NCBI GenBank assembly: GCA_030272155.1
Contig: CP126199.1
Span: forward strand, 930,001-994,000
Origin: Tetradesmus obliquus
Taxonomy: Eukaryota; Chlorophyta; Chlorophyceae; Sphaeropleales; Scenedesmaceae
DNA: 64,000 nt
Direction of reading: 5' to 3'
Positions within the stretch are counted from its first letter, which is position 1. Every line of letters starts with the position of its first letter. The notes beneath the pieces are model-generated. The model made no database searches. It was not told the origin of the DNA and was given only the letters and a program-made list of their open reading frames with translations. A program made the translations under genes and the position numbers. Positions 1 to 64,000 of the stretch are shown one piece after another.

Positions 1-4
1 GCAG

Positions 5-1345
5 GTGCAGGGGCACCCCCCACCTAGCCCGCCAGGTGTGCTATCTCCTGGTCAGCCGCAGGTGCAGCTGCCTCAGATGCAGCAGCAGCAACAGCAGCAG
101 CAGCAAGCTTGGCAGTGGCCGTTGGCATCACCCGGAGGGACAGCAACAGCAACAGGTGTACCTTATGTGGTGTACCACCAAGGGAGCTACTCCGGAAGCG
201 TCGCAACCAGCAGCGAACCTGTTCGCAGCATCAGCAACGCAAGCAGCAGCATCCTGTCTTCACAAAGCAGCGGCCAACAGACTGCGCTGCAGAAGCAGCT
301 GTCATCGGTTGCGTCTGCATCGACTGTTGGTGGCAGCTTTTCAGCTATGGCAGGTGCAGGTCCTGCTGCTGGCACTTCCTCTGGTGGAGGATTTCAGCTC
401 GTGGTTGTTTCTGAGGCACCGACAGCACCTTACATGCAGCAGCAGCAGCAGCAACCGCTAGATACTCAGCAGGCATGGGCTGCAGCGCAGTCACAGGCAG
501 CATACATGCAGACCGCACAGCAGCAGCAGCAGCAGCAGCTGTGCTATGTGCAGCCGCAGCAGCAGCAGCTGCATGTACCTCAGGGCTCCGCACCTATGTT
601 TGTCATGGTGCAGCCCACATACATGCAGCAGCCGCAAGCTGAGCAGCAGCAGCAGCAGGACATGCAACAGCAGCAGCAGCAGCAAGACTACATGTCGCAG
701 CAGCAGCAACAGTCGTCCGAGGTTGCGATGTGTTACCCGGTTGCTTCCGGAGCTCTAACACCTGAGCAGGTCCAGCAGAACCTGGCAGCTCTCTCAATCC
801 AGCCTACTGACACAGGCAGTGCCTCAGGCCTTGACCTGGCTCAGCAGCTGTCCCTTCCAGGGCAGTATATTGCATCAGGCAATGTGAGTCCTGTGATGCT
901 GGGCACAGCGCTGCCAGTAGTAACCTCCAGCACCAGCAGCGGGCCAATTTCAGGGGGAATTTCAGTCATGCCGATGCCCCCTGGACTGAAGGGTGGAGTT
1001 CACGGCGGCGTGCACACTGGAGTTCACGGTGACGTCACCGGTGCGGGTTACACCAGTCCGGCTGAGTCCCAGCGGCTCAACATGTCGCTGCAAGTGACAC
1101 CACGTGTGCCGCTGCAGCAGTGCATTGATGTGCTGAGCCCGCAGCTAAACAATGCATCAATGCTGTCTGGTGCTAACATCACAATGCTAGTCGGTGGCGC
1201 TGCATTGGGTGCTGGAGGCTCAGGAGAGACGATTGTTGTGAGCATCACAGGCAGCCAGCAGCAGGTGACTTCTGCCTGGCAGCTCGCCAGCAGCATCCTG
1301 CAGCAGCCTGCATTGTCTGAGGTAGCAGTGCTGGAGCAGGCATAA
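5..1345 (+). CDS. Q-rich RNA-binding protein with degenerate KH domain (last exon, partial)
   Basis: Open frame of 446 codons ending in TAA. The first bases read GCAG then GTG, so bases 1-4 may be the acceptor end of an intron and the start codon lies outside the window. The first two thirds are low complexity: repeated Q runs and S/G/A-rich stretches. The last ~85 residues resemble a KH fold: SLQVTPRVPLQQCIDVL, then an ITML strand, then VVSITGSQQQVTSAWQLASS, which fits the beta-alpha end of KH domains of plant BTR1-like proteins. The GXXG loop that contacts RNA is not visible (LSPQLNNASMLSG stands in its place), so this copy may not bind RNA alone. Upstream KH domains could lie outside the window. 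A role in RNA binding is an inference from family. Confidence 0.68.
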   Translation: MQGHPPPSPPGVLSPGQPQVQLPQMQQQQQQQQQAWQWPLASPGGTATATGVPYVVYHQGSYSGSVATSSEPVRSISNASSSILSSQSSGQQTALQKQLSSVASASTVGGSFSAMAGAGPAAGTSSGGGFQLVVVSEAPTAPYMQQQQQQPLDTQQAWAAAQSQAAYMQTAQQQQQQQLCYVQPQQQQLHVPQGSAPMFVMVQPTYMQQPQAEQQQQQDMQQQQQQQDYMSQQQQQSSEVAMCYPVASGALTPEQVQQNLAALSIQPTDTGSASGLDLAQQLSLPGQYIASGNVSPVMLGTALPVVTSSTSSGPISGGISVMPMPPGLKGGVHGGVHTGVHGDVTGAGYTSPAESQRLNMSLQVTPRVPLQQCIDVLSPQLNNASMLSGANITMLVGGAALGAGGSGETIVVSITGSQQQVTSAWQLASSILQQPALSEVAVLEQA

Positions 1346-4300
1346 GCAGCAGGTGGCAGTGCTACCTCACTTGGCAATGCTGGAGCACGCTTGGGCAGCC
1401 GAACTGCATAGCCGTTGCATTACATGCTTTGCAGGTGGTGGTGTGCAAAGGGGGCCCTGCGTGCCCTGGAGTGCCAGCAGCAGTGTGTTACTAGTGCCTG
1501 TGGCTGTTCACTGCTGGGAGTTGGATTGGAGGAGATTTGTTGCAGGAGGCTGATCAGGTCTGATACTGCTACTGCAGACACCTTCCATGCCTTGCCTGCG
1601 CTGCCCTTTGCTGCTTGCATACTTGCTGAGCACTTGGGTATTACAGCGCTGTTATAAGGCGGATGTCTGTTTGGGTTTATGTAGCGTTTGGGTGGGCTTC
1701 TGGGGCTCAGTTCTGGCCAGCTGGCACTGCTTGTGTGCAGAATAACATAATAACATAAACAGCGACGTGTGGTGGATGCTATGCATGGATTATGCCTGTC
1801 GGCTCATGCACAGCTGCTGTGCAGCGCTTGATGTCACTTGGCTTTGGCAACAGCATGCCATGTGGGTGGTTTGGGGTGTTAACAACATACTGTGCGGGCA
1901 TGCAGCGGTTGTGGAAGATTGGCATGTGGGTGGTGGTCACAGCACACCGTGCGGGCTTGCTGGACATGCATAGTTGTGTATTTGCCATGCGTGAAACTGT
2001 CTTTCCACATGCAGATTCTCGTGATGTGGGAGGATCGTGCGTGGGCCCCAAATCAAGCAGCTGTTTGGTGCATGTTGGTGCTGATGCTGAGCGCTACTGC
2101 ACACCGCAAGCACATCTAAAGACATGCACAAGCCTGCAGCAGCACACTTACAGATCGGCTGTGGGGCACTTTTGTGTATGCAAGCACCTCAACAGCACCA
2201 CATAGCAAGCACTGAGAAGCAGCCGTCAGCAGCATTGGCATACAGTGGAGCTGGATGCCGCATCAGCCGGCTGTGGTTCTTTGACTTTGTCATTTTCGGA
2301 TGAAGATCAGGCATAATGTACACATACACAGGGAGCATGGGCGTGGAATGGGGCTAGGGGATTTGCGTTTCCGCGCCTGCGTATAAGACATGCAATTAAC
2401 ATTGTAGGTGGCGGCGTGCTGGCGACTCTTGGCGGGCAAATCTGCTGCGTAACAGGCAAGGGTGCTTGCATCGCTTGCGTTGGCTCAATCTTGGCTAGTC
2501 TGCTCGGCTACGCTACCTGCGGGACAACTGGGAAGGGCGCAGAGTGCTTGCTGTGTTTGCAAAGCACTACCTCATCAGTGCACCGCTTCGGCACGGTTAG
2601 ACAGCTACTTGGTGGTGTTCTATGCTGCAACAGTTGCGTTGCTGTGGTTAAATGATGATAGGGCGACTCAAGTACTTACGGATGACCCAAAAGAAAGTCC
2701 ATGTGCGGGTCTGAGCGGGAAAGCGTGCGGTGTTTCAGCTTTGTCATCGTGTGATGGTGCTTCCAGTCTGCCATCCTTCATCAGATGCAGAGTGTGCTGT
2801 ACTTGCAAGATGCTTGTGTTCTCCGCTGCTGCAGCAGAAGCTAACACGCACGCTGCTGTACTTACTGTCACATGTTGCTGTAGATCAGGGGAGCACGTCC
2901 CAATGCTGGGGCACTAGGGGATATGGTCGGCTGTGGTGGTGGCTGTGCATGTTGGAGCAATAGGTGTTTTTCAGGTTACACACGGCAGCTCTCTACATGC
3001 TAGTTGAGCTGCTTGACTGCTGCGGCCACGGCATAGCAGACGCTGGAGCAAACAGTAGAAAGCCAGCGCATTTCTCGCATGTATGCCGACATTGTCATGC
3101 GACCATGCTGCCGTTAATGCTGCTGCTGTGCTTGCGTCACCATGTGTGCTGGCACCTAGCTACTGTATCATACATAGCTCATAGGCAAAGTGTGGCTGGC
3201 AATGCCTTGCGCTTCGTTGTTGGTTGGCAGCTAACGCCTGGTGCGTTTCTCAGATATGTGCGCACACGCATGCATCTGCTGATGCGGATGCACTGCCTGT
3301 TATGTTTGCTGACCGTCCAGCCAGCTCTGGAGGCAGAAGCAGAAGCACAAGGAGCACCTTACGCTGGTTCTCAGCTCACACAGCTCCACTTGTTGCCTGG
3401 CAAGGGCTGTAGTCGACAGGCCTGTAGTGTTTTGACCCATGACTTTGTGACTCGTGCTGGCACTGTAGGTTGAAAGGTCCGTGCTGGATATGCAAATGAG
3501 CTGGCTGGCGGCTGGCTGGGCTGTGTTCAGTGTAAGGTGTTTTTTTCTGTTGCAGAGGTCTGACATATCCTGCAAGTGTGTTGTGTTGTTGTAAGGGCCT
3601 GCTCACCAGCCAGGTTGTGAGCAGCAACGGCACCACAGCAGCTGAGGATGAGCTGAGTTGGCAGCAGCCAGCAGCTGCTGAATGGGGCGGTTAGTTGGAC
3701 GTGTATGGCGCTTGCTGCGCGTGGCTGTTGCATTGCTGTGCGCAACACAAAACCAGCACAACGTTGTCTCTGCATGTGCATTTTGACGTCCCGTGGGTAC
3801 CTTGACAGAAAGCAGTTAAGGTTTTGCTTTTCAGGCATATGCGGCAGCTGGGAAAGTGGCCATGTCATCACTGACCCTGGTTACATAGCCACATACATGC
3901 ATGCGCACACACAACGCATGCGAGTTGTTCCATGCAACGCTGGATTGGCAGTTGATGCACTGCAGCAAACCAAGCTTACACAGCTTTTACAGTAGCACAG
4001 GCACCGCTGCTTCATCTTCTTTTGTGCCCTGCTGCGTCACACATGCGCGCATGGTCACAATACTCGACTTCTTTCCTGTTGCTCTGCTGCAGGAGCCTTT
4101 GCAGGATGCAGCAAATGAGTCCGAAATGAGTCCGATGCTAGAAATCTGGAGACTGGCTGCACGCGTTCACAATGTTTTTGCTACGGTGTTATGACGGTGG
4201 CTGTGCATTGGTGATTGAAGGATCAAGGATGGTGTTGCTGGTCCACCATGCACAGTTCAGCTTATGGTGCAGACGCTTGGGGTGCAGCCGGTGTTGTGTG

Positions 4301-4860
4301 CCTGACGCAATGCTGGGCAGTACATTTCTACAACCTGCAAACTGCCCCCTGCAATGCTAGTGCACATGCACCGGGGTGAGCCTGCGCGCACCAGCTCATC
4401 TGGCAGCCTGCCCCCATGCTGTTGTGGCATGCTGACAGGGGCTTTTGTTTGCGTGCGGAAAGGGCTGCCGCAATCAGATTGTGTCTTTCAGGACAACCTG
4501 CATAGCAAGCAGACGCGCAGCGTGCTTGGTCCTGCCACTAACCAACGAATGCACGCCTTGGTTTCAATTGTATCAACACTGCATGCCTGGTATCAGGCGC
4601 TTGTTCTTTGCGGTTGTCGGCTGTGGTGGTGCTCAGCGAACTGCGTAGCTTACGGCAGTCACTGCTGTCAGTGTAGCTGCATGCCTGATCGTGAATTCCA
4701 GCTGGTGTTGGCCAGCTGTAGCAGTTGTAGGTTTGGTGGCAGTGCAATCATGTTTGTGTCTCCACACAGTCCATTGTTGCGCTTGCTGACACTACTTGGC
4801 ATGCCACTTTGCTGTAGTCACCACCATCAAGGTACCTTGTAAGCCATAGCCACATCATCT
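1346..4860 (+). other. Long TG-rich tract after the KH gene, probable 3' UTR
   Basis: No convincing coding frame on either strand for 3.5 kb. The plus strand is rich in T and G almost throughout (for example 1420-1520, 1840-1960, 3100-3250), as expected of transcribed non-coding sequence in this window. The first TGTAA on the sense strand is at 3590-3594 and the next at 4838-4842; base composition changes just after the second. I infer a 3' UTR ending near 3.6 or 4.86 kb. Unspliced introns or an unrecognised lineage-specific gene are alternatives. Confidence 0.45.
4838..4842 (+). terminator. TGTAA poly(A) signal, probable end of KH gene
   Basis: TGTAA is the usual chlorophyte poly(A) signal. 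It lies where the TG-rich sense-strand tract ends, about 130 nt before the opposite-strand signal of the convergent acyltransferase gene. An earlier TGTAA at 3590 could be used instead. Confidence 0.4.
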
Positions 4861-4971
4861 TCTTTTCGACGCCCACTTCGTTCGACTACTTCCATCTGCT
4901 TCACATGCTAAAAAACTCTGCAAATTCCATGTTGATAGCCACATCACCATTGACCCCAGTGCCAGCCTGTC

Positions 4972-4976
4972 TTACA
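4972..4976 (-). terminator. TGTAA poly(A) signal of the BAHD gene
   Basis: TTACA on the plus strand, read as TGTAA on the minus strand, about 245 nt downstream of the acyltransferase stop codon. Confidence 0.4.
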
Positions 4977-5221
4977 TTACCATCGGATCTGCGCTAGCTT
5001 GTCATCACACCAGAACACAACATCAGCTTTACTGCTGGTCACAAAACCATTCGAACACCTCAGCTGCACAATCAATCTGCCGCTCTATTCCAAGCAAGAC
5101 TATAAAAGAAACCACCAACATCGGTACAACATCACAGCTTCAGCGCTGTGCACATGGTTGATCCAGCACCTCAGCTGCATGAACAAGCTGCCGCTCTATT
5201 CAAAGCAAGCCTTGGCCAACC

Positions 5222-6941
5222 TCACAGGCCCCCTCGTGCAGCAACTGCCTGCTGCAGCAGCGGCACCTCAGCCGCATCCAGCCACACATGCAGCAGCAGC
5301 CCTCCACCCATCCCCGGCGGGGCCTGCTGCATCACCAGCAGCGGATAAGGCTGGGGCTGGCTGAAGCTCGGCACAGCCAGCAGAGGCAGCTGGCCTGCAA
5401 AACAAGCGTCAGCAGCGTAATCCAACGGCCACTGTGTTGTTGATAGTGAGGCAAGCAGCCCCAGCTGCATCTGCTGCTGCAGCAGGAAGCGGGGACCCAT
5501 GGCATGCAGGCGCCGCCACGTCACCTGCTGCTGCTGCTGCTGCTGCTGCTGCTCGCCCTCGCACGATCCCGTCCCTGCTGCTGCTGCTGCTGCGGCTGCG
5601 GTTGCTCCTGCTGATGATGATGGTGGAACTGCGCCCAAGACATCCTCTGCCTGCTGCTGCTGCTGCTGCTGGTGGTGGTGGTTGCATTCGTCGCCAGTCA
5701 GCGCTGCATGTGAGATTCCCATGACGCCAGATGCCCAGGACAGGTCAGGCAGCCACAGCTGGCTCCCCCTGGCTCAGATGACAGCAGCAGCAGCAGCACA
5801 CATTTACGCAGTAATCGCAGCAGCACAATGCGCATATGACACTGCTGATTGCTATTTTCCGTGTCTTGAGTTTTGCACTGTTGTTGGCTGCAAGTTTGCC
5901 TGCCATTGCCAAGGGACCGGCTGTACAGCCGCAGCCGCCAGCCACGTTGCAGTGCACAACGGAATCAAACATGGCTTACACGCCACACACTCAGGCTAGC
6001 TGCCTTCCTTGCCAGCCTTCAAACACAATTCAACCAAAAGCATGTCGCTTTTGTCACCCACCCACATGCGCACCTACTCGACACACTCCCCACCTGCCAA
6101 CCCACAAACATCAACCCACCCACACCAACCCACCTGTCAACAGCAACACGCAGCTGCTCAAGCTACTGTCAACGTTGGCAGGCCGTGACATACAGAGACA
6201 GCTTCAGCCCTGCTTGCATGTGGTGAAATGAAAACTCTCCCTTTACAACATTGTTCCCGCCAGCATGTCACTCCACACACCATCATCCTAGTCACACACT
6301 ACCCACCTGTCAACAGCAGCACGCAGCTGCACAGCAAGCTCCCCCAGGCTGCTGCTGCCTGGCACTGCATCCTCCAGGATTGCAGAAGCAAAGAAGTTCC
6401 CAAACGCTGCACCTAGCTGCTGCTGCTGCTGCTCGCTCAAGTACTGCTGCTGCAGCAGCAGCAGCAGCTTCGCACGCATATCAGCAGACACTGCCACATC
6501 ATGCGGCAGACCCTCGCGCCCCGGTAGGGCGCAAAAGACTTGCAGCAGCCGTGCTAGCAGCACATTGTGCGAGGTACACGCCCTGCTGCTGCTGCTGCTG
6601 TCATTGCTTGCACTAGCACTGCTGGCTGCTGCTGCTGCTGCTGCTATGTCTGCCTGAGCCTCTCGCTTGAGTTCCTGGATCCTCTCCGGCAGCACATGGT
6701 ACGTCAGGCGCTGCGGTTGCCCATTGCTGCTGCTGCCGCCAGTGTCCTCGCCACAGCCATCACTCCCACTGCTGCTGCTGCTGCTGCTGAGCTGTGCCAG
6801 CTTCTCAAACAAGTCAGCATCTGCCGGCTGCTGCAGCTTCAGCCGCACTGGCTCAAAATCGGCTGGCAGCTGCTGCCGTGCTGCAGCCACAAGCTTGTTC
6901 AGCAGCGGCGCTGCTGGAGTGAGCTGTGGCAGGCTTGCCTT

Positions 6942-6974
<33 letters not shown>

Positions 6975-7954
6975 GCTGCTGCTGCCGCTGCCAGGTGCAG
7001 GACACTCCGCAGGTGCTGCTGCTGCTGCTGTTGAGAGGTCCTGGCCAGCTGCAGCCCCAGCAGTGTTGTGTTCGGCACCCTGGAGGTGTGGCCGCTGAAT
7101 TCCGCTGTATGCTGCTGCTATGCTGCGCAGCAGCAGCCTGGCACTGCTCCAGTCCCCCATAAGATGAATCAGCCGCAGCCCAAACACACATCCACCATCA
7201 GCAAGCTGCACCAGCGCTACATGCACTAGTGACAGACCAGGATTGTCCAGGTAGTCAGGCAGCAGGGCGCCTGGCAGCTGTCCAAACACAGCATCTGGCA
7301 GCTCAGGAAGCTTGACTAACTGCTGCTGCTGCGGCTGCTGCTGGTGCTCTGGCTGTATAGAGATGGTGCTGCTGCTAGCGTTGCTGTTGTGCTGCAGCAG
7401 CTGCTGCAGAGTAGCTTGCGAGCTGCCTTGCAGCAGTGTGATGCCTCCTGCTGCTGGGGGTGGAGGAGGGGACAGGCAGAGCCGGCCATCCTGCAGCAAC
7501 ACAGCGCGGACAGGCAGGCGCGCTGATTGAGCAGTCCTTCAACACGCAGCATCGGCGCTATGAGCACCGGCCCGGCTCATACGCTTACGCACAGCAGGAA
7601 CTCTAGAACACGCTGCGTTGTGCTGTCCGAACCCACCATGAGAAACTGTAACGCCCTGCGAGAGGCCCCGGGGACCCTCACCTTATCCTTTGATAGCCTG
7701 TACCCTAGTGCAGGGTAGTGCTGCAGTACGAACTGAACAGCAGCTGCCAGGTCAGTAGTGCTAATGGCCTCTTTGAACACAAGCGCTTGCTGCATGAAGA
7801 CAGTTGGAGCGGCCAGCGCATCCCACACAGACAGCAGAGGCTGCTGCGGAGTGGCAGCATGGCTGCTGCTTGGGATTTGAATGTGCTGAGGAGGAGCCCA
7901 AGAGACAGCTAAGGCATCGGCACTGCTGCTGTGGGCATCCAGTACAGCAAACAT
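5222..7954 (-). CDS. BAHD-family (HXXXD) acyltransferase
   Basis: Model: complement(join(5222..5768, 6307..7490, 7682..7954)), 667 aa, introns 191 and 538 nt with clean phases. BAHD enzymes transfer acyl groups from acyl-CoA to alcohols or amines in the cytosol. The N-terminus has LLSVWDALAAP and HYPALGYRLSKDK followed across the first intron by DGRLCLSP, the usual opening of the fold. The catalytic HXXXD is IHLMGDWSS. LGAAFGNFFASA fits the conserved region before the second half. The C-terminal DFGWG motif is not conserved; the corresponding region reads PLDYAADACFAG. The protein is ~200 aa longer than typical members because of Q, S and A runs. The start ATG at 7954 gives ~40 residues before LSVWD, normal for the family. 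Substrate cannot be predicted. Confidence 0.85.
6122..6160 (-). repeat. Partial copy of BAHD exon 2 3' edge with donor, inside intron 2
   Basis: The plus-strand stretch acctgtcaacagcaacacg at 6126 is nearly identical to acctgtcaacagcagcacg at 6306, the true exon 2 end plus its donor. On the minus strand the copy reads LRVAVDRW against LRAAVDRW in the gene. It sits about 180 nt downstream of the real donor within the 538-nt intron. Confidence 0.7.
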
Positions 7955-9240
7955 GTTGCTGTGCGCCTTGACCTCAGATCCAGACCAGTGGCACTGTTGA
8001 AGCCTGCAGTGCTCCCTGTGATGTGCAGCAGCAAAGTCACATATGGGATACTTTGCAGAAGCACACTGCACGCCGTTTGAAACTCATTTTCCAGCAATCG
8101 GTCACTGCACACCTGGTATTGCTTAGCTCAGGGTCTGCTGCTGCTGCCGATGCTGGAACACTCCAGTTGCTTGCTACACCCTACGGCATAAGATTCTTGC
8201 AGTCTTGTATTCACTTCATTGGTTGACGTTTATACTGCGCACGCACAAACCGATGCTCCCGACCTGGGCCAGCACGCGAGAACACACCTGAAGTCAGAAC
8301 TTAACGGTTGCCTTTGCCGCAGAGCGCGTACGCTTGACAGGGCTAATATGAGAGTTGTAAGAACATGTGACGTTCTAGTTTGAGATGCAGCGGGGTGCGT
8401 TGCAGCAGCATCAGGCGATGTACCGTAGATGCTTAGGATATGACACCCCCACCAAACTTGCACCCCTGTCACATTGACCGCAGGTGCACGCCCCACCTCA
8501 CTGGCTTCCAAAGGGTGTATAGGCCGATCAACGGCCAGATCCGTGACAACGTCATGCGTCAGGCACATCCACCAAACACTGGACATGATCAAGCAACTTC
8601 GAGTTGCTGCAGGGCAGGGCATCATCAGGATCTTCGACGCTGCAAACAGCAGTTCTTGATACAGATATGTTGCATTGAAATTTCTAGTTAAACATCTGGT
8701 GCAGACACATACGCCTCGTCTGACCATACACCAAGTTGTCACACCAACGAAAAGATACGCCTTCCCCACAGAGCAGCGCACAGCAGTTCGGCCGCGCATA
8801 GTCACAGCTCACTGCTGCGCACTGCTCTGTGCGCCTCATCCACACAAGCCAAGTTCTGCAGCTTGTTGTTCGGTGTCCAGATGTCAACAGCACGCACGCT
8901 ACAACAGACTGCGCTGCTTTCGCACCATGTGTGGTATGCAGGCGACTCATCATATGAATGCGGCCAAGTACAATGGAAATTGTTGCAACATTGCAACCTG
9001 TTGCTGGCAGCTCCTATGTGGATCTGAGCCAAACATTAATGAAGCAGCATAAGCATGCAGGCAAATCAAAATGCAAGGTGCAAGAGCCTTCGGGCAGGAC
9101 GCCATGCGCTGCTTGCCCTCAGAATCCGTGCTCAAATGCCATTGGTTGCGCATGCCGCTTAATTCTCTTGGAGGTGCACCAGTCTGATGCTTGCACCACC
9201 AACACACAGCACATATAACCCATGTGCACATCTTCCCTCG
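7955..9240. other. Region upstream of the BAHD gene, no gene seen
   Basis: Contains the promoter side of the minus-strand acyltransferase. Open frames here, including a 191-codon minus-strand frame at 8230-8805, show no domain, no credible start context and no splice-consistent extension. Confidence 0.5.
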
Positions 9241-9246
9241 GCGCAC

Positions 9247-9455
9247 AGCGCACATGCATCGCTGCGCAGCGCACATGCATCGCTGCACAGCGCACATGCA
9301 TCGCTGCGCAGCGCACATGCATCGCTGCGCAGCGCACATGCATCGCTGCGCAGCGCACATGCATCGCTGCACAGCGCACATGCATCGCTGCACAGCGCAC
9401 ATGCATCGCTGCACAGCGCACATGCATCGCTGCACAGCGCACATGCATTGTTGCG
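9247..9455. repeat. 21-bp minisatellite, about 10 copies
   Basis: Unit cacatgcatcgctgcgcagcg (shown to 21 bases; positions 9252-9272) is repeated head to tail about ten times with a single alternating change (tgcgcag or tgcacag). Because the period is a multiple of three, open frames with seven-residue repeats appear on both strands; they are not taken as genes. Confidence 0.93.
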
Positions 9456-9499
9456 CAGTGCACATGCGCGCCGCACAGCGCACAGGCAATCATGATGCT

Positions 9500-12400
9500 C
9501 GTCTGGTGAAGCAGTATCATATGTCCAACTCACATACACTGCCAGAGCTTCAAGCACCAAAACAAGCCCTGGCAAGCTCACAAAGCAGCAGAATCCACAC
9601 CTGCAGGCTGCCAGCCCAGGGCAGGCAGGATGCCTTGTGCATCACAACGCCAGGGGTTGGGCGCCTGCCCAATGAGCCTGTCATTGGCTCCCCAACGGGT
9701 GAGGTTACTTGTGTAACTTCCCAAATGTGTGGTTGGGCGCCTGCCTTGCAGACGGCTGATGCCCAATTCTTGGTGGTAGCATGGGTGTTGCCGTGCGCCG
9801 CCACAGGGCATGCAGAGACATGCCAAACACACAGCAGCCCCCACGCCAGCAGCGCAGCGGTGCTCGCAGCGAGCACACAGCGTTGCTGAGCTGTCTCATC
9901 AATGAGTGCTGGTGAAAGGCAAGCAATGCATACACATAGGCGGCACAGACGACTCAAAAACACTGCAATCGTCGAAACACAAGCAGCAAATCAATTTTGG
10001 GCACAGCATGGCCAGCCATGATGCCAGCGCTGCATGCCATGCAGGACAGCCAAGGCACAACCTGCAGCGCACGCCAGCACCGCCCAACATCTGTGCCCTG
10101 GCAGTGCAGGAGGCAGCAGCAGCATGCCCTGGCAGGAAGCAAAGTCCTGAAATCTTGCTGCCCCACGCATACAGGTTTCGACACCCCATTTCCCTGCCAC
10201 CTACTGCCACTGACAGCTCTGCCTGAACAGCTCTGCCACTACCTGCACTGCACCTAAAAGCTGCAGTTAATCCTGGTCCTACTTAAAGGTGATACTATCC
10301 TACCAAAGAGGTTCAATATCACACAAAGCAGTTCAATTGCTGAGGGGTTGAGCTCCCAACCCAGCACAGCAGCAGTAGAAACGTACCTCGCTCACAGCAC
10401 CTCCCTGTGATTGCTCCCCCTTCATGTCATCCGGCACAAGTGTTCACACCAGGCTGACACGGCACCAAAACACACCAGCTAGCTAATCCATGCCTACCTC
10501 CCAGCCCCTGTCCAACCCTGAAGAAATGCAACCCCTGGCCAAGACACGGTGCACTGCTGCTGCAGCACGTGCAGCCGTGCCAAGCTGTTGACTGCCAACT
10601 ACCCGACACTGAAAGACACGCGCAGCACAGCATCACACAGGGCACTTGCTGAACAAGTACACGCTTGCACAGACCAGCCTGCGTGTGTAGAACGCATCCA
10701 TGCACACAAGCTGCAAATTGTGTTACGTCATGTAGGCGCCCCCGCTTTGCCGCATGACGGTGGCCTGCGGGGCATCCCCATCCGCGCGCGCCACACAGAA
10801 ATGCCACCAGACACCATCCGCACTGCTACCCTACCCATGCACAGCAGCAGCACTAGGCTGCCCTGCATCAAGCTGCACGCGCATAACTGCCCGGCCTAAA
10901 CCCAAACCATAAGGCTGTGCTCAGACGCTGCAGCAAACCATGTAGTGGCCCAAGGGGCGACACAAGCACCGCGCACTACGCTAACAGCAGTGTGCAGGAG
11001 CTGCGCAAAACATGCAATCGTGCATGCCATGACGCAGCCACCAATCCAAAACCACAACGCAGACATGGACAAGTGCCTGATCATCATATGCACATAGCCC
11101 ACACACCTGATTGTCATCAGGCATATGTGTCTGTACACAGTACCAGAGCGCTGCCCTACTGTAGGGAGAGCAGATGCCCAGTTGTGTAAGCATATGTTGT
11201 ATCACTGATCACAAAGTGGCATCAGTGCACACATGAATAACAAGTACGCAGCTAGAAATGCAGCACATACGAGGATAAATGCTGCAATCAAGCAAGTGTA
11301 ACCTACTAAGGTAGCATCCAAGGGACATGAAGCAATGGCACAGCCAAGAAATGCAAGCACCCGTGTCCTGCTTCTCTCAAGGCATCGATAAACTCCAGGA
11401 CACGAAAGAATACTAGCAGTTTGGCAGTTTCATCAGCCGTCACGGCGGCAACCACATTGTGTGCTCTGAACAGGCACAGAGGTGGGTGATAACGAAGCCG
11501 TAACACAACACCAGTGCTGTGGAAGAAAGAATACAGTGTGCATCAAGCAAAGCTCTGCGCGGCGCAGTGGGAGCCGCATAGCATGTGCTGCACCCACTGT
11601 GAACACACCGGGGCGGCAGAGCATCTCCAAAACTGAATGCCAGGAAGGTCACAGCTGTCGTAAGGGTTTCGATTCCTCAAACCAAGAGCTGCAGTGTGGT
11701 GCTGCTGGTCATATGAGGCACCAAAACATAATACTCCACATCCAGCCTGCACCAAGCGATGCATTCAGCAGGGGCGTAATACCATTTTGCTGCTGTGCTT
11801 TTTGTAGATGGCCTGCAAAGCTGGACTGTACACACTATGCGCTTGCTACAGGTGCCAGCCTGCACAATTTGCATGGCATCTACCTGCTGCTGCAGACATG
11901 ATTGCTGAGCACACATCATCTACAGGCATGCCAAGAACCCAACCTTCCCATGCACACTGCACCAGTGCATCTCCAATCAGCCAGAGAAGCACATTGTAGC
12001 AGCAGGCGCTGGCTTGCAGACGCGCTGAAACCTTGCTGCATGCTCCACTACACAACCACTGCAAGCGGTCTAGCTCCACTTGCAGCAGCAGCAGCGTGCA
12101 GGCGGATGCATGTGCTGCGCTTCCATGCACTGTGCGTCATGTGTGCCAGCAGGCCATGCGCTGCCACGCGTGCCAGGACCACTCCCTCCCTCTGCTATGC
12201 ATATGCCCAGCAGCCTCATGCTGTCAACTGCAAAAGCACAACTCCTGGACGCTCTGTGCAGATGAACGCTGCAAGCAAGCAACTGCAGAGCGCACAGTGG
12301 CCCTGCACAGCAGTACGGGCTGCTGCAGCTGCAGGTGCGCTCCTGCAACTGCTGCCGCAGTCCACCATGTCTGTTGCATGCTCAGATTGCCATGACCAGC

Positions 12401-13800
12401 TGTGATGTTCAAACGCCACACACAAAAGCGCCCGCTTGATGCAGCATTGCCGCAGCAAGAGCTGCATGGCGGCTTTCGCTAAAACACACATGGCTGAACC
12501 TCACCCGGTACAAAGCATACCAGCATGTACCACATCCCACACACGCAAGCCCACACCAAAAGCCACGTCTACCATGGTGTGTATTTGCTGTACCATTTTA
12601 GCCATCTGTTTCTGCGCATGCAGCAGCACAATTGTGGTATTGCCAAGGCAGCAGCCACACAGACGGCGCTGTTCACACCAGCTCAACCCCAAACTGCCGC
12701 ATACTGGTTTTTGACAAAACAAGCACATCGCCTATAAAGCCAGCCGTGTGCTGCTTTGTTATAGAAAGAAACCAGGCAGAGGTTGCAGGCACATGAAGTG
12801 AAGCAAACACTGCAAGGTGTAAAACGCACGGGCACTAAAACACAGAGCAATGCATACGTGGAAGATCACAAGTAGGCATAGCAAGTGGAACAGCCTTTTC
12901 CGCCCAGCATCAATCACAAACAAGCTGCCCACTACGCAAACATGTGTGTAAATCACATTCTACCCAGTTCACTCACAGCTCCGCTCACGACTGTTCGAAA
13001 ACCACAGCACGGTAGCTCGCAACAAGCAGTAGAACAAGAGTATGGCGATTAACACAGCCACAGAGCAAGGGCTGCTGAGCCGTCCTACCTAGCCAAAAAG
13101 CACCGAGCACAAGTAGAGCAACACAGAACTCCAGAGCGTTCCCAGGACACAGCACAAAGCCACATGACATACCGAACGCACGTGAGTTAGGGCCAAAACC
13201 CATTCTTTGAAACCTGCACCTACACACCCTGATCTACGCCAGTCGGCGCCACACGCGCATTGGCACACACAAGCTACACATGACAGAACACACACAGCAC
13301 ACCCCATGAATCAGCATGGGCAACTGCCGCCGCTGGCAAGCAAGTCGGTTGATGCGCAGCATATCCCTGGCCGCCCCTTGCACAAAGGCCCTGGCGCTTC
13401 CTCAAAGAACTCGGAGAAGCAGACAAGCAAAACCTACACTGCACCCCACCAGAACCCCCCCACCAAAGAGCTCTCGTGAGCCTGTGACTGCCTGAGGTAC
13501 CCTGCCCACTGTGAACATCCCTATTCCTTGCCCACCGGTCACCTAGGATGGGAGCTGTGCATACACTGTTGCCGCGTACATGTTTTTGGCCACCGCTATT
13601 TTGACTCGCTGGCTGTGCGCAAACACCTCACGACCACCTATATTCAAATGAGATGCCCCCACATTTCAACACGCTGACTGTGCCCTGTGCTGTCTTCATT
13701 GCGCTGCACCTGCCAGCGCAGGCGTCTGCGCTGTCTGGCAACAGCTGTGTGTGCCCTGCAGCAGTCCCTGCACTACCCATGGCCGCCAAACCCACGAAGG
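9500..13800 (-). other. Gene-poor tract, TG-rich on the minus strand, downstream of the cyclin gene
   Basis: The plus strand is C/A-rich, so the minus strand is T/G-rich, matching the sense strand of the cyclin gene that ends at 13801. No domain is recognisable. A minus-strand frame near 11306-11506 (AVTADETAKLLVFF) has a protein-like look but no supporting splice sites. The likeliest content is a long 3' UTR of the cyclin gene plus spacer. Confidence 0.4.
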
Positions 13801-15521
13801 CTAGCAGCTGTTGCTGCAGGCTGCAGCTGCGCCCTTCACCTGGCACTGGTAGAGCTGCTGCTGCTGCTGCTGCTGCAGCAGGAGGAGCTGCTGCTGCTCC
13901 AGCTGCACCACTTTGTGCTGCTCCACTGGCGGCAGCGCTGCCACCTGCTCCAGCTTGTCATCCAGGTACTTGCAGCTGATGGCGCAGGGCAGCTGCGTGT
14001 TGCATGCCGCGATGTGCACGCGCGCGACGCGCAGCAGGCAAGGCAGCACCTTCGACAGGCTGTAGCCTGCACACCCATGCACAGCACAGCAAAGAGCAGC
14101 GCAGCGCACCCAGCAGCATGGATTTAGATAATAGGGGTCCAGGTCCTAGGCATCCTCAGTAACACTGCCACGATGTGCTGACAGGAAAGCTGATTAGCAT
14201 GCGCTGCATCCCCTTCCTGCAAGCATTTGCTTCAACAAAACAATGGCAGCATGCCTGCAGCATGCACCACTGCTTGCAACAGATGTGCGGTGCTGCTGTT
14301 TCCGCGCCCAGCCGACCCAGCCACCCACCAGACAGCCGCGTAAGGTGTTCGTCATTGCACTCAATGCCCATCAGCTTGAGCCCCCACACGTAGGCGCTCG
14401 CAGCAACCATGCTGGGCAGGAAGCACAGCATGCCGCTATCCAGCAGAGACAGCTCAGCCACATAGCCAGCAGCAAAGTACACGGGGTGTGAGACAGCCAC
14501 GCGTGCCAGGTAGCGCCGCAGGAATGTCTTGGCGGTGGGGGCTGCCAGGCGGTGGTCAACCGTGGTCAACATCACTTGCTCGGCCTCCAGCAGCTGCTGC
14601 AGCAGCACGCGGCAGTTGCCATGCGACGCGCCTGGCATGTGCTGCACAAACGTGCTGGCGCCGGGCACGCAGGACTCCTCAAACTTTGCAGCCACCCACA
14701 GCGCTGTGAGGGCAGAGAGCTGCAGCTTGCCAGACTGCAGGAACGCCTGCGCTGCTGCGACATCAGCGCACTCTTGCAGGACAGCTGCTAGGAAGCGATC
14801 CAGCAGCTGCACTCCCAGGAACAGCGAGTCGCTTGTGAGCTTCAGTTGCTGAGCTGTGTCTACCATCCAGTCAATGGTGCTGCTGCGCACAGCCGCTGCT
14901 TGAGTGGGTCCGCCACAGTACAGCTGCTGCACATACTGCTTGGCTGGGGCGCTGCTGAGCTGCAGATGCGCAGTGCATCCAGCAGACAGCCATAGGCAAG
15001 ACAAACACAAACAGCAGTTTGTAAGTGACAGTTCAAGTTGCCCAGAGGCGCTTCTGCAACATCTGGGACTGAGCATGATAGCAGCAGTACAGTGTCCAGT
15101 ACAGCTGCTGTGCAAAACGATGCACTGGTATGTTTGCTGTGTCCCTGGGATGCTGCAGGAGCGTCATACCTCCTGCTCGTGCAGTGTGTGTTCATACTCC
15201 AGGTCCTGAGGCTGTGGCAGGTGCTCCGATGATGATCTGGTGCAGCCACTGCTGTGAGAGGGCAGCTTGAAGTCGAAGCAGCAGCTTTCTTGAGAGTCCT
15301 GACTGTCGATGGCCTGTCAATGAACGCAGCCCAAACATGCGGTTGCCGCGAAAAGGCTGTTAGCGAGCGTAGGGGAACAGGCGACTGCTTTACCCGTTGC
15401 TTGGTTCCAGCAGTGGCTGGTGGGAGCGCCACTGGCTGCGCACCTGCTGCTCTCGGCTCCAGCTACCACCTTCGCTTTCCAGTGAACGGAACAGCTTGAC
15501 GTCCTCAGCTGCGCGGCACAT
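13801..15521 (-). CDS. Cyclin (A/B-like, two cyclin-box folds)
   Basis: Model: complement(join(13801..14066, 14329..14959, 15170..15302, 15394..15521)), 385 aa; all phases close. Cyclins bind and activate cyclin-dependent kinases. Residues ~1-85 are a non-conserved N-terminus starting MCRAAEDVKLFRSLESEGGS. The first cyclin box follows: RSSTIDWMVDTAQQLKL, SDSLFLGVQLLDRFLA (helix 2, matching the KLTxxTLFLxxxLLDRFL pattern of A/B cyclins), LTALWVAAKFEE. The second box includes PTAKTFLRRYLARV, YVAELSLLDSGMLCFLPS and, after the last intron, GYSLSKVLPCLLRV and CKYLDDKLEQVA. The tail is poly-Q. The subclass is uncertain; it lacks the usual MRxILVDWL of mitotic cyclins in exact form. TG-rich sequence follows the stop. 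Confidence 0.92.
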
Positions 15522-16851
15522 TGCCCCTCAGCAGGTGGAAGTGCCAGTAATGCCAGGAGATGCTCCACAGCGCACACACGCTTCTCAGGCTAGCGCTCTT
15601 TTGTCTTTGAGACTGATGAGGCTACTTCGCATCTGACTTCTGTCGACTTAAGCAGATCGCATATTGTGTTGATGGTCACCAGAATCAGGGCCTGTTGTTG
15701 TCTGCCTCACTGCTTCACGCATCACGCACCCTATTGAAAACTTACAGAGAAAGCTAAAGCTGCAGAAACTGAGCACCAGCAACGACCACAGCAGCTGAAG
15801 CCACCACAATGTTCACACGCGTCCAACACACTCAGGGTTTGGCGTGCGTGCACTTTGGGCTAGGCAACGGTCAAAGCAACGTGTAGCACTTGCATTGATT
15901 CTGCATTATACTGAATCCAACTTGCAATCGGTGCTGCTTTAAGCTGCTGCCAGTGAAGGGGCAACGCTCACCAAAACCAGATCAGGACCCAGTTATGTAC
16001 TTTTCGTACAGCAATTTCTGGTGATTATGAGTCGAAAGCGTATATTGGATGCCCAATGGATGGTCTGACGTCTACCTACCGAGCGAGTGATGTACTGTCA
16101 TCGACTTCATTGTTGCAGAACACAAACCAGAGCCTCCACAGCACCGGCGTGAGCGCACTGCCGGATGCTGCTGTACTTCTATATTGCTAACGGTGTAGCG
16201 GATTAACACGATCTTGCCACTGGTTACAATGTCATCATTACAGCAGCTGCTATTACTGCAGTGACGCCATATACTCCATATCAAGCACCCAGACATATAG
16301 AAGCACAGATAACTAAATCAGCAGAGGCAGTGTTGTGTGCCAGCACGCTTGCTTGCTTCTTGCTGCTCCTGCAGGTGCGGTGCCACAGGTGCAGTGCTCC
16401 AAGCACTGACTCAGTGCTGTGCTCAACCCAACCCTGCGCAAGCTCCTCCCAGAGCCCCAACCCGATCAGCACAAACCCCGGCACCATACACCACGAATGA
16501 GGACATTTATGTATGCTACCAGGGGGGATCCTACTGGCTTGCTACACACAGCACAATACAGCGAAGCCAATTGCCGGGAGTGGGAGGCATCGCCTCACCA
16601 CCAGAACACGTCACAGCGCCCTATACAGGAGGTGCTGAGCACCTCGACCAAAAAGTAGCAGGGTAGTACATACTGTATGCCACACAGTACGCAGTCACTG
16701 CGTATGCCGCATCCTACAGACTGCATGTTCAGGAGGCCAGCACACTTCTTGCAGCAGCACCACAGCCAGGACAGTGGCGACACCAATTAATGCACGGGCT
16801 GAGGCCATCTGGATCTGAACCGCGCACGCCTGGCCCACCGCAGGACTTGCG
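15522..16851. other. Spacer between the cyclin promoter and the IFT57 3' end
   Basis: No coding region recognised. It holds the cyclin 5' side and the IFT57 3' side; TTACA (minus TGTAA) at 16224-16228 is a candidate IFT57 poly(A) signal. A stretch at 16514-16560 is shared with 48533-48585 (listed separately). Confidence 0.45.
16514..16560. repeat. Dispersed repeat, copy 1
   Basis: The segment taccaggggggatcctactg continuing through gcttgctacacacagcacaat is nearly the same as the copy at 48533-48585 (taccaggggggacggaatcc, then tactggctcgctaccacag). The two lie 32 kb apart. Ends and origin are unclear; a remnant of a transposable element is possible. Confidence 0.6.
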
Positions 16852-19800
16852 CTATTTTGCAGATCCGGGTGCGTCCCTCAGCCGCTGCCGCTGCTTGGCT
16901 GCATCTACCAGCGCTGCCTGCTTGTCTCGCAGGCTCAGTGAAACCACCTGCACCAGGTGACAAGCAGCAACATGGCTGAAGTCATCAGATCAGAGGCGAC
17001 GTCAATGTTGCATTTGGTTCATGACACAGTGATGAGCAGACAGCTGGCAGGTGTGTTTGCTGCCAAGCAGCACGCTCCTTGCAGCCTGGTGCACAGCGCA
17101 ACACCTACAGCAAGAGCTATGCCACCTGTGCAAACAGCTGGTCAGCAGTTGCTGCTGCTGCTGCTGCTGCTGCTGCGGCAGCGCACCTGGTGGCTGACCA
17201 CGCCTATGCGCAGCTCCATCTGCCGCAGCTCTGCCTTCAAACTGGCCATGGCTGCTTTCAGCAGCACCAGTGGCGATGTGTCGCTGAGGTTGCTGCCCCT
17301 GATGTCAAGCTGCTGCTTCGCATCCTGCAGCGCTGATGCCAGCCGATGCAGCTCATTGTTGCGCTCACTGATGAGCTCCGTGCACCTGGTAGCATTGACA
17401 GAAGCAAGGGTAGGTGACGAACCTTGTGTGCAGACACACGCCTGCTATTAGCAGTACCAGTGCACGAACGCAATCACTGCAGCTGCACTTGACGCAGCGG
17501 GTGCATGTGGTCAGCATGTGAGATGCAGCTTGATTGCTGCGTGCCAACCCCGGTCACGCTGCGCTGCACTGGACAGCTGCCACGCACCTGTTGTAATCCT
17601 CCTGTGCTGCCAGCAGCTCCTGGCGGGTGTCCTGGTACTGCACCATCAGCCCATCAAACTGGCCATTTAGCTGCCGCTCACGCCCCTCCACCTTCTCCAA
17701 GCTGGCAGCCACCTGCATACAACACATGCGCCATTGTCATCCCATATGCCATACACACAATAAGCATCATCATCACCCTTGGACGTCGCGCACCCACTCA
17801 CAAAAAGTGTGTGTGGCGCATCCAGCGCCACAGGTCACGTGGCCTAACAGCCACGCACGCAGCATGCCAAAAAGTATCACACACATGGTTCGCCAGTGGA
17901 CCAGCTGTGTGTACACATGCATGTCATGCGCACTACAATCAGCCTCCGCCACACCTCAGCCCCCAGCTTCGTGAGTGCTGCTTTTGCATCTGGCCAGGAG
18001 GCTGCCAGCGCGTGTGTGCTGGCGTGTGCAACCTCCAAGTGCTGCCGCCAGTCGCGCTGCTCTGCTGCAAGGTTGATGCGCAGCCTCGGCCCCACGCGCT
18101 CAACCTCCATCCGCCACTGCATAGGGTCCACCTGAGACAGGCAACATCCCAACCCAGGGGCAGATGGTGCAGTCTTATCCCACTCGCCTGCCGATGTGCT
18201 GCAGCACTTCAGCTGGCTATTGCAACTAAGAGCAGTCACACATGTGCTGACAACGTGTCATGAGTTCGCTGCTGATTCACAGATCTGCTGGTAGCATGGC
18301 GCGCAATTCTCATGTCTGCAGAGAGTGCATACGTGCAGCTGTGCCAGAAAGGTGTCCGCAAACTAGGCCCTTTTGCTCACCGTGGACACCAGCACCTGCT
18401 TCACTGCTGTGGTCTCTGCTGCTGCTGCTGCTGCAGCTGCGTGTGACGGCGATTTGTCAGCAGGGCGGCCCCACGGCAGCGCTGCCTCCTGCCCCTCATC
18501 ATCAGACTCCTCTGCTTGCTGGCCGGCCTGCGCAAACACGATTGCAGCCAGCAGAGATGAGCAATAATGCAAGGATGGTGCTTGGACTCACATGTAACTA
18601 CCTGGCCTACATGCAACAGCAAGTGATGGCTCGGGTTGCCAGCATGCTCTGCCGTGGTGCCCAGTAGTGCCACCAGCAGTAGTACCAAAGCTGCGACCCT
18701 TAGACACATGGTCCTGAACATTGGCAAGCATCGTGCTGGCTTGGCTGCAAAGCATACTTGCACCATACCACGTACATATGCCACGCTTTGTCAGCTCGTC
18801 ATGCGATGGTTGCAGCAGTGATTGTGAAGGCATGAACGTACAGAGCAGTCCATCGCCTCATGCACTCACCGTTGTGGCTATGTCTGCAGCATCGTCCTCG
18901 TCAACGTCTGCTGCGTCAGCTTCATCTATGTCTACCCTGCAAGCATCAACCATGACCATGTCAGGAATGCCCTGCACGTGGCGCAACGCTGCTGCAAATA
19001 GCTTCTCGCAGCTATTAGCCAGTTACTAGTAGTAACTGCCTGATGCGCATGGTACAGCTTGTGAATAATTGAAAACCTCAGGCAGCAGGCAAGGCAGCAC
19101 ACGCAACAGTTGGCAAGGCAGACCATGCATATGGTACAGCACGCCTCACCTGTCCTGCTGGTACACCGGCCTGCTGGCAGCAAAGCTGCGCCGCTCAAGC
19201 GTCACATCTGCCAGCGAGTCCAGCAGCGCACACACCTCACGGCCATAGCCTGCTGCAAGCTTGGTGGGCGGGTAGCTGGGCGGCGCAAACCCCAGCGACC
19301 GCAGCGCCTGTTGCAGGCGGGGCAGATTACGACAACGCACGGCCAGCAAACAGGTTGCTGGATGGATTGCTGCTAGATTGCTGCTGCATTGCTGCTAGTA
19401 GCTGTATGGAACAGGCTGTGCCTGGTTGATGCTGCGCGCAATGCAGAGGTTGCGTCTGTGCACTGCTCAGGACTGCCTCCATGCTTAATGCTTGTGGGCG
19501 ACGCACATGGTCTCTCCAACAAAAAACACTACCAGCCACGCACCTGCACCAGCCCCTGCAGCGTTGCATTTGGGTCGTCAAACTCCTTGGGCATTGGCAC
19601 GCTGAGGCCGCACAGCTGCAGCAGCCAGGCAGCCTGCATGACAGTAGAAAGCAGCCCAGAAAGTGGCACTCACAGCTTGCAGCTGCTGCACTGGGTTTGC
19701 ACCTACACAATGTCGCCGCATGCGACTGTTTGAATACTAAACATGCAGGATTCTGCTTTGATAACTACAGTTGCAAGGTACACAGTGGGGTCCGCACAGC

Positions 19801-20774
19801 AGGCAGTGGTGTCTGCTGTCCTTACCAGGTTTGTGAAGTAGAAGAACTGCTCATTGCCGGCCTGCCCTGGCTGGGGTGCTGCGAAGTATGTAGGGTTCAG
19901 GCCCTTGCGGTATGGCTTTCTGCAGTTGAACAAACGGTGGAGATCTAATGTGTAGCTGCTTGATGCTAGAATGGAGAGACAGCTGCACTCACTGTTGTAG
20001 TGGTTGCTGGCCAATCTTCAGCAGATGCGCTGCTGCTTTGACTGTGTCAGGCTGACATCATTGCCTGCAAAGATACTTGCATGCCGTATGCTGAAGCTGC
20101 TGCGCTGCTTATTGCCGTGTTACTGATTATGCAGCATCTGCTTACTTTCGCCTGCAGAAGTCCCTTTCATAGTTCAGCAGCTGCAGCTTGTACACCAGCG
20201 CATCCTGCAAGTACAACACAGTTGTCAACATTTGTGTTTTTTCCATTACGTCTACAGCAAATTCCCTGGCAGCTTCCAGATTGATCTTTTGCGCCTCTGC
20301 GACGTAGCTTAGCTGCAGGCAGTGACTGGCGTGTACAGGCATCCATATGTATGGCTGCTTGATTCAAGCTATTCTTCAGCTGCTGCAGCAAAAGCTGCGC
20401 TACAACCATCATAGTGAGATGCAGGCTCACCATGTAGACGTCTTCGGGCTGCATGGCCTGCAACACAAGCAAGCCAGCATCACGCATGTTCGTCAAAGAG
20501 TGCACAGTCTCTGGACTGGTAGTCTGGTTATGACAAAGTGTGTGTGTGTGTGTGTGCACTTCTCTTTGCCATCTTCAATTGCTGAGCATGGCAGCAGTTG
20601 TTTGCCATGTTTTACCTCTAGTGAGCGTCCTTGTGGAGCTGCGCGTAGTGGCGCCAGGTCCATGGCAGGCACCTGCGCTGGAGCTGCTGCTGCTGGTGCA
20701 CCTGCTGCAGGCCCTGGGTCGCGTTCTGCTGTGGCACGCCTGCTTGCCTTGTCTGTTGTGGGAGTTGCCTGCAT
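16852..20774 (-). CDS. IFT57: Intraflagellar transport protein IFT57
   Basis: Twelve exons: complement(join(16852..16947, 17187..17385, 17588..17712, 17955..18131, 18381..18527, 18870..18936, 19150..19307, 19544..19633, 19826..19919, 20146..20204, 20431..20457, 20616..20774)), 465 aa, close to other IFT57 proteins. IFT57 is a peripheral IFT-B subunit needed to build cilia. The N-terminal CH-like domain shows LQLLNYERDFCRRK, GNEQFFYFTNL, AAWLLQLCG and LAAGYGREVCALLDSLAD. An acidic linker (exons 7-8) precedes VDPMQWRMEVERVGPRL. The C-terminal half is coiled coil, ending in ELRQMELRIGVVSHQ, the family signature. The start is uncertain: TTTTGATGCAG at the proposed ATG is also a good acceptor, and an upstream exon reading MPALQRN with donor AAC|GTAAAA could supply a different start. 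It is head-to-head with the PIH1 gene. Confidence 0.94.
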
Positions 20775-21167
20775 CAAAAGACATACATCGCATATATAAT
20801 GTCATTTTTTACGTTTCTCTGCAGTGCAGGCATGTATGGGTCCACATCTGCACCTTTCCCATGTTGCCCTCAAAGCTGGCCAGGCTGCAAGGTCAGACAC
20901 GCAGGTTTGACATCTCGATGTTGCTTGATGCGGTATTCTCCAACTTTACAAATTTAAGCACGACGCCAGCACGTGCGATGCTTTGAGACATGAATAATTG
21001 AAACCTGGCCTTGACCGTCAATGACCGCGATTTCCCACAACGCATGCGTCGCTCCTTACTGACTGATCGCATGCACCCAAGTATTTTTATATGAAACCGT
21101 TGTCACGGCTTGTGTAAAGAGAAGAGGACCACCAACCTGCACAGCTGAACCCACCGGCAGCAGCAGC
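20775..21167. promoter_or_regulatory. Divergent promoter region of IFT57 and the PIH1 gene
   Basis: Only 393 bp separate the proposed IFT57 start (minus) from the PIH1 start (plus), and both encode proteins of cilium assembly. The interval includes gaataattgaaacctggcc near 20992 and a TATA-like tatttttatatg near 21082. Co-regulation during ciliogenesis is an inference. Part of it may be an upstream IFT57 exon. Confidence 0.5.
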
Positions 21168-23072
21168 ATGGAGCAGGGCCTGAAGCAGATGATGGATGTG
21201 CCAGACTTATCGCAAGAGGACCTCGAGGAGATGATGAAGCTCTTGGAGTCATACGAATCATCTGCTCAACGCTTGGGTCCCGTGCCAGAGGAGCTGCAAG
21301 TGCGCATCAGCCTGTTGCATGGGCTCTCTAGCATGTTCTGCTGCTGTCTGTTGAGCATCAGCGGTAGCAGCCTGATCTCACAATGTTTGGTTGCAGGAGC
21401 TGATGAACAATGTGAAACGTGCAAAGGGCCAGCCCACCAGCGACGTGGAAACACAAAACATCACCCCTGAATCAGGGTGAGCCAGCAGTGGCAGCAGCAG
21501 CAGCTGTGGGCTGCAGGAGACTGCCACATACATGGGACTACTTTGCTGCCGTCAATGTTTGCAGCTGCGCGCGCAATATGGTTATTGGGGACTAGCCTAT
21601 GCAGCAGATCAGCAGGCAGGCCCCAGTGAGGTTGCACACGTCTCGCTTCAATGTGCTGCAGCACAACACTGCATGCCAAGCATGTGTTTTCAGAACCACA
21701 TCGCAACGTTATGCTGCGCAGGTTTGTTGTGAAGACGGCAGACAAGGAAGGCAGGAAAGTTTTCATCAACATCTGCCACAGCAAGCAGGTGCGCAACAGA
21801 CAATGACAACGGGACTGCGCAGGGCACACCTGTCAATTCCTGCAGCAGCAACAGCAGCTGCACGCCTTTGCAAGTGGCACTGCATGCTTGCAGGAAGGCT
21901 GCACTACGATCCTGCATATGTTGCGGCATCCAATGCTCCCACAGCAGCTTGCAAAGATTGATTGATTGGCCGCACACGCTAGCACTCGTCATTGGTCTGC
22001 ACATCGCAGACGCAATCAATGCATTGCATCCTACGTGCCTCTCAACACTGGCTTGTACTCTGCGCCGCACATGCTGCTGCTGCTGCTGCTGCTGCCGCAG
22101 GTGCCAGCACCTGGCGGCTGGGACAACGGCAGCATGCCGGAGGCTTGCCTGCAAGCACTCGAAAACCTGGCACGTGATGCGCCAGGAGCAGCAGCAGATG
22201 CAGAGGCGCTACGCTTCCCCCTCAGCTGCAGCGAGCTGCTAGAAGATGCAGACAAATCGGGGCAGCCGTGCAGCACTGTCGACTGCATCATCAACTCGGA
22301 CATCTTCAAAGGAGCGCAGCAGCACAGGCCGCTAAAGGCGCTGGTAGTAGAGCTGGCGTTACAGCAGGTGTCCAGCAAGCAGAAGCTGGAGTTAGATCCG
22401 AAGTTCAAGCTGCCGAAGATGGCGTACAAAGGCGCTGCAGTGCGGCAGCAGCGCGTGCGAGTTGACAAGCGGCAGCTAGTGACAGATGTAACGCTGCAAC
22501 GAGATGAGGCCCCGAGCTTTGCGCTGCCGCCGAGCCAGAAAGATGCAGCAGTTGCAGCCGCAGCAGGCAGCAAGGCCAAGGCTGCATCAGGCAGCAGAGA
22601 TGCAGCAAGCAGCAAGCAGCTGCCAGCAGATGCTGGCAGCAAGCAGAATGGCAGCAGCAGAACAGCAGCAGCTGGAGCACTGGCTGGCAGCAGCAGCAGC
22701 AGCGGCGGCGGCGGCTGGCAGCACAGCGTGAAGTGTGAAGGCAAGCCAGTGACGCATATGGTAGTGACACTGCAGCTGCCACATAGATCTGACAGCAGCA
22801 GCTGCTCGCATTCTAGCATACAGGTTGAGGTGTGTGGGCGGCAGCTGCGAGTGACAGCTGATGCTGCTGCTGGTGGGCCCTGCATTGTGCAGTTACCATT
22901 TGCAGCGAGCAGTGCTGGCGCTGAGGCACAGCTGCTGCCTGACAGCAAGCAGCTGCAGGTGCAGCTGCCGTACCTATCGGCGCAGCAGTGGGTGCAGCAG
23001 CTGGTGGACCAGGCCCCGCACGCTTTCTCAAAGCTGCCGGTTGCTCACTCAGCTTACACGGAGCTGGATTGA
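21168..23072 (+). CDS. PIH1-domain protein (R2TP-type co-chaperone / dynein-arm preassembly)
   Basis: Model: join(21168..21299, 21397..21476, 21722..21788, 22101..23072), 416 aa. PIH1 proteins join HSP90 and RUVBL1/2 in assembling box C/D snoRNPs or, in ciliates and algae (PF13, MOT48, TWI1), axonemal dynein arms. Residues 1-70 are helical (LSQEDLEEMMKLLESYE). The PIH1-N domain runs from ITPESGFVVKT through GRKVFINICHSKQVPAPGGW and VDCIINSDIF to LELDPKFKLPKMAYKG. A low-complexity linker of K, A, S and Q follows. A C-terminal CS-like domain starts near VKCEGKPVTHMVVTLQLP and ends YLSAQQWVQQLVDQ. Which PIH1 paralogue it is cannot be settled by eye; the IFT57 neighbour favours a ciliary role. 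TGTAA lies 34 nt after the stop. Confidence 0.93.
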
Positions 23073-23105
23073 GCTCAATGTGTGCTGTGGTCTTTGTTAC
23101 TGTGG

Positions 23106-23110
23106 TGTAA
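23106..23110 (+). terminator. TGTAA poly(A) signal of the PIH1 gene
   Basis: First TGTAA after the stop, giving a short 3' UTR. The gene is convergent with the minus-strand gene ending at 23434. Confidence 0.5.
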
Positions 23111-23319
23111 CCTAGTTACTGTCACAAGGCTTTGACGCAGTCATTGAAATGGCTATGGCTTCATACAGTCACATGCACACCGCAACGATGCACTTTAACT
23201 AGGCTAGTGGTGTGAGGCCACCGCCTAGGCAGGGCTCCTGTGCTGCGCACAAGTGCTGACCCTCAACGCAGTGGTGCCCACTTCACTTCAACTACTAGTT
23301 ACACATGGGATCTGTCCGT

Positions 23320-23324
23320 TTACA
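23320..23324 (-). terminator. TGTAA poly(A) signal of the minus-strand gene at 23434
   Basis: TTACA on the plus strand about 110 nt downstream of the stop; another copy sits at 23299-23303. Confidence 0.4.
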
Positions 23325-23433
23325 ACAGTTGCAGACTTGGCCGACATAACGGCTGAGGATTCGCAGTCAACACACCAGACATATGGTGCACTCAAAAGGT
23401 GTCTTGCCGAGAGTGGCATAAGAGGTGGTCCTC

Positions 23434-25578
23434 TTAGGGTGATCCCCTTAGGGTGTCACAGGTGGACGGCCCCCCCAGCTGCTCACTGCCTGCTGCCAGG
23501 GCCGCCTCCCGCTGCTGCAGCGCTGCCAGCTCAGCCTCAAGCTGCGCCATCTTCTGCCGCACAGCACCCAGGTCTTCCACACTGCATGAAGCCTGCTGCT
23601 GAGTCTGCACCGGAGTCAGCACTACTACCGCACTCTCTGCTTCAGCAGACTGCCCATGACCTCGCAGCTCTACACTAGCTGCAGCAGCGGCAGGAGCCTC
23701 TGCTGCTGCTGCAGCAGTATCGGCAACCGCAGCACATCTGCTGTTGAGCCCTGGCTGCTGCCGGCGGCTGCTCCTCAGCGGAGATAGCACCTTGCGCTGC
23801 TCCGCCTGCTGCTGCTGCAGCTGCGCCTGCTGCGCACGCTGCAACAGCCGCTGCTGCTCACTGCCCTGCAGCCAATCCACAGCTGCGCCCGCAGCTTGCA
23901 GGACACTGCCCGCCACACTTGTACTGCTGCTAACTCCCTGCTGCCTGAGGCTGTAGTGCCGCATGTGTGCGGGCCGAGCTTTTGCGTGCTGCTGCAGGGC
24001 TGCCCGGCTGCGTTGGAGCTGCCTAATGTGGCCGTCTGCTGCTACAATGAAGTCTGCTATCGCTGCCGGCAGGCCTGTGCCCGTCTCTGCTGTCAAGCTG
24101 CTGTATGCTGCTGGCGTCCATGTCAGAATGGGCTTGACTGGCTCTAAAGCAGCCCGCAGCTGCAAGGGGCCAGGCCCACACATGCGTGTGTCACAACAGC
24201 AGAAAACGACAGCAGCTGGCAGTGTTGGTGGCGTGGTCGATGCTGAACAGTGATAGGTATCAGCATGAACATGAGGTACATAGCAGTCAAGCTATCATGT
24301 GAGATACTGCTGCACTGCACATTGCACTGCTGCGGTTTGAGTGGCCACGAGCACAAAGTCATGAAGGCATGGGCAACGGCGTGAGCAAAGCGCGACAAAG
24401 CATCACCATGGGTTGCTGGCCTCTGCTCAAAGAGGCGTAACAATGCTCAGCCACCGCCACACAAAAGATGATGCTCTGCGTGCCGCCACCCGCCCATACC
24501 TGCTCAACTGCCTCTGCAGCCTTGCTGTCTGCATCCGCAGCAGCACCAACCAGCTCTGCTGCTACATCAGGCTGCCACGCATGCCCAGCATCAGCTGCTG
24601 CTGCAGCAGCAGGCCTGCTGCGCTTGGCAGGTGGCTCGCTGCTGCTGCTGCTGCGCCAGGCACCAGCAGCACCTGCAGCTGTGTTGCCCCAGCTGCTGCT
24701 GGGCTTGTCTGCAGTGGCTGCTGCGCTTGCTGCTGCTGCTGGTGACAGGTCGTCTTCTGTGATCCCGAGCCCCTGCGAAGCAGCCGGCGCGCAGCACATT
24801 TGTGACTTGATACGCGGTGTTGTGTGTTTCTAGCATGGCCAAGCCTGCCTTGGTATGCTAAACCACAGAACCACCAGGCTGATCCACCAGGCTGCACATC
24901 ACTACATAAACATCTGTGATAATATATCAATTTCTATATAGCTTGCAGCGCGGACTCACTGTCCTGCAGTCCTCCCTCCCCAGCAGCAGCTCTGCGCCAT
25001 GCCTGAAGCTGTGCATCTTCAGCGCCCCCTCAGGCAGCACCGCCGGCCACCACACGTAATTTCTTGCGCCCGGACCGCGCTCCGCAGCTGCTGCAATGTG
25101 CATGCCCCGCTGCTGCAGCTGCGCTGCTGTGAATGCTGCGGCGCTGCCTGCTGCCATGCTTTTGGAGAGCCATTCGGCAATGGTGGCGAGGCCTTGCTGC
25201 TCCCTGTCTGCTGGCAGCCAGATGAGGTGGCTGGGCAGGGCTGCTGTTTCTGCGCTCTCCTGCAAAGGCAGCAAAGGTAAGGTTTGATAGGCACATGAAG
25301 AGCAAAGCGGTGCAAAGCAGAGGCTGCTGCTGCTGCTGCTAGCCTGCAGAGGATGCCTTGTGGCCACACGTTGCAGACGATTGTTGCTGCAGCAACAACT
25401 GTGCTTATTCACTGCACAGCACTGCCGCACTTTGTATACTAGGCAACTGATGCTCACCTGCTTCACCAGTGCAGGGCTGCTGTCCGTAGGTAAGGCAGGA
25501 TCCTCTCCTGCCTGCTGCTGCTGCTGTTGCTGCTGCTGGTGGTGGTGTTCCTCAACATCATGCGGCGGGGCCTGATCA

Positions 25579-25610
<32 letters not shown>

Positions 25611-26166
25611 TTGTGACGCTTCAATCAGCTGCTGCCAAGGCAGCTTTTCTTCAAGCTCCTCGGGGGTGTCATCATCAGCAGTAAGGGGCGCAGCCTGTGC
25701 TGTGCCACCCTGCATCAGCTGCTCCTGCAACATCACGTATTGTCATGATGTCCGGCACAGCAGGACATCACATCACATCGTATACAACGCAATTTCACGC
25801 TTTAGTGTGGTTGTATGTCCTGTTGGTTAAGCAGCCAATGTAGGCATCAACGGTGCTGCTGTACAATGTATAGCAGCGGCTGCTCAGCAGTACAGCGCTC
25901 ACCGCATGATGCCCCAGCATGGCCGCTACATCCTGCTTCTGACCAAGCCTAGCAGCTGCTTCTATGGCTTTGATCACGCTAGGCGAGTTGATAAAGGGTC
26001 CAAGCCCCAGCTTTTCGTTTTGAAAGTAGTTGTTCCTGTTGCCTGGGCGCTGCCAGCTGATCCATCCATGTGCTTGCAGCTGCTCTGCAGTTGTTACGAT
26101 GCCGAAGTGTTCGTTGATCTTGCAGCTTAGCAGTTGCAGGCCAGCCTTTTGTCGCTGCTGCGACAT
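23434..26166 (-). CDS. Unknown protein, low-complexity and coiled-coil C-terminus
   Basis: Model: complement(join(23434..24159, 24500..24772, 24960..25259, 25458..25724, 25903..26166)), 609 aa; all five exons begin and end in phase 0. I do not recognise the family. The best-ordered part is the first 88 residues (KINEHFGIVTTAEQLQAHGW, GLGPFINSPSVIKAIEAAAR). Exon 2 is Q/H-rich with an acidic stretch (DDDTPEELEEKLPWQQL). Exon 3 looks globular (HLIWLPADREQQGLATIAEW, YVWWPAVLPEGALKMHSF). Exon 4 has EPPAKRSRP, a candidate nuclear signal. The last exon has a helical stretch (IADFIVAADGHIRQLQRSRA) and a C-terminal coiled coil (QKMAQLEAELAALQQREAAL). A nuclear role is only a guess from the basic motif. 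Confidence 0.8.
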
Positions 26167-29157
26167 ATCCGATGTTTTTCTCAGCGTGTTGAAAGTCAAG
26201 CTCGATAAAGCGATAACGCTTGCTGATGATACGAAACTGTTCTACTTATGTGCGATTTGTCTATCAAGGCCAGATCAGGGTCGTGAAGCACCAGTTAAAC
26301 CACATCAGGGCCCATGACGGCATGACATCTGTACTGCATGGAACAGGCTGTGACTGACAGCACAACACCATGGATCAAGAGTTGCAGGTCACACATTGCA
26401 AGCACTATGCAACATATCACAACCATGTGTGCACACGTCAAAAATGCACTGCTGTCACGCTGTGCAAGACGTTCACGTACAAGTGCATGCCCACGCAATG
26501 CATCAGTGCTGACCATCCAATGACAGCTCTCCCGCGGTCAACAAACCGCTTGATGATGAAGCATGCCTCTGCACTTGAGTTCAGCCAGTGCATGGCAACA
26601 GCCGCCACATTGAGGACATCATGCCGAGGGAAAGACACAAAGGGGCATCATACGCTTTAGAAACACTGGCGCAGCTAGCAACCTTCAGTGCTGAAGCCAT
26701 AACAAGTACACAGAAGCCATGCCAAGTACACAGAACGTAGGAGGACTATGTGCATGATGACCACGTGAACAATCATGCTCTTGCAAGCATGCAACACGCT
26801 CATGGCAGGCAGCAACTGGTTGCAATCAACCTGTGGCTGGCCAACAGCCAAGATGGCGTGGTCAGAGGCTCTGGTTGCAAAGCAGTTGCAGAGGCTGTGC
26901 GCACAGCTCCACAACTTGGATTTGTAGCACCAACTGCCAGCAGCAGCCATACACATAAAAGACAATGCATCAACGCGCCTCGCAAAGAAAACACAGAAAC
27001 CTGCTTCCTCATACATTACGTGGACGAGCACATCTACTCAAGGGTTTGTATGCCGTGTATGCTGTGTCTCAGACGCACACCCTGACAAGTAGTCTCACTC
27101 GTGCACTGCGCTGCACATCAGCAGTGTGAAGCAGTGCTAGCTCCAGGCAACCACCTGCAGTGCTGGCTGCCACTGGCTGCTCACACTGAAAAACAGCACA
27201 TCAAGCAGACCCTGGCATCAGCGCCAGCAAAAGGCATGCAATTTCTTCTGCACAGTGACATAAAGACACCATGCGCCACGAAGCACCAATAAGCAGGCCC
27301 TTCCATCTGTTGTTAAACAACAATGGCTCACACAGGCTTCAGCACCAGACCAGAGCACTGGCAGGCAAACCTGCATACAGCCGCAGCTGCAGCCTGCCCA
27401 CCAAAATACAAAAAAACGATGTAGGTAGGAAGCCCTTACCGATTCCCATTCCGCAGCAGCAACAACGCAGCAGCACACACAACACGCAGGCCGCTTTTGC
27501 TGGCCAGACACCTACATACACTGCCTACACATGTCGCTCATCCTGCAGACGCTGCTAGCCGCCAAGCCGCTACAAACACCGCCCAACTGGCGCAATGCTG
27601 AGCAGAAGCTGCTGAGCAAACAAAGGCGCAAAGACACTCAAGCTGGCACAGCACAACACGGCACGCGCATGCCGGTCTCAACAGACACAAACGCCTCTGA
27701 ACACCTAACACAGAAAACCCAGGCAACACCAAGCCAGCAGCCTGCCATCCACAGGCAAGGCTGAACGGCAACTTGCGTGCACTACCATGCAAGCTGTGCT
27801 GCATGTGCAATGTATCCGTAGCCAGCGTTAGCAGCTGCACATGGATACTACATACCCCAAGGCAGGTACGTGCCCCTTGCCTTTGCTTGGTACACCTCCT
27901 CCAAACATACAAAACAGCCTAATGTCAGTGCTGATTCAGGAGGACGCATGACTACGTGCAGAATGTATGTGAAGGAAGCTCTTAAAGCAAATACGGTGTG
28001 CATCTGTGGGCGAGTGGCGCACCGATAACTAAGACAACTGTGATGCACAACTGTGATGGACAACTGTGCGAAACAGAAGGCGTGGTTGTGCATGCAGCGC
28101 CTGCATTCGCAGGGCCTGTTGATACTGCCAACACTGTTCATACCTAGCCGTAATCCCCAATGCTGTTGAGCTGCTGCCAAAGGCAGCAGCACTAGGCACA
28201 GCAACCCTCTGCCATAGTAAAAAAGTAAGTGGCAGAAACAGGCGTATCTAATGACAGCGACAGACCAGCTGTCTCAACAACAGATGCGTAACACATACGC
28301 TGGGCTGATGCCATGCTGCCCTTGAACCCCTACACCATTACCGTCAGTGCTGCTCTTATTCAACAATGCTGCCAGTCTGATGTACCATCGTCTCCAAAAG
28401 CGACTCCACCCTCTCCACCCTCTGCAAAATGAGAGAGGATAGTTACATGTGGGTCCTGGCACCATCTTGGATAATGCTTATAAGCAACTGCACCGTCTGC
28501 AAGGCAATCGCACCGAATGCTGCTGCCATCGCATGCAAGGGGCAAGGGATGCAAGGGTTTGTATGCTTGGCCACGCAAGCCCCTTGTGCTGTTGGTCACA
28601 CATGCCCTATGCAGCCTGACCGCATCCTCGTTCAAGAGTTCTGCCAGGAAAGCTACTCACTTGCTCGCAACACAAATTTAAAATGCTATCTCCTGCAAAA
28701 ACCCACCTGTGTGTTTTGTATGATACAATGGCGCACACACACGGTGCTCCCACATGCCCCCGGTCAGTTGCTGAGGCCAACCGGCAGCCACCAGTACTCT
28801 CCCGCCACCCGTATGAAGCACCATGACACGCTGATAGCACCGCACAGCAGATTAATGTCTACCCCGCGATGCAGCACACAGCGTACATGGACACAGCGCT
28901 CAAGGGCTTGCCAAGAAGCCAATAGCACCTAGCCAGGCATTGCCTTGTTGTCCTTATGTTCATGCTGCTGACCTCGTAATAGTTATGCATGTGGCGCTGT
29001 GTATAATTCTAGCAAACGCCGTTTTGTCGTGATGACATCTTGGTCATTGTACATGCCAGCCACACAACCAATAACATGCACATCATTGCCTGATCAAACA
29101 CCTGGCCAGCAGCAACGCCTATCACAGAGCCACACCCAAACAACGAAAGGAGCCGCG
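26167..29157 (-). other. Gene-poor tract downstream of the membrane-protein gene
   Basis: C/A-rich on the plus strand, hence TG-rich on the minus strand, the sense strand of the gene ending at 29158. TTACA at 28443-28447 is a possible poly(A) signal for it. No frame of more than 170 codons and no family match seen. It also contains the upstream region of the unknown gene starting at 26166. Confidence 0.4.
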
Positions 29158-31369
29158 TCACCACCCTGCACCTACGCAGCTGCCGGCACCGTGCTGCGCG
29201 GTGATGCGTGCAAACCAGCGCGCGCTCTGCAGCCCATCACCAACCTCAACAATCAGCCCAGATGCCGCATGCATAAGAGCCCACAGCGCAACAGTCAGCA
29301 GCACCACCAGCAGTGCCAGCAGCGGCTGCTTTGGCAGGGCAGCAGCGCGGCAGGCAATGTCCTCGGACTGTCGCTGCAGTGCTGCAGCTGCAGCTGCTGC
29401 CGAGCCTGCACGTGCTGCAGTGTCGGGTGCTGCGGAGGCCGCAGGGCAGGGCGGTGCCGGCGCGGTCGATGTCGTGGTTGACAGCAGCTGCAGGAAAGCC
29501 GAACGCGACCTGCACAGCAGTAGACAAGCAGGCGATATAGAAGTGTTACAAGACAGTCAGATCAGCTTGGCAAGAGAACGACAGCAGTGTACCACACAAA
29601 CAACAGCAGCCGTTACATGCCCATCATGAATCCTCCTGCACGTAGCTGGCAATGCAGCACACGACCAAGTGCACTTCCTGCAAGCACTGCACAAGAATGT
29701 CAAGAAAAGCAGGGCTCTGCACTCAGCTCGCACCGGCAGGACCGCAACAAGCCACGCACACTTCGTGCACCAACACATGGCTCTATAGCCAGGCCCTATG
29801 CCAGGCTGGCTGGCAGCAACAAGCACGCCACACTCCCGCCCACTGCCTGCATCCACACTCAGGGCTCAACAGCCAAAGCCCTGTTTCTGTTTGAACGAAA
29901 CAACTCCTGACTGTTGAGCGTTGTATTCGATAACAGCACACCCACCTGACTTCCTGGCAGTACAGGCACACCGAGGGCACCAGCAGCCCCAGGCACAGCT
30001 GCAGCCACAGCACCACATTGTAGGCCTGCGCGCGTGGTGCTGCTTCGGTCAGCGCCAGCGCCTGGAACGGCAGCAGCATGCCACCCACACTGAAGGCTGT
30101 AGCGTCGATGGCCCTGTACAAGCTGCGTGTGTAAGCACGCGAGGCTGGCGTGCACAGCAGCGTGTCCACAACAGACGGCAGCAGCGCTGCGTTGTAGGTG
30201 GCGACGGCGAGAAGGGATAGCTGCACGTGGCGGCGCCAGATGACTGGCATGCAGATGCCTGGCGTGGGAGATGGCAGCAGCAGGGCAGCAGCAGCAGCAG
30301 CAGCACTAAGCGTTAGGTGCTTGTGTGCTAAGCAGCAGGGTTGCAAGCACATGCTGAGGGACTGCTCTGTGCTGTGCGCTCAGGCCCCGCGCTTGAGCGC
30401 CGATGTGTCTGCAGTGCCAGGCACCTGCACCACGGCATGTGCGTCAACATTGCTGCTGCTGCTGTTTACTGTTATGACATCGGTGCACTCTTCTCCCAGC
30501 CACTCCTTGTGCCTGGCTGACAGTTGGACCAAGAGGCAATAGTGTTAACTATACAGCCATGCTTCCGTTGCATGCGTACGCGCGCGCCCACCTGTGCAGT
30601 TAAGCATCACGATGCCGCTGCCCATCAGCAGCACCTTTGCGTAGCTGCCAACAGAACTGATGGGCTCCAGCACACATGTGACAACCAGGCTCATAAGCAC
30701 AGCTGTCAGCAGCAGTTTGAAAAGTAACACCAGCCAGCTCCTGCGAGCGGCGTAGAAGCCCGGCTGCTGCTGCAGCACTGCATGCAGCGCCAGCGTGAGC
30801 AGGTAGGTTAGCCAGGCTGCTATGCCGGACTTGCTTGCAGGAAAGGCTCCCGCCAACAGGCCGGCAACACAGAAGACGGTGATGGACAGTTTGAACAGGC
30901 ACCTGCGACATGCAGCAGCAGCAGTGTGGGCACACCACCTTCAAGTATTGCTATATATTTTGGTGCAGAGCTACTCAGCATTGATCATTAGCTGTTTTTG
31001 CACGCATACAAGTGCAACCTAAAACTGTGCTGCCATTCAATGTTGGGTTGAACGCATTTGGATCCTGGCCTGCAGTTCAGGCTGCTACACTGCAAAGCTC
31101 TGCCCGCACAACTTGGGCTCTGGCGGAGGGTCTGCAGCCCAGGTTGCCCTGGTACAACCATGCAACAACTGTTTGTAGCCCTGATACGCGTGGGATGCGC
31201 TGTGCAGCTAGCTTGGTGAACTGCCAGCAGCACCAGCAATGCCGCAGCACACAGCCACTCACAATGCGTGGTCGATCTTCAAGTAGGACTTGTTAACATG
31301 CTCGCGATACAGCTGTTCAAGCTCCTTCTCGGCGGGCGACAAACACAGCAGAGGCCGAATGGCTACCAT
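29158..31369 (-). CDS. Unknown multi-pass membrane protein
   Basis: Model: complement(join(29158..29509, 29946..30258, 30592..30902, 31263..31369)), 360 aa. The first ~36 residues are soluble (SPAEKELEQLYREHVNKSYL). About seven or eight hydrophobic segments follow: KLSITVFCVAGLLAGAF, AAWLTYLLTLALHAVL, WLVLLFKLLLTAVLMSLVV, KVLLMGSGIVML, LSLLAVATYNAALLPSVV, FSVGGMLLPFQALALT, VVLWLQLCLGLLVPSVCL and, after an A/P-rich linker, LLALLVVLLTVALWALM. No transporter signature is visible, so function and membrane are unknown. Exon joins restore frame at every junction, for example LNCT|GICMP and QEVR|SRSAF. It is divergent from COA6, with 266 bp between starts. Confidence 0.83.
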
Positions 31370-31635
31370 GTTTGGCAGCCTCTCAGCATGTGCAGCATTG
31401 CAGTCTCTTCACCATCATAAGCGCATTGCATGTCTGCAGACTTCACACAAGCCTGCGCGGACCTGGCTCGGGCGGTTGCAGTGACGCACCTGCCCTGACT
31501 GTCATTTGCAGAACCCGTTCCTTCAGCAGAGCTCGTCTACCGTGAAGCCAGGCATGAGAGCTCGATCACACATCGTCATAAGCGATATCCGGCGTGTTTG
31601 CAGATTGCTGTGCTGGGAGCTTGGTGCAGCATCTC
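31370..31635. promoter_or_regulatory. Divergent promoter region of the membrane protein and COA6
   Basis: 266 bp between two opposed start codons; must hold both promoters and 5' UTRs unless upstream exons were missed. No specific element identified. Confidence 0.4.
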
Positions 31636-32389
31636 ATGTCCAGTGAGAAAGCCACAACACGCTCTGGCAGAGCCGTCTGCTATAGTGCCAGGGACGCCTT
31701 CTATCAGTGCTTGAGGGAGTGTGGGCTGCTGGAGGTCAAAGGCGACATCCCCAGCAAGTGCAAGCAGCTGAGGGCAAAGTTTGAGTCTGCCTGCTTGCCT
31801 AGCTGGGTGAGTTTTGAGGGGTACGGCGGGTGCAGCGCACATCACCTGCAGGCACTGGAACAGTGCTGTACGCTAGGTGCCTTGGTTTGGTCAAAGCTTC
31901 AAATTGATCAAGGACTCAACTGCATTGCAGTGATGGCAGCAGCTACCACTGCCTAAGTGCAGCAGCTGCAGCAAGCCTATGCGTGACTGATCGGCAGCAA
32001 CTAGCCGTTCTGTGTCTCTGTACCATGTGTGTATGTATGTAACCTCGCTCATACTGATGATGGAGGCGCATCTGTGCTTGTCACACGTGAACCTTTGCAA
32101 CAGCATGTGTGTATAGTCTTGCTGCTGCAGTGCATGCAAGCTATTTCAAGGCCAGCTTCACACGACTGTGCCTGCTCGGCTCTAATTGCCGTATGATGCT
32201 TCAGGCTTCAGGCGCTGCTTACGCTGGTGCGGCTGCTACGCCACTGCTGCTGCTGCTGGTCTGCTGCAGGTCAAGCACTTTGACGAGCTGCAAAGCAAGC
32301 GGGCACGCGAGTTGAAGACGCAGTACGCAGCGATCAACAGCAAAGCAACAACAGCAGCCGGCAACCTCGCAGGAGCAGCACAGAAGTAA
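31636..32389 (+). CDS. COA6: Cytochrome c oxidase assembly factor 6 (COA6)
   Basis: Model: join(31636..31806, 32270..32389), 96 aa, the normal size. COA6 is a twin-cysteine protein of the mitochondrial intermembrane space that helps deliver copper to the CuA site of COX2. The diagnostic CX9C-CX10C pair is complete: CYSARDAFYQC and CKQLRAKFESAC, followed by LPSWVKHFDELQSKR across the intron (TGG|GTC). The start at 31636 (MSSEKATTRSGRAV) places the first cysteine at about residue 15. No TGTAA occurs between its stop and the next gene's ATG, only 56 nt away, so it may share a transcript with SNRNP27. Confidence 0.94.
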
Positions 32390-32445
32390 AGAGCTGTAGA
32401 CCAGGCGGCAGCAGCAGCAGCAGCAGCAGCGGAGCAGCAGCAGCC

Positions 32446-34117
32446 ATGGGGCGTGGGGACAGCCGTGAACCTGAGGAAGCGGGCGGCCACAGAAGCAGGG
32501 AGCGGGAAAGGGATAGGGACAGGGAGCGCAGCAGCAGGGGCGACAAGGACAAAGACAGAGATCGCAAGGAAAGAGACCGGGACAGAGATAGGGATAGGTG
32601 GGTGCTGCCTCTTGGCTTGCTCTCATGTGTACATGCTGTTTGGTAGGGCGTCCGTGTGCTGTGGGAGGCAGCTGCTGCGCTGTTAGCCTGGTGCCAATGC
32701 TATATGCTCAATCATTATATCCTTTGTATGCCCACAGTGCTATATATTCATGGTACTGCACTGCCGCTGCATGTGCGCATGCCTGACATTACAACGCACT
32801 GCATCACCTCCTATGCTATCCTGCTTGCATGCATCCACAAGCAGTCCCTTTTGCCAAAGACGCACTACCTGGGGAAGTCATGCACTGCGACGCACTGCAT
32901 CACTTCCCCATGCGCTGCTGCCCCAGAGCTGCCTCTCACATGGCGTCCTATCTATCTGCTGCATTGTGTTGCGCCCTGCAGGGACAGGGAGCGGGACAGG
33001 GACCGCAGCAGGCGCGATGAGCGCCGCCCCGAGCGCAGCCGGTCTCGTTCCAGGGACAGGGATCGGGACAAGGAGCGGGGAGATCGCAGGCGCAGGTGAG
33101 GCGCAGGCCGGCATTGGTGCAGCAGCATGAGCAGTGTACGGATTTGGTGGCAGCAAGTTTGCTCCAGCAGAGTTTGCAGGTGCTGCACACTCTGCTTACA
33201 AGACATCAGGCATCGTGAGTTTGACGCTGGCTGTGTGTCGCGTCGCCTCAAAATGGCAAAGGTGCCTTTGACTGTTTGCAAATGATTGGAAGGCAGCGCA
33301 TGGAACAGGGCATTGTGTTTTGCGTATATGGGCTAAATGCCGTGGCCTGAACACCTGCTGCCTGCTCCTGCTGCTGCTGCCTGCTCCTGCTGCTGCCGCT
33401 GCCGCTCCACACACTTGGGGCCACCGGTGCAGGTCTCGCAGCAGGGAGCGCCGCAGCGAGCGTGACAGCAGCCGCCCAGCAGCAGCAGTAGCACTGCCAC
33501 CACCGCCAGCTGCAGAGCCGGCCGCAGCGTTCTTCCCGCCGCCACCAGATGAGGCAGCTGCAGCAGTGTTGCCAGATAAAGCCGACAAGCGCAGCGAGCG
33601 GGACAGGCTGCGTGAGCGCGAGCGGGAGATGGAGTGGGACGCAGCAGACAGGGAGCGCGAGGAGCGGGAGGAGCGGGAGCGCAAGCGCAGGCGGGAATTG
33701 GAGCGTGAACGGGAGCGCGAACAGCGCGAGCGTGAGCGCCGCAAGCGCAGCCGCAGCCGCAGCAGGAGCCGCTCTCCCGGCAGCAAGCGCGGCCGCAGCG
33801 GCAGCGCGCGGGGTGCTGATGGCGCGCATGCGAATGGCAGCGCAGCAGCAGATGCAGACGCAGCAGGGGAAGAAGCAGATGGAGGGCCAAACTTTGGTGC
33901 TGAGTTGACAGCCGAGGAGCTGCGCATGATGCAAATGATGGGCATTCCCTTCACTTTTGACAGCACGCAGGGCAAGCATGTGGAGGATGAGTCAGCGAAT
34001 GCGAGCGGCATAAAGATAAAGAGCAAGCGTACTGCTCGGCAGTACATGAACCGCCGCGGCGGCTTCAACAGGCCGCTGCCTGCGGAGCGCACGAATGAGA
34101 AGGTCATCAGGGATTGA
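32446..34117 (+). CDS. SNRNP27: U4/U6.U5 tri-snRNP 27 kDa protein (SNRNP27)
   Basis: Model: join(32446..32597, 32982..33095, 33433..34117), 316 aa, larger than the ~155-aa human protein because of an expanded RS/RE/RD region. It is an RS-rich component of the spliceosomal tri-snRNP in the nucleus, implicated in 5' splice-site choice. Residues 1-90 are RD/RE/RS-rich, then an A/P-rich stretch ([20 protein letters not shown]), more RE repeats, and the conserved C-terminal domain: [20 protein letters not shown] and [19 protein letters not shown]. All introns are phase 2 and fall between AG and G, keeping arginine codons. The reading starts 56 nt after the COA6 stop. TGTAA lies 38 nt after its stop. 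Confidence 0.95.
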
Positions 34118-34155
34118 GGCGGCGGCTGGCGGCTGGCAGGGCGGTGTGTTGAAGC

Positions 34156-34160
34156 TGTAA
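34156..34160 (+). terminator. TGTAA poly(A) signal of SNRNP27
   Basis: First TGTAA after the SNRNP27 stop (38 nt). None occurs in the COA6-SNRNP27 gap, which supports a shared transcript end here. Confidence 0.5.
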
Positions 34161-34753
34161 GGCTTCACAGGAGCAGCGGCAGCAGCAGCAGCAGCAGCAG
34201 CAGCATTGTGATTATAGCTAGTTGGTGTTTTCACACACTTGCGCCTGCTTGCACGTTTGAATGCGAGATTCGTTGGCAGGTTGGCCATAGCTATTGGATA
34301 ACAAGCTCAGGTGTTTTTACACAGCATGTTACTGATGTGATTCAGATCAGCTGCGGCCCACATGCAGTCACTGCGCTGCACGTGGAAGACTTCAACTTGC
34401 ATGGCCAATTGTTCAGTGCAATCATGTGCTAGAAGGGGAGGGGGTGGGGGGTGTTGCCGGCATATGTGCTGGTATGGTCCTCTGTCTGCATCTGGGTTGC
34501 CACTGGTTGGCAAACGCTCATGTGAGTCTGGGTGGTCGCCACCCGCTACCAGCGGTGGTGAGTGGTAACGGAGTCACTCCCACCCATTTGGTGCCAGCGG
34601 TGGCTTCTCCTGAAGGGCAACCCCTCATGCAACATACTTGTGGTGCATGATTTATGTTGGCATTATGGGAGCCAGTCGGCTCGCGCGGATGGGGCAGGCA
34701 CGCCGTTACGGGCCCTTGGCTGTGAGATAGTGGGTGTGGTGGCGTTTGACGTG

Positions 34754-34921
34754 GTGACAGCCTGAGTGGTATGCTTGCACCTGGTGCTGTAGCATAGCAG
34801 TACCACATGGGCGCCAGGACACAGTTGGTTCCAGCCGGTGACAGCCTGAGTGGTATGCTTGCACCTGGTGCTGTAGCATAGCAGTACCACATGGGCGACA
34901 GGACACAGTTGGTTCCAGCCG
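34754..34921. repeat. 84-bp tandem duplication, two copies
   Basis: gtgacagcctgagtggtatg and the following 64 bases recur with period 84 (34754-34837 and 34838-34921). I see one difference (gcgccagg against gcgacagg), indicating a recent duplication. Confidence 0.93.
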
Positions 34922-35491
34922 TTGAATGTGTTTACGATCCATACTATTTTCGCACGTGTCTTGTTGCTGTAAACAGCTCATGCACCAGCATCAGGCAACC
35001 CGCCGAGCCCTAGTCACAGTGACTAAAGCACTGGATCAGTCAACATGCTCAGCGGTAAACAAACGGGGCATGGCAGACAACACAGTATTTTGCAGTTAAC
35101 AAAGGAGGTAACTTGAAGGGTCAGAGGATCTAGGCGGGGGTGTCGTTACGGTACGTGACACAAGGGCACAAGGGGCGTGTGCCAAGCACACAGGCAACAC
35201 GCTCTAGCAACAGGCCGGTGCAAGTCCAGCGAGTGGCAGTCTTAGATGCATCCATTCCATAAATTAGTCACGAACTTGCTCACCTAGCTTCAATTGGAAC
35301 ACTGCAACACCACTTGCACACTGTGCTGAGCAGAACAGTTCATAATTGCAAAGAGCCAGTCGAGCGCAAGCTTTGCCTTTTCTGTGTTGCTGATACAGAG
35401 CGTATTCGTCGTTTGGCAGGGTGCTGAACCTTGCTGTGTTTGTTTCACCATAGACACGGCATCGCTGAGCTTCCCTCCACTGCATCCAGCG

Positions 35492-36693
35492 ATGCATGCT
35501 TTCAGCCACATGCGGAGCTCTCTTAGGGTTCCTTGCAAGGCTAGTGGTGCTAGTATGTCAAGCAACGGAGTGTTGCTTGCACGCCCACCATCAGCAGCTG
35601 CTGCAGCAGCGCTGCGCATCCGGACCTCTGCAAGCTCGTGAGTTGTCTGGTTGAGGGGCTGACGGGTACCAAACTTCGTTGATTTCAGTGTTCTGAGCCA
35701 CAAACAGCGATGCTTCTCAAGCCTGCTGGTCATGTGATGCATACAGGAGATGGCTGTGTCATCATGTGCTTGTCAGCGCACCTATGGCGCCACATGGGCC
35801 ACACAGTCGCTGTCTCCACGCTTGCACACGATTCACCACCGCAAATGTTATTTACCCACTTGTACTCTGCGCACCGTGTGCCCTGCAGGAGTTCGCTTGC
35901 TGTGGTTGAGTCAGCACCCAGCAACAGCAATGACCTTGCCAGCTACGCGCTGCTGCGCAGCGCCCAGCCCAGCAGCAGCGCTGGCCTAGTCCTGAGCCCC
36001 AACAGCAGCAGCAGCAGCAACATGCAGCGCTGGTCTCAGATGTGGTTTGAAGCCATGGTGCAGACAGTAGTCAAGCAGCTGGATGGTGCCCCCTTCATTT
36101 TGAAGGTCACTGCTAGGCCGCTGCTGCAGATGCAGCTCATCCGGATAGATCCTGCAGAGCTCAGCCTTGGCTGGGAGCATGTGCAGCGCAAGCACCTCAA
36201 CCAGCAGCCAGCAGCAGCAGCAGGAAGCGATCATGATGCAATCATCCTGGTTCACCCTGTGGTGTCAGAGCAGCAGCCGTGTGTGGTCAGTCAGGTTCGT
36301 GGTCAGCCATGCCACAACTGCCCCCACGGCAGCAGCAGCAGCAGCCAGAGTGCTGCAACCTGCAGCTACGACCAGGTAGAAGCAGACGAGATGATGTCTG
36401 GCAAGTTTGGAGACTGCTGCAATGGCGATGGCCATTCCCACCAGCACCAACATCGCAGCAGCCACAGCAGCAGCAGCAAGTGCAGCAGCGAGTCGAACCT
36501 GGCCTTCTATGGCCTTGTGGTGCAGACGCGGGACTTGCAGGACAGCTTGCAGGGCTGCTACCTGCTGAAGACGATGCAGCTGAGTCAGCATCATGGTGGC
36601 GGCGCTGGCTGCCACTGCACACACTACAGCTTGAACCGCGTGTGCCAGGGCCCTTCGCTGCAGCAGCAGTTCCAGGCGTCCTGGCTGGTGTAG
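35492..36693 (+). CDS. Unknown protein with probable plastid transit peptide
   Basis: Model: join(35492..35637, 35889..36693), 316 aa. Exon 1 is a typical algal/plant plastid presequence: starts MHAFSHMRSSLRVPCKASGA, rich in S, A, R and poor in acidic residues. The mature part contains MQRWSQMWFEAMVQTVVKQL, LKVTARPLLQMQLIRIDP, a variable S/H/C-rich middle, and a more ordered end: LAFYGLVVQTRDLQDSL, GCYLLKTMQLS, CHCTHYSLNRVCQG, QFQASWLV. The C-terminal CHCTHYSLNRV block resembles uncharacterised plant chloroplast proteins, but I cannot name a family with confidence. The intron is phase 2 (TC|GTGAGT). TG-rich sequence follows the stop. Confidence 0.8.
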
Positions 36694-38460
36694 TGCTGTG
36701 GCTGTGCTGTGAGTGGATTGCTTGGCAGCTGGCTGTCTGGCATTTGAATGATGATCTGTACACCGGCAACTGCACAAGGGCTGGTGTTGAACAGCAGCAG
36801 CAGCACGATTTGCTGCATGCCTGCAGGAAGTCTGCAGGCATGCCTTCGTGTGCTTTGTGCTCAGCATCCCTATGCCATTACTCATTCTTTTTGCGGCAAG
36901 ACTGGTTTGGCTGAACGCTGAGTGCTGGTTGCAAAGCTTATAGTCGTGAGTGTAAGTTTGAGCTGTTGGTCTCTGTGTTGCAGCACAGCAGCTGCTGCAG
37001 CATTCTGCAGCGGCTGCACTCTGCGTCGGTGTTTGTGGTTGACATATATGTTGCCAGTTGTGTGTCTGCAAAGTGAAGCAGCACACATGAGTGTGTATTC
37101 GCGACGGAGTGCATAAAGCACACTGCAGCAAGGCTAAGCTGCTTTGCCTTCAAGTGCCCTGTGTGGTATGCTTGGGCATATCACAAAGTGTCCTGGTGTG
37201 CGTGTCGACTGCTCAGAGCAGCAGCAGCAGCAGCGCGTCATGCTGTGTCTGTTATACAACCAATAAGTGCACCTGCATGTGACCTCAAACGACAGCAGAG
37301 TCCTGTACATATGCACCAGCTGCTGATGGCAGCTAGGGCTTCAGGGTGGGTGTTGCACCAAATCGTGGTTTTGCACGGCATGGCAACAGCGACAATGCAT
37401 TGCCTTGTTCGTTTGCAGAGGTTGCTCTGCAAGGGGTTTCCGGTGTTCCATGTGTACTTTCCAGTGCTGTATCAGCCTGTACTACAGGGCGGGGTTGCAG
37501 GGCAGGAGGGGTGGGGGGCTCCTGCCGTGCATGATTTAATTGCAAGAGCTGCTCAGCAGTGGAGCTGTACACTTGCTGGCAGCCAAGGCTTGGGTTTTGC
37601 AGGTTGCAGGGGTGCAGGGTGCCTGCTGATGTAGTGTTTGGATGTAGCATCAGGAGTAGATCAGGGGCAGTGTAGCATCAGGCTCTGTTATGTTGCGGAT
37701 ATAGGTTGGTGCTTTTGCGCAATGCCATCAGAAGCACAGGCAGCATAGCAGGCAGGGTTCGCGCTTGTAAGTTTGTTTGGCTTGCATGTTTCTGTGTGGC
37801 CCTTAGCTCCAATGCCTGCTGAGCATTTGCGCTGCTGAAATAGCAGTGCTGTAGTCGGACGCCACGGGCATGGCAGACCGACTCTGGCAGAAATCGATGC
37901 AAACAGCAGCAAGCTGTCTGTTTTTGAAATGAGATCTTGGCATCTGGCAGGTGCGGGTTGATGCATGACTGTGTCATGGACGTTCTCGCCATCAACTGCC
38001 GTCTGCTTGCCTCTTGTTGCTTTTGGCATGTGCTCTGGTTACTATCACAGGTCTTTTTGGAGTCGAGCAGATGATGACAGCCAGTACGGGCTGGCGCAGC
38101 ATGTGCATGTGCCTGTCTTTAAGGAGCTTCCTGCTGCCTTTTGTGCTAGCTCTATCGCTGTCGTTGGCACACTGCACTAGTGCGTGTGGCGTGCGCAGCT
38201 GCTTCCTACGGCAGTTGCAGCCTGTGACCTTTGTGTTGCTGGTTGGTGTGTGTAACCCACTGTTCTTTCACTTCTGCTCGCAATGCCATTTGCCTGGAAG
38301 CAGGTTGTGTACACGTTCACTAACTACATTGATGAGCAGCTGCGGAATGGTCTCACGCAGCAGACATGCAATTTTGCACGTTGACACTGCCGCAGAGCGG
38401 CTCCAGGCAGGAGCCAGCACTACAGAACCTCAATGAGCCTACAGGGTTAGATACAGGGAT
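36694..38460 (+). other. TG-rich tract after the plastid-targeted gene, probable 3' UTR
   Basis: No gene recognised. Plus strand is TG-rich through about 37.65 kb and again around 38.0-38.3 kb. TGTAA occurs at 36951-36955 and later, so the UTR could end early. A minus-strand frame at 37688-38029 is not supported by any motif. Confidence 0.4.
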
Positions 38461-39509
38461 CAGCAGCTGAACCAATGTTCAGTGAACCAGTACCTTCTGT
38501 GAACATATGCAAAGAGCTGATCAGCAACCCCCAGGCAGGCTTCAGCCTGAGCTGATGGTGCAACAATCAACATAGGTTTGGTGTACAGTACATGCACGTC
38601 ACGGCAAAAGCACGCACGAACACCCCTCTGCCGGCAAAACCTGCGTGCATGAGCTACAACCTCATGCAATAGGAAGCCCAACACCTGCAACAGTCTTGCA
38701 GCACCATGCCAGCACGTGCTGTACATAGCCGGGGGTGAGCAAAATCCATCACCTGTGTGTGATACGACAAACATTCCAAGCAAACAGCATTGCTGGTAAA
38801 CAACAATCCGCCCACAAGATAATTGCTGTGCACCATGCTGCTGGCCGCCGCCAGTCCTGCTGGCCTCCTGCTGGCTGTCTATGCCTATATGACAGCTGTG
38901 CACACAGTGTGCATGGACACCAGATCCGTGCCTGCTGCAGCCCACGTCATTTCAAATTGGAAAAGTTTTTCCCTTGTAGATCAGCAAAGCATGTACACTG
39001 CAACAGCACTAACTCACGTAGGACATGTTGTGCTGCGCATCGTCAGGTCATTCCATTGGCCCCAAACAAGCCCCTGCCTGCAAGCCCTGCTGCTGCTGCT
39101 GCATGCCCCAAACACGATCGCAGAACAACAGCGGCCGCTTCGTCCGATGCACTGGACTGGCCCCTGTAGACGTGCCCCAGCAGCTGCCAGCACATGCAGG
39201 CGCCTAACTCAAAGATATTGTTTCTCTAGGCCTCCCTCCAGAGCCTGCATGAGCAACGCCTGCTGTGGCAGCAGCACTGCTGATTCAATTAACCAGGGTG
39301 GCAAGCAGCAGGGCGCGCTGTGACAGCAGCCCAGAGGCATCCATCACACCGACCTCCAATTGCTGGTGCGCCCACATGTGACTACCTCCCCACAAACACA
39401 TGCAGTTCACGTTTCTCCTGTAAGCGATGCAGATGGTACTCAAGGCATTAGTCATCCAGAAAAGCCACGCCTCTCAAACCCTGGCCCCTGAATCACAGGT
39501 CCTGACCAG

Positions 39510-39510
<1 letters not shown>

Positions 39511-39576
<66 letters not shown>

Positions 39577-39590
39577 CACACACACGCACA
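39511..39590. repeat. (ACGC)n microsatellite
   Basis: About 16 tandem cgca units followed by a short acac/acgc mixture. Confidence 0.95.
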
Positions 39591-40649
39591 CACGCCGTCG
39601 CACGCCGTCACACGACATGCCAGCAGCCCTGCTGTTTTCATGCACTCGAGCAGTGGCAAGGCAGGCAAATCGTCACACACATTTCCTTCCTGAACGTACG
39701 CGTGTGATAAGTAAAAGCACACCACGCGTAGCTCACTCGCTCCCTCAGGCGGGCAAGAGCCTGGATGCACCCGCCAGCCATGCTCCCCAAAATACATAAT
39801 ACTTATGCAAAGGCATGCGTTGTACGTTGTAGGTTCAGCAGACAAGCCGTGCTGCGCTCACCAATGACAGCCGGCAGTGGCGCAGTTTCAAATCTGTCAT
39901 CGGCGCCACAAACCGTTGTGCGCACGGACCACTGCCTGTCCTGTAGCGTCACTTCACGATAAGTAAGCATGCCAGCAGCATGCCAGCAGGTGTCGTGCAC
40001 CAGCCAACGCTCTGCTACAAGTCTCAGCAGTGTCAGCACTGCGTGCGATGTAGCAGCCTGCTCCACCTCACACCAGCCATGCATGTGCGCTTTAAACCGC
40101 AACCCAAGAGGCATGCAAGGCTCGGCTTTCATGCGGGCCTCTTAAATCTGGCCAAAGCACAGCAGAATGCACACACGTAATGCCAGATAGAAGCTCCAGG
40201 TGTGTGTAGATAACAGGAAAGCATCCACTGCAGTGTAACCGCCAGCAGCCACATGCACGGGTGACACCTGGCAACACATGCCAGGTGTGTAATAACCAGG
40301 CCATGCCAGGCTGAGCCATAGAGGGGCCACCCCCTCACAGCACGGCACGTGCTGCATGCAGCTGAGTGCCACAAGCAAAAAGCCTGCAGGCAGCCAGCTC
40401 CTCAAATATCCCAATCATCAACATGACCTTTGCTTCAAACTTGCGCACCAGCGCTGCGCATGAGCTCTCTGCACACATGTCAACGCATCTGCAGCTGACA
40501 CGGTTGGTTGGGTTCAGACGCAGGCGCTGCTTGCAGCAGCAGCAGCCATGGCAAGTCTGGGATGCAATGCTGGTGCTGGGCAGCTGCTGACAGGGACTAT
40601 CGAGGTACCTGCTGTTTCTGCAGCAAGAGGCAATCCCCAAACTCTAGCC

Positions 40650-40745
40650 ATACAAGTGACACAAGCCTCTATCTCCTGACACAACTCCTGACACAACTCC
40701 TGACACAAGCCTCTCATTCCAGCCATACAAGTGACACAAGCCTCA
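40650..40745. repeat. Short tandem repeat with ctcctgacacaa unit
   Basis: ctcctgacacaa is repeated three times and is flanked by two copies of agccatacaagtgacacaag (20 bases), giving a nested local duplication. Confidence 0.8.
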
Positions 40746-41642
40746 GCACGATTGTCTAATGCATGCAATCCAGTCATCCAATGCCAACAGCCAGGCGAGT
40801 CGCAGCGGTTCACCTGACATCCAAATGCCTCCTCAACTGCTGCTGCCAACAGCTGAGCTCTACTGCTATGTGTGCGCTGTCATGCACAACAGGAGCAGTG
40901 TCTAAATAGTCATGCAAAGGCCGCTGACACTGCAGCGGCACAGCAGGAGCAAGGCCACAACACGAGCAGTGTCTAAACAGTCATGCATCAGTCGCTGACA
41001 CAGCAGGAGCAAGGCCTGGTGATGCTTCCATGTTCCAATGCTGACCAGTACGCGATTGTTCGCCATCAACACTGTTGTTGCGGCTCTAACAATGCAAAAC
41101 GTGACTGCTCAAACATGTTGGTTGCAGACCCAAGTCCCGCACACCTTCTAGATGCAGCGGAGGCTGCTATATCTGCTAGCAGCCAGCCACCAAGTCTCTC
41201 TGTTGCTCGCAAGTGTGCTGTCACTGCCGCCTGCGTCAAATGACAGGCGCTGGCTACACTCAAGTACAGCAATGGGTGCAGCAGTAAAAAGCACGCGCCC
41301 ACAACAGACTGAGGCTCTGACAATGACAAAAGCACGTTTCCAAGACGCAAACAAGCACGCATAATCCAGCAGCAGCTGCTGCCAGTAACACTCCACCGCT
41401 GCTTGCTGGCCATCCAGCAACAACATGCAGGTGCATATATGGGTTCATACTGCTGTGCCTCGTACCATCTAAGATGCTGCCAGGACCCACATGTAACCAT
41501 CCTTTCTCGTATATTGTAAAGATGCACAAAAGGTATCGAGCATATGTAACGCTATGCTGCTGGCTCTGCCAAGCCTCTTCAGGCCTGAGGCAGCAAGCAG
41601 TTTGCGTAACTGCGCAAGCGTGTTATAACACAATTCAAACCT

Positions 41643-43314
41643 CTAAACAGCGTTGACAGCTGCCATGAGCATCTCAGGCAGGATGGAGCCTGGCTCATTC
41701 TTCATGGCAGCCTTGCACAGTTTGTAGCGTGGGAAAGCCAGAGAGGGCACACACTTGTGGCCTGCCGCACAATGGACATCAGCACTGCAATAGCACTTGT
41801 TGAGGGCGCTGCAGGACATCAAAAAAACACAGCAGCGAGCAGCAGGTTAGACAGGTGCAGACATGACACTGTCTGCTCAGCACTACTAACAGTATGGCAG
41901 CAGTTTGCCTTTTTGCCGCTGTTCTTGTTTTTGTGAGCTCTGATTGCCTGTAAGCACCGCCACTGTCATGACTGAAGCTGCCGCTGCAAACCTGTGCTTG
42001 CTGCAAAAATATCAACCATTTGAAATGTGTGCGCCAGCTCACCTGCAGCGCGGAGTCAGGTCAAACTTGCCCTGGTTGACCATCCGGTCAAAGAGCTTTG
42101 TTTTGAACATGCCTGCTGGGTCGTGCTGCTTGCTGAGGGCCAGCAGCTGGCCAAATTTGGGGTACAGCGGCGCAACGGGGCACTTGGGGTGTGTAAAGGT
42201 GCGGTCAAAGTTCTTGCCCTGCAGCAACAGAAAGCGGCGGCAGCAGTGGCTTCAAGTGTGAGTCACACGTGACCAACTGAAGACACCGAGGGTGCAGGAA
42301 GGTGCGGTGAAACGCCCTGCCATGTAGCTACTCTATCTCTACCCCCTCTTGCAATTTTTACCTGGAGATTGCAATGGTCAGCGCAACAGGCGCAGGGACA
42401 GCAGCAGCCAAGCTGTCAGGCTATGTCAGGCTACAACAAAACAAACCCTGGACGCCGCAGAAGCCTGATTGTGCCGTCAAGCTTCTTGCCCAGCCAGTCA
42501 CGTGCACCTTCACATCGCATCAAATTTGGTGAAACATGAAGTGAGGGTGGCTTGACTGCCCCATGTGTTCTAAACAGTTTCAAAGACACGCTGCACTGCA
42601 TCACTCGGCAGCGCTGCAAAGCATCTAGTGTACTGTCATAAACGATCCTGGTGTTTCAAATAGTGTCTGTGTGGCCAGCGCCACCCACCCAGTGAGGCCT
42701 GCTGTTGTACTTTTGAACAGGGGAAATTGCTGACTGGCTTTCACTGCTTCATCAGCAGTTCAAACTTGCTTGCTGTGATACTGTTGCAACTTTAGCACCA
42801 CCCACCCAGTGAGGCCTGCCCTTGTACTTGCACAGCGTGAGCTCCTCAATCAAGTCCAGCACAAACTGGTACCTGCAGCAGCAGCAGCAGCAGAAGAAGC
42901 AGCAGCATCGGCAGTGTGAGCATCCTGCCAAGTGAATCGGGTTGTTGCTATCAGAGATCAGCACACATTTGCGGCCACCGGTGCTGCGTGATGAACCCTG
43001 GTCAGGGCTGTCCTCAAGTCCAAGGGTAGCACACATCACTCTGGCACATGTGATACATGATCGACAAACGTGGGCAACAGCAGACACACATCCCTGTTTG
43101 CAAGGAGCCCTACATCACCTGGTGCAGCAGCCGCAGACAAGAGACAAATCACATGTTGATAGTAAGCATGGCTTCGATTTTTGTGAAGCCCTCACCTCAT
43201 CTGGTACAGGGGTCCCACGCGAGAGCGCATCCAGGTGGACTGCACATACACGGGCCGCTTCATGCCACTGGTGGTGGCGGTGATGCCATCATAGCCCTGC
43301 CCGAAGCGAATCCT

Positions 43315-43349
<35 letters not shown>

Positions 43350-44988
43350 GTGCCGACCTTGGCTACTGCCGTCTGTGGCGGCCGAGAAGTCGCATACATC
43401 AGCTGGAGCATCAGGCACAGCACAACTCAATTCGTTCTTATACAACTGTACAGACCAAACAACTGTTACCACAATCAAGCACAGGTTGAGTGAAATTGTT
43501 ACACGCTGCAACAGCCAGGGTGCAACACTCGACACCAACCCCTACACCCTTGCAGGAATGCACCTCAACACCACCGTCGACAGCCATCACTGACCACATG
43601 TTGCCCAGGGCCCAGGCAGCAGCACTTCGCCACACGGCACCAGCACTCATTGAATGATCTGCATAAACCACTGCATTTAATGATCTGCGTAACCCACTGC
43701 ATTCATTGATATGCATAAACCACTGAACCCTAAACATCACTCACCACATGTAGCCCAGGCCCAGGCAGCGGTACTTGGCCTTGCCCCCCTCCCGCAGCTC
43801 CACGTCAAACGCGCGCTTCACGTCAGCAATCCAGCCGGCCAGCTGCTCAAACTCAATCGTAAACTCAGCATCCTGCTTGGTGGAGAGAGTGGTTTGCATT
43901 GCAGGCAAGTAGAGGCAGGAAGGGGCAGGCGCGACAGGGTTGGGATCATTTGCACATCAAACGCGCGCTTCACATCAGCAATCCAGCCGGCCAGCTGCGC
44001 GAACTCAATCGTGAACTCGGCATCCTGCATGCGCAGTGATGAGGGTGGTTCAAAAGGGTTAGTTATCAGAAGGCGGGTGAGGCAAGAGGGGGCATGCGGG
44101 ACAGCGTTTGGATCAGCTATACTCCAGCTGCAAAGGGACGGGTGGCAACTACGTTTTCCCAGCAGTGCAGCATGCTAGGCAGGTGTCACGCTTGAACGGC
44201 AGCAAACCATGTATGCTGCTGATACGTGTGAGTGTGCAAAGCACGCGGCGACATCACAGGCAGCCTGTGTCTGCGCCGATCGGTGCTAGAACACCACACA
44301 GAGGCACGGCTTGCTGTGCAGCAGCAGCTGCTGCTGATGCAGGTGTAAGCTTGTAATCAGTATGTACCTGAGCTGTGCCGTTGAACACTCGGCGGTCGTT
44401 CCATGTGCAGTGCTCGTCACACTCAGAGGCAGCCAAACTGCAGCGGCAACAGCAGCAAACATGAGCAGCAGGGTTGTCAGTAACAAGATGTAACACCATC
44501 TCAGCAACACACCACACAACATGTGGTCCACACAAGTTGCGTCTTGTGTCAGTCAATTAATCTGAACCTTTTCGTCACAAAGTTTCGCCGTCAATTGCTC
44601 TGCATGTCGAGCAGCACGTAGGGCTGTACTGCCGAACCCCATGACATTGATAACCACAGCAGCTGCTGCTGCTGCTGCTGCTGCTGCTGCTACAGCATGT
44701 TGGCGCCGCCGCCGCCGCTGCTGCTGCTGCTGCTGCTGGTCTCACTTGTTGGTGGGGCCGGTCACGTTGGCCACGCGCTCGCCCTTCACTGACGCCCACG
44801 CAGCCTTCACAGAGCCGTCAGTCTGCACAACACACAGCAGGAATCACTACACTTCAAACATGCAACACTGGCTGGCTGGCTGGCTGGCTGGCTGGTTGGT
44901 TGGCTGCTGCTTGCCCTGCCTGCTGCATCTACGCGTAGCAGAAGGAAAGTTGTTCATGGTATGCGCACGCCTGCACAGTAGGCTGGCT

Positions 44989-45035
<47 letters not shown>

Positions 45036-45454
45036 ACCACTTGTGGGCACAGGAACTCTGACATGTCGCTGTCATCTCCCAGAGTGGTGTGCCAGATGTT
45101 GAACATGGGCGCCATGGTGGCCTGCACACAGCAGCCAACAGCAGTGCGATGAACACGAGAATGAACGAGGCACAAAATGATGTTGTAGTGAGCTAACAAG
45201 AGCGCAACATCAGTTACGTTCTAGCGGCCCTGCTGCCGCTGCTACCAACAAGCCGCTCAATTGCCAAAAATGTATTAAATCTATTATAACACTGTTGTGA
45301 CATGACCCACCTGGTCGGCGATGGAGGGCAGCACTGTCATGTTGACGCCTGGCGTAACACGCGCGCCCTTGGGGGCCGGCCTGACTAGGAAGGCCTTGAA
45401 GTTGGCTGCATCTGGCCTCCAGTGGATGAGGATGTGCGGGCTGATCTGCAGGAC

Positions 45455-45495
<41 letters not shown>

Positions 45496-45655
45496 GTTGT
45501 CAGGACCATTCACCAGTAATGCCGTGTGAGTCTTTTTCACCAGAGTGGAGCGCATGTGCACGTCTGGCCTTTGTGTTGTCCGCCTGTTGCTCAGAAACGT
45601 CTACGCATCAGCCGCTACACCAAGTGCATGCTGCTGCCATAATATCAGCAGGAGA

Positions 45656-45686
<31 letters not shown>

Positions 45687-46552
45687 GCAGAAGCAGCAGC
45701 AGCAGCATCAGCAGCAGAAGCAGCAGCAGCAGCTTCAAAGCACCCACCTTAAGCAGCCTGTTGATCTCGCCCATCATATCCTTGTCATCCTTCATCACCG
45801 TGATCAGCTGCGTGTTGCTGGGAGGCGTCATCTGCAGCAGCAGCTCTGTAACAACCCCAAACACACCCACGCCGCCGTTAAACGCCTTAAACTCCGGATC
45901 TTTGCGTGTGGACGTGCGGATGCGGCCGCGGCCATCGACCCATGTAACTGCCAAGACAGTGTCTGCGAGGTTGTTGGTGGTTCTGTCCCCGCTGCCATGT
46001 GCTGATGTGGCAAGGATACCCGCAAGAGTGAGGCCCGCGTAGGCTGGCAGCGAGCCGATCTGCACAGCAGCACAGATTGTGTTACTTTGTTATATAGCAT
46101 GTGTTATGTAACAATGTTGTTACAAACCATGGGTTGGGAGGAAACAGAAAGGAGGCAGGAGGGTGAGGGTGACATGGACTTGCAGGGTGCAGCAACAGCA
46201 GGTCTTGTGGGCAAGCAAGATTGCTGCGGTGGACATGATTGTGTGTGCTGTTGCTGCGACGTGTCGCTGCTTGTGTTGCAGATGCACAAACTGCTGCTGC
46301 GCCTCACCTGCATACTCATGCCTGCCTTAGTGGCAGCAGGCAGCAGCTCTGTGACTCGCATGCCTGCACCCACGCGCATCGTGTACTTCTGCTTGTCAAC
46401 AGCCAGCACCTGCAGCAGCAGGGCGAAGCAGCAGCAGGCAGCAGGCAGCAGCAGCAAGAGCAGCAGGCAGCAGCTCCGTCACGCGCATGCCTGCACCCAC
46501 ACGCATCGTGTACTTCTGCTTGTCAACAGCAAGCACCTGCAGCAGCAGGGTG

Positions 46553-46586
<34 letters not shown>

Positions 46587-46671
46587 CAGCAGCTCCGTCA
46601 CTCGCTTGCCTGCACCCACACGCATCGTGTACTTCTGCTTGTCAACAGCAAGCACCTGCAGCAGCAGGGTG

Positions 46672-46720
<49 letters not shown>

Positions 46721-47785
46721 CAGCAGCTCCGTCACTCGCTTGCCTGCACCCACACGCATCGTGTACTTCTGCTTGTCAACAGCAAGCACCTGCAGCAGCA
46801 GGGTGAAGCAGCAGCAGCAGCAGCTCGCATCTTCGATTTCATCAACACAATCACCTGTTTGTGTAGGACTACCTTTGCAGCTGCAGAATGTTGACTGCAA
46901 AATGCAGCGTGCGGTTGCAGGCACTGCCGACAGCCAGCCTGGCTTGGCAAGCCTGCCTTGCTTTCACCACGCCAACAGTGTTGAGCATCTGACTCAGATG
47001 AAGATAATCAAATGCTGATGGAACATGCTAAATTAAAGCTACACTTTTACAGCGTAGTGGTGTGTGGTCACACCTTGTTCAGCTTGCTCTGCAGGATGGC
47101 AATCTCCAGTGGTGCTTTGCCTCCCTGCGGTGCCCTCTCCTGCGCAACAGCTGCAGGCCTGATAGGAGCAGGTGCCACAGGACACACAAAGGTGGCTGTG
47201 CTGTGGAACTTGGGACGGGACACACGCAGCGTCACCCGCTGTCCCGCCCGTGCCTTCGCATAGTACCAACTGACAATTGCGGCCACCTCTGCAGTGCTTG
47301 CAGGAACCGGCATGGAGTCTGCGGCGCACTGCAGGTAGTGGTATGCTGCAACATACGAGTTGGCTGTTTTGTAGACGTTGGCGTTGGTGGCCTTTTTGGC
47401 GGTTTGCTGCGCTGCCGCTCCTGTGTTTCAGGCAGCAGCAGTGAGTGGGGGTGCAGCTGCTGTCAGCATCAGGGGCCAACCGCCGTGGTGACAAACGCTT
47501 GCAGAAGCGTCGTAAATGCTTGCTATAAATAGCGCATGGAAGTTATTCGGATTGAATTGCGCGCTGCGGGGTTGCTACGTTGTTCAAATCGGCACGCTAA
47601 AACTACAGCCTGCAGCGTGCGTCACCACCGCTGCCAGTCTCGTAATGACGCAGCGCATGGAATTATCATCCATCCAGCCTCATTTCAGACCATTTAGGTC
47701 AAAGTTAAAGCACTATCGCACCTGTAACCACAGCGAACAACGCAAGCACCACCAGTAATCGCTGCACCTGCTGCGTAGCCCTCAT
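41643..47785 (-). CDS. GULLO: L-gulono-1,4-lactone oxidase-like FAD oxidoreductase (plant GULLO type)
   Basis: Thirteen exons: complement(join(41643..41808, 42043..42218, 42806..42872, 43196..43312, 43745..43872, 44368..44437, 44746..44822, 45038..45121, 45311..45445, 45748..46059, 46308..46409, 47074..47420, 47722..47785)), 614 aa. These enzymes oxidise aldonolactones, the last step to ascorbate. The N-terminus is a signal peptide (RLLVVLALFAVVTGAAAQQ). The FAD-binding domain shows LRVSRPKFHSTATFVCP, YTMRVGAGMRVTELLPAA and YAGLTLAGILATSAHGSG. The ALO-type C-terminal domain has KYKGRPHW|GKNFDRTF and the cysteine-rich end CSALNKCYCSADVHCAAGHK, both characteristic of plant GULLO proteins, which are thought to be secreted. 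Residues for covalent FAD attachment were not assigned. The introns contain partial copies of exons 3, 9 and 11 and many CAG tracts. Confidence 0.93.
42683..42725 (-). repeat. Partial copy of oxidase exon 11 3' edge with donor
   Basis: ccacccacccagtgaggcct at 42683 repeats the sequence at 42799. On the minus strand it reads KYNSRPHW then the donor, against KYKGRPHW in the real exon, and lies downstream of it in the intron. Confidence 0.8.
43316..43348. repeat. (CAG)n microsatellite in an oxidase intron
   Basis: About 11 uninterrupted CAG units next to the exon 10 acceptor; on the minus strand it forms part of a CTG-rich polypyrimidine-like tract. Confidence 0.9.
43597..43635 (-). repeat. Partial copy of oxidase exon 9 3' edge
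   Basis: ccacatgttgcccagggccc at 43597 resembles the exon 9 end at 43744 (ccacatgtagcccaggccca). It sits downstream of that exon in the intron; on the minus strand its GTCAGT replaces the real GTGAGT donor. Confidence 0.7.
43645..43725. repeat. Three diverged ~27-bp tandem units
   Basis: atgatctgcataaaccactg, atgatctgcgtaacccactg and tgatatgcataaaccactg follow one another in the intron between oxidase exons 9 and 10. Confidence 0.8.
43945..44031 (-). repeat. Partial copy of oxidase exon 9 5' edge with acceptor
   Basis: On the minus strand it reads CAG|DAEFTIEFAQLAGWIADVKR, against DAEFTIEFEQLAGWIADVKR in exon 9. It lies upstream of the real exon, keeps an acceptor (catgcag), then diverges into intron-like sequence after FDVQM. 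Confidence 0.88.
44872..44912. repeat. (GGCT)n tetranucleotide repeat in an oxidase intron
   Basis: ctggctggctggctggctgg and continuation, drifting to ttggttggctg. Confidence 0.9.
45001..45034. repeat. (CTG)n microsatellite
   Basis: About 13 CTG units counting the flank, immediately beside the donor of oxidase exon 6. Confidence 0.9.
45456..45494. repeat. (CAG)n microsatellite
   Basis: About 13 CAG units next to the acceptor of oxidase exon 5. Confidence 0.9.
45655..45735. repeat. Compound CAG/AAG repeat
   Basis: Interrupted CAG and AAG triplets in the intron between oxidase exons 4 and 5. Confidence 0.85.
46418..46830 (-). repeat. Three extra partial copies of oxidase exon 3 separated by CAG tracts
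   Basis: On the minus strand each copy starts with an acceptor (cttcaccctgctgctgcag or similar) at 46789, 46655 or 46536, then reads VLAVDKQKYTMRVGAG(M/K)RVTELLPA before running into CAG-type microsatellite. Spacings to the real exon start at 46409 are 134, 119 and 127 bp. Only the real exon continues to ATKAGMSMQ and a GTGAGG donor. The copies are out of frame with one another and lie upstream of the real exon. Confidence 0.93.
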
Positions 47786-48859
47786 GGCGTGTGGCTGACC
47801 GGATCAAAAGGTAATTTACTATCAACGGTTAAATTCAAAGACCGCCACAGACGAACCGCGTAGGCTAGCTCGACCGACGGGAGCAGCAGCAGCACGCTGG
47901 CAATACGCAGCACACACGATCGTAAGTCCCCAGCTTAAGCTTCTAGACACCCGATCGCATTAATAACTGTGCGGTTTGTAGGAGGGCGTGTTAGCCGACG
48001 TAGTGGACATGCAAAAGTGACCGCAGTGACCAGACCTGTTGTTCACCGTGCCTAACAGCAGTGCACCTGTGAGCTCACCTTCTCAAAGTGCAGCTTTTTA
48101 TAATCTGCTATTCTATGATCATGACACCTGTTCCACAATTGGGAGAGGTGCTCAGCACCTGCAGCGTAGGTGTCACAGTAGGAGCTGGGCGGAAGTTCCC
48201 GGCGTAGAGACGTGACCAAAGGAATAGTGCTGCACGGCATGTTCAGAGCAGCTGATATGTCATGCAACAGTTAATTCAAGAAACCAATTGACCTTAGGAA
48301 AATGTGCACGCTCGTTCTCACGAGCTGTGCGTTCCGCGAGTCCCAGACATCACGACACTTGAGGGTACCGGCTGGCATATACGCTGCAAAGACAGCAATG
48401 CAACGCACACAGTCTGCACACTCAGAGGCTGACTCACAAACCCTTCCATAACCGCCTCTAATATGTGTCCAAAGCGCCGTGCGGGATGGGTGTTGAGGTC
48501 CTGGGCTGTACAAGGTGATGTGATTTTTTCTGTTACCAGGGGGGACGGAATCCTACTGGCTCGCTACCACAGCACAATTGGGCAGGGTGATATGATTGGC
48601 GCTTGAACCACCACAGCTGTTTGAATAGATATCCATACTGCACTGCCAAAAGCAGAGTCTGCGCCTGACAGACTTGCTGATAACCAGACGACATGCGCAA
48701 TGAACTTTGCCGTATAAGGAGGCTGCTGGCCACACTCTGCTTCACACATGCTGCACGCATGTCCAAGATTGCAGTGTAGGAGTACCTGTAGCACACAAGG
48801 CATGCTGTAACAGCAACATGTAGTGGGAAGCCACTGCCATGCCGAGCAACTGCGACAGC
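47786..48859. other. Spacer between oxidase promoter and LENG1 3' end
   Basis: No gene recognised. Holds the oxidase 5' side and the second copy of the dispersed repeat at 48533-48585. Confidence 0.45.
48533..48585. repeat. Dispersed repeat, copy 2
   Basis: Matches 16514-16560 over about 45 bases with small insertions (taccaggggggacggaatcc). Confidence 0.6.
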
Positions 48860-49449
48860 TCACTGCCGGGCAAAGCGCTGCCCTAAGCCATTCACTGCAG
48901 CTGCTGCTGCTCCGCGCACTGCCGCGACAGCCCCACCAGCAGCAGCCCCACCAGCAGCACCCTGCTGCTTGAGCGCATCTGCATAGCCGTAGCTGCTGTG
49001 GTAGCGCTTGGTGCCGGGCACCCTGCAGCATCAGCGGCAGCAGCAGCAGGGGCAGCATCAGCGGCATCAGCAGCAACAGTGAGGGGCAAACAACCACACC
49101 AGCCTCTCAGCATACCAAGTGCTGCACGATGCTTGCGCGCATGCAAGATCATTTGCAGCTGGAATGCACTCAGCTTCCACCAAAGCACCGCACCACCCAT
49201 CCCACGCTTCGACTGGCCATAGTTTTTGAATGATGCATTGGATTCGGGCATCACTGGACAACAAGGTGTCTGTGCGCAACAAACAAATCACCTGCTGCAA
49301 TCAAATGTAGCACCCTGCGAATAACACATATTAACATGTTATAACACAGGCGACTCACCACTGGCCTGTCGCCTTCAAGCTGCGCTGCCGCTCAGCCGCC
49401 TCCCGTTCCAGCCGCTCAGCACGCAGCCGCACCAGCGCACCAGCCTTGT

Positions 49450-49482
<33 letters not shown>

Positions 49483-50704
49483 GGGAGCTGCCGCGCTGCC
49501 GCTTCTTCCGCCGTGTCAGTGGTGGCGCCAAAGGGGACAGTAGGGTGCATGGAGGTGCAGCAGCAGGAGGCGTAGGGGTGGTAGAGTGAGGGCGTTGTAC
49601 AAGACATGGTACGGACGCAATGTTCATGTAGCTGCTCGAAACCTGTTAGGCTGCACAGAGCCATTTTGCAAATGCAAAGTCGACAAACACAAGATAAACA
49701 CAGGACAAATGTGACGGTTCACACACCTTGTGCTTACTGCCCTTGTGGGAGCTCTTGTGCTTGCTGTCTTTGCTACGGGTGCTGCTGCTGCTCTTGTGGT
49801 GCTTGTGTTTGTCCTTGTGCCTGCTGCGCCTGCGCCGCCTGCGGTCTGCGCTGCTGGCGCTGCTGCTGCCATCGCTGTCTGACGAACCGCTACTGCTGCT
49901 GCTACTGCTGCTGCTGCTGCTCCGCTGGTTCCCCTGCTTTGCATCCCCAGCAGGCAGCACCTCCTGCTGCAGCCCCGCTGCCAGCCGCAGCAGCTGCTGC
50001 TGCTGCTGCCGCAGCCGCCGCTGCTCAGCTGCCTGCTGCTCCTGCTGGAGCTCAGCTGCAGCCTTGGGGTTTATCGCGCGAGCATACCAGGGCTTAGGCC
50101 CTGTCAAACCATGCGCCATTTTGAAGCTTTCATCGAAGCGGGCATCACTGGTGAGTGTGTCTGGGTTGCCTCTGCGCCGCTTCTCATCGCGCTGCTCCTT
50201 CTACAGGCATCAAGCAGGCACCAGGCAGGATGGGCAGGCAGAACTATCAAGATGAGCACATGGGCCGCCTGAGAGATGGAAGAATGTTGTTGTGCACCAG
50301 GGTGGCTGCAAATCTATGCCTCATGTGGAAACTGCCAGCAATCCCTGTGCAACACAATCCGCACCAAACCCTCAGCATCATGCTGCAGCAGGACTAGCAG
50401 GGCCAGCACGAGCTAGTGCCGCTGCAGCAGCCGGGACACCAGCAGCAGGCTGCTGACCTGACGCTCAGGGTGCTGCGCCTTGGCCTCCTGCTCCTTCCAG
50501 AAGTTGATGTGCTCCAGCACTGGCTCAGGTTCAGCCTCCTGCAGCTGCTGCTGCGCTAGCTGCTGCTGCTGATATTGAGCACGCTGCAGCTGCAGGACGT
50601 GATCTTCCTCCTCATGCTGCTGCTGCAGCTGCTGCCGCTGCCGCTTTCGAGCATGCTGTGGCAGCTGGTGCTCCTCTTCATGCTCCTGGTGCTTAGGCCG
50701 CTTG

Positions 50705-50753
<49 letters not shown>

Positions 50754-51418
50754 CCTCTAGCTGCTGCTGGGCAGCACCCTCCTCTCCCTCACCGCTGTCG
50801 CTGTCACTGCCTGCCTCCACAGCGCCGCCGAGCGCCTCTGCCCGCCGCTGGCGTGCGCGCTGCAGCAGCAGCTTGCGGCGCGCCTGGGCTTCTGCTGCCC
50901 TGTGGCGCTCCTGCAGCTCCTGCTGCTCTGCTGCATGCTTGGCCTCATCCCGAGCTACTTTGAGCTTGTTGTCGCGGTTGTACACTGCAAGCACGGAGAG
51001 AGGAAGGTTGGGCACTTTTGAGCCAAAGTTGACAACAATGTTTATGAACTGTGAGGGTGCTGCTGTTGCTGGTCTTTACATGGGCTGCTGATGAATATGT
51101 GTGCATGCATGCGTAGCTTGCTGCAGCTGCCCTGCTGCACACCGGGGGTCTCATGGAGCTGAGGGCAGCCCGAATTTCAAGTAAAGACTGGGAACTGGGC
51201 CACACCACCAGCTTGCAGGATTGATGCTATCATGCGTGTTGTTGCAGCAGCAGTATACCTAAACATGCAAGCGCATGCACGGGTGCATGCAGTGCCGCAT
51301 CAGCATGCAAGTCAACAACGTGCTTGTTGCATGGCAGGCTGCCACGTGCAAGCTGTGAGGACCTCTCACCGTTCCATCGCTTCTGTGGCAGGATGTTGAG
51401 GCCGCCATGGCCTCCCAT
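48860..51418 (-). CDS. LENG1: LENG1-like protein with CIR N-terminal domain
   Basis: Model: complement(join(48860..49022, 49359..49642, 49727..50200, 50458..50984, 51370..51418)), 498 aa. The opening MGGHGGLNILPQKRWN|VYNRDNKLKVARDEAKHA is the CIR_N domain found in LENG1 and CIR1, nuclear proteins linked to transcription corepression or splicing. A long helical RQR/AE-rich region with a poly-Q tract follows, then EKRRRGNPDTLTSDARFDES and GPKPWYAR, an S/D-rich stretch, RRRRRSRHKDKHKHHK, and ALVRLRAERLEREAAERQR. The end KRYHSSYGYADALKQQ fits the conserved tyrosine-serine motif near the LENG1 C-terminus. The 5' end of exon 4 (49642) is the least certain boundary. Exon 2 uses a GTCAGC donor. It is divergent from AQR. 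Confidence 0.87.
50706..50751. repeat. (CTG)n microsatellite coding for poly-Q in LENG1
   Basis: About 15 triplets; on the minus strand it encodes a run of glutamines after the acidic SDSDSGEGEEG stretch. Confidence 0.92.
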
Positions 51419-52112
51419 ACTGGCAAGGACAACACACTAGAGGCTGGTTTGTTGCAGCAAGCCAGCCTTGGATGGTGCTGCAGCAGCGCTGGCTGGCCTA
51501 GCTGCACAGCAGCTCCTCAATCCACTGGCTAATGCTGCTCCAAGCCGGCTATGACGAGTGCCCTTGCTGCTGTTGACTAGCCCTGGCGGCCTACTCGTTG
51601 ATTTAAATCGCGTTGCGCAGATGGTATTACTGTGGGTGCTGTGGATTGAGGTGAGCACTCTGCAGTGCTGATGGGAACGCTAAAATGCACACAGATGCTG
51701 CATACATAGCTGCATACAAAGGGATAATGGTGTAACCTCCAAGCACAGGTAAACGGTGACACCCAGGGAGCATCAAAAGGAACGGCACGGGAGACCCAAG
51801 CCCTGCTGTGTTACACTGCCTTGTCACCAGTGCCTTTCAACGGGTACGGGTGCGTGCAAGCAAGACCGCTGATACAAGCAGCGTTATGGGGTCAAGTTCT
51901 TTTATTTTGGTTTGTTCCGAGCTGCCTGCCGCCCTGTACCTTCATCGTCCTGCTCTGCTTGTGTACTTCTCTCATCACTTCGACAACACCTCCAACAGTT
52001 AACCAAACGTTTTGAGGCTGATCGTGTGAAGGGGTGCCGGCGATCATATCGCAGCATGGCCTGCTTTCACTAAGAACAGCCAGCAGGCAGCACACCGTCT
52101 CTGCTTGTAGAG
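51419..52112. promoter_or_regulatory. Divergent promoter region of LENG1 and AQR
   Basis: 694 bp between opposed start codons of two genes linked to RNA processing. No particular element identified; co-expression is an inference. Confidence 0.4.
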
Positions 52113-53828
52113 ATGGCGAGGGACGATGGAACAGACGGCCCTCCTGCCAAGAAAGCACGTCCCACCAGTGTGAAGGATGTGGTGGTGCAGAGGGCCGCTG
52201 GGCAGCATAAGCGCAGGCAGCAGCAGCAACAGCAGAAGCAGCAGCAGCAAGGACCGCCCGGTGCAAAGGCAGCTGGGCGTGGCATGCTCACACTTGAGGA
52301 GGTAAGCTGCTGTTAGCTGCATATTCTATCAGTAGCTGATGCAGCAACAGCACTGCCGAGTCCATGCTGCAGTCTCTGGCGTTGATGCTGCTGCTACACC
52401 AGCGGCAGCATTGCCAGTGTAGATCACAGCTGCAGTGCAAGGCATGCTTGTTGGGAACTAGATGTGCTTGCTAGCAGCAGCACCAGCAGCAGTTATGCTG
52501 TCAAAGTATGCTCCAGCTGTCAAGCCCAGGTTGAACATGCAGCGCATGCTGTTGCAGCTGCGCCACACAGAAGCATCAGCAGCAGCACTGTGACATGCAC
52601 CAGTGCGTGCGGCATCATGCGCAGCTGCACATGCAATACTGTTAGGGCCGTGATCAGCAGCAGCACCAGCATCCTTTTGTGTGCATGGTGCAGCAAGGGC
52701 AACTGCGGCAGCAGCATTACACCAGTCACCTAGCTTCCTAGGATTTCGGGGAGTGTGTGTAACTGCAGTGCGCCAGCTGTTGCCGCCAGCCGCAGCTTGC
52801 AGTGCTGGTTAACACAAGTCTGATCTGCCTTACCTTCGCTTATATTAGCGAGCCTTTCTGCGCAGTTGCACTGTGCTTGGAAGCAGTGGCGTTCTGTAGC
52901 TTTTGCATGCCAAGCAAGCGTTTCCTCTCTTGCTGAGAGACACACACATCTTACACGCACACACCCATCTGCACTTCACTTGCCAACATGTGCACACCCA
53001 TCATGCTGCTGAACCTGCTGAACATTCACGTATGCCGCTTCGTGTTCTTTTGCATACACCTGCCACTGGTTGTGCCTGGCCTCCCTCAGATCGCTGGCGA
53101 CCGGCTGACGCAGCTCGCAGCCAAGCACTGGTCAGACACGAGCACACCCATCATGCTGCTGAACACTCATGCCGTCTCTTGCACGCCTGCCGCTGCTTGT
53201 GCCTGCCCTTTCAGATCGCTGGCGACCGGCTGACGCAGCTCGCAGCCAAGCACTGGCCCAACACATGCACACCCATCCTGCTGCTGAACATCCATGTATT
53301 GCCGTCTGCTTTTACAAACACCTGCCGCTGCTTGTGCCTGCCCTCAGATCGCCGGGGACCGGCTGACGCAACTCGCAGCCAAGCACTGGTCCGAGGCTGC
53401 GCGCGCGAAAGAGGAGCAGCAGCCGTTTGAGCCGCAGCTGGTGCAGCAGATCTACAAGCAGGAGTTGGGCGGCGGCAGGGACAAGCCGCCGCTGCTGCGG
53501 CGCGTGATGCTGCTGGAGGTGCGGCGGCAGTTCTGTTGTTGTGCTGGTGCTGTGGGGTGTGCTGCTGCAGCTGCTGATGTATGATAATGATGCTGGAGGT
53601 TCGGGGCTAGTTGATGTTCAATGTGCAGTTGTGTATGTTGGTGTGTTGTGTGCAGGAGTGTTTTGCAGCAGCTGGCGGAGGACACTACGTTGTGGTAGCA
53701 AGTCAAGTAATCACACCTGCATGATTGCATTTTTAGTGCATTTGAAAGCATGCCAGCAGGAATGTGTTGCACCCTGGCGGTCGACAGCACCCCGGCAGCA
53801 TAACGGACTGATTGTGTGTTTCGGCCGC

Positions 53829-53869
<41 letters not shown>

Positions 53870-56800
53870 AGGTGTCCCAATACCTGGAGGGCTACCTGTG
53901 GCCGCACTTTGACCCCGCAGCCGCCAGCGACGCGCACGTGATGAGCATTGCAGTCATGGTCAATGAGAAGTTCCGGGAGGGCGTGCCGGCCTGGACAGCC
54001 TTCCACAGCAGACAGGTGCGGCAATGCTTATGAATTGTTATGGTGCTTGAACTCCTCTGTGTTCAGCCACATGCATCCTGAAGTCCTCCATGGGCATTAT
54101 GTTGTCGGCAGCAGCAGCGCTCCATCGGCCCTGAGAGACGGCTAGTTCACAGCAACGCATGTGCAGCTTCTCTGCCAACCATTTGAATGCGCGTCCACCT
54201 ATTTAAGCAGTTTTGGCTCTCCTATATTTTATAGCACAGTCATGACCTGTTGATAACAGTCATACAAATTGTTTTTAACTGTTATGCCACCTGTGTGCCT
54301 GCAGGAGGTGTTCCCGGGCTTCTTCAGTCGGCTGCTGGCGCTGCGGCTGCCGGAGCGCTGGTCACAGCTGGCGCAGCACGAGGCCACGGCCTACCTGCTG
54401 TTCATGATCAACGCATTCCAGTCGCTGGAGGACGAGATGGTTCGGCCGCAGGTGAGAGCTGCAACACTATTAGAAATAGTGATTGTGAAGGGTTTTATGT
54501 ACACGTCCTGCTGCTGTCTGTTATCATTGTGCCAGCCGTTGGAGGATGAGGTGGTGCCGCCGCAGGTGAGAGTTGCAACAGCTTGATTACAAAAGTTGTT
54601 CTGGCCGCCATTTGGCACTGCTCAGAAAATCTGAGGGTTTGAGGAGGTTGAGCAGGATGTTACAAACATGCTCCCATCCTCCATTATGTTGCAACTGAGA
54701 TGCTGCTTTTCTGTGGTGCCCTTTGCCGTGCTTGAACTCCACACCTTTGTTACTTTTCGCCAGGCGCTGCGCCTCGTGAGCCTGCCGATCTGGCACGGCC
54801 TGAGCCACGGCCGCTTGCAGCTGGAACTCGCTGCGCAGCCTGCACTCGCCAAGCGCTGGAAAGCGCTGCTGAAGAAAGAGGCCAAGGCAGCAGCAGGCGG
54901 CGGCAAGTCCAAGAAGAAGGACAAAGGCAAAGCCAAGGCAGCAGCAGATGATGCGGCAGCAGGGGATGCGGCGGCGGCTGATGCTGAGGGGTCAACAGCA
55001 GCAGCAGCAGCCGCAGCGCCGCCGGCCGAGCTGCCGAGGGCTGAGGCAAGCTTTCTGCCAGGCATGATTCAGGAGTTCTTGAGCGTGCTGCGCGCTGCTG
55101 ATGCTCAGCTGGCTGGGCAGCAGCAGCAACAGCAGCCGCAAGCTGCAGCAGAAGCAGAGGCAGATGAAGAGGATGAAGAAGAAGCGGAGGAGGAGGAGGA
55201 GCAAGAAGCAGAAGATGCTGCAGCAGAGGCTGAAGTGGAGCCTGCAGCAGCAGACAATGCACTGACGACAGCAGAAGATGCAGCAGCAGCACAGAACGGA
55301 CACCAGCAGCAAGGCGGCAAGCAGCAGCAGCAGCAAAGCCGCAAGCAGCAGCAGGCGCGCAAGCAAAAGGAGCGCAACCAGCGCAAGCAGGCGCAGCGGA
55401 TGCAGCTGCGCCACTTGGAGCGCTTTGTAGAGTGGTTGATTGATTTGCTGAGTCAGCTGCCTACGCGGCGCTTTGTGCATGCCCTGCTGGAGGACCAGCA
55501 GCTGCTTGTCAAGGTAGGGCGCGGTTTTGTTTGACTTTGCGCTACTCTGCGCAACTTTGTTTTTGCACACACAAACACACACACAACACACACAAACAAA
55601 CAGCACTTGTGTTTGGCTAATGCATAGTGAGCTGTGAGTGTGGAGGCTGCTGCTGCGGCAGCTGCTGGGCATGATACCTGATTGCTTATAGCCCAACACT
55701 GCTTGATGCGCTGATTCGTCTGGCCATGCAGGCGCGCCGCTCCGCGCTGTACAGCTCGCCGGGCGGCAAGCTGCTGCGGCAGCTGTTGGACCTGCTGGCC
55801 TTCTACTGCGACTTCCCGCTGAATGACCACACCGGGGAGCAGCTCAAGGAGGACGACGTGGTGGCGGGGCACTACGACAAGGTGCGACGGCTGTTACATT
55901 GTTATGTTGTTTTTTATGTTGTCAGTAACCTGGATGGCTTATGTGTATGTAGGGCGGTTCTGCTGCTGATATGGTATGTCTTGGGTGCTGCATGTGGGGA
56001 AACGGGGAAGCCAGTCGTAGGAGTCGAGTGAGTTGGTTAGCCGTATGCGTGGTGGATTAACAATTGCTGGCGTCACGTCTGCTTTGGAATTTTAAATAAA
56101 AACGTGGCAGCCGTATGGCACGCGTGTGGCCAGTGATGAATGACTCAGCCACTGGTAATCGGCGCTGCTTATGCCTGGCACAGCCGTGCCGTGCTGCTGC
56201 TGACACCATGTCTGGACCTATGACCGCCTCACCGAGCATGCACACGATCAGAAACATAGTGCTTGCTTTGACAATGCGTGATCTCTGTGCACTTCACTCG
56301 CCGCATGGCAGGCAGATGCATGATGCAGTATCCTGCCCCGCTGGCACTTGCTGTGCTGCTGCGTCTTGGCCTGTGATGAATGACTCAGCCATGGGTAAAG
56401 TTGCCTGTATGTTTTATGACGTGAAGCCTTGGTGCAGTGTGTGCATGGGCAGTGGATCCACACAGTCATCAAGAAGCCATTCTCTATCACCAGCAAGAAG
56501 CAGTTGGTGATGGGCAAAACTTATGGTTTTTGTAGCAAGTACTGCGGCATGTACTGCGAGCTGTGCATGCAGGGTGGCTGTGGTGTGCGGGCCGGTGATG
56601 AATGACTCAGCCATTGGTAATTGGCGCTGCTGAGACTTGGCTCCTGCCAAGGCTCCTGCTGACACCATGTCTGGACCCCTGACGGCCTGTGAACATCTGT
56701 GGAGTACTGTTGCCGACCGTCTGTTGTATGTTATGTTTGTATTTGCAGCCTCTGATGGCGTTTTTTTCAGAAAGCCAACAAATAGCAGTCCGCAATGGCC

Positions 56801-57482
56801 ACAAATCATGGCCGTGTTGTTCAGTGCTGTGTACTGTGCATGCACAGTGTGGATTGCTGTGTATGGGCCTGTGATGAATGACTCAGCCATTGGTAAACGG
56901 CGCTGCAGAGGTATGGGCATTGATGCCTTATGCTGCTGCTGACACCATGTCTGGACCCCTGATGGCCTCACACTACTAAGATTGGCACATTGGCCTTTAC
57001 CGTCTATTTGAATAGGCATGTGCTGGTGATCATGCATTCTTACTGTGTGGAACCCATGTTGATGCCGTTTGCGATTGTGTACGTGTGGGTGCCTGCATAT
57101 CACAATTGAGAAGTTCTCAAGCAGTCCATGGTCTGTGGTAAGCTATCGCAGGCAGCAGACACCTGTGCACATCTATCTTCTTTTTAAGTCGACACTCGCG
57201 GCTGTTGTGTGTGGCCCGTGACGAATGACAACGCTACTGGTATTACAGCAACGCTGAGCCGGCTTTGCCGCCACTGCTGACACCATGTCTGGACCCCTGA
57301 GGCCTGCTTCGTACTTCATATCGTACATTTTGGACCATTTGTGAAGTGCCGTGCATACTGTCAACAGCTATCTGGCTGGCAACGTGCCGCAACTGGGTAG
57401 ATTAATGCCTCGTTGTTGACCCTTTCCATGCCAACCGTAATGCTTGCTTCAGCTGCCCATGCATACTCATGAACCGGCTTCG

Positions 57483-57543
<61 letters not shown>

Positions 57544-60500
57544 CACCTTGCAGGTCTCGCAGCTGCAGCGGCTGTTCTTCAAGCACTGGCCGCAGCTGTA
57601 TGACCTGGCGCTGGCAAACTGCGCAGCTGCCTGCGCGCCGGACGGCCTGCGCCGCGCGCTGCGGCAGCTGGCGCCGCAGGAGCTGGTGCAGCTGGTGTGC
57701 CGGCAGCTGCGGCTGGTGGGCGAGGACGACCCCTGGGCACAGGTGCGGTACATGCGGTTTGACCAGGTTTGCAGGGTTCAGAGTACAGCTGTGGTACTGT
57801 TGATGGTTGTATTGTGAGCTGCGGCTGGTGGGCGAGGATTACCCCTGGGCACAGGTGCAGTTTTGAGCAGGGTTGCAGGTTTTGGAGTGCGGCTATTGCA
57901 TTATGTATTTATTGTTTGTTGTGAGGTGCGGCTGTTGGGCAAGGCCGACCCCTGGGCACAGGCGGGGTGACCTATTGTACGACATTCTGGTGACTAGCTG
58001 CTGCTGTGTTTGGGCACCTTTTATCAGGATGAAGGCGGCTTCTGGTTCAAACAGATTCAAGCATATGCATAGCTACGAGCCTTGCTGAATGAATCATTGT
58101 GCTTCATGCGTGCAGGACCCGGACTTCCTGCTGGACGTGCTGGTGTCCACCTACCAGCGCCGCGCCAGCCAGCGCGCAGCCATCAACGCCATGCCCATCT
58201 ACCCCACAGAAGGGCTGCTCTGGGACACCACACAGGTACGGCTTCTTGTGCTTTGTGCCAGCCATTGCACGCATCTGTAAGTTGCGGCGGGTGCAGCTCT
58301 GGGGTGTGAAGATCAGAGGTCCAAGGTTCAGACTGCCTTCAAGCTTGCTCCTCACGGGGTTAGTTTGAAGCCCAGCCAAACAGCCAACGGCACCTGCTCA
58401 CAGTGACAGCTGGGCTCCCTCCACATGTGTGCATGCGTGTCAACGTATGAGCCACTGGCATTCGAGTGCAAAATTCCATCGCACATGATATGTCTGCGCG
58501 AGCCCGCAGGTTCTCAGGGTCTAGCATCTTTGTAAGCGTGCGGTGTGTTGCTCAGTATTGACATGTGTCTCCCAGTACTGACGCGCAGATCCCCACTGCT
58601 GCCTACTCCAATGGCGCCCCCCTGGCGCTGCCCAAGCTCAACCTGCAGTTCCTCAGCATGCGTTCGCACCACACAGACCTTGTTACACTTGTCAATTCAT
58701 CTTTTCTTGGCATGCAGATACCCACAGGCCTACTCTGGTAGTGCCCCCTGGCCCTGCCCAAGCTGAACCTGCAGTTCCTCAGCATGTGTGCGTACCACAC
58801 AAATCTTCTCACATTTGTCCATCTATCTTTTTTACGATGCAGATACCCCCCGCGGCCTACTCCGGTGGCGCCCCCCTGGCGCTGCCCAAGCTCAACCTGC
58901 AGTTCCTCAGCATGCGTCGGTACCACACAGACCTTGTTACACTCTTTTCTTGGCATGCAGATACCCACAGGCCTACTCTGGTAGTGCCCCCTGGCCCTGC
59001 CCAAATTGAACCTGCAGTTCCTCAGCATGTGTGCGTACTACACAAATCTTCTCACACTTGTCCATCTATACTTCTTGGCATGCAGATCCCCACCGCGGCC
59101 TACTCCGGTGGCGCACCGCTGGCCCTGGCCTAGCTCAACCTGTTCATCAGCATGTGTGCGTACTACACAGATCGATGACAATCATGCCTCTTTTCTTTTT
59201 GTCTGCAGATCCCCACGGCGGCCTACCCTGGTGGCGCACCGCTGGCGCTGCCCAAGCTCAACCTGCAGTTCCTCAGCGTGTGTGCATACCACACAGACCT
59301 TCTTACACTTCCATCTATCTTTTCTTGATCTGCAGATCCCACCGCGGCCTACTCTGGTGGCGTCCCCTTGGCCCTGCCCAAGCTCAAACTGCAGTTCCTC
59401 AGCATGTGTTGGTACCACCCAAATTGACGACAATCATCCGTCTATCTGCTTTTCTTGGCATGCAGATCCCCACAGCGGCCTACTCCGGTGGCGCCCCCCT
59501 GGCCCTGGCCTAGCTCAACCTGTTCATCAGCATGTGTGCGTACTACACAGATTGATGACAATCATGCCTCTTTTCTTTTTGTTTGCAGATCCCCACGGCA
59601 GCCTACTCTGGTGGCGCACCGCTGGCGCTGCCCAAGCTCAACCTGCAGTTTCTCAGCGTGTGTGCATACCACACAGACCTTCTTACACTTCCATCTATCT
59701 TTTCTCGATCTGCAGATCCCACGGCGGCCTACTCTGGTGGCGTCCCCTTGGCCCTGCCCAAGCTCAAACTGCAGTTCCTCAGCATGTGTTGGTACCACCC
59801 AAATTGACGACAATCATCCGTCTATCTGCTTTTCTTGGCATGCAGATCCCCACAGCGGCCTACTCCGGTGGCGCCCCCCTGGCCCTGCCCAAGCTGAACC
59901 TGCAGTTCCTCAGCATGTGTGCGTACCACACAGACCTTCTTACACTTGTCTACCTATCTTTTCGTGATCTGCAGATACCCACGGCGGCCTACTCTTGTGG
60001 CGCCCCCCTGGCGCTGCCCAAGCTCAACTTGCAGTTCATCAGCATGTGATTGCACCACACAGACCTTCTTACTCTTGTCCATTACAGATTCAATGCAAGC
60101 ATCTGTTTTGCCTTTTCTTATTTGCAGATCCCCACTGCCGCCTACTCCGGTGGCGCACCGCTGGCGCTGCCCAAGCTCAACCTGCAGTTCCTGAGCCCCT
60201 CCGACTACCTGCTGCGCAACTTCCACCTGTTCCGGCTGGAAGCAGCGTACGAAGTTCGCGAGGACATCGAGGTGAGAACAGTACTGGGTGGGAAGTTCCG
60301 GGTGGGAAGTTGACGTTGAACTGTGTGGTTCTGTGCGAATGGCAGCTACCTGCTGGGCCACAGCAGCGGCATGAAGCTTCTGGTGGGAAGCTGCAGCTGC
60401 AAGCGCCCAGCTGTGTCGACTTTACAGTGCTAGCCAGCAACATGCTGCACACAAGCGACGCCGCAGCATTCTGGTCGCCAATCTCCACCGCTGATCATCA

Positions 60501-63500
60501 ACTTCAGCCTTGCATAACTATCCTTATCATCACGGCGCACCGTCATGTTGATTCTGAACATGCTTCTCAAATGCTCGGTGCAGGTGGCGCTGCAGCGGCT
60601 CAACCCTGGGCGCGACTTTGACGACAACATTGTGTTCAGCGGCTGGTCAAAGATGGCCACGCCCCTCACCTCCTTCCGCATCACCCAGGTGCGGGGCAGG
60701 GATTGCCTGTGGTGCGCAGCAACTTGCAGGGCAGCATCTATGCTGGAATCCTGTTTCTTGCACGGCACAGCACAGCAGCACTCACTGTGGATGCCGCCCT
60801 TACGGCAGGCGTGCAGCTGTCTGTTGCAGCGCACAGTGTTTGAGCTCATCAAATGCTCTCTCAGCTTCCTGCAAATGGGGCACTTGAGCAGCAAGCAGGT
60901 GGTTCGCCTCCGCATGCTTCACAGGTCTGTTCAATGCACAACAGCGAGCATGCACCCCGAGGCACACGGGCAGCAAGGGTGCGGCTGGCCTCCCATGCAT
61001 TGCAGCGCTCCCCTTGCTGCTTACAACAATGTTTTTTCGCTTTTCCTTGCAACAAACGCTCGCCCGCCTGCCTGCCTGCCGCGCTGTGCGCATAACCATG
61101 TTTCAGGTGTCTGCACCGCGTGTGGGTGAGGCGCACCCAGCCAGTGTGCTGGCAGAGGTGGTGGTTGACACGCGCGGCATGCGTGGTGACGTGGCCAGCG
61201 GATGGGATGAGCTGAAGCAGCACGACGTGCTGTTCCTCATGGGAGGTGAGGCGCTGACTTATTTTCAGCAGGAAAAGCCACCCACTAGTTTGCTTTTTGA
61301 GCTGAAGCAGCACAATGTTTTCAATCAAAATGGGAAGTGAGGGGCCAGCACACCAAATCTTCAGCTGCAGCTGTCGGTTTGCAATCACCTGTTTCTGACT
61401 TTCTGCTGTGCCTCTGCTGCCCGCTGGCATGTTTGGCTGTGCTCCCCGCAGGCAAGCCGGCTGCTTACGAGCCCATCCCTGACGTAATCATGTGCCTTGC
61501 ACCCTTTGACAACAGATCTCCACACCCTGTCTACCTTTTCTTTCTCATTCGTGCTCGCAGTGAACCCGCCCAACGAGCAGGAGGCCGCAGAGGCCGCGAA
61601 AGCAGCGCGGCTGCGCAAAGGGCAGCCGCTGGTGCAGCGCGTGGGGCTGCGCAGCTGTCTTACAGCACTGATCATCCGCCCTCGTGTTTGGCTTGCTGCC
61701 TGCAGGCAAGGCGGCTGCTTACTAGCCCCATCTCCGGCGTTATCGTGCATTTTGCACCCTTCCTGCACCCTTTCCAACCAACCTGCACACTCCTTGTCTT
61801 TCTTTCCTCGCTCTGCCCGCAGTGAACCCTCCCAACGAGCAGGAGGCGGCAGAGGCCGCAAAAGCAGCGCGGCTGCGCAAAGGGCAGCCGCTGCCGCTGG
61901 TGCAGCGCGTGGGGCTGCGCAGCTGTCATACAGCACTGATCATCTTCCCTCGTCTTTGCCTGTGCTCCCCGCAGATAAGGCGGCTGCTCACAAGCCCCAT
62001 TCCTGACATCATCGCACATTTTGCACCCTTCCTGCACCCTTTCGAACCAAGCTGCACACTCCTTGCCTTCCTTTCCTCAATGATGCGCGCAGTGAACCCG
62101 CCCAACGAGCAGGAGGCCGCAGAGGCCGCAAAAGCAGCGCGGCTGCGCAAAGGGCAGCCGCTGCCGCTGGTGCAGCGCGTGGGTCCGCGCCGCTGCCATA
62201 CAGCACTGATCATCCGCCCTCATGTTTGGCTGTGCTCCCCGCAGGCAAGCCGGCTGCTTACGAGCCCCATCCCTATCGTAATCGTGTATCTTGCTCCCTT
62301 TATCAACACATCTGCACACCCCTTGTCTACCTTGTCTTATTCTTGCCTGCAGCGAACCCGCCCAATGAGCAGGAGGCCGCAGAGGCTGCGAAAGCAGCGC
62401 GGCTGCGCAAAGGGCAGCCGCTGCCGCTGGTGCAGCGCGTGGGGCTTCTGGCGGTGCGTGGCGCTGAGGTGGTGGAGGTGCGGGACGAGGAGGGCGGCCT
62501 GATGAATGACTTCACGGGCAGGGTGCGGCTGGACGAGCGCAAGCCACCCAAAGGTAAGGCAAATGACGTGAGGCAGATAGATGTGAGCAAGTAGCAGGGG
62601 GCCACAGCAGGCGCTGAGCAGCCATGGTACTGGTTCATGGTATGCAGGATCACCAACGGCAGGCTGTGTTACATGAATCTGCTAAGTTGCGCCCGCCAGT
62701 CACACCACCTGGGGGGATTCCCTCATCAAATGCTCATGAAATGCAGACAGCTACAACGGCATGGCCTGACATTACGTGAACATGTATCATTGGAGTCTTC
62801 GTGCGCACATATGTGGTGGCGCTGCACGCTGCTCGATACCAGCTGGACGTGAACGCGACTGCATGGCTGACACATGAACCTAATTTTCCTCACTGCCGCA
62901 GGCTTTGCGCGCACGTATGTGGTGGCGCTGGATGCGGCTCAATACCAGCTGGACGTGAACGCGACTGCATCGGGTGATGCGCCGGACGTGTACCCGGCGC
63001 TCAATGTGGTCATGCGGCGAGATGCCAAGGAGAACAACTTCAAGGTGCGGCTGCAGGGCTGGGAAGCGGCGATGCGTGCACAAGCAGAATAACAGCGCTG
63101 TGTGTGTTGCGCGCTGGCATGAATGCGATTGGGGTCCGGTTTTGTGCCGCAGCGGCATATTGCAAAACAGCTGTTGTGCATGTCATGTACGCCTATTTCG
63201 CTGCCTCTAGCACGTCAAATAGTAAGTAGGTCTGCGGCCAATCCTGCTGCTGTTGAAACCTGCTGCATGCTCTGCCACACAACATGTTCAACACCAGGCT
63301 GTGCTGGAGTCCATCCGTGACAGCCCCAACAGACAGCTGGTCACCTTGTGCTGCTGCTGTTCTCCCAGCATCGCCGTGGCATTGTCCGCGTTAGCATGTA
63401 GTCAACGAGCTGTACATGCACGCCTCATTTTCGTCGCTGCATTACTCTTCCTTTTAATTTGGCATGATATGTGGCTAACCTTGCTGCTGCCAAACTGTCA

Positions 63501-63666
63501 TGCGGCTGCCAAACTGTCGCAGGCCGTGCTGGAGTCCATCCGTGACAGCCTCAACGAGCAGCTGGTCATCCCTGAGTGGCTGGTGGACATCTTCCTGGGA
63601 TACGGGGACGCGGGGGCGGCACACTACAGCGCAATGCCGGGGCTGCTGCGCACAGTGGACTTCAAG
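52113..63666 (+). CDS. AQR: Intron-binding protein Aquarius (AQR/IBP160), N-terminal 14 exons, partial
   Basis: Model: join(52113..52301, 53348..53518, 53872..54015, 54305..54451, 54764..55513, 55732..55881, 57554..57742, 58116..58235, 60128..60271, 60584..60688, 61107..61245, 62353..62553, 62902..63044, 63523..63666), 912 codons; the helicase half lies beyond the window. Aquarius is an RNA helicase-like subunit of the spliceosomal intron-binding complex; it contacts the intron upstream of the branch site and couples splicing to intronic C/D snoRNP assembly. Family blocks in order: [35 protein letters not shown]-like [98 protein letters not shown] and [18 protein letters not shown]. Exon 5 carries K/A- and E/Q-rich inserts (about residues 255-425) absent from animal AQR. 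A next exon may start at 63990 after CTCTACAG. Confidence 0.96.
52985..53347 (+). repeat. Array of partial AQR exon 2 copies upstream of exon 2
   Basis: Acceptor plus [14 protein letters not shown] appears at 53090 and 53215 before the real exon at 53348 (spacings 125 and 133 bp). The shared intronic part (cacacccatcatgctgctga, cacctgccgctgcttgtgcc) starts near 52985. The copies leave the exon sequence just after KHW. Confidence 0.95.
53831..53871. repeat. (CTG)n microsatellite at the AQR exon 3 acceptor
   Basis: About 13 CTG units directly followed by CAG|GTGTCC, so the repeat serves as the 3' splice-site tract. Confidence 0.93.
54535..54572 (+). repeat. Partial copy of AQR exon 4 3' edge with donor
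   Basis: LEDEVVPPQ followed by GTGAGAG repeats [16 protein letters not shown] of exon 4, about 113 bp downstream in the intron. Confidence 0.85.
56128..56228 (+). ncRNA. Box C/D snoRNA-like copy 1 in AQR intron 6
   Basis: C box GTGATGA at 56133-56139 and antisense ATGTCTGGACC just before the end, but the D box reads ATGA (56220-56223) instead of CTGA and the terminal stem is weak. Probably a decayed copy. Confidence 0.5.
56368..56400 (+). repeat. Truncated snoRNA-like copy 2 (5' part only)
   Basis: GTGATGAATGACTCAGCCAT at 56373 matches the other copies, but no antisense element or D box follows. Confidence 0.8.
56588..56689 (+). ncRNA. Box C/D snoRNA candidate, copy 3 (best), AQR intron 6
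   Basis: C box GTGATGA at 56595-56601, D box CTGA at 56679-56682, and outside them a terminal stem CGGGCCG (56588-56594) with CGGCCTG (56683-56689), six Watson-Crick pairs and one G-U. The ~102-nt length is normal for C/D snoRNAs. The element before the D box, ATGTCTGGACCC, is complementary to the highly conserved 18S rRNA segment GGUCCAGACA; the fifth base before the D box would direct 2'-O-methylation to the first C of GGUCC. I recall human SNORD66 carrying a similar TGTCTGGGCC guide for 18S Cm1272. No clear C'/D' pair is conserved between copies. Confidence 0.72.
56865..56968 (+). ncRNA. Box C/D snoRNA candidate, copy 4, AQR intron 6
   Basis: C box GTGATGA at 56871-56877, D box CTGA at 56959-56962, same antisense ATGTCTGGACCC. 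Flanks GGGCC (56865-56869) and GGCCT (56964-56968) can form a four- to five-pair stem, with a U-U apposition where copy 3 has a G-C pair. Confidence 0.68.
57213..57304 (+). ncRNA. Box C/D snoRNA-like copy 5, AQR intron 6
   Basis: C box altered to GTGACGA (57218-57224), D box CTGA intact at 57297-57300, antisense ATGTCTGGACCC intact, GGCC flanks on both sides. The middle has diverged. It lies about 250 nt before the 3' splice site. May be a variant or a decaying copy. Confidence 0.5.
57485..57541. repeat. (CTG)n microsatellite before AQR exon 7
   Basis: About 19 uninterrupted CTG units, the longest in the window, just upstream of the CAG|GTCTCG acceptor. Confidence 0.95.
57815..57966 (+). repeat. 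Two partial copies of AQR exon 7 3' edge with donor region
   Basis: CTGCGGCTGGTGGGCGAGGA then CCCCTGGGCACAGGTGC recurs near 57819 and, more diverged, near 57927 (gtgcggctgttgggcaaggc). Both are downstream of the real exon end at 57742. Confidence 0.9.
58589..60127 (+). repeat. Array of 12 partial AQR exon 9 copies with acceptors
   Basis: Twelve copies of acceptor plus [23 protein letters not shown] start at 58589, 58718, 58843, 58961, 59086, 59209, 59336, 59466, 59589, 59716, 59846 and 59975; the full exon starts at 60128. Spacing is 118-130 bp except the last (153). Each unit has ~70 bp of exon head and ~55 bp of intron tail (cttctcacacttgtccatct). Spacings 123-127-130 occur twice in a row, so units 5-7 and 8-10 form a 380-bp higher-order repeat. 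Some units have lesions, such as CTGGCCTAG introducing a stop. Confidence 0.97.
61300..61346 (+). repeat. Partial copy of AQR exon 11 3' edge with donor-like end
   Basis: gagctgaagcagcacaatgt repeats gagctgaagcagcacgacgt of exon 11 and ends gggaagtgagggg, about 90 bp downstream of the real donor. Confidence 0.85.
61440..62352 (+). repeat. Array of three partial AQR exon 12 copies upstream of exon 12
   Basis: Acceptor plus [20 protein letters not shown] then QPL(PL)VQRVG occurs near 61560, 61822 and 62091; the real exon at 62353 alone continues to [18 protein letters not shown]. Spacings are 262-269 bp. Each unit also carries a second conserved block after a CAG ([10 protein letters not shown] at 61450; variants at 61706, 61974, 62245), which could be a skipped micro-exon. 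Confidence 0.95.
62795..62866 (+). repeat. Partial copy of AQR exon 13 5' edge
   Basis: [20 protein letters not shown]-like sequence (cgcacatatgtggtggcgct) precedes the real exon 13 ([20 protein letters not shown]) by about 105 bp; one base change breaks the copy's frame. Confidence 0.9.
63292..63346 (+). repeat. Partial copy of AQR exon 14 5' edge with acceptor
   Basis: [19 protein letters not shown] precedes the real [17 protein letters not shown] by about 225 bp, then becomes intron-like. Confidence 0.9.
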
Positions 63667-64000
63667 GTGGGAGACCGTGAGACTGTCGCCGAGATATTGT
63701 ACTTGAAAAAATATAATTATAATTGAGTTACTCAAGGGAACAAAAGGTAGATTTCAACAAGAACAGCTAAGTTTACTGCTCTTAACAGCTGTTGAGTCAT
63801 GGGTGCTCAACAGAGTGCAGGTGTAGTACAGTGCGCATGCGATGTTTTGTTGTTGGGCGGAGCTGCTCAATGATGGCTGGAAGCGGATGCGTGTGTACGT
63901 GCTAGGGACGGTAGACTATGGCAGTACGCAGCATCATTGGCATGCGCCTTTGTTGAGTTCTGGCAGCTGTGGCTAACCATGCTCTACAGGCCGGGCCTGG
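63667..64000 (+). other. AQR intron 14 to window edge
   Basis: Starts with donor GTGGGA after exon 14. CTCTACAG at 63982-63989 followed by GCCGGGCCTGG may open the next AQR exon, which is cut by the window end. Confidence 0.45.

Follow-up and report, generated by a model that had tools for sequence, protein, structure and literature searches.

In Tetradesmus obliquus, an intron of what appears from its sequence to be the AQR gene very probably holds a cluster of paralogous box C/D snoRNA genes, which would guide the methylation of 18S rRNA and go back to old local duplication. The cluster was found in a window of 64 kb, the whole stretch of DNA that was analysed. We assign the elements to a putative new family of box C/D snoRNAs, clustered within an intron, an arrangement already known in green algae.

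The AQR intron and the five copies

The intron extends over positions 55882..57553 of the plus strand (1,672 nt), with GT at 55882 and AG ending at 57553. Seven exon pieces were submitted to Pfam: five matched Aquarius models and two had no match. The pieces adjoining the intron both matched Aquarius_N_1st (E 3.2e-13 on the 5' side, 3.7e-9 on the 3' side), and the profile positions were collinear, 248-309 upstream and 311-370 downstream of the intron. The joined exon query matched AQR chains in the PDB with a best E of 1.2e-78. A preliminary description of this DNA had placed five copies of an element in a 1.67-kb AQR intron. Self-comparison of the sequence recovered these copies, four full-length (c1, c3, c4 and c5) and one 5' half (c2), of an element of about 100 nt. 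All are on the plus strand, the sense strand of AQR, within this one intron, and two to three have intact boxes. Their C boxes start at 56133, 56373, 56595, 56871 and 57218, and the resulting spacings of 240, 222, 276 and 347 reproduce the range of 222-347 bp given before.

The C box is GTGATGA, of the RTGATGA type, in c1 to c4. Two complete copies bear out the earlier statement that at least two have a C box, a D box and a stem: c3 (56588..56690) and c4 (56865..56968) have perfect boxes, with the C box at 56595-56601 and 56871-56877 and the D box CTGA at 56679-56682 and 56959-56962, respectively, enclosed by GGCC stems (56590-56593 / 56684-56687 in c3, 56866-56869 / 56964-56967 in c4). Copy c5 (57213..57305) has a GGCC stem at 57213-57216 / 57301-57304, a C box with one change, GTGACGA (57218-57224), the D box CTGA (57297-57300) and a diverged 5' element. 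The terminal stem comprises up to 9 bp including wobbles in c3, 5 bp in c4 and 4 bp in c5. In c1 (56128..56229) the C box (56133-56139) is kept and the D box has decayed to ATGA (56220-56223). Copy c2 (56368..56430) consists of GGCC, a C box (56373-56379) and the conserved 5' element; a 3' half, guide and D box were not recognisable in it. The copies thus differ in decay, as had been noticed, and one intron shows the duplication and decay of a snoRNA family at differing stages.

On either side of a central hairpin lie candidates for the internal boxes. The D' candidate is CTGC in c1 (56165-56168), c3 (56627-56630) and c4 (56903-56906) and CTGA in c5 (57254-57257); the C' candidate, CTGCTGA, is located at 56197-56203, 56656-56662, 56936-56942 and 57274-57280 in the same order. 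The guide ATGTCTGGACC follows at 56208-56218 in c1, 56667-56677 in c3, 56947-56957 in c4 and 57285-57295 in c5. The central hairpin had p values of 0.075 (c1), 0.017 (c3), 0.037 (c4) and 0.23 (c5), with a Fisher combined value of 0.0037; the segment limits were chosen after the folds had been viewed, and taken alone only c3 and c4 fell below 0.05. The folding stability of whole copies was ordinary (z -0.22 in c1, -1.88 in c3, -0.18 in c4 and +0.93 in c5). An extended outer stem was notable only in c3 (p 0.004), against 0.08 in c4, 0.34 in c1 and 0.69 in c5, the last computed with a wrong end. The 5' flank of c3 pairs better with the 3' flank of c4 than with its own 3' flank.

BLAST identity was 72-81% over most of the body in five of the six pairs of full copies, while c4 and c5 aligned only piecewise; for c3 and c4 the similarity continues some 30 nt beyond the 5' end, for c5 less far. 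All six pairs share 27-30 identities in the 31-nt segment that closes with the D box. In the 30-nt segment that opens with the C box, 28 positions are identical among c1, c3 and c4, and 19-21 in comparison to c5. Among c1, c3 and c4, both segments are 90-97% identical. The central segment varies in letters and in length, yet a hairpin is formed there in each full copy. Upstream and downstream flanks of 60 nt had 12-19 identical positions, and random pairs of spacer 60-mers, taken as control, had a mean of 15.4 identities (5-95% range 10-21). The copies look constrained, because boxes and guide are kept while the flanks are at chance level. Kept boxes and guide amid drift would show the pattern of old, selected snoRNA duplicates. 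Amplification by local duplication, as proposed before, is likely, and it has to be seen as old, since the spacers have lost their similarity to one another.

A covariance search, suggested in the preliminary description as a check, was performed with a model derived from all four full-length copies, whose own scores of 87-116 bits are high by construction. Copy c2, left out of the model, was recovered at 31.6 bits (rough E 4e-8). Four weaker matches were obtained besides; the best of them (57588-57648, 16.2 bits, rough E 0.006) lies inside the next exon and was taken as chance, not as a further copy. A relaxed scan of the AQR intron revealed nothing extra except one weak pairing at 56507/56630. 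No Rfam family reached its gathering score in a scan of the window. SNORD66, with its UGUCUGGGCC aligned to the guide, stayed at 15.5 bits (E 4.6), below its threshold of 32; human SNORD66 is assigned to Cm1272 of 18S rRNA.

The guide stretch and its predicted 18S target

The segment ATGTCTGGACC, which precedes the D box and does not vary between copies, is antisense to GGUCCAGACA(U) of 18S rRNA. The preliminary description had proposed an antisense of 10-12 nt at the D box. It was recovered on each of the four eukaryotic 18S sequences examined: the antisense to AGGUCCAGACA(U) is 10-12 nt long, in register with the D box, and ends 1 nt from it in c3, c4 and c5 and 0 nt from the decayed box in c1. 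The four sequences came from one contig of a viral collection and three bacterial records, all eukaryotic SSU according to Rfam and none known from this alga. The duplex comprises 10 nt on the yeast-like 18S L033 and 11 nt on L031, L032 and L034, with one additional pair for c1. Against each of the four 18S, the guide at the D box was the best run of each copy. Other runs against rRNA, wobbles included, scored up to 10.5 in comparison to 10-12 for the guide, and none of them adjoins the D box. A guide score of 11 was reached by none of 60 shuffled guides.

The rDNA is probably missing from this assembly. The 5.8S family had no match in it, the nine genomes given as its controls all being prokaryotes; a query with the 18S stretch gave one match, which was not rRNA, and the guide target with part of the 18S stretch gave none. 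No rDNA of the alga itself turned up in the assembly, and therefore the pairing of the guide was checked only on the 18S of other eukaryotes. For the strongly conserved 5' element, no established target emerged in the rRNA tested, the longest LSU sequence covering model positions 1-2310 of 3401.

Box C/D snoRNAs direct methylation to the nucleotide at the fifth position from the D box. This rule points to the first C of GGUCC as the predicted target, which is residue 1215 of L033, an 18S of yeast length (1,800 nt). In Table 2 of PMC11542601, neighbouring sites are offset by 57 (Um1269 / 1326 and Gm1271 / 1328), and residue 1215 was therefore equated with human 1272. Human Cm1272, Arabidopsis Cm1219 and tomato Cm1218 occupy one row of that table, and in this row the yeast and Ostreococcus cells are empty. 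SnoR166 has been assigned to Arabidopsis C1219 (PMC8053127), and Cm1219 has been predicted from SNORD72 (PMC8351944). The predicted target nucleotide corresponds, on this numbering, to a published 2'-O-methylation site of plants and human. The cluster would provide a concrete predicted guide for a plant and animal 18S methylation site that this table does not list for yeast or Ostreococcus.

Candidate genes, relics and chance matches

The copies would be transcribed within the AQR pre-mRNA. C/D snoRNPs usually contain the core proteins 15.5K/Snu13, NOP56, NOP58 and fibrillarin, and these may be recruited by kink-turns formed from the C and D boxes. The snoRNAs would then be released from the intron by cutting or trimming, the stretch 5' of the D box would base-pair with 18S rRNA, and fibrillarin would place a 2'-O-methyl group on the nucleotide at the fifth position from the D box, which is the first C of GGUCC (Arabidopsis Cm1219, human Cm1272). 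Probable working genes are c3, c4 and perhaps c5; c1 has lost its D box, and c2 appears as a remnant. The D box closest to the 3' splice site is 253 nt away, so that a plant-like route would fit better, in which clustered snoRNAs are processed from a longer precursor (PMC7671301).

Other genes were searched for in the whole assembly of 104.66 Mb on 17 contigs. DNA similarity gave four matches, all in the AQR intron, and the exact pattern of guide and CTGA gave three matches, all three again in the AQR intron. A shorter guide form with a longer gap to CTGA had four matches, three in the AQR intron and one on contig 15; the latter is not preceded by a perfect C box within 110 nt and was rejected as a further gene. 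A better gene for the same site elsewhere, named in the preliminary description as counter-evidence, was accordingly not found in the 104.66 Mb by DNA similarity or exact patterns, searches that would overlook a gene whose guide has diverged. The 11-mer antisense to the guide occurred 22 times, four of these being the copies; it is not enriched, since the reversed control gave 34 occurrences. The 5' element, with up to three mismatches, was present at 125 places in the genome in comparison to 10 for its reversed control, an excess put down to a putative composition effect. Six imperfect matches were inspected from among the matches listed of the 125. One (L043) has two imperfect 5' elements 102 bp apart and was rejected as a snoRNA locus, since by eye it resembles a protein-coding exon whose start is duplicated; the other five (L044-L048) have no perfect C box at the match and were dismissed as further copies.

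It is unlikely that all copies are dead relics in a tolerant intron, with the site either served by an unseen gene or unmethylated in this alga. The decay of c1, c2 and partly c5 would agree with this reading, as would the absence of the site from the yeast and Ostreococcus columns in Table 2 of PMC11542601. However, the flanks have been randomised while boxes and guide were kept, c3 and c4 are intact, and the searches of the assembly, within the reach of similarity and exact patterns, yielded no other gene with guide and boxes.

Doubtful, too, is an additional D' guide to 18S rRNA near GCG(C/U)UGAUUAC, which would supplement the D guide and not replace it. Copy c1 pairs there over 10 nt including one wobble, adjoining its CTGC D' candidate, but this was equalled by 5% of 60 shuffles for c1 and by 30% for c3, the pairing is not retained in c4 or c5, and the rows of the PMC11542601 table inspected hold no site at this place.

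Boxes and stem were evaluated in a scan of both strands of the 64 kb that required a stem of 4 bp or more, a C box without deviation and, at a distance of 50-130 nt, an exact CTGA. Three matches were obtained, all on the plus strand: c3, c4 and 29029-29093; the minus strand had none. In 200 shuffled windows, both strands included, the mean was 1.1 matches; 15 windows had at least three, and 12 had at least two with a stem of 5 bp. A smaller control on one strand of 40 shuffles gave a mean of 0.275 matches. Boxes and stem alone are thus weak evidence, because shuffled windows average 1.1 matches; it is through their repetition, the pattern of conservation and the register of the guide that the copies stand out from chance. 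A repeat or short mobile sequence merely resembling a C/D snoRNA is most improbable: five repeats with irregular spacing, and boxes and stem near chance level, would suit it, but DNA similarity confines the element to one intron (four matches), and its conserved parts are the C box, the guide and the D box, with the guide in register to a known methylation site.

Comparison with known snoRNA systems

Noteworthy about a cluster of paralogous C/D snoRNA genes at this place is the host gene, AQR; snoRNA clusters as such are already known in green algae. In mammals, AQR (IBP160) belongs to the spliceosome and links splicing to the assembly of C/D snoRNPs. It binds at 33-40 nt 5' of the branch point and aids this assembly, and mammalian snoRNAs are situated 40-50 nt from the branch point (PMC8162545 and PMC10234308). 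Any coupling by AQR in the alga would differ from the mammalian kind, because at 253 nt the copies are far from the mammalian optimum. Among the listed literature matches (titles and abstract openings, subscription literature being mostly outside this scope), no work on snoRNAs in an AQR intron was present. The location in the gene of a snoRNP assembly factor makes a self-hosting question easy to pose. Assembly of snoRNPs on the AQR intron might alter its splicing or turnover and so tune AQR, whose level would in turn set the snoRNA output; we give such a feedback loop very little credence. Direct targeting of AQR by the copies was rejected: outside the intron, the longest antisense to the 5' element was 9 nt, equalled in 27-31% of 500 shuffles, and that to the D guide 7 nt, equalled in 98% of shuffles.

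Going by the sites assigned to them, Arabidopsis SnoR166 and human SNORD66 resemble the copies: all are antisense to one stretch of 18S and share the C predicted as target. The copies differ from the SNORD66 consensus in the position of the antisense, which there precedes an internal CUGA and here the terminal D box. The snoRNA gene clusters of Chlamydomonas reinhardtii are reportedly intronic, going by the title of a paper of Chen et al. (2008) in Genetics. The AQR intron differs from the Chlamydomonas clusters in carrying a single guide family, and in AQR. Human SNORD116 has one copy per intron, whereas here five copies share one intron and have a predicted rRNA target. Common to SNORD116 and the AQR intron are repeated copies of one C/D snoRNA within the introns of one host (PMC8162545). 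The likeness to Chlamydomonas reinhardtii, also a green alga, is in clustered snoRNA genes with several isoforms, according to PMC7671301.

C/D-like site and eukaryotic rRNA records

Besides copies c3 and c4 of the snoRNA array, a single site in the window, 29029-29093 (+ strand), combined a perfect C box, a CTGA D box and a 4-bp stem. Since shuffled windows yielded about one match of C box, CTGA and stem per window, this site may be a chance match. Among the records used for guide-target pairing, L033 contained at 2050-3849 a eukaryotic 18S, full-length and of yeast length, plus 5.8S under the title of a bacterium (Planomonospora), thus its eukaryotic rRNA is probably a contamination. Eukaryotic rRNA was likewise present in L032 and L034.

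Tandem duplications in and around AQR

Many local tandem duplications were located in AQR and its edges (52977-63568), including eight of the 14 short-range arrays of the 64-kb window, the snoRNA array counted among them. On visual inspection, several arrays resemble repeats of exon edges, among them 58585-60082 (~12 units of 126 bp) and 61430-62446 (~4 units of 270 bp). In the intron that carries the snoRNA array, an uninterrupted (CTG)~20 at 57484-57542 lies immediately upstream of the 3' splice site, at the position expected for a polypyrimidine tract.

Apparent exon-start duplication at a second locus

At L043 on contig 1 of the alga's own genome (near 762.7-762.8 kb), which holds two imperfect matches to the 5' element of the snoRNA copies, an apparent exon-start stretch is present twice, 102 bp apart. 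Judged by eye, the exon looks like that of an RNase Z/J-type protein, and its duplicated start resembles the exon-edge repeats of AQR.
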